Part shown: piece by piece, positions 1 through 64,000 of the stretch
Numbering within the stretch: position 1 is the first letter of the stretch
Layout of the letters: each line of letters begins with the position of its first letter
Assembly (NCBI GenBank): GCA_022712915.1
Contig: JAFLJQ010000205.1
Coordinates: 1 to 64,000, forward strand
Reading direction: 5' to 3'
Source of the DNA: Gammaproteobacteria bacterium
Lineage (GTDB): Bacteria > Pseudomonadota > Gammaproteobacteria > UBA6429 > Thiohalophilaceae
Length of the DNA: 64,000 bases
Made by a program: the position numbers and the translations under genes
Notes under the pieces: generated by a model
What the model was told of the DNA's origin: nothing
Databases searched by the model: none
Seen by the model: the letters and a program-made list of their open reading frames with translations, nothing else

Positions 1-696
1 ATCCGTCAGGACAAGCGAGTCATCAACAAGGCGATCTATCTGGCGCTGGGGATCAACCTAGAGGGTCACAAAGAGTTATTGGGGATGTGGTTGTCTGAGA
101 ACGAGGGTGCAAAATTCTGGTTGTCGATTTTAACCGAGTTACAAAATCGGGGTATCAAAGATATCTTCATTTCCTGTGTCGACGGCTTAAAAGGCTTCCC
201 AGAGGCGATTAATACCGCCTACCCTAATACCAAAGTACAACTTTGTATCGTGCACATGGTGCGTAATTCACTCCGTTTTGTATCCTGGAAAGATCGTAAG
301 GCGGTGGCCACAGACCTCAAAAAAATATATTCATCCCTAACGGTAGAAGAAGCTGAACGGGAGCTCACTCATTTTGGTGAGAGCTGGGATATGAAATACG
401 CCGCTATCTCAAAATCATGGAATGAATGCTGGCCCAATTTAATCACGCTTTTTGACTACCCAGATGAAATCCGAAAAGTTATCTATACCACTAATGCGAT
501 TGAGTCCCTAAACAGCGGGATCCGTAAAGCGATCAAAAATCGAAAAATATTCCCTCATGACAATTCAGCATTGAAGGTGGTTTGGTTGGCCATTCAATCA
601 GCATCAAAAAAATGGACGATGCCACTTCATCATTGGAATTTTGCACTGAATCGGTTTATGCTTGAATATCAGGGCCGGTTACCGAGAGGTTTCTAG
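1..696 (+). CDS. IS256-family transposase, C-terminal part (cut by window edge)
   Basis: The frame is open from base 1, so the gene begins outside the window; the TTG at 79 is not a real start. The product is a DDE transposase of the IS256 (Mutator-like) family that would cut and paste its own element. Visible family marks are NKAIYLALG near the left edge, VDGLKGFPEAI (second catalytic Asp), CIVHMVRNS and TTNAIESLN (catalytic Glu). The first catalytic Asp must lie upstream and cannot be checked. The C-terminus (RLPRGF) looks complete. No frameshift is visible, so the copy may be intact. Confidence 0.93.
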   Translation: MRQDKRVINKAIYLALGINLEGHKELLGMWLSENEGAKFWLSILTELQNRGIKDIFISCVDGLKGFPEAINTAYPNTKVQLCIVHMVRNSLRFVSWKDRKAVATDLKKIYSSLTVEEAERELTHFGESWDMKYAAISKSWNECWPNLITLFDYPDEIRKVIYTTNAIESLNSGIRKAIKNRKIFPHDNSALKVVWLAIQSASKKWTMPLHHWNFALNRFMLEYQGRLPRGF

Positions 697-738
697 CATT
701 GACCAACCGGGCAGTTACACAGAATTATTTACAGGGTC
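1..738 (+). mobile_element. IS256-family insertion sequence, right part with putative terminal inverted repeat
   Basis: The transposase gene is followed by about 40 bases that resemble the right end of IS256-family elements: CAGTTACACAGAATTATTTA at about 712-731, then CAGGGTC. The inverted repeat probably covers about 708-738. The left end and the target duplication lie outside the window, so the exact boundary is inferred. The element sits upstream of the rhodanese lipoprotein gene. Confidence 0.75.
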
Positions 739-1014
739 AAAAGGCATGAAAAAACACTTAATAAATTGTTTAAATATCAGGGCAAAATAGGCTTATGTCA
801 TTTGAGCAAAAACGGTTCGTTGTTTAATTTAATGCCAGGTTATGCGCAACATAGCATTAATGTTTCGGTGTTAGATCTTAAATCGTGCAGTCATTGCTCC
901 CCCTGTCCGCAAGTTTCATTATGTTTCCATTTGAAGGCTGTTTTTGTGGGGGAATTGTGCCAAAATTCAGGTCTTAATTTTCCTGTTATTTGATTGCTTG
1001 ACGGAGTGTTTGCT

Positions 1015-1428
1015 GTGAGTTTACGTTTTTTTACCTTGCTGTTATTCGTTTTTGGTTTATTCGCTTGTTCGGAACCGCCTTATACTAACCTGGATAATAA
1101 AGAGTTGCAGACCTTGCTCTCAGAGGGGGTGCCTATTTTTGATGTACGTCGACCGGATGAGTGGCGACAGACGGGTGTGATTAAGGACAGTCAACTGTTA
1201 ACCTTTGTTGATGGTCGAGGTCGCGTGATAGAGGATTTTATGCCGCGATTGACCCAGGCCGTGGGGAAGGATGATCCGGTGATTCTCATTTGCCGGACGG
1301 GCAATCGGACATCGCAACTGGCAAGACATCTTGTCGAGAAGATGGGTTACACCAAAGTCTATAATGTAAAAGACGGTATTACAAAATGGGCGCGTGAAGG
1401 TTTGCCTGTGAGTCGTGTGGGTGGTTAA
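1015..1428 (+). CDS. Rhodanese-domain lipoprotein
   Basis: A small single-domain rhodanese, probably a periplasmic lipoprotein handling sulfane sulfur or serving as a sulfur carrier. The GTG at 1015 is preferred over the upstream TTG at 994 because ACGGAG lies at 1001-1006, eight bases before it. The N-terminus is a lipoprotein signal ending in a lipobox (GLFAC, Cys at about residue 18). The rhodanese fold shows FDVRRPDEW and the active-site loop CRTGNRTS with its catalytic Cys. It stands alone between the IS element and a convergent gene, with a strong terminator downstream. The physiological substrate cannot be deduced. Confidence 0.85.
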   Translation: MSLRFFTLLLFVFGLFACSEPPYTNLDNKELQTLLSEGVPIFDVRRPDEWRQTGVIKDSQLLTFVDGRGRVIEDFMPRLTQAVGKDDPVILICRTGNRTSQLARHLVEKMGYTKVYNVKDGITKWAREGLPVSRVGG

Positions 1429-1533
1429 GCTCTACTATGCGAGTTTGCGCATGTAGAAATGTACCATGATTTTTGACGGGGTGTTGAATTCGTCGAATGC
1501 TTCGTTTTATTGAGTTCCCTTTTGTTTTTATGT

Positions 1534-1565
1534 AAAAAAAGGAGGCGCTATGCGCCTCCTTTTTG
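1534..1565. terminator. Bidirectional intrinsic terminator
   Basis: A perfect 8-bp stem (GGAGGCGC at 1541-1548 and GCGCCTCC at 1552-1559) with a TAT loop. Seven A residues precede it and a T-run follows, so it can work on both strands. It separates the rhodanese gene from the convergent alkC-like gene. Confidence 0.9.
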
Positions 1566-1719
1566 TCTTCATAACCTGTACCGTTACATTACGGTATAAC
1601 ATCTAGTTCAATTGTAACCGCTAAAATAGATATTAAATTTGATATGTCAGCTATTAACGCTGTTTCTTATTTCGGGCGTGTTTAAGTTGGTGTTCGGCCA
1701 ACGGATTGTTTTTGTTTCA

Positions 1720-2850
1720 TTACGGCATTATCAATTGAAAATCAGCCTTGGCTACTGAGATGCCATTGACCATAATTTCCACGGTATGTAAGCCCGGGTA
1801 ATATACGCGAGTGGTGATTTTTTTGATGGCATGGTTTTTTGTTGAGGTGAGTGTTTTTTTAGCGGGCAGTGTTGTTGTTCGCCATTTGAATACTTTTGGC
1901 GATGTCTTGCCGCTGGCCTTCTGGTGGTGAATGATGTAGTCAATCATTAAGGCTTGGTCTTTGTTCAAGTCTGAGCTAATGCTCAGCGTAAACTGCAAGG
2001 CGTCACCAAATACAACTTTGGGTGTTAATATGTCGATACTTGTTGGTTTAATCTTTGGTGGTTTGAAACCTAATACCCGTAATGTTTTTTTATGACCACT
2101 TTTGATTAACGTCCGGCAGGCATGTCGAATTAATTTTTTGCGTTCCTGGCTCGCCCCTTGTATCCACCGAGCCGCAATTTCTGCCACGAGATCAGGGTGA
2201 TCTTTGGCAATATCATTTAGGTTGTTTGCAACCGAACGTCGTACATATTCTTCTTTGTCATCTTTAAGCCGTTCCAGTAACTTGATAACCGGTGCGGGGT
2301 CTTTGATGAAAATAGGTAAGCTCATTGCCCAGGGGAGCCGTGGCCGGATTCCTTCAGACACTAATCGGCGTACATGTCGATTGTCATCAGTCGTCCAGGT
2401 TTTCAATACGGATAATGTTTTTTTTGGAAATTTCAGGATAAAAAAACGAATCCCAAATTCGGATGACATACGTTTGGTTATTTCCTTGAACAGCGTCATC
2501 GATAAATCAAAGTGATCATGTCCATGTAGTCCCACATAGTGTGTCAGTGACATGACTGCCCAACCGGTAATACCCGTAGCATCCTTTGTATCTGTGGAAA
2601 TAGTATCGTCTGACGGAGAGCCTAGACTGGTGAGTATGATTTTGCTCGCTTTTTTAAAATCTGTCGGGAGATACTCCACCATGGTTTCAGTGATTTGCTC
2701 AGTACGTGCTTTTAATTCAAGTGAATTTAGATTTTTTGTGGCTGCGGATACAAATCCTTTGCGATCAAATTTAGGCCATTGCTTATGAAAATGCGTTGCC
2801 ATGTCCTGAATAACGTCTTTGTTCAGTAAATTTTTAAAAGGCTCTGTCAT
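1720..2850 (-). CDS. alkC: AlkC-type DNA alkylation repair glycosylase with C-terminal Ig-like domain
   Basis: A HEAT-like-repeat DNA glycosylase of the AlkC/AlkD superfamily, which excises alkylated bases such as 3-methyladenine without base flipping. The likely start is the ATG at 2850 (MTEPFKNLL), with AGAGGA just upstream; the longer reading from 2904 has no comparable ribosome site. Residues about 1-260 are helical repeats, with family-typical MTEPFKNLLN at the N-terminus, HYVGLHGHDHFDLS in the middle and a helix rich in Arg (DDNRHVRRLVSEG). The last 100 residues are beta-rich and fit the Ig-like domain known on some Pseudomonas-type AlkC enzymes. It is monocistronic and convergent with the rhodanese gene. 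Confidence 0.85.
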   Translation of the reverse strand: MTEPFKNLLNKDVIQDMATHFHKQWPKFDRKGFVSAATKNLNSLELKARTEQITETMVEYLPTDFKKASKIILTSLGSPSDDTISTDTKDATGITGWAVMSLTHYVGLHGHDHFDLSMTLFKEITKRMSSEFGIRFFILKFPKKTLSVLKTWTTDDNRHVRRLVSEGIRPRLPWAMSLPIFIKDPAPVIKLLERLKDDKEEYVRRSVANNLNDIAKDHPDLVAEIAARWIQGASQERKKLIRHACRTLIKSGHKKTLRVLGFKPPKIKPTSIDILTPKVVFGDALQFTLSISSDLNKDQALMIDYIIHHQKASGKTSPKVFKWRTTTLPAKKTLTSTKNHAIKKITTRVYYPGLHTVEIMVNGISVAKADFQLIMP

Positions 2851-3165
2851 GTGGTCCTCTTTTTTGATGGGCTCTGCGCATAAGGTGTTGAGTAAAGATA
2901 TCAATCATAGCAATGCCTTACTGACAGCATTATGTCAGTAGAAAATATATGAGGTGCGCTTTTTTTGTTATGCCTAATGACCAGGAACCTTGTCAGATAT
3001 TTGGGATAAGACGTATTTAAATATATAGTTAATTCAATAGGTTAATGGTTGGTTATGGCTTTTGTTTGGGGTGTTGCTAAGTTGACTGTCCCGTTAACCT
3101 GTTTTAACTTTGGCCCATTTTTGGCTTGAATCAGCAGGGGGGATCAATCTTGGTATGAAAGTGAA
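2851..3165. other. Intergenic stretch, no feature recognised
   Basis: This 315-base gap holds the presumed promoter of the alkC-like gene and the 3' region of the TPR gene, both on the minus strand. It is AT-rich with no convincing open frame, RNA gene or repeat. Confidence 0.5.
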
Positions 3166-3540
3166 TCAGGCTTCTAGGTCTTTGATGATGCTCATGTATT
3201 GCTCGATAGTTTCTTTCTCGGTTTCTTTGTCGGCATGTTTCATGAAGCGTTTTATTTCTTCGAGTGCTTCTTCGTGACGAGTCAGCTTCCATAGGGTGTT
3301 AAACAGTGCGATGGAGTATTCGCCTTTGCCGGGGGCCTCCAGAACCAGACGCTCAAATACCATTTCTGCTTCGGTGTATTTTGCCAGGCTAAAGTAAGCG
3401 CCCCCTAACATGATGAGAGCGGTCTGGTTATTGGGGTCGGTCTTTAATAGTTCCAGCAAACTCAGCCGGGCATCGTCATGTTTGCCGGTTTCAGTTAGTT
3501 CACGGGCTTGCTTGAGGATTAGTTGGGTATCTTGTGTCAT
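3166..3540 (-). CDS. Small tetratricopeptide-repeat protein
   Basis: A 124-residue protein made of about three TPR units. Repeat signatures are LELLKTDPNNQTALIMLGGAYFS and AEMVFERLVLEAP. There is no signal peptide or membrane segment, so it is probably cytoplasmic and mediates protein-protein contacts. It is transcribed divergently from polA. No specific partner can be inferred. Confidence 0.75.
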   Translation of the reverse strand: MTQDTQLILKQARELTETGKHDDARLSLLELLKTDPNNQTALIMLGGAYFSLAKYTEAEMVFERLVLEAPGKGEYSIALFNTLWKLTRHEEALEEIKRFMKHADKETEKETIEQYMSIIKDLEA

Positions 3541-3624
3541 TCGGTTATTCAGTCTTGGTTTTATTGGCGGGGCGATAGTATAAAACGCATGGGGGGAGAA
3601 TGCATTGTTGAAAATAGCCCTTGC

Positions 3625-3662
3625 TTAAGGGCACCTTTAAAAATCCACTGAAGTAGTGCTTG
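3625..3662 (+). repeat. Solo end of the TTAAGGG-type MITE
   Basis: About 38 bases match the left end of the complete element at 44981-45154: TTAAGGG, then CCTTTAAAAATCCACTGAAG and CAGTGCT-like sequence. No second end is visible nearby, so this is a degenerate remnant upstream of polA. Confidence 0.6.
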
Positions 3663-3775
3663 GGTCTCTTACATTGTGTGGGGGGAGGCTGGATATGGGG
3701 GATACATGAAATTGCCGATTAAGTCTGTGTTAATATTTCGTTCCCATACATATATAGAGTGAAGTTGTTTTGTCC

Positions 3776-6547
3776 ATGTCTCATCATCAAAAAGCCCCTT
3801 TTGTCCTGGTTGATGGATCATCCTATTTGTTCCGCGCCTATCACGCCATTCCTGAAATGAATAATTCGAAAGGGGAGCCGACTAACGCCATTTTTGGTGT
3901 GGTGAATATGTTGCGTCGCCTGATAGCCGATTATGGCCCGGAGCATGTGGTGGTGGTGTTTGATGCCAAGGGCAAGACCTTTCGTAATGATATGTATCCA
4001 GAATATAAGGCCAACCGGCCGCCTATGGCGGAGGATCTGGTCAGTCAGATTGCGCCAATCCACGAACTGGTGCAGGCCATGGGCCTGCCTTTGTTGTGTG
4101 TGCCGGGTGTCGAGGCCGATGATGTGATCGGTACCCTTGCGGCACAGGCCACGGAACTGGGCATGGATGCGGTGGTCTCGACCGGTGATAAGGACATGGC
4201 ACAATTGGTCAATCAGCATATCTCACTGGTCAATACCATGACCAATACCACGATGGATCGTGATGGGGTGGTGGCAAAGTTCGGTGTGCCGCCAGAGCGG
4301 ATCATCGATTATTTGACGCTGATCGGCGATACCGTGGATAACGTGCCCGGTGTGCCCAAGGTGGGCCCGAAGACGGCGGTGAAATGGCTGGCGCAATATG
4401 ACAATCTGGATGAAATCATGGCTCATGCCGATGAGTTCAAGGGCAAGGTGGGGGAATATTTGCGCGACAGTTTGGGACAACTGCCGCTGTCTCGTGCGCT
4501 GGTGACCATCAAATGTGATGTCGAGCTTGATGAAAGTCCTGAGACCCTTAAATCCAGACCAGCGGATAAGGAAAAATTGATCGAGCTGTTCAAACACTTT
4601 GAATTTAAGAGCTGGTTAAAGGAAGTGTTGGGTGACAGCAGTGCGACCTCGCCCGCTCTGAAATCCTCCCCGGAACCCTCCCCCGAACCCGCAGCGGAAG
4701 CACAAACGGATGCCTTTGCGGCGGAAAAACAAGCGGTATCAGGAGACTATACGACCCTTTTTACGGACAGTGAACTGCAAGACTGGGTGAAAAAACTCGA
4801 ACAGGCCGAGCTGTTTGCCTTTGATTTGGAAACGACCAGCCTTAATTATATGCAGGCTGAGATTGTCGGCTTGTCTTTTGCGGTGGAGGCCGGGAAAGCG
4901 GCTTATCTACCGGTGGCCCATGATTATATGGATGCCCCGTCGCAATTGAGTCGTGATGCTGTTTTAGCGGCCTTTAAACCCTTGCTGGAGGATCCCAGGC
5001 GGAAAAAGCTTGGCCAGAACCTTAAATATGATATGAGCGTGCTCGCGCGGTATGGTATTAATATGCAAGGTATTGCCTTCGACAGCATGTTGGAGTCTTA
5101 CGTGTTGGACAGCACCGCTAATCGCCATGACATGGATACTTTGGCCCTTAAGTACCTGGGTCACAAGACGATTCATTTTGAAGATATTGCCGGTAAGGGG
5201 GTCAAGCAACTGACCTTCAATCAGATTAGTCTCGATCTGGCGGCTCCTTATGCAGCGGAAGATGCCGATGTGACCCTGCAATTGCATGAAAGTCTCTGGC
5301 CACGTTTGCAGGCCATCCCTAGCTTGCAAAAGATATTTGAGGAGATCGAGCTGCCCTTGCTGCCGGTGTTATCGAATATTGAACGTTGCGGCGTATTGAT
5401 CGATAGCAAATTGCTCAAGGAACAAAGTCTGTCGTTAAGTAAGCGACTGCTGGAATTGGAAAAAGAGGCCTTTGATGCGGCGGGACAGGAGTTCAATCTT
5501 AGTTCGCCAAAACAGATCCAGGCCATTTTGTTTGAGAAGCAGGGTTTGCCGGTGATTTCCAAAACGCCCAAGGGACAGCCTTCGACGGCGGAATCCGTTC
5601 TTCAGGAGCTGGCCCAGGATTATCCCTTGCCGAAGCTTCTTCTCGAACATCGTAGTCTGAACAAACTCAAGTCAACCTATACTGATAAGTTGCCACTGAT
5701 GGTCGATAAGGATACCGGCCGGGTGCATACCTCTTATCATCAGGCTGTGGCGGCCACCGGCCGATTGTCATCATCGGATCCGAATCTGCAAAATATACCG
5801 ATTCGCAGCGAAGAAGGGCGCAAGATCCGCAAGGCGTTTATTGCCCCACAAGGATTCAAACTCATCGCGGCGGATTATTCTCAAATTGAGCTGCGTATCA
5901 TGGCCCATCTTTCTGAAGATGAAGGTCTGCTCAAGGCCTTTGCCAGTGGCCTGGATGTTCACCGAGCCACGGCTGCCGAGGTGTTTGGCGCTGAACCTGA
6001 TGAGGTGACGGCGGAGCAGCGCCGCTCGGCCAAGGCGATTAACTTCGGGTTGATTTACGGCATGTCGGCCTTTGGTCTGGCCAAACAACTGGATATTTCA
6101 CGTACTGAGGCACAGGCGTATGTGGATCTCTATTTTGAACGCTATCCCGGCGTGAAGGCTTACATGGAACAAATGCGGGCGTTGGCTAAGGCTCAGGGCT
6201 ATGTCGAAACCGTGTTTGGTCGTCGCCTGTATATTCCTGATATCAATGCCAGTAATGCGCAACGACGCCAATATGCCGAACGCACGGCCATCAATGCCCC
6301 CATGCAGGGCACGGCAGCCGATATTATTAAATTGGCGATGATTTCGCTGCAAACGCAGATTCAAGTTCGGCTGTTGCCTGTCAAAATGATCATGCAGGTG
6401 CACGATGAGCTGGTCTTTGAGGTTGCAGATGGTCAGCTTGATATGGCTATTGCCTTGATCCGGCAAGAAATGGAGCAGGCGGCCTGTTTGAAGGTGCCTT
6501 TGCTGGTTGATATTGGTGTGGGTGATAACTGGGATGAGGCACATTAG
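3776..6547 (+). CDS. polA: DNA polymerase I
   Basis: Full-length PolA (923 residues from ATG 3776; a TTG six bases upstream is possible) for Okazaki-fragment maturation and repair synthesis. The 5'-nuclease domain begins at LVDGSSYLFRAYHA and carries the Asp-rich VEADDVIGT and STGDKDMAQL. The 3'-5' exonuclease looks active: FDLETTSLN, GQNLKYDMSVLA and the AAEDADVTLQLHE segment keep the metal ligands. The polymerase has motif A DYSQIELR (about residue 700), motif B RRSAKAINFGLIYG and motif C MQVHDELVFEV. A Pro/Glu/Ala-rich linker of about 40 residues separates the nuclease and exonuclease domains. The first small RNA promoter follows its stop codon by about 45 bases. Confidence 0.97.
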   Translation: MSHHQKAPFVLVDGSSYLFRAYHAIPEMNNSKGEPTNAIFGVVNMLRRLIADYGPEHVVVVFDAKGKTFRNDMYPEYKANRPPMAEDLVSQIAPIHELVQAMGLPLLCVPGVEADDVIGTLAAQATELGMDAVVSTGDKDMAQLVNQHISLVNTMTNTTMDRDGVVAKFGVPPERIIDYLTLIGDTVDNVPGVPKVGPKTAVKWLAQYDNLDEIMAHADEFKGKVGEYLRDSLGQLPLSRALVTIKCDVELDESPETLKSRPADKEKLIELFKHFEFKSWLKEVLGDSSATSPALKSSPEPSPEPAAEAQTDAFAAEKQAVSGDYTTLFTDSELQDWVKKLEQAELFAFDLETTSLNYMQAEIVGLSFAVEAGKAAYLPVAHDYMDAPSQLSRDAVLAAFKPLLEDPRRKKLGQNLKYDMSVLARYGINMQGIAFDSMLESYVLDSTANRHDMDTLALKYLGHKTIHFEDIAGKGVKQLTFNQISLDLAAPYAAEDADVTLQLHESLWPRLQAIPSLQKIFEEIELPLLPVLSNIERCGVLIDSKLLKEQSLSLSKRLLELEKEAFDAAGQEFNLSSPKQIQAILFEKQGLPVISKTPKGQPSTAESVLQELAQDYPLPKLLLEHRSLNKLKSTYTDKLPLMVDKDTGRVHTSYHQAVAATGRLSSSDPNLQNIPIRSEEGRKIRKAFIAPQGFKLIAADYSQIELRIMAHLSEDEGLLKAFASGLDVHRATAAEVFGAEPDEVTAEQRRSAKAINFGLIYGMSAFGLAKQLDISRTEAQAYVDLYFERYPGVKAYMEQMRALAKAQGYVETVFGRRLYIPDINASNAQRRQYAERTAINAPMQGTAADIIKLAMISLQTQIQVRLLPVKMIMQVHDELVFEVADGQLDMAIALIRQEMEQAACLKVPLLVDIGVGDNWDEAH

Positions 6548-6594
6548 AAATTTACGGATGAATTTTCCCGTATGAAAAAAGTTGTCTATGTGCT

Positions 6595-6621
6595 GAACTT
6601 TTTCAGGATTGGTAAGTCTTA
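6595..6621 (+). promoter_or_regulatory. Sigma-E (RpoE/AlgU)-like promoter of small RNA 1
   Basis: GAACTT (6595-6600), 16 bases, then TCTTA (6617-6621). GAACTT is the sigma-E -35 consensus; TCTTA differs by one base from TCTGA/TCTAA. The spacing is identical in all four units. Predicted transcription start is near A6627. Confidence 0.6.
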
Positions 6622-6626
6622 GCATT

Positions 6627-6735
6627 ACGGTATCCTCCATACCTTCTTAGACGGAAGAATATCATTCGGTAACTCTCCAGCTGAATGTTTAATTTGTCCC
6701 GGTAATCAGCTTAAATGCTATGGCCGGGTTTTTTT
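6627..6735 (+). ncRNA. Putative small RNA 1 of the polA-engB array
   Basis: Predicted transcript of about 109 nt with three hairpins. Hairpin 1 pairs GGTAT (6629-6633) with ATACC (6639-6643) around a CCTCC loop, which could pair with Shine-Dalgarno sequences. Hairpin 2 pairs 6663-6670 with 6680-6687 around AACTCTCCA. The terminator starts with CCCGG at 6698, closes with CCGGG at 6728 and is followed by seven T. It contains no convincing open frame. Its position after polA corresponds to Spot 42 and ErsA, but I see no direct sequence match to Spot 42. Start and structure are inferred; expression is untested. Confidence 0.65.
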
Positions 6736-6915
6736 ATTTCGGGTTTAATAAGGATGTGAAGGGTTCTAAATGAGGTTCAGTTTGCCGGTGATTTATTGCG
6801 GCAATCTTTAATGTTATAGATTTGGCTTTGAAAAATAACCGGGGGAATTGTCTGTTTCTCTCACTAGAATATTTGCTGCTGAATTTTTCCGGATTAAAAA
6901 AATTATTTATACGCT

Positions 6916-6942
6916 GAACTTTTTCAGGATTGGTATGTCTTA
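6916..6942 (+). promoter_or_regulatory. Sigma-E-like promoter of small RNA 2
   Basis: GAACTT at 6916-6921, a 16-base spacer and TCTTA at 6938-6942. The predicted start is near A6948. An AT-rich tract (GGATTAAAAAAATTATTTAT) lies upstream, where an UP element would be expected. Confidence 0.6.
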
Positions 6943-6947
6943 GCATT

Positions 6948-7057
6948 ACGGTATCCTCCCTTGCCTCTTTCGCCGGCAGAATATCATTCGGTACCTCTCC
7001 AGCTTCCTGTTTAATTTGTCCCGGTCATCAGCTTAAATGCTATGACCGGGTTTTTTT
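6948..7057 (+). ncRNA. Putative small RNA 2 of the array
   Basis: Predicted transcript of about 110 nt. Hairpin 1 is weaker than in copies 1 and 3: GGTA pairs with TGCC around TCCTCCCT, still exposing CCTCC. The second hairpin is broken here, because the 3' arm reads CTTCCTG instead of CTGAATG. The terminator is strong: CCCGGTCAT pairs perfectly with ATGACCGGG (7020-7050), with an inner AGC/GCT step and seven T residues. This copy could be drifting or specialised. Confidence 0.6.
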
Positions 7058-7239
7058 ATTTCGGATTTAATTAAGGATGTGAAGGGTTCTAAATGAGGGT
7101 TCAGTTTGCCGATGATTTATTGCAACAATCTTTAACATTATAGATTTGGCTTTGAAAAATAACCGGGGGAATTGTCTGTTTCTCTCACTAGAATATTTGC
7201 GGCTGAATTTTTCCGGATTAAAAAAATTATTTATGCGAT

Positions 7240-7266
7240 GAACTTTTTCAGGATTGGTAAGTCTTA
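7240..7266 (+). promoter_or_regulatory. Sigma-E-like promoter of small RNA 3
   Basis: GAACTT at 7240-7245, a 16-base spacer and TCTTA at 7262-7266. The base before GAACTT differs from the other copies (GAT instead of GCT), while both boxes are unchanged. Predicted start is near A7272. Confidence 0.6.
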
Positions 7267-7271
7267 GCATT

Positions 7272-7380
7272 ACGGTATCCTCCATGCCTCTTTAGACGGA
7301 AGAATATCATTCGGTAACTCTCCAGCTGAATGTTTAATTTGTCCCGGTCATCAGCTTAAATGCTATGACCGGGTTTTTTT
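7272..7380 (+). ncRNA. Putative small RNA 3 of the array
   Basis: Predicted transcript of about 109 nt, close to copy 1. Hairpin 1 pairs GGTAT (7274-7278) with ATGCC (7284-7288), keeping the stem through a G-U pair, around loop CCTCC (7279-7283). Hairpin 2 is the same as in copy 1. The terminator runs from 7343 and ends with a T-run at 7374-7380, with a perfect 9-bp outer stem. No protein-coding frame is apparent on the plus strand. Confidence 0.65.
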
Positions 7381-7508
7381 ATTTCAGATTTAATTAAGGA
7401 TGTGATGGGTTATAAATGAGGTTCAGCTTGCCTGCAATTCATAGTAAGAATTTTTAATATTATGGATTTGGTTTTTAGCCTTGCGGAGTACATGGATATT
7501 TTTTGCAG

Positions 7509-7540
7509 TGAAGCGTGGGGTTATATGGGCCCACGCTTCA
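7509..7540. repeat. Inverted repeat inserted in unit 4 leader
   Basis: A perfect 11-bp inverted repeat, TGAAGCGTGGG (7509-7519) and CCCACGCTTCA (7530-7540), sits in the leader of unit 4 and accounts for part of its extra length compared with units 2 and 3. It is not followed by a T-run, so it is not an obvious terminator. It could be an operator or a small inserted hairpin. Confidence 0.6.
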
Positions 7541-7616
7541 AATACTATTGCAGAGTGAAGGCTTATTCGGGATTTGTGGCTGAGTTTTTTTGGATTAAAA
7601 AAATTATATTTCTACT

Positions 7617-7643
7617 GAACTTTTTTGAGCCTGGTGAGTCTTA
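7617..7643 (+). promoter_or_regulatory. Sigma-E-like promoter of small RNA 4
   Basis: GAACTT at 7617-7622, a 16-base spacer and TCTTA at 7639-7643. The spacer has changed at several bases compared with copies 1-3 but keeps its length, and both boxes are intact, which suggests selection on the promoter. Predicted start is near 7649. Confidence 0.6.
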
Positions 7644-7648
7644 TGACT

Positions 7649-7765
7649 TGCGGCATCCCTCCGTAACCCGCATCTTGTTAGGCGGGTAGAAATCATTCAG
7701 TTATTCCCCAGCTGAATGTTTAATTTTCCCGGTCATAAGCTGAAATGCAATGACCGGGTTTTTTT
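7649..7765 (+). ncRNA. Putative small RNA 4 of the array (diverged)
   Basis: Predicted transcript of about 117 nt. The 5' part has changed to CGGCATCCCTCCG, so CCTCC remains accessible. Its neighbourhood can fold through TGCGG/CCGCA or through CCCGC/GCGGG (about 7667-7686). Hairpin 2 is better paired than in copy 1: CATTCAG (7694-7700) with CTGAATG (7712-7718), a G-U to A-U change, with a TATTCCCCA loop. The terminator has CCCGGTCAT at 7728 pairing with ATGACCGGG ending at 7758, then seven T. Confidence 0.6.
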
Positions 7766-7889
7766 ATTTTGGGTTTGATAAGGACGTGAAGGGTTTTAAA
7801 TAAGGATTCAGTTTAGCTATAATTTATTGTAACAATCTTTAACATCATGGATACAGACAGCGATTGATATTTGTCTAGACTGTGTAGTG

Positions 7890-8008
7890 AAGCAGCTTGG
7901 TTCCCGCATATCCTCCCTGGCGGGTGATCAAACCCCGGTTTCCCCAAACCGGGAAAACTTAAGCCCTGTGCCTTCTCCCCCCCACACTCCTAGGCACGGG
8001 GTTTTTTT
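7890..8008 (+). ncRNA. Putative small RNA 5, divergent member next to engB
   Basis: The sequence differs from copies 1-4 but has the same plan. Hairpin 1 pairs CCCGC (7903-7907) with GCGGG (7920-7924) around a 12-base loop containing TCCTCCC. Hairpin 2 pairs CCCGGTTT (7934-7941) with AAACCGGG (7946-7953) around CCCC. The terminator pairs 7964-7972 with 7993-8001, has a long C-rich loop, and ends in a T-run at 8002-8008. The 5' end is uncertain: I see no GAACTT-N16-TCTTA here. By position and C-rich loops it is the best candidate for the ErsA/Spot 42-type resident RNA. Confidence 0.6.
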
Positions 8009-8241
8009 TATCTTTAAAAATATTCTTTTCACCATTCAAAATGTATCCAGAGTCTATGATAGCGGTTCTGCGTTGTGCTCGAATTCTCATATTTTTCAAT
8101 ACGGCAAGGTTTTAACTTTCTGCTCTCCTTACTTTATGCTGTATTTTATCTTCATGGAGGAAATGCTAAAGGGTTGTCTACAACAAGTCCTTGGGCGCAC
8201 ATTGGTTTGCTTCGTATAAAAAATCACTATTTCTAGATATA

Positions 8242-8526
8242 AGGACGTTTCTATAAATGCACTTTTCATCCAAGGGGCACAAGTCCGCGATAGCAGCGTC
8301 TATAAAACAAAATAACGTTGCGATCCCTTGTGCCCTTTGCGGTTTAGATCTTTAAAATGGATTAAATATTTAATGGGGCAGCAGCGATGTCATATACACT
8401 GAGGCTCCAGGATTCTGGCTCCATACTTCACCCAACCTCCTGCTCTGAATGTATGGAACAATCCTTGCCGTACCGTCGTGCGCGCTTCCTTGCTATCACG
8501 AAAAAACCACTATTTATAGAAGTGCC
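8242..8526 (-). mobile_element. MITE-like element, family 1, copy A (rearranged)
   Basis: It matches the element at 36912-37170 on the opposite strand: shared ends (TTCTATAAAT and CTATTTATAGAAGTGCC), shared GGGGCACAAGTCCGCGATAG and GGATTCTGGCTCCAT segments. Terminal inverted repeats are imperfect (AGGACGTTTCTATAAAT against GGCACTTCTATAAATAG). TATA on both sides (8238-8241 and 8527-8530) may be a target duplication. Bases about 8301-8381 are instead a piece of MITE family 2. It codes for nothing convincing and lies downstream of engB. Confidence 0.7.
8301..8381 (-). repeat. Fragment of MITE family 2 inside copy A of family 1
   Basis: Read on the minus strand, this starts CTGCCCCATTAAATATTTAA, continues with AAGATCTAAACCGCAAAG and ends in TCGCAACGTTATTTT. 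It matches the left 70 or so bases of the family 2 element at 42271-42545. Only this end is present. Confidence 0.65.
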
Positions 8527-8542
8527 TATATGATATACGCGC

Positions 8543-9172
8543 TTAAGTTTCTTTTTCATTTTTAGGGTTAATTTCTAACCAGTTGTCAATTATGGCTCGG
8601 GCTTCTTCTACGCCTGTCTTTTTTGTGGCTGAAAAGATCTGTAGACTGACATTTACCTGATCTGCCAAGGCATGTTTGACCTGCATTAAGGTGTTCAGTG
8701 CGGCAGCACGTTTTAACTTGTCAGCCTTGGTTAACAGGATATGCACGGGCATTTGAAAATGTTGGCACCAGCCTAGCATTTGATTATCAAAATCGGTTAA
8801 CGGATGACGGATATCCATCAATAGTATGAGGCCGCGTAAGGTTTTGCGCTGATTTAGATAGGTTTCCATGGCCTGCTGCCATTGTTGTTTAACCTTTAGA
8901 GGTACCTGTGCGTAGCCGTAGCCGGGTAAATCCACCAGCCGACGCTGCTCATCCAGCTGAAAAAAAATCAGGTGCTGGGTGCGGCCGGGGGTTTTACTGA
9001 CTCGTGCCAGGGCTTTTTGGCTGGTAATGGCGTTCAGGGCGCTGGATTTGCCTGCGTTGGAGCGCCCAGCGAAGGCTACCTCCATGCCGGAGTCGGCTGG
9101 GGCCAGCGAGGGTTGGGGCACACTGGTGAAAAATTCTGCACGTTGATAATAATTGATGGATTTAGTCGGCAT
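8543..9172 (-). CDS. engB: Ribosome biogenesis GTP-binding protein YihA/EngB
   Basis: A 209-residue TRAFAC-class GTPase needed for late 50S subunit assembly and cell division. The G1 loop is GRSNAGKS (36-43), G3 is DLPGYGYA (from residue 81) and G4 is TKAD (148-151). Length matches the family. It is convergent with polA and its small RNA array, an order conserved in gammaproteobacteria. The C-terminus is Lys/Glu-rich (NPKNEKET). Confidence 0.95.
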
Positions 9173-9326
9173 TATGAAATATTCTACTTGTTATTCTTGA
9201 CCCGCAGGGCGGCCCTTGGTATACAAAGGGCCGAGTGTTTTACTAGTTTTGGTAGTTCATCTTAGCATTTTATTCAAGGGTGTGATTGCTGGGCTATTTT
9301 GTTATTTACATTGGAGATTGAAAGAG

Positions 9327-9641
9327 ATGAAGAAATTGATGGTTGTAGCCTCTGCATTGATGGCTTTTGGTGCGGTAAATGTTCAGGCTGATGAGGGTAA
9401 AAAAACCTATCAGGCGGCTTGTTTTGCCTGCCATGGTATTGGTGCCGCTGGTGCGCCACTAGCGGGCAACAAAGCTGCATGGGAGCCTCGTATTGCCAAG
9501 GGTATACCTACATTAGAAAAGCATTCTCTTGAAGGCTTTAAGGGCAAAACAGGCTTCATGCCTCCCAAAGGTGGTCGTACTGATCTAAGTGATGATGCTG
9601 TAAAAGCAGCGGTTAAATACATGGTAAGTTTGGTTAAATGA
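9327..9641 (+). CDS. Cytochrome c5 family monohaem protein, copy 1
   Basis: A small periplasmic electron carrier. The ATG at 9327 is chosen because it begins a clean signal peptide (MKKLMVVASALM, cleavage after VQA near residue 21) and GGAG lies at 9312-9315. Haem attachment is CFACH at residues 32-36; the axial Met is probably M78 in GFMPPKGG. Mature length is about 83 residues, typical of class I c5 cytochromes. It is the first of two tandem copies and lies upstream of cytochrome c4 and the System II maturation genes. Confidence 0.9.
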   Translation: MKKLMVVASALMAFGAVNVQADEGKKTYQAACFACHGIGAAGAPLAGNKAAWEPRIAKGIPTLEKHSLEGFKGKTGFMPPKGGRTDLSDDAVKAAVKYMVSLVK

Positions 9642-9751
9642 TGTTTTAAAGAACTAAGTGTTTTATTTATTTCAAGAGTACATCTTAGCGTTATATTCTA
9701 AGGCTATGGTTACTGGGATATTTCGTAATTTATTATGGGAGAATTAGAAAC

Positions 9752-10066
9752 ATGAAGAAACTGATGGTTGTAGCCTCCGCGTTAATGGTTTTGGGGGCGG
9801 TAAATGTTCAGGCAGATGAAGGTGAAAAGACCTATAAAGCGGCTTGTTTTGTTTGCCACGATGCTGGTATCGCAGGATCCCCGAAAATAGATGATAAAGC
9901 GGCATGGGCACCGCGTATTGCTCAGGGTTTGAGTAAGTTAGAGGAACATGCCATTAAAGGTTTCAAGGGCAAGACCGGTGTTATGCCTCCCAAGGGTGGC
10001 CGTGTAGATTTGAGTGATGATGTTGTGAAAGCGGCAGTTAAATATATGGTAGATCGTGTCAAATGA
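9752..10066 (+). CDS. Cytochrome c5 family monohaem protein, copy 2
   Basis: A tandem paralogue of the preceding gene, with almost the same signal peptide, CFVCH at residues 32-36 and Met 78 in the same place. The haem-proximal region differs (HDAGIAGSPKIDD against HGIGAAGAPLAGN), so redox partners or potential may differ. A GGGAG site precedes the ATG. About 70 bases upstream also resemble those of copy 1 (CATCTTAGC and following), so the duplicated unit is roughly 425 bp and included regulatory DNA. Its TGA overlaps the start of the c4 gene. Confidence 0.9.
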   Translation: MKKLMVVASALMVLGAVNVQADEGEKTYKAACFVCHDAGIAGSPKIDDKAAWAPRIAQGLSKLEEHAIKGFKGKTGVMPPKGGRVDLSDDVVKAAVKYMVDRVK

Positions 10067-10668
10067 AATGTCATATAGGTATTGTCTTAAGTCTCGCGCT
10101 GCTAGTTGCTGTGCCGGTTCAGGCAGCAGGTAATGCCGCTGAAGGTGAGAAAAAATCCGGTGTTTGTATAGCTTGCCACGGTCCAAACGGTAATAGTCTT
10201 AATCCCATTTGGCCAAAACTGGCTGGTCAGGGGGAATATTATATGGTGAAGCAACTGGCTGACTTTAAATCCGGTGCCCGTAAAGACCCGCTTATGGGTG
10301 CTCAGGCTGTTGGCTTGAGTCCACAGGATATGGCTAATCTGGCTGCGTACTTTTCAAAGCAGACCATCAGCCCCGGCACTACTGATAACGATAAACTGAC
10401 TTTGGGTCAGAGAATTTATCGTGGTGGTAACAAGGAGAAGGGAATTGTGGCCTGTCTCAGTTGCCACGGTCCGACGGGGGCGGGTAATCCTGCGGCTAAA
10501 TTCCCGGCCATAGGTAGCCAGCAATCAGCTTATACCGTCAAAGCTATGAAGGATTTTCGTAGTGGTGCGCGCAGCAATGATCAAAATAAGATCATGCGTG
10601 ATATTGCTAGTCGGATGAACGATAAGGAAATTGAGGCCGTTGCCTCGTATGTTGCCGGTTTGCACTGA
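10063..10668 (+). CDS. Dihaem cytochrome c4
   Basis: A periplasmic dihaem electron carrier, typically feeding terminal oxidases. It has a signal peptide (cleavage near VQA, residue 21) and two homologous halves with CIACHG (35-39) and CLSCHG (131-135). Axial Met candidates are in DPLMGAQA and NKIMRDIA. Length (201) is normal. The ATG overlaps the stop of the upstream c5 gene in ATGA, which implies translational coupling. A strong terminator follows. Confidence 0.95.
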   Translation: MKCHIGIVLSLALLVAVPVQAAGNAAEGEKKSGVCIACHGPNGNSLNPIWPKLAGQGEYYMVKQLADFKSGARKDPLMGAQAVGLSPQDMANLAAYFSKQTISPGTTDNDKLTLGQRIYRGGNKEKGIVACLSCHGPTGAGNPAAKFPAIGSQQSAYTVKAMKDFRSGARSNDQNKIMRDIASRMNDKEIEAVASYVAGLH

Positions 10669-10691
10669 TTCTAGCTGCAAGTCAACAACTC

Positions 10692-10724
10692 AAAGGGTGG
10701 TTTTTTAACCACCCTTTTTTATTT
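10692..10724 (+). terminator. Intrinsic terminator after cytochrome c4
   Basis: AAAGGGTGGTT pairs with AACCACCCTTT around a short T loop, followed by T residues. It ends the c5-c5-c4 unit and separates it from resB. Confidence 0.85.
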
Positions 10725-10792
10725 TAAAATTGCGAAAATCGTGAAGGATTAATGCATCGGTATTAGCCAATCGACGTTATGCTAGACAGCAC

Positions 10793-12679
10793 ATGAGCCG
10801 ATTACTGCATAACCATCAACTTCGTTTTTTACTTCTGCGTTGCAGTTCACTACAACTGGCCACTATTTTATTAACAGCCTTGGTTGTGGTTGTGGCTAGT
10901 TTCGTCTTTAAACAGGCCGAACCAGGTTGGCTGATTTTACTTAGTGGCTTGCTCGCCGGGGCTATGCTGTGTGTCTTGTGGCGTGTTGGCCCGTTGATGT
11001 GGCGCGATCTGACGCATTACCGGAATCTGAAGCATACTTCGCGTATACAGTCTATGCACCATTATGTGACCTGGCGTTTTAATCAGGCACCGCAAAAGCT
11101 GATCGAACATTGCTGTGATGCATTGGTTGAACAGCAGTACGTTATTAAGCAAACACAACAAGAAAGTTTGACGCTGTTAACGGCCATGCGGGGTCGATTG
11201 AATCGTCTGGGTTTTATCTTGATTCATGGGGCAGGCTTGTTGATTTTATTGGGGGCCTTTCTTGATAGTGATTTGAGGTTGCGATATCAAATTAGTACGG
11301 GTCAATTGATAACAGAAAGCCGTTCGATTCCGCTCAATGACATGGCAGAGCATAGTCGTATCGGATCTCGTTCAGTGATTGCCTTTCAGGGTAATGAACA
11401 ATTGCTCAGTGGGCAGACAACGGATGAAGTGCGAGTGATCACGAGGGAAGGTGTATTAACCAAGCACTTGCCATTTGCGGTCGCTATTCTTGGCGTAGAG
11501 TTGGATGCCAGGCAGTTCTTGCAGGAGCATAATTTTCTGACACGTATTGCCGTGCTCGATCCTCATCTTGATGAACCGGTAAGAGCTGTTTTGGGCAATA
11601 ACCGATCATTTCATTATCGAGGATTGGATTATTATCAACAGTCTGTTATGGATGGTGGCAGTGATTTAACAGTTGCTATGTGGCCATTGTCCCATTCACG
11701 ATCTACTCCCTTGATGTTTCGTACCCAAGTTGGAAAGGAACGTCAACTGCAAACCCGGCAAGGGACGATTAATATTCTGTTTTCTGATCTAAAGCCACGT
11801 AACGTCATGTCTATACAGGCCGAGAGCACGGTTGTATCGGAATATAAAAACATAGGCCCGAGTCTTTTTTATACTATAAATGATGAAGCGGGCATTAAGC
11901 ATGAATTTGTTAATTACATGCTGCCTGTTTTACAGGATGACCGTTATTTTTATATTAGTGGTGTCAGAAGTCATAGTGAAGAAGCCTTCCGTTTTATACA
12001 TTTGCCTGTCGATCGAGATGGTGGCTTGAAGCTTTTTTTTAAATTGCATGCAGCATTATATGAGCAGCCAAAGATTGATAAAGCTATCAATAAAGTGTTA
12101 TTTGATGCTGGTAAGATAGATGACACAGTAGAGCGTGATAAGTTTAAAGATACTCTGTTAGAACTGATTGGATTATTTAGACAAGGCGGTTTTCAGGCAG
12201 TGAATCAGAATATTGAAACGCGGGTTGAACAGATAAATTATCAGCAAAGCATGCAATTGTCACATAAGCTGGTACGAAGCATGGTTTATGCCCTGTATAG
12301 AGAGATGATTAATACGCAAAATATAGATGAAAAAGATATTTTGTTTTTTGAAGATGCCATGCCGGTATTGGCCAGGCGAGCTGAAGTAGGTATGCCTTTA
12401 TATATTCAGTTACAGGATATGGTATATAAACCTGTCGTTAATTTGCTAGTCAGCTATAAACCGGGTGAGTCTCTGTTTTTTACTGGCTGGATAATGCTGT
12501 TGCTTGGCCTGTTGGCTCGTTTCTATATTTGTCATCGTCGTATCTGGGTGATATTGAAAACAGAAGATGGAGTCACGACGGTGAGTATTACGGGTATGGG
12601 GCACCGGCAGGGACTATATTTTTCTCGTGAGTTTAATAATCTGCTTACCCAATTACGTAAAACATTGAACTCATGTTAA
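10793..12679 (+). CDS. resB: System II cytochrome c biogenesis protein ResB (Ccs1)
   Basis: Inner-membrane haem lyase subunit that with CcsA attaches haem to apocytochromes in the periplasm. It shows three N-terminal membrane segments (about 18-38, 44-64, 135-152, the third carrying the conserved His in FILIHGAGLL), a large periplasmic domain of about 400 residues, and a final segment near residue 565 (SLFFTGWIMLLLGLLARFY). Length of 628 is typical. It overlaps ccsA by seven bases. The cytochromes encoded just upstream are obvious clients. Confidence 0.9.
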   Translation: MSRLLHNHQLRFLLLRCSSLQLATILLTALVVVVASFVFKQAEPGWLILLSGLLAGAMLCVLWRVGPLMWRDLTHYRNLKHTSRIQSMHHYVTWRFNQAPQKLIEHCCDALVEQQYVIKQTQQESLTLLTAMRGRLNRLGFILIHGAGLLILLGAFLDSDLRLRYQISTGQLITESRSIPLNDMAEHSRIGSRSVIAFQGNEQLLSGQTTDEVRVITREGVLTKHLPFAVAILGVELDARQFLQEHNFLTRIAVLDPHLDEPVRAVLGNNRSFHYRGLDYYQQSVMDGGSDLTVAMWPLSHSRSTPLMFRTQVGKERQLQTRQGTINILFSDLKPRNVMSIQAESTVVSEYKNIGPSLFYTINDEAGIKHEFVNYMLPVLQDDRYFYISGVRSHSEEAFRFIHLPVDRDGGLKLFFKLHAALYEQPKIDKAINKVLFDAGKIDDTVERDKFKDTLLELIGLFRQGGFQAVNQNIETRVEQINYQQSMQLSHKLVRSMVYALYREMINTQNIDEKDILFFEDAMPVLARRAEVGMPLYIQLQDMVYKPVVNLLVSYKPGESLFFTGWIMLLLGLLARFYICHRRIWVILKTEDGVTTVSITGMGHRQGLYFSREFNNLLTQLRKTLNSC

Positions 12680-13827
12680 ATAGCAAAAATCCGATAGTCT
12701 TGTTCAAACAAATTAATATGTTTGCCAGGGACTATTGTCAAAAAAAAGGAGGCGACTTCAGCCGTAAATTATGGTTTGGTTTTATGTGCATGTTGACCTT
12801 GGCGGCATTCATTATTGCCTGGTCAGGTTTAAATATATTAACTGGCATGAGCCTATTGGTTCTCATGATCATATTAGGATGGACAGCTCGGCAATGGTTG
12901 GCTATGCAGAACAGTGTGGTGATGGTCGTGCTGTTGTTAGTTGTAGCCATATTGACAAAAACAACCAGTTTGTTAATGGGTTTTATGCTGCCTATCATGA
13001 GTCTGTTGCTATTGGCTTGCTTGTCTGTGGCCGTGATGCTCGATCTGGATAAAAAGGGATTTGCAAAAAAACATGTCAGTTATCTAGCCTGGTCGGTGAT
13101 AGTCAGCGGTGTCTTGCTTGTTATGCTTCGTTGGCCAGCAAGGCAATCTGCGGGTGTGTATTACGCAAGCTTGCCTTTATCGAGCGTAGATGATTTTCTG
13201 ATTTTGTCCGTGTCGGTAATGGTATTTCTATATCTCTTGTTTCAGCGCACACATGCCCGCATTCATGGTTCATTTCTTGGACTTGTCCCTGCGGTAGTCA
13301 TGGGGTTTTATCTTGCGGTTAATACCCCGAGCCATGATATACCACAGCAGATTTTACCTGATGCGGTACTGGAACATGGTCTGCTGCTTATTCATGTTCC
13401 TGCCATGCTGATTGCTTTTGCGCTGATGGTCAATGGTGTTGGTTTTGCCTTGCTGCGTTTGTTGACGGATACTGCATGGCTTAGGGCTCGGCAGAATATG
13501 GATATTCTGGAAACAGTGCAAACTGGCCTGGAAGATTATCTTTATCGTATGCTGGCTTTGGCAATTGTCTTAATGGGCGTGGGGTTACTGACAGGGATGA
13601 TTTGGTCCAGTTTGGTGTGGGGTCATTACTGGTATAGTGATGCAAAGCAATCACTGAGTCTGGCAGTTTGGCTTTATTATTTGGCGGGTCTGCATCTGCG
13701 AATGCAAAGGGGGATGCAAATGCGGCCTTTTGCCTGGTGGTGTCTTGCGGGCCTGCCTTTGTTGTTGATGAGTTTTATTGGAACCAATTGGTGGTCTCAG
13801 GGTCTTCATAGTTTTGGAAGTGTGTAA
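12673..13827 (+). CDS. ccsA: System II cytochrome c biogenesis protein CcsA-like, with degenerate WWD-type segment
   Basis: A polytopic membrane protein (384 residues, about eight or more segments) paired with ResB. It keeps the family His in LLIHVPAMLIAFALM, the C-terminal TNWWSQGLHSFG, and a tail rich in His/Arg (LHLRMQRG). The tryptophan-rich haem-handling segment is unusual: WGHYWYSDAKQS replaces the usual WGxYWxWDPKE, so the second Trp, Pro and Glu are lost. The protein may still be functional with ResB; the deviation is seen directly. Likely co-transcribed with resB (overlap). Confidence 0.85.
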   Translation: MLNSKNPIVLFKQINMFARDYCQKKGGDFSRKLWFGFMCMLTLAAFIIAWSGLNILTGMSLLVLMIILGWTARQWLAMQNSVVMVVLLLVVAILTKTTSLLMGFMLPIMSLLLLACLSVAVMLDLDKKGFAKKHVSYLAWSVIVSGVLLVMLRWPARQSAGVYYASLPLSSVDDFLILSVSVMVFLYLLFQRTHARIHGSFLGLVPAVVMGFYLAVNTPSHDIPQQILPDAVLEHGLLLIHVPAMLIAFALMVNGVGFALLRLLTDTAWLRARQNMDILETVQTGLEDYLYRMLALAIVLMGVGLLTGMIWSSLVWGHYWYSDAKQSLSLAVWLYYLAGLHLRMQRGMQMRPFAWWCLAGLPLLLMSFIGTNWWSQGLHSFGSV

Positions 13828-14075
13828 TATTTTTGTGAGGCTGTGTTGTTATGGTTTAAAGGCCATCTTCAAAATGCATTTTTTACCCTTCAAGGGTACT
13901 GGGGCATATGATAGCCGTGTTTGTTTGAATTTTTATGCATGTCATATACACTACGATTCTGTGCATGGGGCTTGCTTTCAGGAAAATGTGACTATTTTTA
14001 GATGTCCCCTTAAATCGCTTGCCTTGCGGATAATTCTTTTTTACCCTCAATCTGATTTTGACAGGAGAAATAAGT

Positions 14076-14702
14076 ATGCTTGGTTTACGCCAACTAACTA
14101 TCGTAATCATGACATTAATTGCAACAGGAGTTGCTACAGCCAAGGACTTTAAGGAAGGTGTTGAGTATGTACGCATTACACCATCCGTAGCCACGACCAC
14201 AAGTAACAAGGTTGAGGTCGTGGAAATGTTCTGGTATGGCTGCCCACACTGCTTTCAGTTTGAGTCTTATATAAAAAAATGGTTGAAGAAAAAACCGCAG
14301 AATGTTGAATTTGTACGTATCCCGGCGACGTTTAATCCGCTCTGGAAGCTTCATGCTCGGGCGTATTACACGGCTGAAGTGCTGGGTGTCATCAAAAAAG
14401 TACATGAACCTATCTTTGAGACCTTTCATCTGCAGAAAAATAAGCTCGATTCGAAAAAGGCTTTGCGTAAATTATTTGTCGAACTCGGTGTAAAGGGCAG
14501 TGACTTTGATGATGTGTTCCATTCCTTTTCGGTTGAAACCAAACTGGCCAGGGCGATTGATTTGACACAACGTTATGGTATCCGTGGTGTGCCATCAATG
14601 ATCGTCAATGGTAAATACCGGACATCTAGTAAACTTTCAAGTAATGCCGAGGTGCTGGAAGTGGTTAATTATCTGGTACGCAAGGAAAGTAAAAAACGTT
14701 AG
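14076..14702 (+). CDS. dsbA: Thiol:disulfide interchange protein DsbA
   Basis: Periplasmic oxidase that forms disulfides in exported proteins. ATG 14076 is preferred over TTG 14058 because ACAGGAGAA lies directly between them. A signal peptide (residues 1-about 22, ending ATA) precedes the thioredoxin-like domain with the active site FWYGCPHCFQFE and the cis-Pro loop RGVPSMIVNG. Length (208) is typical. Position after the cytochrome and ccs genes is conserved in gammaproteobacteria. Confidence 0.93.
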   Translation: MLGLRQLTIVIMTLIATGVATAKDFKEGVEYVRITPSVATTTSNKVEVVEMFWYGCPHCFQFESYIKKWLKKKPQNVEFVRIPATFNPLWKLHARAYYTAEVLGVIKKVHEPIFETFHLQKNKLDSKKALRKLFVELGVKGSDFDDVFHSFSVETKLARAIDLTQRYGIRGVPSMIVNGKYRTSSKLSSNAEVLEVVNYLVRKESKKR

Positions 14703-14902
14703 GGGACTTCTTTAGGAATGTACTTTTTGACATCAAGGGGCTCTGAGATACATGATCGCGGCGTTAACGCCGTGTTTAAGTTTTTATGTATTTTATATAC
14801 ATGGCGTTTCGCGGTTTTGGCTCTTGCATCCATGCGATCGTGTGGGCAGTGTTTTCTTGTTATCATAAAAGCGGTATCCAAAAATAGTGATGGGCAGGCA
14901 AG

Positions 14903-16534
14903 TTGAAAGCCGCAGTATTATTTGTAAAATGTTTGGAAAATGAAGGTGTGGAATTCATTTTTGGTATTCCTGGTGAAGAAAACCTGGATGTTATGGATGC
15001 CTTGCTGGATTCGCCTATTCGCTTTATTACCACACGCCATGAACAGGGTGCGGCCTTCATGGCGGATGTATATGGTCGGTTGACTGGTCGGGCAGGTGTC
15101 TGTCTTGCCACTCTGGGTCCAGGGGCGACCAACCTAATTACCGGTGTGGCTGATGCCAATATGGATCATGCTCCTGTGGTTGCGATTGCCGGGCAGGCCA
15201 GTACTCATCGTTTACATAAAGAATCCCATCAGGTGCTGGATCTGGAGAAAATTTTTCAACCCATTACTAAATATTCTTCCCGTTTACTGGAACCGGATAT
15301 TATCCCCGAAGTGGTGCGCAAGGCCTTTAAGTTAGCGCAGACTGAAAAGAGCGGTGCCTGTTTTATTGAGTTCCCAGAAAATATTGCCGGCATGGAGATC
15401 GATTCTGAACCCTTGGGTGTACGGGTGCCGATGATGCCGGAACCCGCCATGATTTGTGTGGAACGGGCAGCCGAGATGATCTCTAATGCCCGCAATCCTA
15501 TGATCATGGCCGGTAACGGTGTGGTGCGTGGCAAGGCTTGGCAACAACTGACGGACTTTGCAGAGAAACTGAATATCCCGGTGGCCAACACCTTCATGGC
15601 CAAGGGGGTGATTCCATTTAAGCACCCTATGGCATTGGGAACTGCTGGTTTGCAGTCCAATGATTATGTTAGTTGTGGTTTTAATAAGGCTGATGTGATT
15701 GTTTGTGTTGGTTTTGATCTGGTGGAATATCATCCGTATCTTTGGCACCCCACCCGGGATCGCACCCTGATCCATATTGATCAATCTCCAGCCGAGGTTG
15801 ATGCCTATTACTCTGCTCAAGTCGGTGTCAACGGTGATATAAAACACAGTCTGTTGCGTATTATGGAACTGGCTACTCCTCATAGTGGTAATACTATGCG
15901 ACCTTTGCGTGAGGCCCTGATCAAGGAGGTGAATCAACACAAGGATGATATTGTCGTGCCTGTGAAGCCACAAAAAATCATTTGGGATCTGCGTACGGCG
16001 ATGGAGGTGGAAGACATTGCTATCTCGGATGTGGGGGCGCATAAGATGTGGATGGCACGCATGTTTCGCTGCGAATATCCTAATACTTGCATCATCTCGA
16101 ATGGTTTTGCCAGTATGGGTATCGCCGTTCCCGGGGCCATTGCCGCCAAACTGGCTTACCCGGAGCGCAAGGTTGTTGCTGTTACGGGTGATGCCGGTTT
16201 TATGATGAACTCTCAGGAGATCGAAACGGCCATGCGTTTAAATATGCCCATTGTGATTCTGATCTGGAATGATGGTGGTTATGGTTTGATAGAATGGAAA
16301 CAAATGAACCAGTTTGGCCGTAAGTCCCATGTTGATTTTGGTAATCCCGATTTTGTGAAATATGCCGAATCCTTTGGTGCTAAGGGCTATCGTATTGAAA
16401 AAGGTAATGATTTATTACCTACACTGAAGACGGCGTTGGCCGATAATGTAGTTAGCATCATAGATTGCCCGGTGGATTACAGTGAGAATATCAAGCTGAC
16501 CAATAAATTGGGTGAGATGGTGTGCCCGGTCTGA
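14903..16534 (+). CDS. Thiamine diphosphate enzyme, acetolactate synthase-like
   Basis: A 543-residue ThDP-dependent enzyme of the acetolactate synthase/pyruvate oxidase superfamily. The start is TTG 14903 (weak GGGCAGG upstream). The N-terminal domain has FGIPGEENLDV with the catalytic Glu and LATLGPGATNL; the C-terminal domain has the ThDP/Mg motif GDAGFMMNSQEIETA ending in NDGGYG. No regulatory small subunit gene is adjacent, which fits a catabolic-type or stand-alone enzyme. Exact substrate (pyruvate condensation or another 2-oxo acid reaction) cannot be fixed from sequence alone. Confidence 0.85.
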   Translation: MKAAVLFVKCLENEGVEFIFGIPGEENLDVMDALLDSPIRFITTRHEQGAAFMADVYGRLTGRAGVCLATLGPGATNLITGVADANMDHAPVVAIAGQASTHRLHKESHQVLDLEKIFQPITKYSSRLLEPDIIPEVVRKAFKLAQTEKSGACFIEFPENIAGMEIDSEPLGVRVPMMPEPAMICVERAAEMISNARNPMIMAGNGVVRGKAWQQLTDFAEKLNIPVANTFMAKGVIPFKHPMALGTAGLQSNDYVSCGFNKADVIVCVGFDLVEYHPYLWHPTRDRTLIHIDQSPAEVDAYYSAQVGVNGDIKHSLLRIMELATPHSGNTMRPLREALIKEVNQHKDDIVVPVKPQKIIWDLRTAMEVEDIAISDVGAHKMWMARMFRCEYPNTCIISNGFASMGIAVPGAIAAKLAYPERKVVAVTGDAGFMMNSQEIETAMRLNMPIVILIWNDGGYGLIEWKQMNQFGRKSHVDFGNPDFVKYAESFGAKGYRIEKGNDLLPTLKTALADNVVSIIDCPVDYSENIKLTNKLGEMVCPV

Positions 16535-16582
16535 GGTCGGGAATGTTATCGGTAAATAAACTATTTAAAATGGGTATCGCTT

Positions 16583-17356
16583 GTGAGTGGTCAAGTCTTG
16601 AGGGTCATGAGTTATAACATCCAGGTGGGGATCTCGACTAAACAACCTCATCATTATCTTACTCATAGTTGGAAGCATGTTTTTCCTCACAGTCAACGGT
16701 TGACCAACCTTGACCGTGTGGCGCGCTTGTTGAGTGGTTTTGATCTCGTCGGTTTGCAAGAAGTTGATGCCGGCAGTATGCGCAGTAATTACATTAACCT
16801 TGCCGAGTATCTGGCCTTGAAAGGCGGCTTTCCCTATTGGTACCATCAGGTTAATCGTAATATTGGCCGCATTGCCAAGCACAGTAATGGCCTGTTGAGT
16901 CGTTTTCAACCCGTGGAAATAAGTGATATACCCTTGCCTGGATTAATCCCCGGACGTAATGCCATCATGGCCCGCTATGGTTCTGGTAAGGACTCGTTGG
17001 CGGTCTTCATGTTACATCTTGCCCTCAGTCGTCGTGCCCGATTGCGCCAGTTGGCGATGATCAGTGAACGTGTGAATGATTATCAGCATGTTATTCTGAT
17101 GGGGGATATGAATTGTCGAACCAGCAGCCCGGAAATGAACCTGTTGTTTCAACGTACCTGTCTTAGAGCTCCCCTCGAAGAGACCCTGACCTTCCCCAGT
17201 TGGCGGCCTCAGCACCATATTGATCACATCTTGGTAACATCGGGACTGGAGGTGTTGAAGGTTCAGGCCTTGCATCATGCCTATTCTGATCACCTGCCTA
17301 TTATAATGGAGTTGTTGTTACCTGACTCCATTCCACTTTTACGTCTCGCCGCATAA
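16583..17356 (+). CDS. Endonuclease/exonuclease/phosphatase (EEP) family protein
   Basis: A 257-residue cytoplasmic metal-dependent phosphoesterase of the DNase I-like fold, start GTG 16583. Motifs in order: VMSYNIQVG, VGLQEVD (metal Glu), MLHLALSRRARLRQL, LMGDMNCR (catalytic Asp/Asn), HIDHILV and YSDHLPI (catalytic His). The same gene follows dsbA in pseudomonads. The substrate is unknown; nucleic acid or phospholipid headgroups are both possible for this family. Confidence 0.85.
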   Translation: MSGQVLRVMSYNIQVGISTKQPHHYLTHSWKHVFPHSQRLTNLDRVARLLSGFDLVGLQEVDAGSMRSNYINLAEYLALKGGFPYWYHQVNRNIGRIAKHSNGLLSRFQPVEISDIPLPGLIPGRNAIMARYGSGKDSLAVFMLHLALSRRARLRQLAMISERVNDYQHVILMGDMNCRTSSPEMNLLFQRTCLRAPLEETLTFPSWRPQHHIDHILVTSGLEVLKVQALHHAYSDHLPIIMELLLPDSIPLLRLAA

Positions 17357-17554
17357 CGTCAAAATATCCGGGTAAAGTCCCCGTTTGGCACAGGGGTATT
17401 GTCTTGAGGTTTGTGATGGCTTTCACACTTATTTCCCTAAACAGCACACATTTTGTGCCGAAAACTATAGCAACACAACAAGAATAGCTCATTATTAGTA
17501 AGGGTAGTTCAAGAATCAGTTGCTAAACAACAAGTTAGAGTAGGGGTACATGTT

Positions 17555-19951
17555 ATGCGCCAGTATTTATGTAGTCGATGTATTCTTGGCATGGCCTTAT
17601 TTGGTCTGATAAGTATCAATGTATTCGGTGCCAATGTGGGTTATTACGAGATGTGTTATAGCGAAGGTCGTTCCTGGGCCATTGCTCCGATTTCCTCCGC
17701 AGGACATACCCCCGTTTATCTCTCTGACCTTTCTGCCGTTGACCTGCAGGGATTAGATGTGTTGTTTGTGACTAATTGTTTCAACCTTGGTTATGGCGCT
17801 GAATATATAAACCGCCTGCCTGAGGTAGCTCAGGCAGTACAAGACGGTCTGGTTTTATTGATCCATGATCGTACGGTCAAGGATGCGTCAGTTATATTGC
17901 CGGGCGGTGCGGCTATTCAGTCTGTACGCGGTGCAGGTCGTGATGTAGAAATAGTGGATGCCACAACCTCAGTGACTAATGGGCCAGGTGGGGTGATTAA
18001 TAGTACTGCACTGGATGGGGCCCGTAACACTGAGCATGGTTACTTCCTGGCCTCTACCTTACCGGCGGGATCTCGGACGATTTTGAGTCGTCCTGATGCC
18101 AGCCAGTCTGTTGTGACTAGCTACGAATATGGTAAGGGTAACGTTGTGTATTCAACGGTTCCACTGGATTATTATGTTGGTATTCTGCCTGTCTGTATCC
18201 GTTTTCCTGTGGAGCAGCAGTATTTGGCCTGTATGGCCATTGCGAATGTCTATGCACCCAATGTTATTCATTTTGCAGTTCAGTTGAGAAACAATAAGAC
18301 CGTTGCCAGTGCTGGTATTGATCAGTCTATAGATGAAAATTTTGCTGTGTCACTGGATGGTTCTGCCAGCAGTGGCCATGGTGCTCTGACGTATCAGTGG
18401 ACACAATTGTCACCTGCCAGCCCACTTATTCTTCTGTCCAATAGCAACAGTGCAAAACCGACTTTTACTGCCCCGGCAGTGAATATGAATACTTCCTTCA
18501 CCTTGCAGTTGGTTGTGACGGATATTCGCGGTAGTGTCAGCGATCCGGATACGGTGGATATCACCGTCAAGAATCTCAATACCCCTCCCGTGGCTGATGC
18601 GGGTAACGACTTTACAATCAAAGCCGGTGCAACAGCGACACTTGATGGTAGTAATAGTTATGATGCCGATGGTGATAGCCCACTGGTTTATAGTTGGAGT
18701 CAAATTACGGGCCCTGCTACTACTTTGCACAATCCCAATGCGGTGAATTCGGGTTTTGCGGTGCCTAATGCTGTTGGACAGGATCTGGTGTTTGAGCTGA
18801 CGGTGAGCGATGGTATGGAGCTGAGTCTGGCCAGTCGTGTGATCGTGAGTATCGTGGATAATGCTGTGCCATTGGCCAATGCTGGGGTCGATCAGACCCG
18901 TGATGAGGGTAGTATCGTTCTATTGAATGCACTAGGTAGTAGCGATCCGGATAAGGATGGTCTGATGTTTGACTGGATGCAGATAGCGGGTCCAACGGTG
19001 GTGCTGGATAACCCTGGTTCACCCACTCCCTTCTTTACTGTGCCCCGTGTTGCTGAGGGGGGGATGACCATGGTCTTTACGCTTACTGTAACGGATATGG
19101 ATTTGCTGAATCCAAAATCTAGTGTTGATCAAGTGGCTATCCATGTACGCAATATCAATGACCCGCCAGCATGTAACTTGGCCCGTCCGAGTGTTGCCAG
19201 CCTGTGGCCGCCCAATCATAAAATGCGTTTGATTACCATTGATGGTGTGAGTGATGTTGACAGTGTCTATAAAAATGTCGTCATTGTCATAAATAATGTA
19301 ACCATGGATGAGCCGGTTGTGGGGCACGGTAGTGGTCATAGTAGCCCGGATGCTGTCATACAGGATATGACGCCGAATGATATGGCTTTATTGCGTGCTG
19401 AGCGTAAAAAGCATAACAATGGCCGGGTCTATCAGGTTAACTTTACCGCGAGCGACGGCTTTGAAAGTTGTACCGGTAATATCCAGGTCATCGTTCCAAA
19501 ATCACGCAAACGCGGTGACTGCGATGACGATAATGGTTATGAGGATGATCATAAGAATGATGAAGGTCGTAAACATCGCGGTAAAGACCACAAACGTGAT
19601 CATGAACACCGCAGCAAAGACCATAAGCACAATGCTAAGGGCCATAAGCATGATCATGAGAATGATGAAGGTCGTAAACATCGCGGTAAAGACCACAAAC
19701 GTGATCATGAACACCGCGGCAAAGACCATAAGCATAAAGCTAAGGGCCACAAGCATGATCATGCCAAACGGTGTCAGGTTCCAGCGGCGGTGGATGATGG
19801 CCAGATTTATGATGCCTCAGAAGTTCGTCAGCATCGTGACCATGATAGTCAGGATAAGATGGATAAGAAGCTGGCAGAGTTAAAGGCTAAGCGTGAAAAG
19901 CATAAAAATAAAAAAGATCGTAAGAAGAAAAATAGTAAAGAGGACGACTAA
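17555..19951 (+). CDS. Secreted PKD-domain protein with His/Lys/Asp-rich repetitive tail
   Basis: A 798-residue exported protein; the signal peptide ends near VFGA (residue 26). Residues about 27-240 form an alpha/beta domain that looks glutamine-amidotransferase-like (VLFVTNC, VLLIHDR, YGKGNVVYSTVPLDYY), a tentative reading. Three PKD/cadherin-like beta domains follow (TYQWTQL, VYSWSQITGP, MFDWMQIAGP, each with D-x-DGD or related turns). Then LWPPNHKMR precedes another beta domain. The last 140 residues are extremely His/Lys/Asp/Arg-rich with a 35-residue tandem repeat. No sorting anchor is visible. A role in surface binding of metals or polymers is inference. Monocistronic. Confidence 0.8.
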   Translation: MRQYLCSRCILGMALFGLISINVFGANVGYYEMCYSEGRSWAIAPISSAGHTPVYLSDLSAVDLQGLDVLFVTNCFNLGYGAEYINRLPEVAQAVQDGLVLLIHDRTVKDASVILPGGAAIQSVRGAGRDVEIVDATTSVTNGPGGVINSTALDGARNTEHGYFLASTLPAGSRTILSRPDASQSVVTSYEYGKGNVVYSTVPLDYYVGILPVCIRFPVEQQYLACMAIANVYAPNVIHFAVQLRNNKTVASAGIDQSIDENFAVSLDGSASSGHGALTYQWTQLSPASPLILLSNSNSAKPTFTAPAVNMNTSFTLQLVVTDIRGSVSDPDTVDITVKNLNTPPVADAGNDFTIKAGATATLDGSNSYDADGDSPLVYSWSQITGPATTLHNPNAVNSGFAVPNAVGQDLVFELTVSDGMELSLASRVIVSIVDNAVPLANAGVDQTRDEGSIVLLNALGSSDPDKDGLMFDWMQIAGPTVVLDNPGSPTPFFTVPRVAEGGMTMVFTLTVTDMDLLNPKSSVDQVAIHVRNINDPPACNLARPSVASLWPPNHKMRLITIDGVSDVDSVYKNVVIVINNVTMDEPVVGHGSGHSSPDAVIQDMTPNDMALLRAERKKHNNGRVYQVNFTASDGFESCTGNIQVIVPKSRKRGDCDDDNGYEDDHKNDEGRKHRGKDHKRDHEHRSKDHKHNAKGHKHDHENDEGRKHRGKDHKRDHEHRGKDHKHKAKGHKHDHAKRCQVPAAVDDGQIYDASEVRQHRDHDSQDKMDKKLAELKAKREKHKNKKDRKKKNSKEDD
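19555..19764 (+). repeat. Two tandem 105-bp repeats encoding a His/Lys/Asp-rich segment
   Basis: Unit 1 starts at 19555 and unit 2 at 19660, both beginning GAATGATGAAGGTCGTAAAC. The period of 105 bases keeps frame (35 codons). Units are nearly identical in DNA, implying recent duplication. The encoded pattern repeats HRGKDHKRDHEH and GHKHDH blocks. Confidence 0.9.
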
Positions 19952-19973
19952 GCTTATTCCTTGACTTGACCAA

Positions 19974-19996
19974 CCCCGCCTCGGCGGGGTTTTTTT
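19974..19996. terminator. Intrinsic terminator after the PKD gene
   Basis: CCCCGCC pairs with GGCGGGG around TC, followed by seven T. It lies between the PKD gene and the convergent methyltransferase gene and overlaps the last bases of the latter. Confidence 0.9.
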
Positions 19997-20543
19997 ATGG
20001 CATTTTTTTTTGCGCTACTAGTAGGGCCTCATTAGCAAGACTTTCTTCACGATAATAGCGTACCACCAGGGGAGAAAATAGACGAAGTAACTCGTTGGTC
20101 TGTAACCGCCAGACGGGGTTAGTGGGACCATGGTCGAGTTGGTTTTGATTGAAGGTTTGATAAAATAGCAGACCGTTGGGCTGTAGGGCTTCGATGAGGG
20201 CCGGAGCCAGGCTGTGCTCGAGAAAATAACTTATGACGATGACATCAAAGTGGTTTTTAGGCAGAGACGCTGTGGTGATGTTGACCACGTTGGCGTGAAT
20301 TGAAAGCCCTGTTGCTTGTTGCTTCAGTTTTGCAATGGCCACCGGTGAGATGTCCCAGGCCTCGACACTTAGTCCTTGCTTCGCCAGCAGTAGGGCATTG
20401 CCGCCAAGACCACAGGCCAGATCCAGGGCGGTACCCGAAGCAGGTAACAGGTGCAGGTTATCGATCAGGACTTGTGCAGCATGAGCCTGCTTGTCTACTG
20501 CTTGATAACGGGCATTCCACTTGTCTTGGTCAGTGTTTGTCAT
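19995..20543 (-). CDS. Class I SAM-dependent methyltransferase
   Basis: Start chosen at ATG 20543 (MTNTDQDKWNARYQ), directly after trkH with an eight-base gap; a longer reading from 20639 would overlap trkH by almost 90 bases. The 182-residue protein has the SAM-binding ALDLACGLGGNALLLAKQG motif, acidic EAWDISPVA and DVIVISYFLE. It resembles TehB-like small-molecule methyltransferases. Substrate unknown. Likely co-transcribed with trkA-trkH as the last gene. Confidence 0.8.
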   Translation of the reverse strand: MTNTDQDKWNARYQAVDKQAHAAQVLIDNLHLLPASGTALDLACGLGGNALLLAKQGLSVEAWDISPVAIAKLKQQATGLSIHANVVNITTASLPKNHFDVIVISYFLEHSLAPALIEALQPNGLLFYQTFNQNQLDHGPTNPVWRLQTNELLRLFSPLVVRYYREESLANEALLVAQKKMP

Positions 20544-20551
20544 GAGGCTCG

Positions 20552-22006
20552 CTAGCGACGCCAGAAGGCCGGGCTCAAGAGAACCAGTACGGTAAAGATT
20601 TCCAGCCGACCGAGCATCATGGCAAAGCTTAGAATCCATTTGGCCGGGTCTTCCAGTGACGCATAATTCAGGCCGACTTCATTGAGGCCGGGACCCAGAT
20701 TGTTGAGGCAGGCGGCGGTGGCGGAGAAGGCGCTAATCTGATCCAGTCCTGTTAGCATCAGGATGAGCAGGATTATGACGAAGATAGCCACGTAGGCGGC
20801 GAAAAAGCCCCATACAGCGTCAACAACACGATCTGGCAGGGGACTGCCACCGATCTTGATGGGGATCACCGCATTGGGATGGATGACGCGTTTTACTTCT
20901 CGAAAACCCTGCTTCAGGAGTAGCAAAAAGCGAATTACTTTCATGCCGCCTCCGGTTGACCCGGCACAGGCACCGATAAAACTGCTGAACAATAACATCA
21001 CAGGTAAAAAACCTGGCCAGGTGTGGTATTCCTGAGTGGTAAAACCGGTGGTGGTGCCGATAGAGACGGCCTGGAATACGCCGTGCAAAATGGCCCGTTC
21101 CGGGTAGATAAAGACATCCATATAGTAGAGATAAGCGGAAGAGATGATTGCGACTGTGGTCAGAATACCGAGATAGGTCCTGAATTCGACATCGCGAAAA
21201 TAATTGAATGCACTGCGGGTTCGCCAGGCAGTGAAGTGTAAAGCAAAATTCACCCCGGAGAGGATCATGAACACAATGGCCACGGCTTCAATTTGTGGTT
21301 TGTCATTGAAATAACCCATGCTGGCGTCGTGGGTGGAAAAACCGCCGATGGCGATGGTGGAAAAACTGTGACCGATGGCATCGAACAGGCTCATGCCAGC
21401 TACCCAGTAGGCCAGTGCGCAAGCCGCGGTGAGGGACAGGTAGATATACCACAGGGCCTTGGCGGTTTCCTTAATACGAGGGGTGAGCTTGCTGTCTTTC
21501 ATTGGCCCCGGTGTCTCGGCCCGATATAGCTGCATGCCACCAATGCCCAGCATGGGCATAATGGCCACCGCGATAACGATAATACCGATGCCGCCCAACC
21601 ACTGTAATTGTTGGCGATAATAAAGGAGCGATTTGGGTAGATCATCCAGCCCCGTAATGACGGTGGCTCCAGTGGTGGTCAGTCCAGACAGGGATTCAAA
21701 AATGGCATCGGTTATCGATAGGTTTAATTGTTGGCTCATGAAAAAGGGCAGGGCTCCCACCAGCCCGAGTACGATCCAGAACATGGCGACAATAATGAAG
21801 CCATCCCTTAGGCGAAATTCCTTGCGATAGTTTCTAACCGGTAGCCACAGCACCAGGCCCGTTAGTACGGTGATTAGGAAGGCCTCGAAAAAATGCATCA
21901 GTTGGGTGTCACTGTAAATGACGGATACCAGTATGGGAGGTAGTAGACTGGTGCTAAAAACGACCAGAAGCAGGCCGAGGATGCGTTGTATGGCAAATAT
22001 TTGCAT
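20552..22006 (-). CDS. trkH: Trk potassium uptake channel subunit TrkH
   Basis: A 484-residue potassium channel-forming membrane protein with four pore-like repeats. Selectivity-filter segments are visible as LSGLTTTGATV, STIAIGGFSTHD, SIGTTTGFT and ATAACLNNLGPG. It partners with TrkA, encoded immediately upstream with a two-base gap between stop and start. Confidence 0.95.
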   Translation of the reverse strand: MQIFAIQRILGLLLVVFSTSLLPPILVSVIYSDTQLMHFFEAFLITVLTGLVLWLPVRNYRKEFRLRDGFIIVAMFWIVLGLVGALPFFMSQQLNLSITDAIFESLSGLTTTGATVITGLDDLPKSLLYYRQQLQWLGGIGIIVIAVAIMPMLGIGGMQLYRAETPGPMKDSKLTPRIKETAKALWYIYLSLTAACALAYWVAGMSLFDAIGHSFSTIAIGGFSTHDASMGYFNDKPQIEAVAIVFMILSGVNFALHFTAWRTRSAFNYFRDVEFRTYLGILTTVAIISSAYLYYMDVFIYPERAILHGVFQAVSIGTTTGFTTQEYHTWPGFLPVMLLFSSFIGACAGSTGGGMKVIRFLLLLKQGFREVKRVIHPNAVIPIKIGGSPLPDRVVDAVWGFFAAYVAIFVIILLILMLTGLDQISAFSATAACLNNLGPGLNEVGLNYASLEDPAKWILSFAMMLGRLEIFTVLVLLSPAFWRR

Positions 22007-22008
22007 GT

Positions 22009-23382
22009 TTAGAGGAAGGTGATCCCCACCTGAAACAGTCGTTCCACTTCAGAGATGCGGGACTTGTCCACTAGAAACAGGATGACGTGGTCTTCTGATT
22101 CGATCACGGTATCGTGATGTGCAATGACGACCTTGTCATTACGAACAATGGCTCCGATGGTGGTTCCTGCGGGTAGTTTGAGATTTCCTATCGTGGAGCC
22201 CACCACCTTGGAATTGCTTTTATCGCCGTGGGCGATGGCCTCAATGGCTTCGGCGGCACCGCGACGCAGGGAGTGAACCTTGACCACATCACCGCGACGG
22301 ATGTGGGTCAGCAGGCTACCAATGGTGGCTTGTTGGGGTGAGATGGCGATGTCGATATCACCACTTTGAATAAGATCAACATAGGCGGCCCGGTTAACGA
22401 GGGACATTACCTTGCGTGCGCCGAGCTGTTTGGCCAGCATAGCAGAAAGAATATTGGCTTCATCATCATTTGTCAGGGAGCAGAACACATCGGTATTTTC
22501 AATGTTCTCCTCTAGTAGTAATTCCTCGTCGGCGACATCGCCAAGTAGCACGATAGTCTTCTCCAGCTCATTGGCAAGAGAGGTAGATCGTTTGGTATTG
22601 TGATCGATTAGTTTGACCTGATAATCATTTTCAAGTGTTTTGGCCAAGCGTCGGCCGATGTTACCGCCACCGGCTAGCATAATGCGTTTGTAGGGCTTAT
22701 CTTTTTCTCGTAACTCACTGATCACCGCCTTGATGTGACCCGGGGCGGCGACAAAAAAGACCTCGTCACCGGCTTCAATGATGGTGTTACCTTTTGGAAA
22801 TATGGCTCGGTCTCGCCGGAAAATGGCGGCGACGCGGGACTCTATGTTTGGTAGATGTTCCTTCAATTCTCGTAGTTCATGACCCACCAGGGGGCCACCG
22901 TAGTAGGCCTTTACTCCGACTAGTTGTACTTGGCCATCGGCAAAGTCGAGTACCTGCAAGGCACCCGGGTATTGAATCAGGCGCTGGATGTATTCGGTAA
23001 TTAGTTGTTCCGGGCTGATCAGAACATCTACCGGCAGGGCCTCCTGTTTGAAAATTTCTGGGTGGCTCAGGTAATCGATAGAGCGTACCCGGGCGATCTT
23101 GGTTGGAGTGTGAAACACCGTATAGGCAACCTGGCAGGCCACCATATTGGTTTCATCGGAGTCTGTTACGGCGATGATCATGTCAGCATCATCGGCACCG
23201 GCTTGTCGCAGCACGGATGGATGGGAGGCGTGTCCAGCTACACTGTTGATATCGAATCGGTCACGTAGGGCACGCAGAGCCTGTTCATCGTGGTCAATGA
23301 CGGTGATGTCGTTGGCTTCGGTCGATAGATTGGCGGCCAGTGAACTGCCGACCTGCCCTGCGCCGAGGATAATAATTTTCAT
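22009..23382 (-). CDS. trkA: Trk potassium uptake regulatory protein TrkA
   Basis: Cytoplasmic NAD(H)/ATP-binding gating ring of the Trk system (457 residues). Two RCK units are seen: the first with [13 protein letters not shown] at the N-terminus, the second with [13 protein letters not shown] near residue 235. Each is followed by a TrkA-C domain ([17 protein letters not shown]). It forms an operon with trkH downstream. Confidence 0.95.
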
Positions 23383-23425
23383 TGATCTACTTTTTTATTG
23401 TTATCGTTAGTTTAAGAGTCAGATT

Positions 23426-24865
23426 TCATTCAGTAGAAATATTTTTGGAATCAATACCCAGTGCCCGCAGCTTGCGGTACAAGTGGGTGCGTTCGATGCC
23501 TGAAATCTGTGCCACCTTGCTGACACTGCCATGGGTCTTGCGTAGTTGATGTTCAAAATAGGTGCGTTCGAACATATCTCGTGCCTCACGCAGGGGACGA
23601 TCATAGTCGATAGGTAAACTACTGTGCGCCTGATTGGCCTGCTGTTGATTGAGGCTGGTGTCAACTTCCTCAAGGCTAATTTCTTCATCATTGCCGGTGA
23701 TTAACAGGCGATGCACCAGGTTCATCAGTTCAAGAATATTGCCCGGCCAGTGATAGTTTCGCAGCCGGTTCTGGGCGGCCATGCTGAATTTGCGGTAAGG
23801 TAGTTTTTCCTGGTCGACGAAAATGCTTACATAATAATTGAGTAATTCCGGCACATCTTCACGGTGGTCGCGCAAGGGTGGCAAATTGACAGGCAGCACA
23901 TTGAGTCGGTAATAAAGATCACCATGGAATTTCTTTTGTTTGACCAGCTCGTCCAGGTTGTGATGGCTGGTGCTGATTAGGCGTGTTTGTAGTTTGATCT
24001 GCGTCTTGCCATTGATACGGGTAAAGTATTTGTTTTCCAGCGCCGATGTCAATTTGGCCTGCGAGGCCCTGTCGAGGGCATCGATTTCGTTTAATAACAG
24101 GGTTCCGTTGTCAGCCTGTTCCAGGATGCCGGGATAAACTTGTCTCTCTTTTTCATAACCAAATAGTTTATGTCCAGCCTGTGCCGGTTCGAGTGCGGCG
24201 ATATTCAGCTCTATAAAGGGGCCATTCATATGGCCATGGTTGTGCAGGTAGTGGGCTATGACATTGATACCACTGCCCGTTTCACCTTGTAGTAAAACGG
24301 GCGTATCGTGTTTGGCCACATGTCGGATGTGTTCACGTAATTGCTGCATGAGTACGCTTTTACCCACAGGCTCTGGTATGAGGTTGGCAAGTGGCTTTGT
24401 TTCCGCATGGGACGGTTGTTTGTGGTTCTTCAGGGCGTGCTCAACGGTGAGCAGAAGCTTGGCTAGAGAAAGGGGTTTTTCAATAAAGTCATAGGCCCCC
24501 ATGCGGGTGGCCTCTACGGCGGTTTCGACAGTGCCGTGACCGGACATCATGATGACGGGCATGGATAAGCGGCCATTTTCGGCCCATTCTTTTAACAGGG
24601 TAATGCCATCAACATCGGGCATCCAGATATCGAGTAGGACCAGATCAACCGGTTTGTCATTTAATATGACCCGTGCCGATGCCCCATCTTCAGCCACCTG
24701 TACGCTGTAACCCTCGTCCTCGAGGATTTCCTGCAGCAGATTGCGAATATCTGTTTCATCATCCACTACCAGAATACGGGGGGGCTGGCGAGTCTGTGCG
24801 GCCGAATTCTGTTTGGTAGTGTCGATCTTGGTATTATGCAGCGGCATCATTTTTGTTTTCCACAT
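23426..24865 (-). CDS. ntrX: NtrX-like response regulator with degenerate AAA+ domain
   Basis: A 479-residue receiver/AAA+/HTH protein, partner of the NtrY-like kinase upstream. Start ATG 24865 has AGGA five bases before it and overlaps ntrY by 32 bases. The receiver keeps acidic D35 D36 and phospho-acceptor D79 (LLDIWMPD). The central domain is damaged for ATP use: Walker A reads GETGSGINV (Lys replaced by Ile), Walker B reads LLLNEID (Asp replaced by Asn), and GAFTGA is missing after LFGYEK. The C-terminal Fis-type helix-turn-helix (SGIERTHLYRKLRALGI) is intact. It probably acts as a DNA binder without sigma-54 remodelling. Confidence 0.9.
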   Translation of the reverse strand: MWKTKMMPLHNTKIDTTKQNSAAQTRQPPRILVVDDETDIRNLLQEILEDEGYSVQVAEDGASARVILNDKPVDLVLLDIWMPDVDGITLLKEWAENGRLSMPVIMMSGHGTVETAVEATRMGAYDFIEKPLSLAKLLLTVEHALKNHKQPSHAETKPLANLIPEPVGKSVLMQQLREHIRHVAKHDTPVLLQGETGSGINVIAHYLHNHGHMNGPFIELNIAALEPAQAGHKLFGYEKERQVYPGILEQADNGTLLLNEIDALDRASQAKLTSALENKYFTRINGKTQIKLQTRLISTSHHNLDELVKQKKFHGDLYYRLNVLPVNLPPLRDHREDVPELLNYYVSIFVDQEKLPYRKFSMAAQNRLRNYHWPGNILELMNLVHRLLITGNDEEISLEEVDTSLNQQQANQAHSSLPIDYDRPLREARDMFERTYFEHQLRKTHGSVSKVAQISGIERTHLYRKLRALGIDSKNISTE

Positions 24866-27074
24866 CAGATCCTAGTCTGGCCTTTGCCATGCTGTCAGAC
24901 TGATTACTCAATACTGGTAAGCGCAAGATAATACCAGCACCGCCATTAGGCAAGTTTTCGGCCCGGATTATACCGCCATGTTCTTCGACGATCTTTTTTA
25001 CTATCGCCAGTCCCAGACCCGAGCCTTTTGGTTTGGTTGTGATATAAGGCTCAAATAGTTGGGCGAAAATGTTTTCTGGAATACCCGGCCCATTGTCCTC
25101 GATACGAATCTCCACAAACTGGCAGTTGTATTGGTCGGCACTGCGGGTCGAGATACTCAGTTGGCCGGGTGGTTCGCTGGGCATGGCTTCAATGGCATTT
25201 TTTATTAGATTATGTAGTAGTTGGCGTATGCGACCTGCGTCGGCCTCAATTTTGGGTAAGTTTGCATCGAGTGTTAAGTTGATACCGGTGTGATGCTCAT
25301 CGGTTTGATATAAGTCTTTGGTTTCGGTAATAATATTATTCAAATCGATGGATTGTAATTGCAGTTTGGGCATACGGGCATAGTCAGAAAAGGCCTTGAC
25401 CATTTGTTTGAGGGTTTCTACCTGTTGCACGATGGTGTGAGTGGAACGATCCAGTAGTTCAGCATCTTTGGCGTCCATGGTGCCGAGATATTTGCGCCGC
25501 ATTCGCTCGGCCGACAACTGGATGGGAGTGAGTGGGTTTTTGATCTCATGCGCCAATCGCCTGGCAACTTCACCCCAGGCGGCATTGCGTTGGGCTTGTA
25601 GCAGGTTGGTTATGTCATCGAATACCACGATATGGCCTCCTTGTAAGGTCACCGTATGCGGTAGGGTGGTGCCACGACACATTAATACTTGATGGCCACC
25701 ATCGTCAAACAGGGTGATTTCATCGCTCCATTCCTGATCCTTCTTTTGCAAATGGACTTGTAAAGCATCGGCTATTTGCTGGAAGTGGGGGTGGGATGCG
25801 CTAATTTCCTGGATGGTTTTGCCGTGATATAGCGGTAGGTCGATATTAAAAATCTGCTTGGCGGAGGCATTACTGGTATGTAGCTGTTGCTGATCGTCAA
25901 AGGTCAGTACACCAGAGTTGAGGTGGCCCAATACCACTTCTAGATAGACATTTTGTTGCTCGGCCTGCTGTTGGCTTTGTTTGGCTATTTCTGTGGCGAG
26001 GGCGATTTTTTGTGTCATCTCATTGAAAGAATGCACCAGAAAGCCCAGTTCGTCACGGCCGGGCAAAGGGAGGCGCTTGTCATAATCCCCGGCGGCTACG
26101 GCGCGGGTGCCTTCTACCAGATCGGTGATGGGTGCCATCATGCGCTGTGAGTAATAAAAGGCAGCCCAGATAGCGGTCAGGATACTGATAAGCAATACCA
26201 GAGACAGGGTTAAGATGAAGCTATATTTCAGGGGGATGCGTAGATAGGCCAGTTCAGTGTAATTGCCGAAGGCGGTTTGCACGCTGTCGGCGAGGACATT
26301 GATGCGTTTAGGAACCTCATACAGGGCCTGTAGGATACGTTTTTCCGTCATCGGAGCCTGTGGTTGTAGTACTACGGCGATGCGGATCGCCAGTTCTTTT
26401 TCTGACAGGGGCATGAGAGCAACATCATGGGCACCTTGCTCAATGCGCAGATAGATGGTGTCATCTAATTGTTGTGGGATGAGTTTTCCGACATCCTTGC
26501 TGCTGGAGGCGACGATTCTGCCGCGGGTGGTAAAGAGGGTCATTTCAGCCGCTTCTACCTGCCTACGGTGATCATTTAATGTCAGGGCGGCCAGTTCATC
26601 GGGTGTAGATTGCAGATTTTTGGCCACTAGTTGAGTTTCGCGTAACAACTCTTGCATCCGAATTCCCAATGAGGCCTGACTTAGTTCGAGGGCATCATTG
26701 AGGGCCTTTTCAATTTTTACGTCAAACCAGCTATCGATACCACGTTGCAGAAATTGCAGGGAAAAGTAATACACCACGGAAACCGGCGTGACTGACAGGA
26801 TGATAAACATCACCACCAGGCGTGTGGTCATGCGTGAACCAGTGGCCTGGCTCCGGTATTGCTGGATCAACTGGTAAATGTGTTTGCCGATCAGACCGAG
26901 TAATAACAGGATGGCGAGGAGATTGATACCCAGTAACACAGAATAGAGGCGATCAAATAACTGAGAGTTCTGGGTGGAGCCGCTGAGCAGATACAGAGAT
27001 GACAACAGTAGTAAAAATAGCACTACCACCGGGAGACTGCCGGAGCTGAGTCGTCTTAGTGTTGTAAGGGCCAT
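24834..27074 (-). CDS. ntrY: NtrY-like sensor histidine kinase
   Basis: A 746-residue membrane kinase. N-terminal membrane segments are at about 12-32, 44-64 and 84-105, then an extracytoplasmic region and another segment near 285-305. A HAMP domain (MMAPITDLVEGTRAVAAGDYD) and a PAS domain follow. The catalytic part has the H-box RLAHEIKNPLTPIQ with the phospho-His, N-box LLHNLIKNAIEA, and G-boxes DNGPGIP and GSGLGLAIV. It is encoded just before ntrX and overlaps it. The signal is unknown; NtrYX systems elsewhere respond to nitrogen or redox state. Confidence 0.92.
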   Translation of the reverse strand: MALTTLRRLSSGSLPVVVLFLLLLSSLYLLSGSTQNSQLFDRLYSVLLGINLLAILLLLGLIGKHIYQLIQQYRSQATGSRMTTRLVVMFIILSVTPVSVVYYFSLQFLQRGIDSWFDVKIEKALNDALELSQASLGIRMQELLRETQLVAKNLQSTPDELAALTLNDHRRQVEAAEMTLFTTRGRIVASSSKDVGKLIPQQLDDTIYLRIEQGAHDVALMPLSEKELAIRIAVVLQPQAPMTEKRILQALYEVPKRINVLADSVQTAFGNYTELAYLRIPLKYSFILTLSLVLLISILTAIWAAFYYSQRMMAPITDLVEGTRAVAAGDYDKRLPLPGRDELGFLVHSFNEMTQKIALATEIAKQSQQQAEQQNVYLEVVLGHLNSGVLTFDDQQQLHTSNASAKQIFNIDLPLYHGKTIQEISASHPHFQQIADALQVHLQKKDQEWSDEITLFDDGGHQVLMCRGTTLPHTVTLQGGHIVVFDDITNLLQAQRNAAWGEVARRLAHEIKNPLTPIQLSAERMRRKYLGTMDAKDAELLDRSTHTIVQQVETLKQMVKAFSDYARMPKLQLQSIDLNNIITETKDLYQTDEHHTGINLTLDANLPKIEADAGRIRQLLHNLIKNAIEAMPSEPPGQLSISTRSADQYNCQFVEIRIEDNGPGIPENIFAQLFEPYITTKPKGSGLGLAIVKKIVEEHGGIIRAENLPNGGAGIILRLPVLSNQSDSMAKARLGSDVENKNDAAA

Positions 27075-27622
27075 GTGTACCAGTTACTTGCAAGCTGCCA
27101 GTTAGAAGAAATATAGGCTAGTGGGCGCATGGGTGCAGGCAGGGACTCGATATCCAGGTGTACACGCAGTTTAACCAGGTAATCATTGTTCTTATCTAGC
27201 AGGCCTGAATCAATCAAGGGTAGACCCGTGATTCGGCCTAGTGCCATGAGTGTTGTCCCCAGATTAGGGTAATCGTGTTGTGCACCGCTGTTGAGGTTAT
27301 TCACAATGTATTTTTCCGTCAGGGCGTGATAAAGCAATAAATAGCCTTGTTGCAGCTCTGCAATGGTTTTGTTCCACCACCAGCTACGTTGCTGTTCGAC
27401 TTTGATATCCAGCAATATAATAATCGGGATGCCACTTTGTAGGGCTTTTTGTGCCTCGTTTGAAAATTGAAAGTCGATGCGGGTATCGAGCAGGTACACG
27501 TGTTCCTGTTGGTGGATTTCCACTGATTCGATTTGAAAACCCCTAGCCTGCACCAGGTTTGGCAGGAGCATGATAAACACCAGAAAGTGTAATCGGTGAT
27601 GCAAGTTTGGCGCGTCACTCAT
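27056..27622 (-). CDS. DUF4390 family exported protein
   Basis: A conserved protein usually found between rsmB and ntrY. The ATG at 27622 (MSDAPNLHHR) overlaps the rsmB stop by eight bases and is preferred over the reading from 27742. Residues about 8-25 look like a signal peptide (LHFLVFIMLLPNLVQA). The mature part is mixed alpha/beta with WWWNKTIAELQQGY. Its stop overlaps the ntrY start by 19 bases, suggesting coupling. The function is not established; an association with NtrYX is inferred from gene order only. Confidence 0.8.
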   Translation of the reverse strand: MSDAPNLHHRLHFLVFIMLLPNLVQARGFQIESVEIHQQEHVYLLDTRIDFQFSNEAQKALQSGIPIIILLDIKVEQQRSWWWNKTIAELQQGYLLLYHALTEKYIVNNLNSGAQHDYPNLGTTLMALGRITGLPLIDSGLLDKNNDYLVKLRVHLDIESLPAPMRPLAYISSNWQLASNWYTWPLQH

Positions 27623-28928
27623 GGCCTGTTTTGTATAAAATTGCATAAAAAAAGCCATCCATATTATCTTCACCGGGTAATATTTGGCGTCCTGCAGGGG
27701 TGGGTTTACCCCAACTTGCTTCGATTTTCTGAAGTCTGGCATCGGGCTGTTTGGCTAAAAAACGGGTGATTTGTTGATCGTTTTCTTCCGGTAAGACCGA
27801 ACAGGTTGCATATAAAAGCATACCGCCCTGTTTGAGTAAGGGCCAGAGCTGATGCAATAATTTATGTTGGATTGCCTGCAAGGTCGGGATGTCATCGGCG
27901 CGGCGCAGGCATTTAATATCCGGATGACGACGGATGACACCGGTGGCGCTGCACGGGGCGTCAAGCAGGATGCGATCGAAGGTTTGTTCATCCCACCAGC
28001 TAGCGGGTTCAGCTGCATCTGCACAGATGAGTTTGGCGGTCAGCCCCAGCCGTTGCAGATTTTCTGCCACTCGATCCAGCCGGGTTTGTTCAATATCGAT
28101 GGCCACCACTTCTTTCACTGCTGGCTGGGACTCGAGGATATGGGCCGTTTTACCACCAGGGGCGGCGCAGGCATCCAGGATGCGCTCACCGGCTTTAGTC
28201 TGGAGTAGCTCGGCGGCCAGTTGGGCTGCACCATCCTGCACCGAGGCCTCCCCTGCACCGAACTCGGGTAACTGTTCGATGCCCGTTGGGCTGGCCAACT
28301 GGATACCGTGATGAACATGGGGCAAGGCCGAGGCGGAGAGTTTTTTTTCGGTCAGCTTGTTTAAATAAGCATCACGTCCCGTTTTTTGTTGATTGACCCG
28401 CAAACTCATGGGGGCCTGTTGGTTGTTGGCCCCAAGGATGGCTTGCCAGTCTTTTGGCCAGGCTTGCTGTAGCTTGTCCCGTAACCAGTTTGGGTGGGCA
28501 TAGTAGGCTGTGGGGTTTTCTTCGGCGCTGAGTGATTCAAGCAGGGTTGCCTGCTGACGAAGGAAATTACGCAATACTGCATTGACTAGATCTTTTGCCC
28601 AGGGTTTGCGCAGGGCTTTGGTGGTGGCGACGGTTTGCGACACGGCGGCATGATCCGGGATACGCATCTCCATAAGTTGGTAAAGACCGATCAATAACAG
28701 GCAGTAGACGTCCTGATCTTTTTGACGCAATGGCTTTTTGAGTAATGTGCCTAGCAGATAGTCGAGTTTCAGTTGCCAGCGCAGGCAGCCATAACACAAG
28801 GCCTGGCAAAGTGCCTTGTCGGTGGCTTGCTCAAGTTTGGGAAGGTGGGTATTGAGGCTGTCAGTAAGGCTGCGGCCATGCTGGATTACCTGTAGCAGCA
28901 CGGCTACGCTGGCCTGTCGCGGTGTCAT
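27615..28928 (-). CDS. rsmB: 16S rRNA m5C967 methyltransferase RsmB
   Basis: A 437-residue RNA methyltransferase (Sun/Fmu). An N-terminal NusB-like RNA-binding domain (about 1-140) is followed by the Rossmann methyltransferase domain: DACAAPGGKTAHI (SAM), DAPCSATGV (motif IV Cys) and YATCSVLPEEN (catalytic Cys in motif VI). Both cysteines expected for m5C enzymes are present. It is first in a tightly overlapping set with DUF4390, ntrY and ntrX. Confidence 0.95.
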   Translation of the reverse strand: MTPRQASVAVLLQVIQHGRSLTDSLNTHLPKLEQATDKALCQALCYGCLRWQLKLDYLLGTLLKKPLRQKDQDVYCLLLIGLYQLMEMRIPDHAAVSQTVATTKALRKPWAKDLVNAVLRNFLRQQATLLESLSAEENPTAYYAHPNWLRDKLQQAWPKDWQAILGANNQQAPMSLRVNQQKTGRDAYLNKLTEKKLSASALPHVHHGIQLASPTGIEQLPEFGAGEASVQDGAAQLAAELLQTKAGERILDACAAPGGKTAHILESQPAVKEVVAIDIEQTRLDRVAENLQRLGLTAKLICADAAEPASWWDEQTFDRILLDAPCSATGVIRRHPDIKCLRRADDIPTLQAIQHKLLHQLWPLLKQGGMLLYATCSVLPEENDQQITRFLAKQPDARLQKIEASWGKPTPAGRQILPGEDNMDGFFYAILYKTGHE

Positions 28929-29008
28929 CGTTTGTGTTTATTCATGTTGCAGGGGGATATTGAGGATGTTCTCCATTGTACACCAATGCAGGCTGGCAAA
29001 TAGGTTTA

Positions 29009-29425
29009 TCAGGCCGATATTGGGACAGGGAGATCCAGTTTGAGGAGGATTTTTTTCACTTTCTCCACGAACATCTCCGGTTTAATAGGCTTGATGATGT
29101 AATCATTGATCCCGGCTTCAATGGCCTCTCTGACTTTATTTGCCTCGGTGACGGTGGTGACCATTACAAAGGGTGTGTGCCTATGGGTATCACTGCTGCG
29201 AATATGGCGCAGGGCATCAATGCCGGACATTTTGGGCATGCCCCAGTCACAAATGATGAGATCGAATGGCGTTTCAGCCATTTTTTGCAACAGCTCCTCC
29301 CCATTTATGGCCTCGCTAATGTCATGGAATCCGGCCTTTATGAGGGCAGATTTGAGCACTTTACGCATCATTTGCATATCGTCGGCGATCATTATTTTTG
29401 GTAGCTGCTTCATGATATTACCCAT
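29009..29425 (-). CDS. Single-domain CheY-like response regulator, copy 2
   Basis: A 138-residue stand-alone receiver domain. The acidic pocket is in MIADDMQMMRK, the phospho-acceptor is the Asp of IICDWGMP, and the conserved Thr and Lys are in VMVTTVT and YIIKPIKP. There is no output domain, so it probably acts by binding a partner. It overlaps the end of the similar upstream gene by 16 bases, and both look like products of one duplication. No kinase is encoded next to it. Confidence 0.9.
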   Translation of the reverse strand: MGNIMKQLPKIMIADDMQMMRKVLKSALIKAGFHDISEAINGEELLQKMAETPFDLIICDWGMPKMSGIDALRHIRSSDTHRHTPFVMVTTVTEANKVREAIEAGINDYIIKPIKPEMFVEKVKKILLKLDLPVPISA

Positions 29426-29847
29426 TCCTTAATAGTTTTTGTGTCCTGGTTTTGATGTTTAATGTTGTTCAGTTTTCGTAAAATGAACATGATCTTGCCG
29501 ACAAATAGATCGGGTTTAACCGGTTTGACGATATAGTCTGTGACGCCATCCATCATGGCCTGACGGATATTTTCCGGATCGGCTATCGAGGTGACCATCA
29601 CGAAGGGTGTGTCCTTGTGCGTGTCATCCTGTCGTACATAGCGCAGGGTTTCGATACCCGTCATCTCGGGCATCTCCCAATCGCAGACGATCAAATCGAA
29701 TTTGTCCCGTTTAAGGTGCTCTACCACCTCGACCCCGTTTTTTGCTTCAACAATTCCCGTGAAACCAGCGTTGATTAACGCGATTTTCAGTGCTCGTCGA
29801 ATCATTTGTATGTCATCAGCGATCATGACTTTTGGCATGTAATGCAT
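29410..29847 (-). CDS. Single-domain CheY-like response regulator, copy 1
   Basis: A 145-residue receiver very similar to its downstream neighbour: MIADDIQMIRR, phospho-Asp in IVCDWEMP, VMVTSIA and YIVKPVKP. The C-terminus extends about 15 polar residues beyond the receiver. A possible role in motility or a phosphorelay is inference from the family. It is first in the two-gene unit. Confidence 0.9.
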   Translation of the reverse strand: MHYMPKVMIADDIQMIRRALKIALINAGFTGIVEAKNGVEVVEHLKRDKFDLIVCDWEMPEMTGIETLRYVRQDDTHKDTPFVMVTSIADPENIRQAMMDGVTDYIVKPVKPDLFVGKIMFILRKLNNIKHQNQDTKTIKEWVIS

Positions 29848-30022
29848 AACACCTCGCTGTATGATTTAAATTTTAAAATAACCATGTATTCAGTGCGGAT
29901 TATTGTGAATATTTGTGACTTAGCCTCGCACTCAGTCTTGTATCGGCCTTAAAATCGTGTGGATTAGGAAAAGATGAGAAATAGTTGTTTGTTAACTTAT
30001 TGATAAGTAAGCACATATAAAA

Positions 30023-30967
30023 TCAGTCAAGTATTTCGCCCGGCTGGAGTAGATCTGAATGGCCATTGAGCAGGGCAGCGGCATCCATGGGCTTGCCACC
30101 GGGGAGTTGTAACAGGGTGATGTGTAAGACGCCCTTACCGCAGGCGATATCGAAACCGGTTTTGTCCGAATTGAGCAGACAGCCAGGTCTGGCATCGGTC
30201 TGGATGTCGAGTGCCTCGGCCTGCCAGATGCGAATGACCTTGTCGGCCAGCTTTGTCTGGGCAACAGGCCAGGGGTTAAAGGCCTGTATCTGACGGGCCA
30301 GTTGTATTGCTGGCTGATGCCAGTCCAATCGGGCCTCGGCCTTATCCAGTTTTTGGGCATAACTGGTCTGTTGTTCATCCTGAGGTTCGGGATGAAGGCC
30401 GTCGGGTAACAAGTCGAGGACGTGAAGCAGCGCACGGGCACCGATGTCGGCCAGCCGATCATGAAGGCTTTGGGCTGTGTCGCCGACTTTAATAGGGCAG
30501 GATCCTTTCAATAACATGTCACCCGTGTCGAGACCCATGTCCATTTGCATGATGGTGACCCCGGTTTCTTTATCGCCCGCCAGAATGGCGCGTTGAATCG
30601 GGGCAGCACCGCGCCAGCGTGGCAGGAGAGAGGCATGAATATTCAGACATCCGTAGCGGGGAATGTTTAGTATTGCTTCAGGCAGGATTAGACCATAGGC
30701 GGCAACCACCATGACGTCGGCCTGCCATTGTTGCAAGGCACCCTGATCCTGTTCAGATTTCAGACTCAGGGGTTGGCAGACGGGAATGCCGTGTTGCATG
30801 GCCAGGGCCTTAACCGGGCCGGGTTTGAGTTTGCGACCTCGACCGGCCGGACGATCAGGCTGGGTATAGACCGCAACAAGCTCATGAGGCGAGTTAAGCA
30901 GGGCCTGGAGGGCCACGGCGGCAAAGTCCGGCGTGCCGGCGAAGATAATACGTAAGGGTTTAGTCAC
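30023..30967 (-). CDS. fmt: Methionyl-tRNA formyltransferase
   Basis: A 314-residue enzyme that formylates initiator Met-tRNA using 10-formyl-THF. Seen: RIIFAGTPDFAAVAL at the start, the catalytic NIHASLLPRWRGAAPI block and MDMGLDTGDML. The C-terminal OB-fold domain follows from about residue 205. It lies downstream of def on the same strand, the usual arrangement. Confidence 0.96.
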   Translation of the reverse strand: MTKPLRIIFAGTPDFAAVALQALLNSPHELVAVYTQPDRPAGRGRKLKPGPVKALAMQHGIPVCQPLSLKSEQDQGALQQWQADVMVVAAYGLILPEAILNIPRYGCLNIHASLLPRWRGAAPIQRAILAGDKETGVTIMQMDMGLDTGDMLLKGSCPIKVGDTAQSLHDRLADIGARALLHVLDLLPDGLHPEPQDEQQTSYAQKLDKAEARLDWHQPAIQLARQIQAFNPWPVAQTKLADKVIRIWQAEALDIQTDARPGCLLNSDKTGFDIACGKGVLHITLLQLPGGKPMDAAALLNGHSDLLQPGEILD

Positions 30968-31019
30968 AATATTTTAGTCTGGTGTGAGGGATGGATTATG
31001 GCAATGCCGTCTGGCACCA

Positions 31020-31529
31020 CTATAAGGTCATGGCCTGTTTTTGTTGCTTGGTGAGTTTCTTTTTAATTCGTTGTTGTTTCAGAGGACTAAGATAGTCAAC
31101 AAACAGTTTTCCGGCCAGGTGATCCATTTCGTGTTGGATACAGACGGCCAACAGCTCAGTTGCCTCTAATTCGAAGGCGTCGCCATTACGATCCAGCGCC
31201 TTGATCCTGATGTGACTGGCACGCTGGACGGTTTCATAGACTTCTGGCACGGACAGACAACCTTCGTCCATCTCTTGTGTGCCATCATGCTCGATTATTT
31301 CCGGATTGATCAGACAAAGTGGTTGGCTCTTGTTGTCGGATATGTCGAGGACAATAATTTGTTTGTGGATGTCGGCCTGAGTGGCCGCTAAACCAATGCC
31401 CGGTGCATCATACATGGTCTCAAACATATCAGAGATGATCTGCTCAAGCTCGGGTGTGACAGCCTTAACGGGGGTGGCGACGGTGCGTAGGCGGTCATCA
31501 GGAAAACATAAAATATTCAATTTAGCCAT
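31020..31529 (-). CDS. def: Peptide deformylase
   Basis: A 169-residue metalloenzyme that removes the N-formyl group from new proteins. All three motifs are present: [16 protein letters not shown] (metal Cys) and QHEMDHL (metal His and catalytic Glu). It is divergent from the LysM gene and is followed by fmt after 52 bases. Confidence 0.96.
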
Positions 31530-31667
31530 AGGATTTCGTGCGATAGTTATAGTAAAAGTGTAGAAAAAGCTGATAGCATTATGATATTAATCAATAATCA
31601 TCTATTCTCAATACAGAATGTTGGTGTATTGGTAACGGATATGAGCCTAACCCACGTGATAACAAAG

Positions 31668-32738
31668 ATGGCTAATTTTAAACTTACTTTTCAATTATAT
31701 AAACACCTTCTGCTCACATTAATGGTTGTTGCCTTGTTTTGGGTGGCCATGTCCGGTCAGGCCATGGCGGCCAAAACTGACCGTTATGTCGTAAAAAAGG
31801 GAGATACCCTGTGGGACATATCTAAACGCTTCCTTAATGACCCATGGTTATGGCCGGAAGTCTGGCATATCAACCCTAAAATCCGTAATCCGCACCTGAT
31901 TTATCCGGGCGACGTGGTATTGCTTTATTATGTTGATGGTAAACCCTATTTGACGCTGGAAGGTAAAGCGGGAATGCCTGTACCCAGTCAAGGTCTTAAA
32001 ACTGTTCGTTTGTCACCCCGGTCTCATGTTTTGCCACTGGAAAGGGCCATTACGACCTTGCCGTACGATTTGATTGCCCCCTTCCTGAAACATGCGAGTG
32101 TGATACATGATGATGATATTTTGGAAGATGCCCCTTATATCGTCTCCAGTTTTGAGGGACATTTGATCTCCGGGACTGATAATAAGGTCTATGCCCGTGG
32201 CATGATCGATGATGGTACGGGTAATTACACCGTTGCACGTCTGGGGGTCACTTACCGGGATCCAACAACGGATGACATCCTGGGTTATGAAGTTTTACAT
32301 ATTGCCGATGCCCGTGTGGTCAAACGGGGTGAACCCACCAGTTTGGTTATAAGTGATGCTACTCAGGAGGTGCTGAATGAGGATCGCCTGTTACCTTATG
32401 AAGGCAAAAAGCCGGACTTCTACTTTTTCCCTAGCGCACCCAGCAAGTTAGTTAATGGCCAGATTATTTCTGTTATGGGCGGTGTCTCACTGATTGGCCA
32501 ATATAGTGTGGTCGTTCTTAACCGGGGAGAAGGTGATGGTATGGTGGCTGGACACATCCTGATAGTGAATCAGGATGGGGATTACGTAAGAGATCCGATT
32601 GCTCGCTCGCCTGTTAAGCTACCGGACGAACGGGCTGGTATGATGATGGTGTTCCGTACCTTTGAAAAGGTCAGTTATGCGCTGGTACTTGAAGCTGAAA
32701 GATCCATGGCTATTAACGATCGTTTCACTAATCCTTAA
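31668..32738 (+). CDS. LysM-domain exported protein
   Basis: A cell-wall binding protein encoded upstream of dprA in many gammaproteobacteria. The start at ATG 31668 gives a good signal peptide (MANFKLTFQLYKH, hydrophobic core, cleavage near AMAA, residue 38); earlier starts at 31641 or 31581 are possible, and none has a strong ribosome site. The LysM motif is YVVKKGDTLWDISKRFL with NPHLIYPGD. About 280 residues of beta-rich sequence follow. It probably binds peptidoglycan; enzymatic activity is not evident. Confidence 0.85.
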   Translation: MANFKLTFQLYKHLLLTLMVVALFWVAMSGQAMAAKTDRYVVKKGDTLWDISKRFLNDPWLWPEVWHINPKIRNPHLIYPGDVVLLYYVDGKPYLTLEGKAGMPVPSQGLKTVRLSPRSHVLPLERAITTLPYDLIAPFLKHASVIHDDDILEDAPYIVSSFEGHLISGTDNKVYARGMIDDGTGNYTVARLGVTYRDPTTDDILGYEVLHIADARVVKRGEPTSLVISDATQEVLNEDRLLPYEGKKPDFYFFPSAPSKLVNGQIISVMGGVSLIGQYSVVVLNRGEGDGMVAGHILIVNQDGDYVRDPIARSPVKLPDERAGMMMVFRTFEKVSYALVLEAERSMAINDRFTNP

Positions 32739-32787
32739 GCATTAGAGTTAAGGGTATATTTTTTGGAAAGGAATCCTGGAGAAAGAT

Positions 32788-33942
32788 ATGGAAGATCACA
32801 AAGATGATTTGGTCTATTGGCTTGCCCTGATCAAGGCACCCGGTATCGGATCGATTACTTTTCAAAAAATTACCCGCAAAATCAGCCCGAGAGAATTTTT
32901 TCAGACGGATTGTGCCTTCTGGCAGGGGATCAATCTACCCAAAGCTAGCCGTGCCTGGCTGGCTAGTCCGGACTGGCAGGCTGTTGAGCAGGATTTACGC
33001 TGGGCCGAACAGCCCGATTGCCATATCCTTCGACTGGTTGATGAACAATACCCTCTTCTGCTCAAAGAAATCCCCGATCCACCGCCCATTTTATATGTCA
33101 AAGGTAATTTGAATAGCTTGCAAATGCCGCAGATCGCCATGGTGGGGAGTCGTAATGCATCACCTGTGGGCCGGGAAACGGCCTATGCTTTTGCCAGGCA
33201 GCTGGTTCAACAGGGGCTGGCCGTAACCAGTGGCCTGGCATTGGGTATTGATGGGGCGGCCCATGCCGGTGCATTGGCGGGTCAGGGGCAAACCATTGCC
33301 GTAATGGGCACCGGTCTGGACCGACTTTATCCTGCCAGGCACCAAAAACTGGCCGAACAGATTCTGCAACAAGGTGCTCTGGTGAGTGAATTTGCCATCG
33401 GCACACCGCCACAGGCAGAAAATTTCCCGCGTCGAAACCGTATTATCAGTGGTTTGTCGATGGGCGTGTTGGTGGTGGAGGCTGCGATTCGCAGTGGCTC
33501 ATTGATTACCGCTCGTATGGCCTTGGAGCAGGGACGGGAGGTGTTCGCTATTCCAGGTTCGATCCACAGTACTTTGGCGAAAGGATGTAATAATTTGCTC
33601 AGGCAGGGTGCAAAATTGGTGGAAACGGCCGCTGATGTTATTGAAGAATTGGGGTTTTTTGGTAGTTTTTACCCGTCAGAGACAGCGGTTAGTGATTCAG
33701 GGAATGATTTCCCACTGGATAGGTCTTATCAGATGCTGCTTGAGTGTGTTGGTTATGAGCCCATAGGGATTGATGCGGTGATTGTACGCAGTGGATTGAC
33801 GGCAGAGTTAGTTTGTTCCATGCTCTTGGTATTAGAATTGCACGGAGTAGTTGAAACTACAGCGGGCGGTCTATATTCTCAGACAGGCAAGAGGAATAAT
33901 GATGAAAGAAAACATACTCGATGTGCTGATGTATCTGTTTGA
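32788..33942 (+). CDS. dprA: DNA-processing protein DprA
   Basis: A 384-residue protein that loads RecA on incoming single-stranded DNA during transformation. It has a helical N-terminal domain (LIKAPGIGS), a Rossmann fold with AMVGSRNAS, VTSGLALGIDGAAHAGAL, GTGLDRLYPARH, RRNRIISGLS and ALEQGREVFAIPGS, and a C-terminal winged-helix domain (about 305-375). An AGAAAG-type site precedes ATG 32788. Its 3' end overlaps smg by 41 bases. Confidence 0.94.
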   Translation: MEDHKDDLVYWLALIKAPGIGSITFQKITRKISPREFFQTDCAFWQGINLPKASRAWLASPDWQAVEQDLRWAEQPDCHILRLVDEQYPLLLKEIPDPPPILYVKGNLNSLQMPQIAMVGSRNASPVGRETAYAFARQLVQQGLAVTSGLALGIDGAAHAGALAGQGQTIAVMGTGLDRLYPARHQKLAEQILQQGALVSEFAIGTPPQAENFPRRNRIISGLSMGVLVVEAAIRSGSLITARMALEQGREVFAIPGSIHSTLAKGCNNLLRQGAKLVETAADVIEELGFFGSFYPSETAVSDSGNDFPLDRSYQMLLECVGYEPIGIDAVIVRSGLTAELVCSMLLVLELHGVVETTAGGLYSQTGKRNNDERKHTRCADVSV

Positions 33943-34378
33943 AAATTATATGAATGATGAAATAGAATTTGACTCTGATGAAGAATCTCTCCGAGCTGAA
34001 TTGCGGGCTGCCGGTTTTCATCAGACTGAAATTAGTAAGGCTTTTGATTGGTTAGAAGGTCTGGCGGACATGCAAGACAAGCCTTATGCAGTTCCGTTGA
34101 ATACTGCCTCGATTCGGATTTATACCCAGTCAGAGTGTGGCAAACTGGATGTGCATTGTCGGGGATTCCTTCAGTTTCTGGAGCAGACCGGTGTACTGGA
34201 TCACGTTACACGTGAAATGGTGATTGATCGTGTGATGGCACTGGAGTCAGAAGAATTTGATCTCGAACAACTGAAATGGGTTGTGTTGATGGTTTTGTTT
34301 AACCAGCCTGGGCAGGAAGCGGCCTTTGCCTGGATGGAAGATCTGGTGTTTGATGAAGCTGTGGGACGTCTGCACTAA
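33902..34378 (+). CDS. smg: Smg family protein (DUF494)
   Basis: A 158-residue small acidic protein of unknown function that sits between dprA and topA in many proteobacteria. Start at the second of two adjacent ATGs (33902; 33899 is also possible), seven bases after GAGG at 33891-33894. Family marks: ENILDVLMYLFENYM, the acidic stretch EFDSDEESL, and the C-terminal LKWVVLMVLFNQPG. Likely co-transcribed with dprA. Confidence 0.9.
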   Translation: MKENILDVLMYLFENYMNDEIEFDSDEESLRAELRAAGFHQTEISKAFDWLEGLADMQDKPYAVPLNTASIRIYTQSECGKLDVHCRGFLQFLEQTGVLDHVTREMVIDRVMALESEEFDLEQLKWVVLMVLFNQPGQEAAFAWMEDLVFDEAVGRLH

Positions 34379-34408
34379 TTGCCGTTTAGGCTTAACATAC
34401 AGCGCAGT

Positions 34409-34437
34409 GCCCGCCAATTGCGGGCATTTGCTTTTTT
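34409..34437 (+). terminator. Probable weak terminator between smg and topA
   Basis: GCCCGC pairs with GCGGGC around CAATT, followed after a short ATTTGC by six T. The stem is short, so some read-through into topA is possible. Confidence 0.55.
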
Positions 34438-34478
34438 AGACCCTTATCTTGGGACAAGAATGGAAAAGTAGGATCGTT

Positions 34479-36779
34479 ATGGCAAAAAATTTGGTCATTG
34501 TGGAATCGCCTGCCAAGGCGAAGACTATTAAAAAATATCTTGGTAAAGATTTTGAGGTGTTGGCTTCTTACGGGCATGTGCGGGATCTGCTGCCTAAAGA
34601 AGGGGCTGTCGACCCCGCCAACGACTTTGCCATGAAATATCAGCTTATTGAAAAAAATGAAAAGCATGTGGAAGCGATCACCAAGGCGATGAAAAAGGCT
34701 GAAACCCTGTATCTCGCGACGGATCCGGATCGCGAAGGTGAAGCCATATCCTGGCATTTGTTTGAAATCCTCAAGGATCGCGGTGTTCTTAAGGATAAAA
34801 ATGTTGGCCGAGTGACCTTCCACGAAATCACCAAACGGGCGGTCAATGAAGCGGTTGCACAATCTCATGAAATTTCACAGGATATGGTGAATGCTCAGCT
34901 TGCCCGTCGAGCACTGGATTATTTGGTCGGTTTTAATCTGTCTCCCCTGCTTTGGAAAAAGATTCGCCGTGGTTTATCAGCTGGCCGGGTGCAGAGCCCG
35001 GCTTTGCGTTTGATCGTCGAGCGGGAACTGGCGATAGAAAAATTTCTGCCTCGAGAATACTGGACCATTGAAGCTGATGTACAGAGTGATGGGCAGGGTT
35101 TCTCTGCCAAACTGACACTGCTGCATGGTGAGAAGATCAGCCAGTTCTCTATTGAGGAGGAGGCAACGGCCAAACAGGCTGAGAGTGATCTTGCGACGGC
35201 CGCCAAGGGTAAGTTGCACATTGTTAAGGTGGAAAAGAAAAAGCGCAAACGTAACCCGGCTGCACCTTTCACAACCTCGACCATGCAACAGGAGGCCGCT
35301 CGCAAGCTTGGTTTTACGGCCAAGAAAACCATGAGCGTGGCCCAGCAGCTTTACGAAGGTATTGATCTTGGTGGTGAGGCCGTCGGCTTGATCACCTATA
35401 TGCGTACCGATTCGGTTAACCTGGCGGCTGAGGCGGTGGATGAAATTCGTACTTATATCGCGGACAAGTTTGGGGCTGACAATGTGCCCAAGGATGTACG
35501 GGTCTATAAGACTAAGTCAAAAAATGCTCAGGAGGCCCATGAAGCGATCCGGCCAACCTCGGTATTGCATGAGCCGGCGCAGATTAAAAGTTATCTTAGC
35601 AAAGATCAGAGTCGTCTCTATGAACTGATCTGGAAACGTACCGTCTCCTGTCAGATGATCCATGCCACTCTCGATACCGTGGCCGTAGATCTAGCCGCAG
35701 GTGACAAGCACATGTTTCGTGCTAATGGTTCGACTCTGGTATCGCCTGGTTTCATGGCGGTCTATCAGGAAGGCACGGATGACAGCAAGACCGATGATGA
35801 TGAGAAGATGCTGCCGTCACTGGAAGAAGGCCAGGACGTTACGCTGTTGGCGGTCAAACCCGATCAGCATTTTACCGAGCCCCCTCCCCGTTACTCAGAA
35901 GCGAGTCTGGTCAAATCACTGGAAGAGCATGGCATTGGCCGACCTTCAACCTATGCTTCGATCATCTCGACCCTGCAAACGCGTGAATATGTGGAGATGG
36001 ATAAAAAACGTTTTATCCCCACCGATGTGGCTCGGGTGGTGAACAAATTCCTCACTGAACACTTTACCCAATATGTCGATTACGACTTTACCGCCCATAT
36101 GGAAGATGAGCTCGACGCCATCTCGCGCGGTGAACAGGAATGGGTGCCGATGATGAAAAAATTCTGGCAACCGTTTAAGGATCTGGTTATCGATAAGGAG
36201 GCCAATGTTGATCGCAAGGATGTGACTCACGAGGCGCTGGATGAAAAATGTCCTAAGTGCGGGGAACCTTTAGCGATTCGCCTTGGTCGGCGTGGCCGAT
36301 TTGTCGGTTGTAATGCCTATCCTGAATGTGATTACACGCGTAATGTCGATGGCGATACAGATGACGAAGACAATGAACTGCTCAAGGGTCGCAAGTGCCC
36401 TGAATGTGAGTCCGACCTGCTGATACGTCATGGTAAGTATGGCAAGTTTATCGGTTGTAGCGGCTATCCAGATTGTAAGCATATTGAACCGCTGGAAAAA
36501 CCGGAAGACTCCGGTGTACAGTGCCCCGAGTGCAAACAGGGTAATATACTCAAGCGCAAATCACGTCGTGGTAAAATTTTCTTTTCCTGTGAGCGGTATC
36601 CTGATTGCAAATATGCTGTCTGGAATGAACCCATTAATGAGGCCTGCCCTGATTGTGGTTTCCCCATGTTGACGACTAAGACCACTAAACGTCGTGGTAC
36701 CGAAAAGGTCTGCCCGCAACAGGATTGTAAATACACTGAAGCAGTGGAAGATGATGAAGATGAACCAGCGGCAAGTTGA
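34479..36779 (+). CDS. topA: DNA topoisomerase I
   Basis: A 766-residue type IA topoisomerase that relaxes negative supercoils. Start ATG 34479 (MAKNLVIVESPAKAKT); the 10-residue longer reading is not needed. The TOPRIM domain holds VIVESPAKA and TDPDREGEAI; the catalytic Tyr is in GLITYMRTDS. The C-terminus carries four zinc-ribbon modules, each with paired CPxC and C-x-YP-x-C-type cysteines (CPKCGEPL, CPECESDL, CPECKQGN, CPDCGFPM). The acidic tail ends in EPAAS. Confidence 0.97.
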   Translation: MAKNLVIVESPAKAKTIKKYLGKDFEVLASYGHVRDLLPKEGAVDPANDFAMKYQLIEKNEKHVEAITKAMKKAETLYLATDPDREGEAISWHLFEILKDRGVLKDKNVGRVTFHEITKRAVNEAVAQSHEISQDMVNAQLARRALDYLVGFNLSPLLWKKIRRGLSAGRVQSPALRLIVERELAIEKFLPREYWTIEADVQSDGQGFSAKLTLLHGEKISQFSIEEEATAKQAESDLATAAKGKLHIVKVEKKKRKRNPAAPFTTSTMQQEAARKLGFTAKKTMSVAQQLYEGIDLGGEAVGLITYMRTDSVNLAAEAVDEIRTYIADKFGADNVPKDVRVYKTKSKNAQEAHEAIRPTSVLHEPAQIKSYLSKDQSRLYELIWKRTVSCQMIHATLDTVAVDLAAGDKHMFRANGSTLVSPGFMAVYQEGTDDSKTDDDEKMLPSLEEGQDVTLLAVKPDQHFTEPPPRYSEASLVKSLEEHGIGRPSTYASIISTLQTREYVEMDKKRFIPTDVARVVNKFLTEHFTQYVDYDFTAHMEDELDAISRGEQEWVPMMKKFWQPFKDLVIDKEANVDRKDVTHEALDEKCPKCGEPLAIRLGRRGRFVGCNAYPECDYTRNVDGDTDDEDNELLKGRKCPECESDLLIRHGKYGKFIGCSGYPDCKHIEPLEKPEDSGVQCPECKQGNILKRKSRRGKIFFSCERYPDCKYAVWNEPINEACPDCGFPMLTTKTTKRRGTEKVCPQQDCKYTEAVEDDEDEPAAS

Positions 36780-36911
36780 TACGTTGCTGAATTCTTGGGT
36801 TATATATTTGTAATAATTAATCAAGGTCTCATGGTTTAGTGCTATGTCCTTGTTATTTAACTGATCGATAATACCGTTCGCCAATGGTCTCCTGAGTTTT
36901 ATATCTTATTA

Positions 36912-37170
36912 GGGCGCATCGATAAATAGTGATTTTTTCGTGAGAGCAAGGAAGCGCCGTGCGCACGACTGCATGGCAAGGATTGCTCCATACAATCTTT
37001 TTGCATTTCCTCCATTCATGGAGGTCAGAGCTGGAGGTTGGATGAAGCATGGAGCCAGAATCCTAGAACCACAGATGAGGACAAGGTGCCGTCCAGGTGT
37101 TCGAGCACGGCGCTGACGCCGCTATCGCGGACTTGTGCCCCTAGTGAAAAGTGTATTTATAGAAGTGCCC
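36912..37170 (+). mobile_element. MITE-like element, family 1, copy B
   Basis: A 259-bp non-coding element with imperfect terminal inverted repeats: left GGGCGCATCGATAAATAGTG and right (reverse complement) GGGCACTTCTATAAATACAC. ATTA flanks both ends (36908-36911 and 37171-37174), consistent with a 4-bp target duplication. It matches the copy at 8242-8526 in inverted orientation. Internally it has a short hairpin (CCTCCATTCATGGAGG). No transposase for it is in the window. Confidence 0.8.
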
Positions 37171-37174
37171 ATTA

Positions 37175-39712
<2,538 letters not shown>

Positions 39713-39779
39713 ATCATGGATGCGTTAATACGTAACATTTTTTAAATTTTGTTATTTTAGTGGCAATGGCAGGCCTGAA

Positions 39780-42222
39780 ATGAGTGAAACAATATTTAAA
39801 CTTGAAGTTCGTCCAAGCATTCCCTCGGCATTAATCGGTTTACAATAACTGGCCTCTGATCTGCTATATAGCTGGGACAGAGGGGTTTGGGCCCTGTTTT
39901 ATCGTCTGGATGATGAATTATGGGAATCGTGTAATCATAATCCAAAGGTATTCTTGTGCCGTATTGCACAGACCAAATTGGATGAGGCGACAGAAAGTCA
40001 TCTGTTCCTTGAGGAATACCAGCGGGTCATGTCCGCCTTCAATACCTATCATAGCAAGATCATTAGTTCACATATTGAAGACTCGCTGGATATGGAGCAT
40101 GATTTGGTTGCCTATTTTTGTGCCGAGTTTGGTTTTCACGAAAGCTTCCCTATCTATTCGGGCGGTTTGGGTATCCTGGCTGGAGATCACTGTAAGGCAG
40201 CGAGTGACCTGGGTGTACTTTTGTAGACATCGGCCTGCTGTATCGTCAGAGTTATTTTAAACAGAGCATTGATGGCAAAGGCAATCAGGAGGCCCATTAC
40301 TAGTCCATTGATTTTGATGATTTGATCGTTAGTCCGGCGACCACTGATAAGGGCAAAGAAGTTTATGTCAATGTCCTATTGGATCAACGGGAGGTCAGGT
40401 TAAAGGTGTGGGTTGCCCGAGCGGGGCATATCAAGCTTTATTTGCTGGATAGTGATCTAGTCGACAATGTTGCTGAAGATCGTCGTATCACCTTTCAGTT
40501 ATATGGAGGTGATAAGCAGACCCGGATTCGACAGGAGATTGTGCTTGGCATTGGCGGTTTTGCATATCAATGAAGGCCATGCCGCTTTCCAGATCCTGGA
40601 GCGTTGCCGAGAGTATGTTTCTCAGAGCATGGACTTTAACAGTGCCATGGAACTGGTGGCCGGGGCGACCGTGTTCACTACGCATACCCCGGTGCTTGCC
40701 GGTCACGACATCTTTGAGGGTGATAGCATCGATCATCACTTTACCGAATACAGCAAGGATCTGGGTATCAGTCTGAATGAACTTCATCGACTGGGTGCCT
40801 CGCCCAGTAAGCATGTTTCAATATGACCGTGCTGGCGTTACGTGGCTCATGTTTTCATAACGGAGCCAGCCGTATTCATGGTGGGGTAGCATCAGCTATG
40901 GAGGGTTATGTTTGGCCACAGATTTCGGCTGAGGAAAATCCTATTTCTTATGTCACCAATGGTGTGCATGTACCGACCTTTCTGGCACGTGAATGGGTCA
41001 GCTTGTTTGATATGCGCTTTAGCCAATGGCGTAATGAGTTATTGAACCCGGCGGATTACTGGGAATGTATCGATACCATCCCGGCTCATCGTTTCTGGAG
41101 TTTACGACTGGAGTTGAATACTCAAATGCTTGATTATGTGAACCAGCGGGTGGTTAAATGATTCCGCCGAGCTGGTTACAGTGAGGCCATTATTAAAGGC
41201 TTGACTCAATGCTCGTCGACCTCGGATAAGAATGTGTTGGTGATGGGTTTTGCACGACGCTTTGCTACATATAAATGTGCCACATTGTTATTTTCTGATC
41301 CCGAACGGCTGGCGCGTATCATTAATGATCCTGAACGGTCGATGATATTGATGTTTGTGGGTAAGGCCCATCCGGCAGACATGCCAGGGCAGGAATTGAT
41401 TTGTACCATTCATGAGTTCTCCCTGCGTCCCGAGTTTATAGGCAAGATCATCTTGCTTGAAGGTTATGGCGTGGCTCTGGCCCGCAAACGGGTGACCGGC
41501 GTGGATGTTTGGCTCAATACCCCGGAGTATCCCCTGGAGGCCAGTGGTACTTCGGGAGAAAAGGCCGCCATTAATGGTGTGATCAATTTGAGTGTACTCA
41601 ATGGTTGGTGGGGTGAGTGTTATAACGGTGAGAATGGCTGGCCCATTTATCCTCATATCAATCAGGACAAAAGCGAGCTGAGTAATTAGGGATATTCAAC
41701 GGCCTGGGTACAGATCTCCAAGGCCTCAATGAAGTCTTGTATTTCTCGCTTTAACTCACAGCGCATGGTGGTTGACTAGGTTAAACATTTTTATGCCAAG
41801 GCGCGTGATCAGTTTAAACATCTTTCACAACAAGGTGGCCAACCGGCAAAAGATCTGGCTGCCTGGAAAGTTCATATACATCAGAATTGGGAGCATGTTC
41901 GTATTCAGTGCAGAGGCGATAACCAAGAGCAAATTCAGCAGGGCGATATACTCTAGCCTTACAGGTTAGCACCAAATTGAACGGATTTACTGCTAAGGAT
42001 GTGGTGGTTGAATGCTTTGTGGGTTATCTGGGGGAGGTGGGTAAATTTAGTGTTCATGAACAGTTGTTGTTTGAATATGTTGGCAAGCAGGGTGAGCAGG
42101 ATATCTTTGAATTGAAATTGCAGCCGATAGCCTCGGGATTGAATCACTACAAGATCAGGATGTACTTCAGCCATCCCTTTCTGGCCCACAAGCTGGAACT
42201 AGGGTATATGATTTGGGTGTGA
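39780..42222 (+). pseudogene. Alpha-glucan (glycogen) phosphorylase, disrupted
   Basis: A once complete phosphorylase of the bacterial alpha-glucan type is spread over all frames. From ATG 39780 the frame meets TAA at 39846, continues as LLYSWDRGVWALFYRL to DLGVLL and stops at about 40224. It resumes shifted as VDIGLLYRQSYFKQ, hits TAG near 40300, then DDLIVSP to IGGFAYQ, then shifts to NEGHAAFQILER. Further pieces are [35 protein letters not shown] and [22 protein letters not shown] (PLP-Lys region) to 41689, and a C-terminal piece at 41977-42222. At least four frame breaks or stops make a functional enzyme impossible. Confidence 0.9.
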
Positions 42223-42270
42223 TTGTTTGGTTTTATTAAGACAGCGTAATTCATGTAAGGTGAGTCGCTA
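42223..42270. other. Short gap before MITE family 2
   Basis: Only 48 bases separate the phosphorylase remnant from the MITE; nothing else is seen. The 150 bases after the MITE (42546-42695) are also empty apart from the 3' region of lysA. Confidence 0.4.
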
Positions 42271-42545
42271 CTGTCCCGCTAAGTATTTAATCCATTTAAA
42301 GATCTAAACCGCAAAGGATCTCAACGCTATTTTTTTCTATATTAGAGGGAAATTAGGGGTTATCCGAAGTATTCAAGAGCTCATTTTTATAAAATGCCTG
42401 ATTTATTTTTTTTTTTGCGCTTCTTTGCGACCTTTGCGGTAAAGGGTGTTTTACGAGCATTTTTCATGTCTCATACCCATTTCAACTTCCTCAAGCCTTT
42501 ATGTGCCAGATAAATACAAGGTTTTTTAGATTATTAACGGGACAG
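42271..42545 (+). mobile_element. MITE-like element, family 2, copy 1
   Basis: A 275-bp AT-rich non-coding element bounded by CTGTCCCGCTAA and its near-complement TTAACGGGACAG. It contains AAGATCTAAACCGCAAAGGA near the left end and CTTTGCGACCTTTGCGG in the right half. Related sequence occurs at 44767-45204 and as a fragment at 8301-8381. No clear target duplication is visible. Confidence 0.75.
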
Positions 42546-42695
42546 CAGTGCATTTCAATAGATGTGATGCTGTAGTCAATATCCCCAGTCGTACTGTATA
42601 GAAAGGTTTAAACAATCATATGCTGATCATGCCGATGAAACAGGCTTATTACCAGTATCCATTTCTGATAATGTGATGCGGCTAAGTTAGGTAGT

Positions 42696-43946
42696 TTATT
42701 TATTGGGCAAGATATGTTCACCTGTAAATAATTGTGTTATCTGCTCCCGTTCACGCACCACATGTACTTTGTCACCATCCACCATGATCTCTGCAGCACG
42801 GGGGCGGGTGTTGTAGTTGGAGCTCATGCTGAAGCCATAGGCTCCTGAACTCCTGACGGCCAGCAGATCACCTTGATTAATGTCTAGTTCACGGTCCTTG
42901 CCGAGGAAGTCACCGGTTTCACACACCGGGCCTACGATGTCATAGCAGCGTGTAGCACCGTCTCGCTGTTCAACAGGAATGATGGCTTGCCAGGCACTGT
43001 ATAAGGTTGGCCGGAGAAGATCATTCATGGCGGCATCGATGATGGCGAAATTTTTGTGGGCCGTTAGTTTAAGGTATTCGACCTGAGTGACCAGGATACC
43101 AGCGTTACCGGCAATGGCGCGGCCGGGTTCGATGAGAATCTCCAGTTGCCGATCACCGAGGCGCTCATTCATTGCGTGGATATATTCATCGGGCAGGGGG
43201 GGGGTTTCATCTTTGTACTGAATCCCGAGGCCACCGCCGAGATCGAGGTGTTGAATCTTTATACCCTCTGCAGCCAGTTGATCAATCAAGGCCAGTACCC
43301 GATCTAGAGCATCGAGGAAGGGTGCGGTTTCAGTTAGTTGAGAGCCTATATGACAATCGACACCATGAATATCGATATTGGGCAGTGCCTGGGCACGGGA
43401 ATAGATCGTCAGGGCATCATCAATGGCGATGCCGAATTTGTTTTCCTTTAGACCGGTAGAAATATAAGGATGGGTCTTGGCATCTATGTCCGGATTGATC
43501 CGTAGGGAGGTGGGTGCTTGTACGCCCATCTCGGTAGCTATCTGATTGAGGCTTTCCAGTTCGGCGGCTGATTCGACATTAAAACAATAAATGCCAACTT
43601 CAAGCGCACGACGCATCTCATCTTTGCGTTTACCGACGCCGGAGAAAACTACTTTTTGAGGGTCACCGCCTGCGGCCAGGACTCGTTCCAGTTCTCCCAC
43701 TGAGACAATATCGAAACCAGAGCCGAGCCTTGCAAATAGATTGAGGATGGCCAGATTGGAATTAGCCTTAACGGCATAGCAGACCAAATGGTGGCGGGCT
43801 TGTAAGGCCTGATCAAAGGCATGCCAGTGTTGTTCCAATGTGGCACGGGAGTAGATAAAACAGGGCGTACCGTATTGTGCTGCAATGTCAGTGACGGCTA
43901 CATTTTCGACATATAGCCGACCATGTTGATATTTAAAATGATCCAT
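42696..43946 (-). CDS. lysA: Diaminopimelate decarboxylase
   Basis: A 416-residue PLP enzyme for the last step of lysine biosynthesis. The PLP lysine is in YAVKANSNLAIL (about residue 59). Further marks are FSGVGKRKDEM, DCHIGSQLTE, LDLGGGLGIQY, EPGRAIAGNAG and the substrate-binding GPVCETGDFLG. The small lipoprotein gene lptM lies six bases upstream, as is common in gammaproteobacteria. Confidence 0.96.
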   Translation of the reverse strand: MDHFKYQHGRLYVENVAVTDIAAQYGTPCFIYSRATLEQHWHAFDQALQARHHLVCYAVKANSNLAILNLFARLGSGFDIVSVGELERVLAAGGDPQKVVFSGVGKRKDEMRRALEVGIYCFNVESAAELESLNQIATEMGVQAPTSLRINPDIDAKTHPYISTGLKENKFGIAIDDALTIYSRAQALPNIDIHGVDCHIGSQLTETAPFLDALDRVLALIDQLAAEGIKIQHLDLGGGLGIQYKDETPPLPDEYIHAMNERLGDRQLEILIEPGRAIAGNAGILVTQVEYLKLTAHKNFAIIDAAMNDLLRPTLYSAWQAIIPVEQRDGATRCYDIVGPVCETGDFLGKDRELDINQGDLLAVRSSGAYGFSMSSNYNTRPRAAEIMVDGDKVHVVREREQITQLFTGEHILPNK

Positions 43947-43952
43947 TTGAGC

Positions 43953-44135
43953 TCAAGGTTGTTGGTTGGGTTGGGATTGAGGTTTGGTCTGTTTAGCTTT
44001 ATCTTTGTCTGTCATCTGGTTTACCTCCGGCGAATGATAAAGTGCTCCTTTTTGACCGCAGCCAGCAATAAGGCTGACGCCGGAAGCCAGTATCAGCAGG
44101 GCCATGAACATGATGGAGGGATAGTATAAACGCAT
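43953..44135 (-). CDS. lptM: Small lipoprotein LptM (YifL-like)
   Basis: A 60-residue outer-membrane lipoprotein. Its lipobox LIAGC is followed by the family signature CGQKGALYH. The rest is hydrophilic and rich in Lys, Gln and Pro. LptM is known in E. coli to help mature the LPS translocon LptD. Its place directly before lysA supports the call. Confidence 0.85.
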   Translation of the reverse strand: MRLYYPSIMFMALLILASGVSLIAGCGQKGALYHSPEVNQMTDKDKAKQTKPQSQPNQQP

Positions 44136-44339
44136 AAAGTGACCAATTTAAGGTTAATTTGATTAAATTAAGGGGGGGATTATACGCCACCTTTAAATAA
44201 TTTCTATGGCCGTATCGTAACAAAATCTGACTGAACATCCATTCTAATTCAAAGCTTCTTGTTTAAATTCTTCCGTATAGCTGCGGTGTGTTCTCTTTTC
44301 TGCTGTCATTTCTTGCCTCGTTTGTGTAGTTTACACTCT

Positions 44340-44544
44340 TAACAAGGTGTCCTGAATCATTTAGACCACAACACTATTTCTGATATCGATACAATTTTTG
44401 GTTTAGGTATGAACATTCCCGTTGAAAAAATTTTCTATTCGTATGGAATGGGAGCGCTTTGCCAAAACTGGTAAGGATGCCGCAAGCGTTTCACTTGGCC
44501 AGGGTATGTCTTTGTTATCTTTTGGCATCAATTTTATATTTTAA
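44340..44544 (+). pseudogene. Remnant of an OmpA-like outer-membrane beta-barrel protein
   Basis: The last part of a beta-barrel protein is readable. One frame gives NTISDIDTIFGLGMNIPVEK; after the A-run at 44425-44430 the frame shifts and gives FSIRMEWERFAKTG and finally LLSFGINFIF with a terminal Phe before TAA at 44542. IRMEWERF and a final aromatic strand are typical of the last strands of OmpA-type barrels. Upstream of about 44340 nothing is recognisable, so this is a truncated, frameshifted relic. Confidence 0.55.
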
Positions 44545-44547
44545 ATT

Positions 44548-44579
44548 ATATTGAGACTGGTGAAAGCCAGTCTCAATAT
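44548..44579. terminator. Perfect 13-bp hairpin after the outer-membrane protein remnant
   Basis: ATATTGAGACTGG (44548-44560) pairs with CCAGTCTCAATAT (44567-44579) around TGAAAG. It is placed just after the remnant's stop codon like a terminator but lacks a strong T-run, so it could instead be an mRNA-stabilising hairpin. Confidence 0.6.
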
Positions 44580-44766
44580 TACAGATTAGTAAGGAGGCCA
44601 TGACAATAGGGCAGAAAACCCAATCTCTCGTTAAGCATTCTTGCTTATTTGACCTGAAATATGTTTTGTACGTCATAATGTCAAATAGGCGTAAAGTTGG
44701 TGGCGCTGTATGCAATGGAAAAAGTAAATTCCCGATTAGTTAAAATGTGTATGTTATCTTCAATCA

Positions 44767-45204
44767 CTGTTATCTCATTAAGCATTTAATCTGTTCAAAA
44801 TATAAATTGCAAAGAATCACACTGTCATTTTGTTTGTGTAAGAGAACAAAATTAGGTTGCCGCTAAGATCTTCAGGCTCATTCTCTATATAATGTGCGAT
44901 TTATTTTTCCTTGTGCCTCTTTGCGACCAAAACAGTTGTATGGACACTTTTTATGTCTCAATATACCCATTCTATTTTCTTTAAGGGTGCCTCTAAAAAT
45001 CCACTGAAGCAGTGCTGACGGCGTTAAAAAAAGCTCAAAATACTCATTTACATGAAAATGATTCGCTCTCGCCCATCCATGTACAAAACTGCGCTTTTCG
45101 CTTGGTTTTGCTTTGCCATCATTTGCCGGATTGAATTTTTAGAGGCACCCTTAAGTTTTTAAGTAAAGGGTAGATACGCCATTTTTATATTTTTAACGGG
45201 ATAG
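44767..45204 (+). mobile_element. MITE-like element, family 2, copy 2, interrupted by family 3
   Basis: It aligns with the element at 42271-42545: left end CTGTTATCTCATTAAGCATT, middle AACAAAATTAGG and TTTATTTTTCC, CTCTTTGCGACC, then TTTTTATGTCTCA and CCCATTCT, and right end TTTTTAACGGGATAG. The match is broken at 44981 and resumes at about 45155, the span of the family 3 element. The ends are degenerate, so this copy is older than copy 1. Confidence 0.7.
44981..45154 (+). mobile_element. MITE, family 3, nested inside family 2 copy
   Basis: A 174-bp element with almost perfect terminal inverted repeats: TTAAGGGTGCCTCTAAAAAT at the left and its complement ATTTTTAGAGGCACCCTTAA at the right, 20 of 20 bases. 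TTAA at both ends is probably the duplicated target, as for several IS5-type elements. Internal sequence is non-coding. A partial copy is at 3625-3662. Confidence 0.88.
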
Positions 45205-45221
45205 CCGTCGGTCTATTAGAG

Positions 45222-46328
45222 TTATTTTTTTGCGACAATAAAAATTTCATCAAAAGGAAAATGTTTTTTGCTGGATATCACGAATTTTTCATCTTCCAAC
45301 CATTTAATGATTTTATCTACCTCATAAAAGGCACCTTTCCCATTTGCCAGGTTTAAAAAATAATTCCCCATTAAGTCGTTAAGACTTCTCTTGTCTGAGT
45401 AAGTGATTGGAGTAAAAATGCAAATAGTGCCTCCCTCGGGCAGAGCATTATATGCATTGCGTAATATCATTCTATTTTCTTCGGGTGAAAAAATATCTAT
45501 AAAGTGGAATAATAATATGCAATCATATCCAGACGGTATTTCTTTAAGCGCATTTCCGTTATAGACTTTCAAGCGATCATCTAGCTTGTTTTCTTCAAAT
45601 CTTTTTTGAGCTACTTTTATCACTTCAGGAAAATCAAACACAGTTACCTTTATCTGTGGATGTCGCTTGGCCAACGCTAGTGCGATTTCACCTTTGTTTC
45701 CCCCCACATCCAGCAAATTTCCACATGTCTCAAATATAGACTCTGAGGTGACTTCGCTTTTATTAAGGTTGGTGAACTTTTGCATAAAGTCAGCAAAATA
45801 CTTATTTTTGGCGGGATCCTCTGAAATGGCTTCATAGAAATTACTGCAATTCTCACCAAATATTTCAGTTAGTCCTTTGGGTTTGTTTTCCTTTATAGAA
45901 GAAGGCAGGGCGGCATAAGATGGATCGACCACATGAGTAAAATACTCTATGGTTGTTTTTAAGGAAAATAATGCTTCATTTTTATCTAGAGCAAAAAAAG
46001 TTAATGTTGGGTTGTTGTAATATTCATCGTTAATTTTTATAAGCACTTGTCCGTATTCAAGGCTTTTTAAAAGAATTTCTAAAGGGTAATGTTCAACTTG
46101 CAATGTTTCTGACAATTGTTTAAGTGTTTGTCCTTCTTGTTTGTCAAGGGCATCATATAATCCAAGAACCATTCCGCTCCTGAAAAGTTGAGAAAAAAGT
46201 GAACCGAAAATTAGCATGGTGCTATGTAAGTCAGGGCTTCTTTTTTGATAGATTTTTTTATCTAGAATAATTCTTACAAATTTTTTACTAAAATTGTATT
46301 TAATTTTTTTTACCATATTAGTCAGCAT
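45222..46328 (-). CDS. SAM-dependent methyltransferase of the plant-type O-methyltransferase fold
   Basis: A 368-residue enzyme with an N-terminal helical dimerisation domain (about 35-110, LGLYDALDKQEGQ and LSETLQVEHYPLEILLKSLE) and a C-terminal SAM domain: LLDVGGNKGEIALAL, VTVFDFPEVI, FHFIDIFSPEENRMIL and ALPEGGTICIF. At the place where plant O-methyltransferases have the catalytic His (CHDW) this protein has FIDI, so chemistry may differ. The gene is AT-richer than the housekeeping genes, has no operon partner, and lies between a MITE and a 480-base AT-rich gap, which suggests acquisition by transfer. Substrate unknown. Confidence 0.75.
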   Translation of the reverse strand: MLTNMVKKIKYNFSKKFVRIILDKKIYQKRSPDLHSTMLIFGSLFSQLFRSGMVLGLYDALDKQEGQTLKQLSETLQVEHYPLEILLKSLEYGQVLIKINDEYYNNPTLTFFALDKNEALFSLKTTIEYFTHVVDPSYAALPSSIKENKPKGLTEIFGENCSNFYEAISEDPAKNKYFADFMQKFTNLNKSEVTSESIFETCGNLLDVGGNKGEIALALAKRHPQIKVTVFDFPEVIKVAQKRFEENKLDDRLKVYNGNALKEIPSGYDCILLFHFIDIFSPEENRMILRNAYNALPEGGTICIFTPITYSDKRSLNDLMGNYFLNLANGKGAFYEVDKIIKWLEDEKFVISSKKHFPFDEIFIVAKK

Positions 46329-46809
46329 GACAATTCCTTTTTAGTATATTAACTAGCTTGTGTAAAAACCAAAAAAACGATCTTAAGTCTTAGCTTGTTG
46401 TTGGTTAATTTTATGTTAGAGCGTCCAATATAAATAAGTTGTATTTTAATACTATTCCATAATTGATTATCCCCGTTATTATCCATAGCCGTATATTTTT
46501 AACATATTATGCATCATGGTAATTAACAATACAAACACAACACTTCGATGCTGAGAACTACATGAGTATTTAGTATTATAAATATGTTAGTGGTGATGTG
46601 GCATATTCACTATAGAGTGGGGCCCAGCAAGTAGCGTTTATTTTTGAGGGGTCTTTTTTAGTTGTTTGGGAGATAATTGAAATTGGTCGGTATTATAGTT
46701 AATGGCTGTTTATTAAATAGAATCTATTTTGATAGCACTTTGACAACATTCTAAAATGATTTTATGTTAATCAAACTATACAAATATTTTTCCTCTTAAA
46801 GTTGGAGAT
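46329..46809. other. AT-rich intergenic stretch, nothing recognised
   Basis: About 480 bases with no open frame of note, no terminator with a good stem, and no match to the MITE families. It should contain the promoter of the methyltransferase gene and the 3' region of the large coiled-coil gene, both on the minus strand. Confidence 0.5.
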
Positions 46810-49575
46810 TTATTTTTTTGTTATGGGCGATGTTTCGTTGTTAAAATCATTTCTGGGTGGGATCTTTATTTTTTCTTTTTCAGTTTTGAGAGTATCTTGA
46901 TTGATAAGGGTGCCGATTTTGGTAAAGTCGAACTGTATTTTTGTTGTATATGCTGCAAGGCTTAATGCTATAACTAAAGCTGCACCAACTATGATGCCCC
47001 AATATTTATGGTTACCTTGTTTGTTTGAACCGTCAGTGTCGGGCTGAATAATAGGAAAATCAAAAGTATTTAGGGCTGTCGGCGAGCTGTCAGCCGTTGG
47101 CAGATCATTAATTGTATCCTTTGTATCCTTTGTATGCGTTGTTTCATGCATTTGTTTTGTGTGTTCAGAAGGGATATGTTCACTCGCCTGTTCGGTTATT
47201 ATTTTTGCTGAGTCCTGTTTTTTAGGCTCTCTGAATATAAAAATATCTTTTTCGCCTTCAAAAATTAGTTTGTCGCCCAGTTTTTTTACATCTACTTTAT
47301 ATTTTCTTGCTTTCTTGAGAGTTTGTTGCTCATTCTTAATCCTCTGTTCTTCTACATCTCTCAATTTTTCCTTGATTTCTTCTGCCATTTTCAGTGCTAC
47401 CGATGACTCATCGGCATAAGGCAATAAGGGTTTTATAGTTGGGCTTAACTCATCATCAAGATTGAATATGTTATCGTGAGTGATAAGCGACTTGGCCTTA
47501 ATTGCAGCATACTTGTTAAGTTTTTTGCTTTCTTCAATAGCTCTGAATTTTATTTTGCTGGCTTCTTCTCGCGCTGCCTGCCGTATTGCTGTAGCTTCAT
47601 GTTCAGCTTTTTGCCGGGTATGCTCGACTTGTTTTTCTATTGATTGGGCTTCTTTTGTCAGTTGTTCGACTATAGATTTTGCTTTGGTGGCAGCCTGTTC
47701 GGCTGCTATACGTGTTTTTTCTGCTTCAATTAATGTTATTGCTAGGGTTTTTTCGGCTGCCAATATAGTTTCTTTGGTGGTTGCTCGAGTTTCTTCTGCA
47801 TCGCGCAATGCAAGATTACGAACTTGATCGGCTGCTTGCATTACCGCTATTCTTGCTTCTTCGGCGGTATGCTCGGCATCAATTCGAGCTTGTTGTGCTG
47901 CTTGCTGTTGGATAGTTAATAGCTCAGCATCCCGTTGTTGCTTCATCTGCGTTTCTTGTTCTCGCAGGTGATTCAGCTCTTCTCGAAGTTTTTCTGCTTC
48001 ACTCAGGGCTTGTTGACGAATCTGAGAGCTGTCCTGTTCTGCTTGTTGACGTATTTGTTTTGCTTGTCGCTCACTTTTATTAAGCACCGCTTCGGCTTTG
48101 TTGCGGGTATTTTCGAGCTCTGTTCTTAATTTTAGGGTTTCCTCCTGTTCAATTTTATTACGTAGAAGGTAAGCATCATGCGTGGCTGATTGTTTAATGG
48201 CTTCGGCCTCAGCCAGTATTTTTTCTGCTTCCTGTTTAGCTTGTAAACGCAGTTTAGTTATTTCTTCAGTGAAATTTTTCTTAGTTAGAGAAGCTTCATC
48301 TTCGTGTATGCGATTTGTTTTTTCTGCTTCAGTGACCGTAATCTCAGTTAATGGTTTAGCTGGTTGTGTAGTAGAGATATTGGGTGACTTAATCTCGTGC
48401 TGTTTAGCCTGTGATTCACCTTGTATCTGGTTACTGGGCAAGTCATGCTGGGACGAGGGTAGCTCTGGTATATTATTTTCTTCTGAATTGGGTTCTGGTT
48501 TCGTTTTTGCCACCGTTTTTTCTGTGATGGGTATTATTTTTCCTAATGTCCCCAGAACTACCAGACAGTTTATGCCGTGCTGGGCAAGTAAAAAGGCGGT
48601 TGCATGAGAGTTGTCTTTATTTTCGGCATAAATAAGGTATTGTTTTCTGGTATCAAGTGTCGGAATTCGTAAACGCATCATGGATAGAGGGATATTTTGG
48701 GCTTTTTCAAGACTGCCTTGTTTGAATTCATTATTTGTTCGAATGTCCAAAAACACCGATTTTGTATATAAGCTGCTTTTCAGGCTGTTGAGGTGAACAT
48801 TTCGAATCAATGGTGTGACAAGAAAAGATAAAAAATCATCTTTTTTGAGCCGCATTAAGATCCCTTTTTCCTGCATCCGCACGGTTGCATTTCGCTTGCA
48901 ATTGGTTATGAGTGCTTCTTCACCAAAGCCATCACCTTCAATCAATTTTGCCAGATGTATTTCTTTTGCTTTCTCTGCGGGTTGTCTTGTGACTGTGCAA
49001 CAGCCATGCTTGATTATGTAGTAATAATCTCCTTCATTCTCTTGATGGAATATGGTTTCGCCTTTATTAACATGGATTTCTTCCATGCTCATAAGTACCT
49101 TTTGGATATTCTTGGTTGGTAGCTTCAGAAAAGCGGGTGACTGTAGAAAACGCATCATCCAGTCGGTTGCGTGGTCTGCCACATCGATTTCAGTGACCTC
49201 ATATTCCCCTGATGGATTTTCATCAAGCAGAATTTCTAACAGGCTGGAGTCAATGTATAGCAGTGTTGATGCTGTTTTGGTTCGTACCGTAGCGGGTCGA
49301 GGGATCTGGTCGGCGATGGGAAACTTGGCTTCAGCGGACTTTCCTTTGATGGTCTGCTTACGGGATTTGCCTGCTGTTGAAAGTTCAATCTGGCCTGAAA
49401 GCAGGTATATTGTCTGGCCATCGTTTTCACCTTGTCGAAAGATGACTCGTCCAGCGGGCAGGTTATTGATTCGTGATTTGCTTACAATATCATCAATTTT
49501 ATCGGGGGTGAGTTTGCCTAATGGGCTAAGTCCCCTAAGCGATTGTTTATCAATAGCCTTGCTAGGTACGATCAT
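46810..49575 (-). CDS. Two cNMP-binding domains, rhodanese-like domain, long coiled coil and C-terminal membrane segment
   Basis: A 921-residue protein of unusual build. Residues about 10-115 and 145-260 are cyclic nucleotide-binding-like domains (VIFRQGENDGQTIYLLSGQIEL; GDYYYIIKHGCCTV with GDGFGEEALI and RNATVRM). Residues about 265-345 are rhodanese-like (SVFLDIRTNNEF, IYAENKDNSHATAFLLAQHG) without an active-site Cys at the usual place. Residues about 420-700 are a continuous Ala/Glu/Gln/Lys/Arg coiled coil. One membrane segment lies near 863-880 (YWGIIVGAALVIALSLAAY) with a short tail. It lies 173 bases downstream of the ExbB/ExbD/TonB-like unit on the same strand. It may link a second-messenger signal to the envelope machine; this is inference. 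Confidence 0.75.
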   Translation of the reverse strand: MIVPSKAIDKQSLRGLSPLGKLTPDKIDDIVSKSRINNLPAGRVIFRQGENDGQTIYLLSGQIELSTAGKSRKQTIKGKSAEAKFPIADQIPRPATVRTKTASTLLYIDSSLLEILLDENPSGEYEVTEIDVADHATDWMMRFLQSPAFLKLPTKNIQKVLMSMEEIHVNKGETIFHQENEGDYYYIIKHGCCTVTRQPAEKAKEIHLAKLIEGDGFGEEALITNCKRNATVRMQEKGILMRLKKDDFLSFLVTPLIRNVHLNSLKSSLYTKSVFLDIRTNNEFKQGSLEKAQNIPLSMMRLRIPTLDTRKQYLIYAENKDNSHATAFLLAQHGINCLVVLGTLGKIIPITEKTVAKTKPEPNSEENNIPELPSSQHDLPSNQIQGESQAKQHEIKSPNISTTQPAKPLTEITVTEAEKTNRIHEDEASLTKKNFTEEITKLRLQAKQEAEKILAEAEAIKQSATHDAYLLRNKIEQEETLKLRTELENTRNKAEAVLNKSERQAKQIRQQAEQDSSQIRQQALSEAEKLREELNHLREQETQMKQQRDAELLTIQQQAAQQARIDAEHTAEEARIAVMQAADQVRNLALRDAEETRATTKETILAAEKTLAITLIEAEKTRIAAEQAATKAKSIVEQLTKEAQSIEKQVEHTRQKAEHEATAIRQAAREEASKIKFRAIEESKKLNKYAAIKAKSLITHDNIFNLDDELSPTIKPLLPYADESSVALKMAEEIKEKLRDVEEQRIKNEQQTLKKARKYKVDVKKLGDKLIFEGEKDIFIFREPKKQDSAKIITEQASEHIPSEHTKQMHETTHTKDTKDTINDLPTADSSPTALNTFDFPIIQPDTDGSNKQGNHKYWGIIVGAALVIALSLAAYTTKIQFDFTKIGTLINQDTLKTEKEKIKIPPRNDFNNETSPITKK

Positions 49576-49748
49576 TATTGATGGTGTCAGGTTTGTCTGT
49601 TTAAAAAGTGTTCAAAATGGACTGGGGTTGCCATTAGTCACTAGCACATTACCCTTTTAATATCCCACAGATGAATCTAGCTTAGTTAGCCTGTATATGA
49701 TGTGATAGATCCCACAAATTATAGATTTTGTTAATAGAGTGTTCGTGC

Positions 49749-50633
49749 TTAGGATGGTAAAAAATCAATGGGGTAGGTGACGGTGATGGTTTTAACCTGT
49801 CTTGCTGCAAAGCGGAATAGTTTAATTCTGGCGATGAGCTTTCTCTCTAGGGATGGACTATTCAGTTCACTGGAAATAATTCGACACTTGATGACTTTAC
49901 CATTTGCGGTAATGGTCAGCTCTAGGACAACTTTGCCCTGTAGGCTGGGGTCTTTGCGTAGAGCACGGTTATAAAGGCTGAAAATTGCGCCTTTATTTTT
50001 TTCAAAAACCAGAGCAAGCTCTTCTTCTGCTCGGGTACGAGTGCTGCTTTGCCGGGTATTACCTGCACTCTTTGTGCCGATATTACTGCTGACAGATGCA
50101 CTACGGCGACTTGCGAGTCCGCTTCCCCCTGTCTTGTTGGACAGTGTTTGCGTATTGATACCTCCACTGTCTTTGTGGGCAATATCATTGATAGTTGACC
50201 GTGTGCTGGTGGTTCTTGAAGTATTGGCTTTTGCTAGTGGTGTTGAGTCTGAAAATGATGACATATCAAAGGCACTTTGTAGTTCAAGTAATTCGCTTTT
50301 CATAGCAAGCAGGCCACTTTGCTGGGCTTTTGCTCGGGCTGAACGAGTCTTCGCTGCAGGCTTGGGCGTAATTTTTTTCTTGATGATTCTGGGTTTGATC
50401 TTTGGTTTAACCGCTGCTTGCTTTTGTTTTTCGATAATTAATTTGGCAAGGCGAGGTGATATTTGTTCAAGTTGCTTTTTCTCTGGTTTAGGTGCAGGGA
50501 GAAAGGGGATAGCTATGCCACAAATAACGGCAAAGATTAACGACAGTCGTAATATTTTACTGAAGCGTTTGTCACTATCGGTTTCAGACCAGGGTAAGAC
50601 AGGCTCGTGCCAGTAATTATTGATTATTGCCAT
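49749..50633 (-). CDS. TonB-like AgmX/PglI C-terminal domain protein
   Basis: An inner-membrane energy transducer candidate. Start at ATG 50633 (MAIINNYWHEP), preceded by AAGAG, placing it six bases after the exbD stop; the longer reading overlaps exbD. One membrane segment (LSLIFAVICGIAIPFLPAP) is followed by a Lys/Pro-rich periplasmic spacer (PKIKPRIIKKKITPKPAAK) and a Ser/Thr/Arg-rich region. The C-terminal 90 residues resemble the AgmX/PglI TonB-like fold: FEKNKGAIFSLYNRALRKDP, GKVVLELTITANGKV and ITVTYPIDFLPS. It would couple the ExbB/ExbD proton motor to a periplasmic or outer-membrane partner. Confidence 0.82.
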   Translation of the reverse strand: MAIINNYWHEPVLPWSETDSDKRFSKILRLSLIFAVICGIAIPFLPAPKPEKKQLEQISPRLAKLIIEKQKQAAVKPKIKPRIIKKKITPKPAAKTRSARAKAQQSGLLAMKSELLELQSAFDMSSFSDSTPLAKANTSRTTSTRSTINDIAHKDSGGINTQTLSNKTGGSGLASRRSASVSSNIGTKSAGNTRQSSTRTRAEEELALVFEKNKGAIFSLYNRALRKDPSLQGKVVLELTITANGKVIKCRIISSELNSPSLERKLIARIKLFRFAARQVKTITVTYPIDFLPS

Positions 50634-50638
50634 GCCGG

Positions 50639-51148
50639 TTACTCTTGAGTCGGTGTTTTTTGCATGACAGCAAGGGATATATTTGAATATTTGGCTGTTG
50701 CGCAACTAAGCATGATTTTTTTGAGTAGTTGGTAATGGAGTTCTTTGTCCCCCATGATAGTGACGCCTCGTTTTGATGCAGGTTTACTCTTTTTATCCTG
50801 GCGTGATTTTTCATCGAGACGCTTTAAGTGTTGCACCAAATCAGCTATTACCGGTGTATTACTTTTTGCTATTGCCCTGGTGTCAGCAATGACCTTACCT
50901 TGCAGTGATAACGTGGTTTTATTGACCATAATAATAATGTTGTTTTTTGGCCGTTTATCTGTCGTTGATTCTGGAAGTTTTATGGCTTTCGGGCTAGGTA
51001 ATATTTCTGAATCTGCTGCACTGACGAGCAAAAAGAAAACCAGAATAGTAAAAATATCCATTAAAGACACCATGTTCAACGATGCTGATTTATCACCTCG
51101 TCGTTTGTGATGCCGTTCCATTCTGATTGTGCGTCGGGAATTTTTCAT
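50639..51148 (-). CDS. ExbD/TolR-family protein, second
   Basis: Stator subunit of a proton-driven motor. ATG 51148 (MKNSRRTIRMERHHKR) is preferred over TTG 51157. A basic N-terminus leads into one membrane helix with the proton-relevant Asp: LNMVSLMDIFTILVFFLL. The periplasmic part (about 120 residues) ends in the ExbD-like fold GVTIMGDKELHYQLLKKIM. It follows the other exbD gene after 12 bases, in a unit with exbB and the TonB-like gene. Confidence 0.88.
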   Translation of the reverse strand: MKNSRRTIRMERHHKRRGDKSASLNMVSLMDIFTILVFFLLVSAADSEILPSPKAIKLPESTTDKRPKNNIIIMVNKTTLSLQGKVIADTRAIAKSNTPVIADLVQHLKRLDEKSRQDKKSKPASKRGVTIMGDKELHYQLLKKIMLSCATAKYSNISLAVMQKTPTQE

Positions 51149-51160
51149 GTTTTGCAAAGT

Positions 51161-51649
51161 TTATTTTTTAGGAGCATCCCCGATGGAGATCTCGGGAAAT
51201 AGTTCGGCTTCTATAATATTGCCTTCTTGAAAGGTAAAGTATGAGCGCGATGCATCCATGGTTTGTACCAGAATGTCATAAGGTATGTTGGCTTCTGACA
51301 GGATGGTAATCGCTTTTTTATTTTCGTATTTGGATTTTACCTGTTTTAATACTTGTGATAAAAATTTGAAGTTATATTGATCTTTGTAAAGTGGTAGTTT
51401 TCTGACAATACTCTGTCCATTTTGGACAGTAAGAGAATTTTTCCGAATAACTATTTTTAGGTTAAATGCGGATGGTTTGCTTTTTGCAGAACCGGTTTCG
51501 GGATTTGGCAGGTTAAGCTCAAGTATAGTTATATGACTAAATACGGCCGTCATTAGCAGGAATGGCACTAGTATGACCATCAAGTTCATGAAGGCCGTAA
51601 TATTGAGTTCCGTTGTGGTGCTGGGTCTGCGGATGCGCCGACGTCGCAT
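51161..51649 (-). CDS. ExbD/TolR-family protein, first
   Basis: A 162-residue ExbD-like protein with an Arg-rich cytoplasmic N-terminus (MRRRRIRRPS), a membrane helix LNITAFMNLMVILVPFLLM and a periplasmic domain (ITILSEANIPYDILVQTMD). The usual membrane Asp (as in LMDIF of its neighbour) is replaced here by Asn in AFMNLMV, so only one of the two ExbD subunits has the canonical proton-accepting residue. Directly follows exbB with a one-base gap. Confidence 0.87.
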   Translation of the reverse strand: MRRRRIRRPSTTTELNITAFMNLMVILVPFLLMTAVFSHITILELNLPNPETGSAKSKPSAFNLKIVIRKNSLTVQNGQSIVRKLPLYKDQYNFKFLSQVLKQVKSKYENKKAITILSEANIPYDILVQTMDASRSYFTFQEGNIIEAELFPEISIGDAPKK

Positions 51650-51650
51650 A

Positions 51651-52289
51651 CTATTTTCCAGGCGTCTTGCGTTGCATCATCAGATTGACAAATTTGACAA
51701 CCGCCATTTCCAGGCTATCCACAATTTCGGTTGTCTTGGTTTGTAATACAGCGAAGAATAATAATAATGGTATGGCGACGATAAGCCCGAATGCTGTTGT
51801 GTTCATGGCAACAGAAATACTGGTTGAAAGAATTTCTGACTTCATGGCCGGGTCAACTTGAGCGACGGCTGTAAAGGCCTTGATTAAACCAATAATCGTT
51901 CCGAGTAATCCTAGCAGGGTGGCGATATTGGCAAAGGTCGCGAGATAGTGGGTGCGCTTTTCCAGACGGGGAATCGTTTCCATCATGCTTTCTTCCATTG
52001 CGGCTTCAATATCGTCTCGGTTAGTGGCAGATTTGTACTGCGCTAGTCCCTGAGATAAAATTCGGCAAATAGCTTGATTTGACTTTGATGTTATACCATA
52101 GGCTTGCTGATAATCCCCTCGTTGTAGGAGTGGCAGTAGTTTTTTTAACAGTTTACGATTCTGTCTTTTTGATGCGGTCAAATAGATATATCGTTCAATT
52201 GCAATGGCGAGGCCAATTGCCAGTACGACCATGATGGGGTACATAAAAGGCCCACCGTCCTGAAAAAATTGAACAATACTTGTATACAT
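51651..52289 (-). CDS. MotA/TolQ/ExbB proton channel family protein
   Basis: A 212-residue membrane protein with three segments: about 15-32 (MYPIMVVLAIGLAIAIERY), about 120-140 (LATFANIATLLGLLGTIIGLI) and about 165-188 (AFGLIVAIPLLLFFAVL). These match the conserved ExbB/TolQ core, including the GLLGTxxGxxxAF motif. First gene of the four-gene motor unit; a 160-base gap separates it from the TPR genes upstream. Confidence 0.92.
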   Translation of the reverse strand: MYTSIVQFFQDGGPFMYPIMVVLAIGLAIAIERYIYLTASKRQNRKLLKKLLPLLQRGDYQQAYGITSKSNQAICRILSQGLAQYKSATNRDDIEAAMEESMMETIPRLEKRTHYLATFANIATLLGLLGTIIGLIKAFTAVAQVDPAMKSEILSTSISVAMNTTAFGLIVAIPLLLFFAVLQTKTTEIVDSLEMAVVKFVNLMMQRKTPGK

Positions 52290-52452
52290 GCCCCTCGCTC
52301 CTGACGTGGAAATGTTGCTGAAACTGGATTGAAACTCTTATTAGTACTTTTTCACGACATGATAACAAAATCTATAATTTGTGTACCAGTCACATTCTAT
52401 TTATTGGCTTGTGGGAGACAAAATTGCTGACTCTGTCTCATCTTGCTGGTTC

Positions 52453-52716
52453 TTACGGTGCATTGAGTGTCTGATAATATTCGACTTGCCGCCTAAAAAC
52501 ATTACGATCTATAGGCATTAATGCCTCGTCGATCAGTGTTTCAAGGGGTGGATCACTTAGATCGGGCAGTTTAGATTTTTTCCAGGGAATGATGTAGAGA
52601 ATTTTGGGTAATTCCTGGTTACCGATTACAGCGGTGCTCTGCATAACAATTCGCTCGGCATTAACCGTCGGGCTAAATATTAATAAACCCGCAGTTATCA
52701 CGCTATATATATTCAT
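52453..52716 (-). CDS. Small exported protein of the motor/TPR cluster
   Basis: An 87-residue protein with a signal peptide (MNIYSVITAGLLIFSPTVNA). The mature part of about 67 residues has YIIPWKKSKLPDLSDPP and ends VEYYQTLNAP. Its ATG overlaps the stop of the upstream TPR lipoprotein in ATGA, so it is translationally coupled and probably real. I do not recognise a named family; its role is presumably within the envelope complex. Confidence 0.7.
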   Translation of the reverse strand: MNIYSVITAGLLIFSPTVNAERIVMQSTAVIGNQELPKILYIIPWKKSKLPDLSDPPLETLIDEALMPIDRNVFRRQVEYYQTLNAP

Positions 52717-53315
52717 CCCTTTTTCTCCCCGGGCTTATTTTGTGCGGTATCACGCCGTTTGAGATCGATAATCCATTTGTTAACCATTTTGTCGGGTGTG
52801 TCTACCAGATTTTGGTATTTTTGGTAATGGGCTAGTGCCTTGTGTAAATCTGATTTGTAGAGATCATACAGAATACCCAAATTTAGATGAGCGTAAGGAT
52901 AGTTTCCATCAATTTCAATGGCCTTTATGTAGGCTTTTTCTGCCTCTTCGAATTGCCCCAGTGTTCGGTATATGATCCCAAGATAATTGTAAGCGATCTT
53001 GTTATTTGAATTTAGTTCAGTGGCCTTGTGGAGTGATTGTTCAGCTTCTTTTAGTGAGTTGGTTTTGAGATACAGTATTCCCAGATTAGTATGTGGGCCA
53101 GACAGTGACGGGTTAGATTGGCTTATTGCAGTGAATTGCTTGATAGCCAGCTTATGTTTATCAGCCCGCATGGATGAGAGCGCCTGTTGATACGCTTGGG
53201 TGGCATGTGTGGAAACCTCCGGTTGTGGCTTAATAGAAAATACCCCACAGCCTGATAGCAGAAAAACGATGCCGCTGATGTAAGCTAAAGGGTGTTTAAT
53301 GCAGGTCTTCAGCAT
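52713..53315 (-). CDS. TPR-repeat lipoprotein
   Basis: Start at ATG 53315 (MLKTCIKH), because GGGAGAGG lies just upstream; a longer reading from 53342 has none. A lipoprotein signal with lipobox LLSGC is followed by four to five TPR units: SGPHTNLGILYLKTNSLKEAEQ, KIAYNYLGIIYRTLGQFEEAE and PYAHLNLGILYDLY. The C-terminus is charged (KRRDTAQNKPGEKKG). It overlaps the large TPR lipoprotein gene by 20 bases. Probably an outer-membrane anchored scaffold of the ExbB/ExbD-powered complex. Confidence 0.85.
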   Translation of the reverse strand: MLKTCIKHPLAYISGIVFLLSGCGVFSIKPQPEVSTHATQAYQQALSSMRADKHKLAIKQFTAISQSNPSLSGPHTNLGILYLKTNSLKEAEQSLHKATELNSNNKIAYNYLGIIYRTLGQFEEAEKAYIKAIEIDGNYPYAHLNLGILYDLYKSDLHKALAHYQKYQNLVDTPDKMVNKWIIDLKRRDTAQNKPGEKKG

Positions 53316-56121
53316 AAGCCTCTCCCTGTTCATATTTCGCATAACGGATTGGTTGAAGTTCGCTAAGTTGCTTTAGGCTTCGTTTGATCCATTTGTCATA
53401 TATGCCATTTTTGGTATGTTTGACATTTGATGAATGAACCGTAATGGCTTTTTCTTCAAATGGAAATGCCTGTTCTTCGAGCAGTATATCATATTGTTCC
53501 TGCTCTTCAGTGGATAAACCTTTTGGTCGCTGAGATTTTAATAAAGAGCGAGAGAAGTCGTGATATACCTCGGCAATATGATAGGTTGCAGAAGTTGTCA
53601 CGTCAGCAATTCGGTAATCCATGGCACTCTGATAAGCATGAATGGTTTTTTCCATGAGTGATTTTTTGCGTTTCAGACTCTTTTTTAATGGAAAAACAAG
53701 CGCAGTCTTACGGTAATGGGTCATTAACGGGTAGGCCATGGACAGCGTTGATTGTGCCGCGAGATAACGAGTCCGCTCTGTACTGGCTTGACCGGCCGAT
53801 TTTTCTGCTTTAATGGTTTCTTTTAACCAATAAACTTGTTTTTTGGGTTGCTTAATGTTTTTGTAATAGGACGCTAGTTGGTAGCGGGCCTCAATTGATT
53901 CAGGATATTTTTTTGGGAAGCGTTTTAAATACGCTTTATAAATCTGTGTTGATTTTTTATGTTTCCCACCATCCTGAAAGAGTCCTGCGGCCTGCCACAA
54001 CATGTCTTGTTTGTATGCCTGTGTCTTACCTGGCAGTGCGGCCAGACGCACCATTTCATTTGCAGCCTTGAGTGGTTTACCCGTTTTTGAATAGACTAGA
54101 GCCAGTTTTTCAGCTATGCCGAGTTGGTATTTTTTTACCTTTGGATAGGTTTTTCGAAAAGTAAGTAGTGTTTTTTCAGCCTGGGGCCAATCTTGTTGCT
54201 GTATATAAATGGTTGCAGCATCGTACTCAGCTGTTACACGGATAGGGGAGAAGGGTAGTAGTACACCTAGTCGCATAAAATGTTTTGCAGCTAAAGCCAG
54301 TTGACCATCTTGTTTGCTTTTTTCACCCTGTTTATAAATGGATGCGGCCAGTTTTTCTTGTAGTGCTTTGCGTTGTGAGCTCTTTTTGGAAAGCACACCG
54401 AGTGTTTGCTGATAGGCTTGTTCTGCTGCGGCGTAATTTTTTAATTCAAACTGTGAGTGAGCAATAACAGTGTAGGTGGTGGTAAGTTGTTTTTTTGTGT
54501 GACGTGGTGAGTCAATAACAGTTTGTGCTGTTGTAATGGCACGGGGATAATCTTTGATGCTGAATAATTGTTCTGATGTGTTTGTTAGAACGGATGTGGT
54601 GCGTTTGTCATTTGGAAAATAGGTGCTGAATTTGAGTGCGCTCTCGATATTGCCATTAATTATTTCAGGGTGCAGGAGAGGTCTTTTTTTGTTTTGTTTG
54701 AGGAGCTTTGCATAGTCAACCAGTGCGGCATAGCCTGCTTCAGCCTGTTTGATATGAGTTGGATAATGATAGGCGGTTTTTTCAAATTCAATAATAGCTT
54801 TGTTGTAGTGGCCTATATCGTTGTAAGCCTCAGCCAGTAAAAAATTGACGGCTGCTGTGGCTTGTACATCTGGGAATGATTTTATATAGGTTTTGTACCA
54901 GGTTACCGCCTCTGAATAGTGTTTTGATTTTTGTTTACGAGCTTTGGATTTCCGGCCGATGGTATGATGGTGCTGAGCTAGTTCTTGCAGGTGAGTTTGC
55001 AATATCGGCCTGACTATATTTTTAACCGAGTCATCATGGGTTTTCCAGTATTGCCCGAATACACTGTAACGTGTGACAAAAGAAACTCGGGTGGCAAGTT
55101 GCAGGCTGGGTAATTTTGCTTTTTTGTAAACCTCGATGGCCTGTTGGTGTAGCTCTGGTGAAAGTTTGCTGTTTGGATAATGCTTGCCAAAGGCAAGATA
55201 GGTATCTGCAGCATCCTTAAAGCGATCTTTTGATAGATATGTTTTTGCCAGTTGTTTGTAAACCAGAGGCTCATATTGTCGGGCTCCATTGTGAGAAAAA
55301 TATTGTTTTATCCCTTTAGAGCCATTCAGATAGGAAAATGACAGACTGATAACCCGCAAGGTATCATTGAGTAACTCCTTTTCTGAACGTGCCATATTAT
55401 CTGAAAGCGCCGTGTCATGGACAAACCCGAGTTTTTGTTTTTGGTCGATAATAGTAAAGAATGCGTGCAGGGCTGGAGTATGTTTGCTTTGTTTAAAGAG
55501 TGCCCAACCGTGTTTGAACATCGCCTTTTCGCGATAGATGGAACTTTCGGTTTGGCTAACAATTTTTTGGTATGCCTGTTCTGATTCATTATATCGACCT
55601 AGGGCAAATAGCATTTCACCACGGCGGAACTGTGATTCTATATAATGGCGACTATCAGGATACTGAGTGACAAGTTTGTTTAGTGTTGTTAGTGTACCGA
55701 GATAATCACCTACGAGATCATAGGCTTTGGCCAGTTGATAGAGAATTAAATCGACATTCTCTCGATGAGGATATGTAGTAAGATAAGCCTCGTACATTCG
55801 TATTGCGGCTTCCATTTTGCGCTGTGTTATTTGGATTTGCTCATCATTTTCATTGGTGAAATTTTCTTCTTCAGCCGTCTCTAGTTCGATATCGGCCAGC
55901 CGGCGTATGGCATTGCCGTACATGGGTTCACCGGTCGCATAGTCAAGGAACTTGCGGTATTTTGTAACGACTTCTTCGGCTGTAATGGTTGGCGCGGCGT
56001 GTTTTTCTATTTGGTAGTCACGGTCATCCAGTGATTCAATGAGTGTATAGGGTTCATCAGTTTCGCAGCCACTAAGGGTGCTGATAATACATAAAACACA
56101 TAAATTTCTGAAGTGTTTCAT
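53296..56121 (-). CDS. Large TPR-repeat lipoprotein
   Basis: A 941-residue lipoprotein (lipobox TLSGC, Cys 19) consisting almost entirely of TPR/SEL-like helical repeats. Examples are EAYLTTYPHRENVDLILYQL, FRRGEMLFALGRYNESEQAY, AADTYLAFGKHYPNS, LLAEAYNDIGHYNKAIIEFE and AEQAYQQTLGVLSKK. It resembles the large TPR proteins of Glt/Agm gliding-type complexes. Its start overlaps the end of the upstream TPR gene by four bases (ATGA), and its end overlaps the TPR lipoprotein gene. Role: periplasmic scaffold, inferred from context. Confidence 0.85.
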   Translation of the reverse strand: MKHFRNLCVLCIISTLSGCETDEPYTLIESLDDRDYQIEKHAAPTITAEEVVTKYRKFLDYATGEPMYGNAIRRLADIELETAEEENFTNENDEQIQITQRKMEAAIRMYEAYLTTYPHRENVDLILYQLAKAYDLVGDYLGTLTTLNKLVTQYPDSRHYIESQFRRGEMLFALGRYNESEQAYQKIVSQTESSIYREKAMFKHGWALFKQSKHTPALHAFFTIIDQKQKLGFVHDTALSDNMARSEKELLNDTLRVISLSFSYLNGSKGIKQYFSHNGARQYEPLVYKQLAKTYLSKDRFKDAADTYLAFGKHYPNSKLSPELHQQAIEVYKKAKLPSLQLATRVSFVTRYSVFGQYWKTHDDSVKNIVRPILQTHLQELAQHHHTIGRKSKARKQKSKHYSEAVTWYKTYIKSFPDVQATAAVNFLLAEAYNDIGHYNKAIIEFEKTAYHYPTHIKQAEAGYAALVDYAKLLKQNKKRPLLHPEIINGNIESALKFSTYFPNDKRTTSVLTNTSEQLFSIKDYPRAITTAQTVIDSPRHTKKQLTTTYTVIAHSQFELKNYAAAEQAYQQTLGVLSKKSSQRKALQEKLAASIYKQGEKSKQDGQLALAAKHFMRLGVLLPFSPIRVTAEYDAATIYIQQQDWPQAEKTLLTFRKTYPKVKKYQLGIAEKLALVYSKTGKPLKAANEMVRLAALPGKTQAYKQDMLWQAAGLFQDGGKHKKSTQIYKAYLKRFPKKYPESIEARYQLASYYKNIKQPKKQVYWLKETIKAEKSAGQASTERTRYLAAQSTLSMAYPLMTHYRKTALVFPLKKSLKRKKSLMEKTIHAYQSAMDYRIADVTTSATYHIAEVYHDFSRSLLKSQRPKGLSTEEQEQYDILLEEQAFPFEEKAITVHSSNVKHTKNGIYDKWIKRSLKQLSELQPIRYAKYEQGEAYAEDLH

Positions 56122-57992
56122 GGGGCTTTATCCACGGTGGCTAGGCTATCATACAGTCGCGTTAAAGAGTAACTGGCCCGTATATGGTAATTTTCAATCT
56201 GGAGTTTTTGCTGCCGCAGTTTGTCAATGGCTAGCCGCTTAATTATATTTTCTTGTTGCGTTATTGTTTTTTTAATTTTCTGGGTTAAATGTTGAATTTG
56301 TGTTTGTTTGTTTTCGATCCTGTTGGTAAAGTTTAAAAAATATTCCGGAGTTTTTGTCAAAATACTTAATGAGGATTTTTTCTTTTTCTCCAGTTCGACA
56401 AAAGAGCGTTTTATCTGAATTAACTCTTTTTTAACTTGCCAGAGGCGTGGCGCAAAGTCCTCTGCAATTTGCCAATATACCAAGCCTCTGTATAGAGAGT
56501 ATTGTTCTCTTTGTTTTACCATCGCTGTTTCGGGTGATTTGTCCAGCGTTTGCTTTATCTTGTCCAGGCGTTGTAGCAGACTCATTTCCTGTTCATTGGC
56601 CAGCGTTAGAATGTTGGACTGTGGACTGATCTGCTGAAACTTAGCATTTAGTTTTTCAAAACGCGCAGCTAATATAGATTGGCGATTTTTATTATGAAAC
56701 GATTTGATCTGTGGAACTTTGGATAGATAAGATTTTTGTCTTTCCTCCAGCATGAGCTTGTAAGCTGGAATCTGGTTTTGCCAATGGGCTAGAATATTTT
56801 TCATATAGAGCAAGTCGCGATATGTTTTCATGAGATTCTGAAAACCCTGTTCGGCGATTAGTCCCTGTAAATAGGGTGTAGCGATTGAATCGGGTAAAAT
56901 CATATAGTGTCGATGATTCTCATTTTGTTGATACAGATGTAATGCACGCAGGGCATTGATAAATTCACCGGAAATGACGGCCTTGATGACATGATTGATC
57001 GATGTCAACTCAGTGTTATATGAATTTATTGCATTGTTGTAGTAGGTTAGGGCTTGTTGTTTTGCATTCAAGCCTTCCAGGGCATAGGGAATAGTGAGTA
57101 ACGCTTCTTGAACTGTGGGGTCTTTGCTGGCTCGATTTTTAAGTTCAATCCAGGGAACAAGAGAACGTTTTAGTTTACCTTCTTTGTGGTATGCCCAACC
57201 TATACCTAGTAAGGCTTTGTTAGATTGGGAACCAATGAGTCGAATCTGCTTGAAGTATGCTGCTGCGTTATCATATTGTTTGTCACGAAGAGCGGAATAG
57301 CCAAGTGCTAGGTTGGCTTTATCACGTAATGCGACTTGTTCCTGATCACGGGTTTCGATGCGTGCGACTTCGTCTAATAGGGCCATGCCCTGCTTTTGTC
57401 TGTCGGTCTTTATTAAGGCTGCGGCAAGGTTAAATTTGGCATAATTAGACCATTCTGTTGAGCCTGAGAAATTCTCCAGCACTTTTATGGCTTGTTTATA
57501 TTTTTTTCCCTTGAGCAGTATATTGCTGCGTAGATGTTGAAATTCATCATTGTAGCGGTAAGGTAGTTTATTAGAGACTTTGTTAACGGCTTGTTGAGCC
57601 TGGTTTAGGTCATTTTTTTCATAAGCTATTCGGGCAAGATAATACCAGGCGCTGCTGTTAATACTTTTGTCTGTTTTTTTATTGGCTAGTTGATTAAAAA
57701 TTTGTGAGGCCGGGTTGCTCATGTTGTAGGATAGATATAACCCACCTAATAATAGTTCAGGATCATTCTCCTGGGTTTTTATGGGGTGCCTTTTTTGGGC
57801 GACTAACAGGTTGGATATGGCTGTAAAATATTTTTTTTGATAAAAGTGATAAAGTGTTTCACCAAAATGCAAATTACGGATTTTTATTGCCCCATCTTCT
57901 GATGATGCATTAGCAGGCAGGGCAATGAAAAGTGGGCATGCCATGAGCATTGCCGTTAGCCAGCCCATTCCGTGGAAATATCGTTTATCCAT
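56118..57992 (-). CDS. Exported TPR-repeat protein with C-terminal coiled coil
   Basis: A 624-residue secreted protein; the signal peptide ends near PANASS (residue 31). The first 330 residues are TPR units (AISNLLVAQKRHP, SAWYYLARIAYEKNDLNQAQ, KFNLAAALIKTDRQKQG, NLALGYSALRDKQYDNAAAYF, ALLGIGWAYHKEGKL). The remainder is long helical, coiled-coil-like sequence (LTQKIKKTITQQENIIKRLA). It overlaps the next gene by four bases and is 11 bases from the one before, so the cluster is co-transcribed. Confidence 0.82.
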   Translation of the reverse strand: MDKRYFHGMGWLTAMLMACPLFIALPANASSEDGAIKIRNLHFGETLYHFYQKKYFTAISNLLVAQKRHPIKTQENDPELLLGGLYLSYNMSNPASQIFNQLANKKTDKSINSSAWYYLARIAYEKNDLNQAQQAVNKVSNKLPYRYNDEFQHLRSNILLKGKKYKQAIKVLENFSGSTEWSNYAKFNLAAALIKTDRQKQGMALLDEVARIETRDQEQVALRDKANLALGYSALRDKQYDNAAAYFKQIRLIGSQSNKALLGIGWAYHKEGKLKRSLVPWIELKNRASKDPTVQEALLTIPYALEGLNAKQQALTYYNNAINSYNTELTSINHVIKAVISGEFINALRALHLYQQNENHRHYMILPDSIATPYLQGLIAEQGFQNLMKTYRDLLYMKNILAHWQNQIPAYKLMLEERQKSYLSKVPQIKSFHNKNRQSILAARFEKLNAKFQQISPQSNILTLANEQEMSLLQRLDKIKQTLDKSPETAMVKQREQYSLYRGLVYWQIAEDFAPRLWQVKKELIQIKRSFVELEKKKKSSLSILTKTPEYFLNFTNRIENKQTQIQHLTQKIKKTITQQENIIKRLAIDKLRQQKLQIENYHIRASYSLTRLYDSLATVDKAP

Positions 57993-58003
57993 GTTGGTTT
58001 TTG

Positions 58004-58555
58004 TTATTCCCAGACCTTAACGTCAAATTTTGGTTGTTGTTTTGATGCATCATCAACAATTTTTAATTCAACGAATTTGGGAGAGCTTGATTTGTGAAGC
58101 GGTACAGTGGTACCGCGGTGAAAGTCCCGCCCTTTTGGGCCTGTGCCATTGAAGTAGGCAATAAGTTCATGACGTCCACTGGGCAGATTGCCCATGTAAA
58201 CTCTTTGTACACCACCACGGAGCAAGGCATTGAGTTCTTGTTCTGTATACAGGTGGTTTGCGACAATTTTGTCATTCAGCCTGATTTGTATAGAGTCGAG
58301 GTTGAACAGGTGACCCTTGTCCACGGAAAGAAAGACGGTGAACTGAGTGTTGGCAGGAAAGAGTAATTCTTCTTCGAGGATGAACAAGTCACGGTTAAGG
58401 TCGAGAATTTCTTTTTTCAAATCCTGTACTTGATCTTCTATGGCCGAAAGTTTTTTATTCTGGCGAGGTTCAGCAGCCAGTGTTGTGTTGCTTAAACCGA
58501 AACAGTTCAGGCAAAAAAGAAGCAATATAAAAATGTTACAAAGTTTACGTGTCAT
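58004..58555 (-). CDS. Exported protein with coiled coil and beta domain, first gene of the TPR/motor cluster
   Basis: A 183-residue secreted protein: signal peptide to about LAAEP, a short coiled coil (SAIEDQVQDLKKEILDLNRD) and a beta-rich domain (FTVFLSVDKGHLFNLDSIQI, LPSGRHELIAYFNGTGPKG). It opens the cluster that continues with three TPR proteins, a small exported protein and the ExbB/ExbD/TonB-like genes. I recognise no enzyme motif. A structural role in the envelope complex is inferred from position. Confidence 0.75.
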   Translation of the reverse strand: MTRKLCNIFILLLFCLNCFGLSNTTLAAEPRQNKKLSAIEDQVQDLKKEILDLNRDLFILEEELLFPANTQFTVFLSVDKGHLFNLDSIQIRLNDKIVANHLYTEQELNALLRGGVQRVYMGNLPSGRHELIAYFNGTGPKGRDFHRGTTVPLHKSSSPKFVELKIVDDASKQQPKFDVKVWE

Positions 58556-58851
58556 GGCCTTGTTCCTTCAAAAAATACTTTATTTTAATGGTTATCCGCC
58601 ATTCGCAACAGTTCTGTTGTCAAATACTTGCTGCAAAATGGTGGAGCAAACCACAATGCCATCATTTTGATGGATGCTCCTTGGTTTGAGGATATCCTGG
58701 TATCCTTATTAAATTCAAGTGTTAACATATTTTATTACGAGTAAGCGATGTCATCGTGTATGTGTTATATAGGAATTTAATTGGTAAATCACGGACTTAC
58801 TGTTATGTTGGTCACATAATGACCATATTAGTGTTTTTATATTTTTAGACA

Positions 58852-59862
58852 TTAATTCTCTTGTTTGGGTTGAAGCAAACCACTGGTGTAGTGAACTTTG
58901 CCCTTGGTATCGATGATAATGGCTTCAATACTGGGTAACGTTTCGATGGTCTCAAGCCCCTTTTGGGGGCCCATGACAAATATAGCGGTGGAGAGGGCAT
59001 CTGTTGTGGTTGTATTTTCCCCCAGAATAGTGACGCTACGGGCTTTATTGGCTGGTTTGCCTGATGCCGGGCTGATGATGTGGTGGTAGCGAACGCCATC
59101 CTCGATGAAGTAGCGCTCATAGTCGCCGGAGGTGGAAATGGCGGTATTGGTTAGAGGCAAAAGAACCACGAAGCTGTTTTTTTCTCGTGGATGGCGGATA
59201 CCGGTCATCCAGGGTAAGCCCTGCTTATCTCCAAGGATGCGGCTGTCGCCCCCGGCGCTGACTAACGCGTGTTTGATGCCACATTGGCGCAGTATCTTAA
59301 TGGCCTGATCCACTGCGTGTCCCTTGGCAATGCCGCCGAGGTCAACATAGACTTGCGGGTGCTGGAAGTGAATGGTTCGTTTGCGCGGGTCTAACAAGAC
59401 ATGCCGGTAATTAATGGCTTCGAGCAGGTTTTTTAATTGCTCATCTGATGGCCGGATAGCCTTTCGGTAATCATACAGACGGCCCGCACTGGCAAAGGTG
59501 ATATCAAACTGGCCGTGTGTCTGCTCGGATATTCTGTTGGCCTTGCTGACTAACTGAAAAAGTTCCTTGCTGACTTTAACGGCTTGAGTGGCAGCAGTGC
59601 GATTGAGGTGGCTCAGTTCACTATCATGCTTGAAAGGACTCATACTCGCATCGATTCGTTGCATATCTGTCATCACGAGTGAGATACATTTTTTAGCTTG
59701 TAAGCGTTTATTATGCCACAGCTCGACTTTGATCAGGGTGCCCATGATGGTCTGTTCCTGCTTGTACCAGTCAGCATAGGCTGTATTGGTAGAGACTAAT
59801 AAAAGCAGGATGATGGCTTTTAGGATTCTATTTTTTTTTAGTTGAGCAAATAATGCTTTCAT
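58852..59862 (-). CDS. apbE: FAD:protein FMN transferase ApbE
   Basis: Periplasmic enzyme that attaches FMN covalently to target flavoproteins such as NqrB/NqrC or RnfG. The start at ATG 59862 (MKALFAQLKKN) gives a signal peptide ending near AYA; ATGs at 59871 and 59886 are alternatives. Motifs: QTIMGTLIKVELW, FDITFASAGRLYDYR, VDLGGIAKGHAVDQ, ALVSAGGDSRILG, HHIISPASGKPA and the metal-site TTTTDALSTAIFVMG. Alone on its strand with no Nqr or Rnf gene nearby. Confidence 0.94.
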   Translation of the reverse strand: MKALFAQLKKNRILKAIILLLLVSTNTAYADWYKQEQTIMGTLIKVELWHNKRLQAKKCISLVMTDMQRIDASMSPFKHDSELSHLNRTAATQAVKVSKELFQLVSKANRISEQTHGQFDITFASAGRLYDYRKAIRPSDEQLKNLLEAINYRHVLLDPRKRTIHFQHPQVYVDLGGIAKGHAVDQAIKILRQCGIKHALVSAGGDSRILGDKQGLPWMTGIRHPREKNSFVVLLPLTNTAISTSGDYERYFIEDGVRYHHIISPASGKPANKARSVTILGENTTTTDALSTAIFVMGPQKGLETIETLPSIEAIIIDTKGKVHYTSGLLQPKQEN

Positions 59863-59980
59863 GATGACCATGCGGAATAAAGACAATAAGAAAAATATCC
59901 GCTTAGGATAGCAAAAAGACTCGCCTAAGTAGACGAGAGACGAGTCTTTTATTTCAACCGGAGAAAGTTATGCCGTAGGC

Positions 59981-61564
59981 TTAAAGTGGTAGTGGCTGGA
60001 AGGCGGCATAATTTTTGACGTCATTTCCCAGACCATGACTGATCCCCAGCCCTGAATATATCGCCTCAAATCCGGCTAAATTATCACCATTTAAGGCCAT
60101 GTAATTGAGTATGATCATGTTGACCAGTAGGTTAACGTTATTGGCGGCCGGGCTGGAGCTGGTGTTGATGGCACCATTGCTGGAGAAACGGCCGATTTGT
60201 CGCGTGGCACTAAAGTCATCAGTGAGTTGTGGCAAGCTCGTCGGGTGGTAGACCAACATAAAGGAGGCGGCGGTGGAGGAGTTGTCGGACGTCCATTCCC
60301 CTTTGCCTCTGCCATCGACAGAATCATCAATGCGCCCATTACTGGAAACCGAACCATCACTGAAGACATACATGATGAGCGGAGTGTTTTTGCGGCGGGC
60401 GTATTCCAGACAAGCCCCCATGCAGCGACCGGCCCTTAAATCGCGGCGCTCGCCGGCAGATCGATTACCGGTGTGATAGTCATAGCCACCCATAGTAATG
60501 GTGCCGGCACCGGCATAACCATCAATAACCATTTTCATGACGGAAGCCGTTTTACGGAACTCCCCATCCCGACTGAATTCGGTGTCACGATCAAAGATGG
60601 GGATGACGCCATCTGGCTGAATAGCCTGAGTCACAATTTCGGGATCCTTGTCGGGATCGATATCAACTCCGGCAAATCTGTCGGCCAGATCGGCTGCGCC
60701 CAGATAACCACAGCGTACCAGATCCTTGATAACCGCATCTCGGGTGACGAGCGTCTGTACCTTGCCGAGTTTTTTATCACTCAGGCGGGCAATGGACTCC
60801 ATTACGGCCGTGACATCCTGTGGATCACTAAGAATGGCGGTAAGATCACCAGTATCCACCATACCGGCCACGTCACTAGGTCGATCTACTTTGACGGGGC
60901 GGTTTTCCGAGTTCATCAGAGCCACAGGTGATACGGAGTTTCCGCCAGAGTCAGAGTTTCTAGAGCCGATTAAATTGGTTACACTGCCTACGGCGTCTGC
61001 CAGTGCCAAACCGTACATGGGGTTATGGGGGTTATTTCCGGTATCGTTATCTGAACGGGCCGGGATGATGATGCCATTGGTATTACCGACGACCCCTATA
61101 GCCTTTTCCAGAATGCCTGCCAGCATGGCGCTGTCTGAATGAAAGGCCAGCCCCAGGTCGGTATTAATGAACTGTTCACTGGTTGGTAACATAGATTCGG
61201 GGATGCCCAGGCGGCTATAGCCGGCGGTACTCATGGCATCAAGCTGTCCTTGTGTTCCCACCAGGACATTGGAACCGGCGATATTGGCACCACCGGCCAG
61301 ATCAAAACAGATCATTGGAATTTTGGAAAAGACGTTGCCTCCGACTGAGCAGTTTGATGCTGCGGCCATGGCGTCAATGTCACCAGATAAAGTCGCATAG
61401 GCCTCTTGTGGATTGGCAAACAGACTAAAAACACCGCCAGCGGTTAAGACGCTGCCACCCGCGATCATGCCCTGGCGGATAAAGTCACGCCGCGTGACAG
61501 GCCGTGGGTGGTCTGGATGCAACAACGGATCATCGGGGTGAAGCGGCTTGCGTTTTTTGCCCAT
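59981..61564 (-). CDS. Tat-exported protein of unknown function (DUF1501-like neighbourhood)
   Basis: Start at ATG 61564 (MGKKRKPLHPDD). A twin-arginine signal is clear: VTRRDFIRQGMIAGGSVLTAGG. The mature protein (about 480 residues) has ICFDLAGGANIAGSNVLVG, NPHNPMYGLALADAVG, TITMGGYDYHTGNRSAGERRDL and LIMYVFSDGSVSSNGRIDDS, reminiscent of DUF1501/sulfatase-like proteins (Asp, His and Gly-rich loops). Export by Tat suggests folding or cofactor loading in the cytoplasm. It follows the LamG-haem protein gene by 41 bases and is probably co-expressed with it. Function unknown. Confidence 0.8.
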   Translation of the reverse strand: MGKKRKPLHPDDPLLHPDHPRPVTRRDFIRQGMIAGGSVLTAGGVFSLFANPQEAYATLSGDIDAMAAASNCSVGGNVFSKIPMICFDLAGGANIAGSNVLVGTQGQLDAMSTAGYSRLGIPESMLPTSEQFINTDLGLAFHSDSAMLAGILEKAIGVVGNTNGIIIPARSDNDTGNNPHNPMYGLALADAVGSVTNLIGSRNSDSGGNSVSPVALMNSENRPVKVDRPSDVAGMVDTGDLTAILSDPQDVTAVMESIARLSDKKLGKVQTLVTRDAVIKDLVRCGYLGAADLADRFAGVDIDPDKDPEIVTQAIQPDGVIPIFDRDTEFSRDGEFRKTASVMKMVIDGYAGAGTITMGGYDYHTGNRSAGERRDLRAGRCMGACLEYARRKNTPLIMYVFSDGSVSSNGRIDDSVDGRGKGEWTSDNSSTAASFMLVYHPTSLPQLTDDFSATRQIGRFSSNGAINTSSSPAANNVNLLVNMIILNYMALNGDNLAGFEAIYSGLGISHGLGNDVKNYAAFQPLPL

Positions 61565-61605
61565 GGTCTTATTCCTAATCTCTTTTTGTAACAATAATAA
61601 GGCGT

Positions 61606-64000
61606 TTATTGAATCAGCATAGTGGCGCTGCCCAGCACGGCAGTGCAGGCTGCCTTTACAACCTGCTGAGTTCGTTCTGTCGTATTACATGTGCCATCAC
61701 AGGGGCTTGTTAGCATGCCGGTGCGAGCTGGGGTGCCGTCCCCGTTGATGAGCCAGTTCAACTCATTCCTGATCTCAGATACGGCGGGTTGTGATGTCAG
61801 ATTCAAGTCACTGATATCAACCGTGTTATCCCCTACGTTGAGCATTTTTGCCAACAGCGGGTTGATGATTTGATTCACTTTTGTGGGGGTGTCGAAGGCT
61901 ACACCGGCAAGGGTATAGGTGAAACCGGTGAAATATTTTGGCGAGTTGGCCTCGTCACGAATGACCAGTTCATTACAGTAACTCATCGCCAACTGGGCAA
62001 TGGCCATTTGCTGTGAACTGAGGAAAGATTCAATGTTTTCAACGGCCGGGAGTTGTTGTCGATATGTTGTGTAGACACGATTGATGTCCGTAACCTCCTG
62101 CCAGTCTGAGATATGGGTCATTTGCGCCATACTGGCATTGATTTCATCAAAGGTACGTATACCAATATTAGAGGGTTTGTTTTCCGCCGGTACAATCGGT
62201 AAGGGTGGGATGCTGGTTTGATCATTATCGATAAAGGAATAAGATTTACCCGCAAACTGTTCAAAGGTCAGAAAAAACTCATCACTCACACCATTTTGGA
62301 TTTGTATCACGGTATCAATGTTGGAGAGTATTAAACCGGTTTTGGAGGAATAAGCCTGCGATACATCATTGATAGATACATTGGTGTAGGCCTGTCCCAC
62401 ACTGACATTCTGACCATTCATGCCAATGCGAATGCCACGCAAGGCTGTTGTAGGCGGTACATAGTCCAGATTGTCAGGGTCGAGATTGATAAAACGCGGA
62501 TTTCTAAACAGATAACTGAATTCATCAAACTGACTAACTTCATACACCACGTAACTATGTGGTACACCATCATCCAGAATATGGCTGACACTAAAGGGAA
62601 TCTGATATTTCTGTCCCACTTCTGCGGCATAGTTTTGCTGGATTTGTGTCGTGCTGAGTGCGCGATCATGGATAGCGACCATACGCAGGATGCCGTTCCA
62701 TGCGCGACCATTCACTTCATTGCCAAAATATAATGTGTAGGAGCGGTGCCAATTGAGAAAATCCCCCTTTTCTTCTGGATCGATATCACCGGTAAATTCG
62801 CCGTTGACGTAGATGCGACGGCCGCTATCACGGTTATAAGTGACCACGACGTGTTGGAGTGTTGCTTGTAGATCTTCATCGTCATTATTGGTCATTAATT
62901 TGGGTTCGCCATCGGCTCCCAGAGTGCTGCTACGTTGAAAAAAATCGTAGTTATACATTGTCTGGCCGAGGGCAAAGTTGCGTGCATCGGCCCCTCCGGA
63001 GTAAGCGACAATACTGGCATTTTCCTGATTTACATTGGCGGGAATCACCCAGGCCTCAAGGGTATACTCACCGGTTAATCTAATCAGATTGTAGAGTTTG
63101 TGGCTATCGTCAACACTGGCGTACGCGCCCTGACTATTGGTAAATTCAATTCCCCAGTTGTTTAACCAGCGATGATTTTTATCCATGAGTGTTAGATTGA
63201 GAGGAGGTTCTACGCCGCTGGTATCGAGAAGGGTGTCACTATTTGGATTAGTTGCGCCACTCTTGAATTCATACAGGGCAATCTGATCGGATTCGTAACG
63301 GTTATGGCTTGATGCCACGGTGCCTTCTGACAGAGTCAGGGCCTTGCTGACTGTTTCACCGGTAAATTCGGAAATGGGTATTGATGTGGCCAGATTATTT
63401 ATCGCGGTTAACATATCTGCGGCATTATTGGTGCAGTCATCCCAACAGTTATGGCTGTCGTCCACCAAGCGTCTATATATACGAGAGGCGGCAGGGTCAT
63501 TGAGGTTTAAAACGGTTTTAATGGCCTGATAGGATGCGGCTATATCTGTTTCAGCAAAAAAGGGACTCTGTGCATTGATGGCGGTATTGACATGGCAAGT
63601 GGAACAATAGCTTGTCACCAGGGTATGAACACTGGCGTAACTAGCGGGTGCGCTTACCGGGAAAAACCGACTCTGGCTAGGGTCACGGATTTGTGATTCA
63701 CTTAGTGGGTTAATCTTGAATTCTTCAAGCGTGGTTCCTTTTTGGCTGCTGTTTGCCCAGGCTTCAATGTATTGAATCATTGCCATTTCACACAGGCTTG
63801 CCGAACCCAGCCAGCATTGGTGGCCATTTGCAACTCGTTGCACTAGTTTTGAATTGGCCGGGTTGACCAGATCCACCAGTTGTCCTTTCACTATCTCATT
63901 GTAGGCATAGTTTACATCTAGCCAATCGGTAAAATAGGGGGGCTGACTGCTGGCAAGCTCGGGGTCTTTGCGGTGACAACCGCCACAAACTAATGGTGGG
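61606..64000 (-). CDS. LamG-domain protein with haem c motifs (N-terminus beyond window)
   Basis: The frame stays open to the right edge, so the GTG at 63891 is not the start. Upstream of it the frame reads LVCGGCHRKDPELASSQPPYF, containing a haem c motif CGGCH; a second, CSTCH, lies near 63590-63610. The central part is a LamG/concanavalin-like domain (YTLEAWVIPANVNQENASIVAYSGG, ATLQHVVVTYNRDSGRRIYVNGE, FGNEVNGRAWNGILRMVAIHDRALS). The C-terminal region has paired Cys (SPCDGTCNTTE). It is probably a secreted or surface multidomain cytochrome with carbohydrate- or matrix-binding ability, operon partner of the Tat protein. Confidence 0.82.
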   Translation of the reverse strand, partial: PPLVCGGCHRKDPELASSQPPYFTDWLDVNYAYNEIVKGQLVDLVNPANSKLVQRVANGHQCWLGSASLCEMAMIQYIEAWANSSQKGTTLEEFKINPLSESQIRDPSQSRFFPVSAPASYASVHTLVTSYCSTCHVNTAINAQSPFFAETDIAASYQAIKTVLNLNDPAASRIYRRLVDDSHNCWDDCTNNAADMLTAINNLATSIPISEFTGETVSKALTLSEGTVASSHNRYESDQIALYEFKSGATNPNSDTLLDTSGVEPPLNLTLMDKNHRWLNNWGIEFTNSQGAYASVDDSHKLYNLIRLTGEYTLEAWVIPANVNQENASIVAYSGGADARNFALGQTMYNYDFFQRSSTLGADGEPKLMTNNDDEDLQATLQHVVVTYNRDSGRRIYVNGEFTGDIDPEEKGDFLNWHRSYTLYFGNEVNGRAWNGILRMVAIHDRALSTTQIQQNYAAEVGQKYQIPFSVSHILDDGVPHSYVVYEVSQFDEFSYLFRNPRFINLDPDNLDYVPPTTALRGIRIGMNGQNVSVGQAYTNVSINDVSQAYSSKTGLILSNIDTVIQIQNGVSDEFFLTFEQFAGKSYSFIDNDQTSIPPLPIVPAENKPSNIGIRTFDEINASMAQMTHISDWQEVTDINRVYTTYRQQLPAVENIESFLSSQQMAIAQLAMSYCNELVIRDEANSPKYFTGFTYTLAGVAFDTPTKVNQIINPLLAKMLNVGDNTVDISDLNLTSQPAVSEIRNELNWLINGDGTPARTGMLTSPCDGTCNTTERTQQVVKAACTAVLGSATMLIQ

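Follow-up and report, generated by a model that had tools for sequence, protein, structure and literature searches.

A tandem array of four predicted ErsA-like small RNA genes with sigmaE-type promoters between polA and engB of a gammaproteobacterium

In Escherichia coli the small RNA (sRNA) Spot 42 is a regulator of carbon metabolism under the control of CRP, and is not known to have a sigmaE promoter there. The role of Spot 42 is treated in the work on Xanthomonas sX13, an sRNA encoded downstream of polA which has three stems and whose C-rich loops repress mRNAs with G-rich sites; the authors of that work noted a common three-stem, C-rich layout of the polA-locus RNAs (PMC3771888). Pseudomonas ErsA is strictly dependent on sigma22 and is induced by envelope stress (PMC7565897; PMC5819304). 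Multicopy sibling sRNAs are also known (reviewed in PMC4211561). Listeria monocytogenes carries five copies, LhrC1-5, of 111-114 nt, which are induced by envelope stress, pair with Shine-Dalgarno sequences through UCCC motifs and act additively (PMC6794450), while Rhodobacter sphaeroides has four homologous stress sRNAs, CcsR1-4, with CCUCC-type motifs (as in their Rfam name), controlled by alternative sigma factors (PMC8307010).

The window analyzed here is a stretch of 64,000 nucleotides in which polA (3770-6547, plus strand) and engB (8543-9172, minus strand) are the neighbors on either side of a repeat array. A preliminary description had placed five sRNA units with T-runs in this interval, and both the array and the T-runs were found there. 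Four direct-repeat units were delimited (6553-6745, 6874-7067, 7198-7390 and 7575-7775) with start-to-start spacings of approximately 322, 323 and 384, followed by a fifth element at 7886-8009 which is unlike the other four. Over 190-200 bp, the identities to unit 3 of units 1, 2 and 4 were, in that order, 92, 93 and 79%. The T-runs at 6729-6735, 7051-7057, 7374-7380, 7759-7765 and 8002-8008 each lie 3' of a G+C-rich stem, in agreement with the intrinsic terminator that had been claimed for all five units. Two adjoining small cytochrome-c-like genes beyond engB (9216-9641 and 9752-10066) have almost identical signal peptides, and this pair looks like another tandem duplication. The parts of the array are as follows.

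6595..6621, plus strand: sigmaE/AlgU-type promoter of unit 1, GAACTT-N16-TCTTA, by consensus; identical core upstream of rpoE
6627..6735, plus strand: unit 1 (A1), predicted sRNA; start inferred from the promoter; supported by model R1 (40.1 bits) and fold
Unit 1 hairpins, plus strand, predicted fold: 5' hairpin 6629-6643 (CCUCC loop), middle 6663-6687, terminator 6698-6735
6916..6942, plus strand: sigmaE-type promoter of unit 2, by consensus
6948..7057, plus strand: unit 2 (A2), predicted sRNA; R1 15.5 bits, E 0.05; fold
Unit 2 hairpins, plus strand, predicted fold: weak 5' hairpin 6950-6965, middle hairpin lost, terminator 7020-7057
7240..7266, plus strand: sigmaE-type promoter of unit 3, by consensus
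7272..7380, plus strand: unit 3 (A3), predicted sRNA; R1 37.4 bits and fold
Unit 3 hairpins, plus strand, predicted fold: 5' hairpin 7274-7288 (CCUCC loop), middle 7308-7332, terminator 7343-7380
7617..7643, plus strand: sigmaE-type promoter of unit 4, by consensus
7649..7765, plus strand: unit 4 (A4), predicted sRNA; R1 33.5 bits and fold
Unit 4 hairpins, plus strand, predicted fold: 5' hairpin 7649-7665 (CAUCCCU loop), stem of the old hairpin 1 7666-7687, middle 7694-7718, terminator 7728-7765
7826..7881, plus strand: region upstream of gene B; degenerate TTTAACAATGTTTAACA-like element 7830-7844, -10-like TAGACT 7876-7881, without sigmaE motif
7886..8009, plus strand: unit 5 = gene B, a separate predicted sRNA gene; ErsA model 35.5 bits (under the cut-off), R1 64.4 bits, fold and tree
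Unit 5 hairpins, plus strand, predicted fold: 7897-7931 (CCUCCC loop), 7934-7953, terminator to 8009

Direct repeats of approximately 322 bp with palindromic stems might also represent mobile DNA or a structural element, such as a MITE, a REP-like sequence or a terminator repeat, that happens to sit at polA-engB. However, with unit 3 as probe exactly four places were found in the 4.24 Mb genome, all of them in the polA-engB interval (100, 93, 92 and 79% identity), and no copy was found in 57 other genomes, 36 of which were from the same family; moreover, the unit combines a promoter with hairpins in a set order and a terminator, and has orthologues at the same locus. We regard this explanation as hardly credible, and the spread of identical repeats through the genome, which the preliminary description had named as evidence against its proposal, was not observed. 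Since the copies differ from one another and sit inside a 91 kb contig, the array is not an echo of assembly, although it is conceivable that additional identical copies were merged by it. Two other sequences, GAACTTATTGAACCCCATCGGATCAGA and GAACTTTCTGTATTTCCCGCGATCAGA, are repeated near many contig ends of the window genome (G000) and are probably insertion sequences which break the assembly. A viral-contig search with EngB gave no match.

The polA-engB neighborhood was drawn from approximately 40 relatives. A gene, here called A, with a GAAC-type promoter, a hairpin order with C-rich loops and a terminator was identified in 25 of the 36 family genomes, and its promoter in the relatives is of the sigmaE/AlgU type (GAACTT-N16-TCNTA). 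Downstream of it, many relatives carry a gene B of similar hairpin order and without the sigmaE motif. One A and one B were found in the congener G002, one A and two B in the congener G001, and four A and one B in the window. In a tree of the A and B genes, units 1 to 4 form one clade (bootstrap 100) beside the A genes of the congeners, and unit 5 groups with the B genes of the genus. Because both congeners have a single A and units 1 to 4 form one clade beside the congener genes, the expansion to four copies most likely occurred in the lineage of the window, represented in the analysis by one genome of its species, after the split from G001 and G002. The proposal that a resident sRNA had been amplified in tandem is thereby upheld for units 1 to 4, the number amplified being four and not five. 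Unit 5 had been taken for a divergent copy; by the tree and the upstream comparison, which led us to reject five siblings, it is a single copy of a second predicted gene with its own orthologues, different from and older than the copies in units 1 to 4. The spacers after units 1 to 3 resemble the stretch upstream of gene B, which suggests that each duplication carried A together with part of the A-B spacer.

A near-palindrome, TTTAACAATGTTTAACA, is conserved before gene B some 45-50 nt upstream of a conserved -10-like box, TGTCTA(C/G)ACT (loci L038, L039, L048 and L072). It is degenerate in the window, with degenerate traces also in the spacers after units 1 to 3, and is perhaps the site for some regulator. 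At L038, the locus of G001, polA and gene A are separated by some 3 kb of other sequence, and gene B is doubled; on account of this insert and duplication, the polA-engB interval is considered unstable in the genus.

The covariance-model search of related genomes that had been proposed was carried out with a model (R1) built from the A genes of 21 relatives, the window being left out. In the window R1 matched unit 5 with 64.4 bits, unit 1 with 40.1, unit 3 with 37.4 and unit 4 with 33.5, while unit 2 was marginal (15.5 bits, E 0.05). Units 1, 3, 4 and 5, and marginally unit 2, thus fall within the group that R1 defines from relatives only, the polA locus and covarying stems. Over 62 gene copies taken from the intervals, 94.2% of cells pair and two-sided changes occur in 14 of 14 pairs; fitting of the alignment (A3) to the model favors its pairs, but the contrast to the controls is large, none of 500 shuffles being as high and sliding of the partners removing the signal (far lower values). 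The polA-locus sRNA group thus has the covarying hairpins of a real RNA family. When folds were compared with dinucleotide shuffles, z values of -1.8, -3.8, -3.5, -4.2 and -3.3 were obtained for units 1 to 5, respectively; in units 1 to 3 most of this signal comes from the terminators, and their 5' domains alone folded no better than shuffles. The claim that differences between the copies keep structure is strongly supported across the wider family, but unit 2 contradicts it, its middle stem having been broken by a change from GAATG to TTCCTG, and among the four window copies it was not shown. The A copies of the window are predicted to be sRNAs of approximately 110-120 nt. Two other identities were considered and set aside: no known Rfam family was over its cut-off in the window, and some repeated short frames, of 31 and 20 amino acids, which might have indicated small proteins, cross promoter and hairpin segments and are not common to all four units.

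The most telling feature of units 1 to 4, which the preliminary description lacked, is the sigmaE-type promoter. GAACTT-N16-TCTTA was identified before each of them (starts 6595, 6916, 7240 and 7617) and not before unit 5; its layout is that of sigmaE/AlgU promoters, and the first hairpin follows within approximately 10 nt. A loose pattern, GAACTT-N16/17-TCNNA, was not enriched genome-wide: 63 sites were counted, fewer than the 83 of the reversed pattern that served as control. The exact motif occurs five times in the genome-wide list, namely before units 1 to 4 and once on contig C60. There it precedes by approximately 55 nt the probable start codon of the sole gene above the RpoE family cut-off, a place where an autoregulated sigmaE promoter would be expected. 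By our estimate, chance alone would give about two matches to these 11 bases in a genome as large as this one, so the weight of the C60 site lies in its position and not in the count. A different ECF sigma factor, or the housekeeping RNA polymerase, might use these promoters, in which case the products would not be envelope-stress RNAs; this could be argued from the recognition of the motif by consensus only and from further, weaker RpoE-family matches in the genome. Such a reading is nevertheless quite improbable, given the identical motif before the sole gene over the RpoE cut-off and the sigma22 dependence of Pseudomonas ErsA, encoded at the same locus (PMC7565897).

The A RNA of the congeners has, in order, a short hairpin (ACGGU...ACCGU), a hairpin CCCGC-AUACCUCCCU-GCGGG, a CAUUC..GAAUG-like hairpin and the terminator. 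In unit 4 the CCCGC/GCGGG stem is kept, its loop is now AUCUUGUUAG, and the loop of the 5' hairpin has turned into CAUCCCU. Units 1 to 3 are approximately 8 nt shorter in the hairpin region, their 5' end forms GGUAU-CCUCC-AUACC and the old hairpin is a remnant. Because the loop of the congeners' second hairpin is changed in unit 4, and a CCUCC-type loop now stands at the 5' hairpin of units 1 to 3, the anti-Shine-Dalgarno seed (CCUCC) appears, in one alignment with predicted folds, to have shifted out of the second hairpin and into a new first one. Compared with the other units, unit 4 is most diverged in hairpin 1 (44-52% identity), its terminator being 87-92% identical. Unit 2 may be decaying or changing its function.

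These changes bear on whether the expansion was selected. The copies might be real sRNA genes whose expansion is neutral or decaying, one of them (unit 3 or 1) working and the others being redundant remnants of unequal recombination, without selected dosage or target splitting. The lost middle hairpin and 15.5 bits of unit 2 fit such a history, as do the C-rich loops of units 1 to 3, which are weakened both in the middle hairpin and in the terminator, and one genome only represents the species. Against this, promoter core (74-100% identity) and terminator (87-100%) were kept on all four copies although hairpin 1 of unit 4 has fallen to approximately 50%, and four-copy arrays also arose in another family (f158, see below); we therefore think neutral expansion unlikely, though it is the rival that deserves most weight.

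Beyond the family, R1 matches were found in 42 of 58 near-set genomes. Of 369 genomes drawn from the whole class, 153 had a match, almost always a single one, the class-wide counts being lower bounds as only nine candidates per genome were scored. In each of two genomes of f158 (G202 and G303, loci L115 and L116), a family far from that of the window, four copies stand in tandem in the polA-engB interval. A sigmaE-type promoter precedes each copy at L116, and GGAAC...GGTCTGA, read by eye, precedes each at L115. All of these copies carry a near-identical UUUUCUCCCU loop, so that the seed is constant in f158 whereas it has diverged in the window, and with the sX13 model one copy reached 48.3 bits (cut-off 50). 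As A is single-copy in the congeners and family of the window, it follows from these comparisons that the f158 arrays are separate from the window's expansion. The absence of earlier accounts of amplification at this locus agrees with our literature search, in which no report of a tandem sRNA array at polA-engB was found (subscription journals lay mostly outside it); the f158 arrays mean, however, that such amplification is not unique to the window genome. Multicopy siblings and polA-locus sRNAs were already known; what appears to be new is a tandem array of them at polA-engB. Sub-threshold matches of the Rfam models for ErsA, anti-hemB and sX13 were found at the polA/engB locus in different genomes (L124 and L125, both of family f103, L127 and others), anti-hemB in L125 being over the cut-off, and this overlap suggests that the three are one spread-out superfamily. 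ErsA-like RNAs at the polA locus reach well beyond Pseudomonas.

The best explanation, which we consider probable, is a lineage-specific tandem expansion at polA-engB, beside the unexpanded gene B, in which a trans-acting, ErsA-like sRNA gene under sigmaE control went from one copy to four. By analogy with ErsA, sX13 and LhrC1-5, the array most likely encodes envelope-stress-induced, Hfq-assisted sRNAs, in raised dosage, which pair with Shine-Dalgarno sites; Hfq is encoded in the window genome. Envelope stress would free sigmaE (RpoE), upon which all four promoters would fire; the four RNAs of approximately 110-120 nt, helped by Hfq, would expose CCUCC or UCCC loops, and pairing of these with Shine-Dalgarno regions would repress translation. 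The extra copies would raise dosage, and the changed seed hairpin may have split the target set. The start regions of nine outer-membrane-protein genes (from two Pfam searches) paired no better than 32 background regions, and on one reading of the hfq leader as an sX13-like target no clear G-rich site was seen. The sole strong duplex hit (L140) was rejected as its GTG start, inside a G-rich stretch, is doubtful.

A wider interpretation is possible and is offered tentatively: tandem arrays of sigmaE sRNA genes would arise recurrently at polA-engB, as in a nursery, four self-promoted copies having been reached separately in two or more gammaproteobacterial lineages, and in the window lineage, where the seed would have moved, the array would correspond in a Gram-negative host to LhrC1-5, its targets being re-divided among the siblings. 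The data themselves show a putative envelope-stress sRNA reaching four copies on more than one occasion at this locus. The origin of new sRNAs and of their seeds is a question with few datable examples, and here duplication, seed relocation and hairpin loss can be put in order and tested, as the sequences supply the unexpanded state (in both congeners) together with gene B, the promoter and the structure across the family.

Among the known systems, Spot 42 (spf) of enterics resembles the array in its locus next to polA, and its model (RF00021) matched nothing in the window, although E values of up to 5 were allowed. sX13 (RF02232) shares the polA locus, the three stems and the C-rich loops, but is single-copy and acts without Hfq, and its model likewise found no match in the window. 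With ErsA (Rfam Pseudomon-1, RF01719), a post-transcriptional regulator of targets such as algC and amrZ, the A genes share the place between polA and engB, a sigma22/AlgU-type promoter, present by consensus in units 1 to 4 and not in unit 5, and C-rich hairpin loops; ErsA is, however, one gene where the window has four A and B, and with its model (cut-off 50 bits) unit 5 reached 35.5 bits and units 1 to 4 gave no match, so they are not filed as ErsA proper. CcsR1-4 are processed from one precursor behind ccaF1, whereas the window copies each have their own promoter. LhrC1-5 differ in their unrelated sequence and locus, their Gram-positive host, their control by the two-component system LisRK and not by sigmaE, and in not needing Hfq; they are like the window array in comprising several homologous genes, every one of them with a promoter and a terminator of its own, as judged here from sequence alone.
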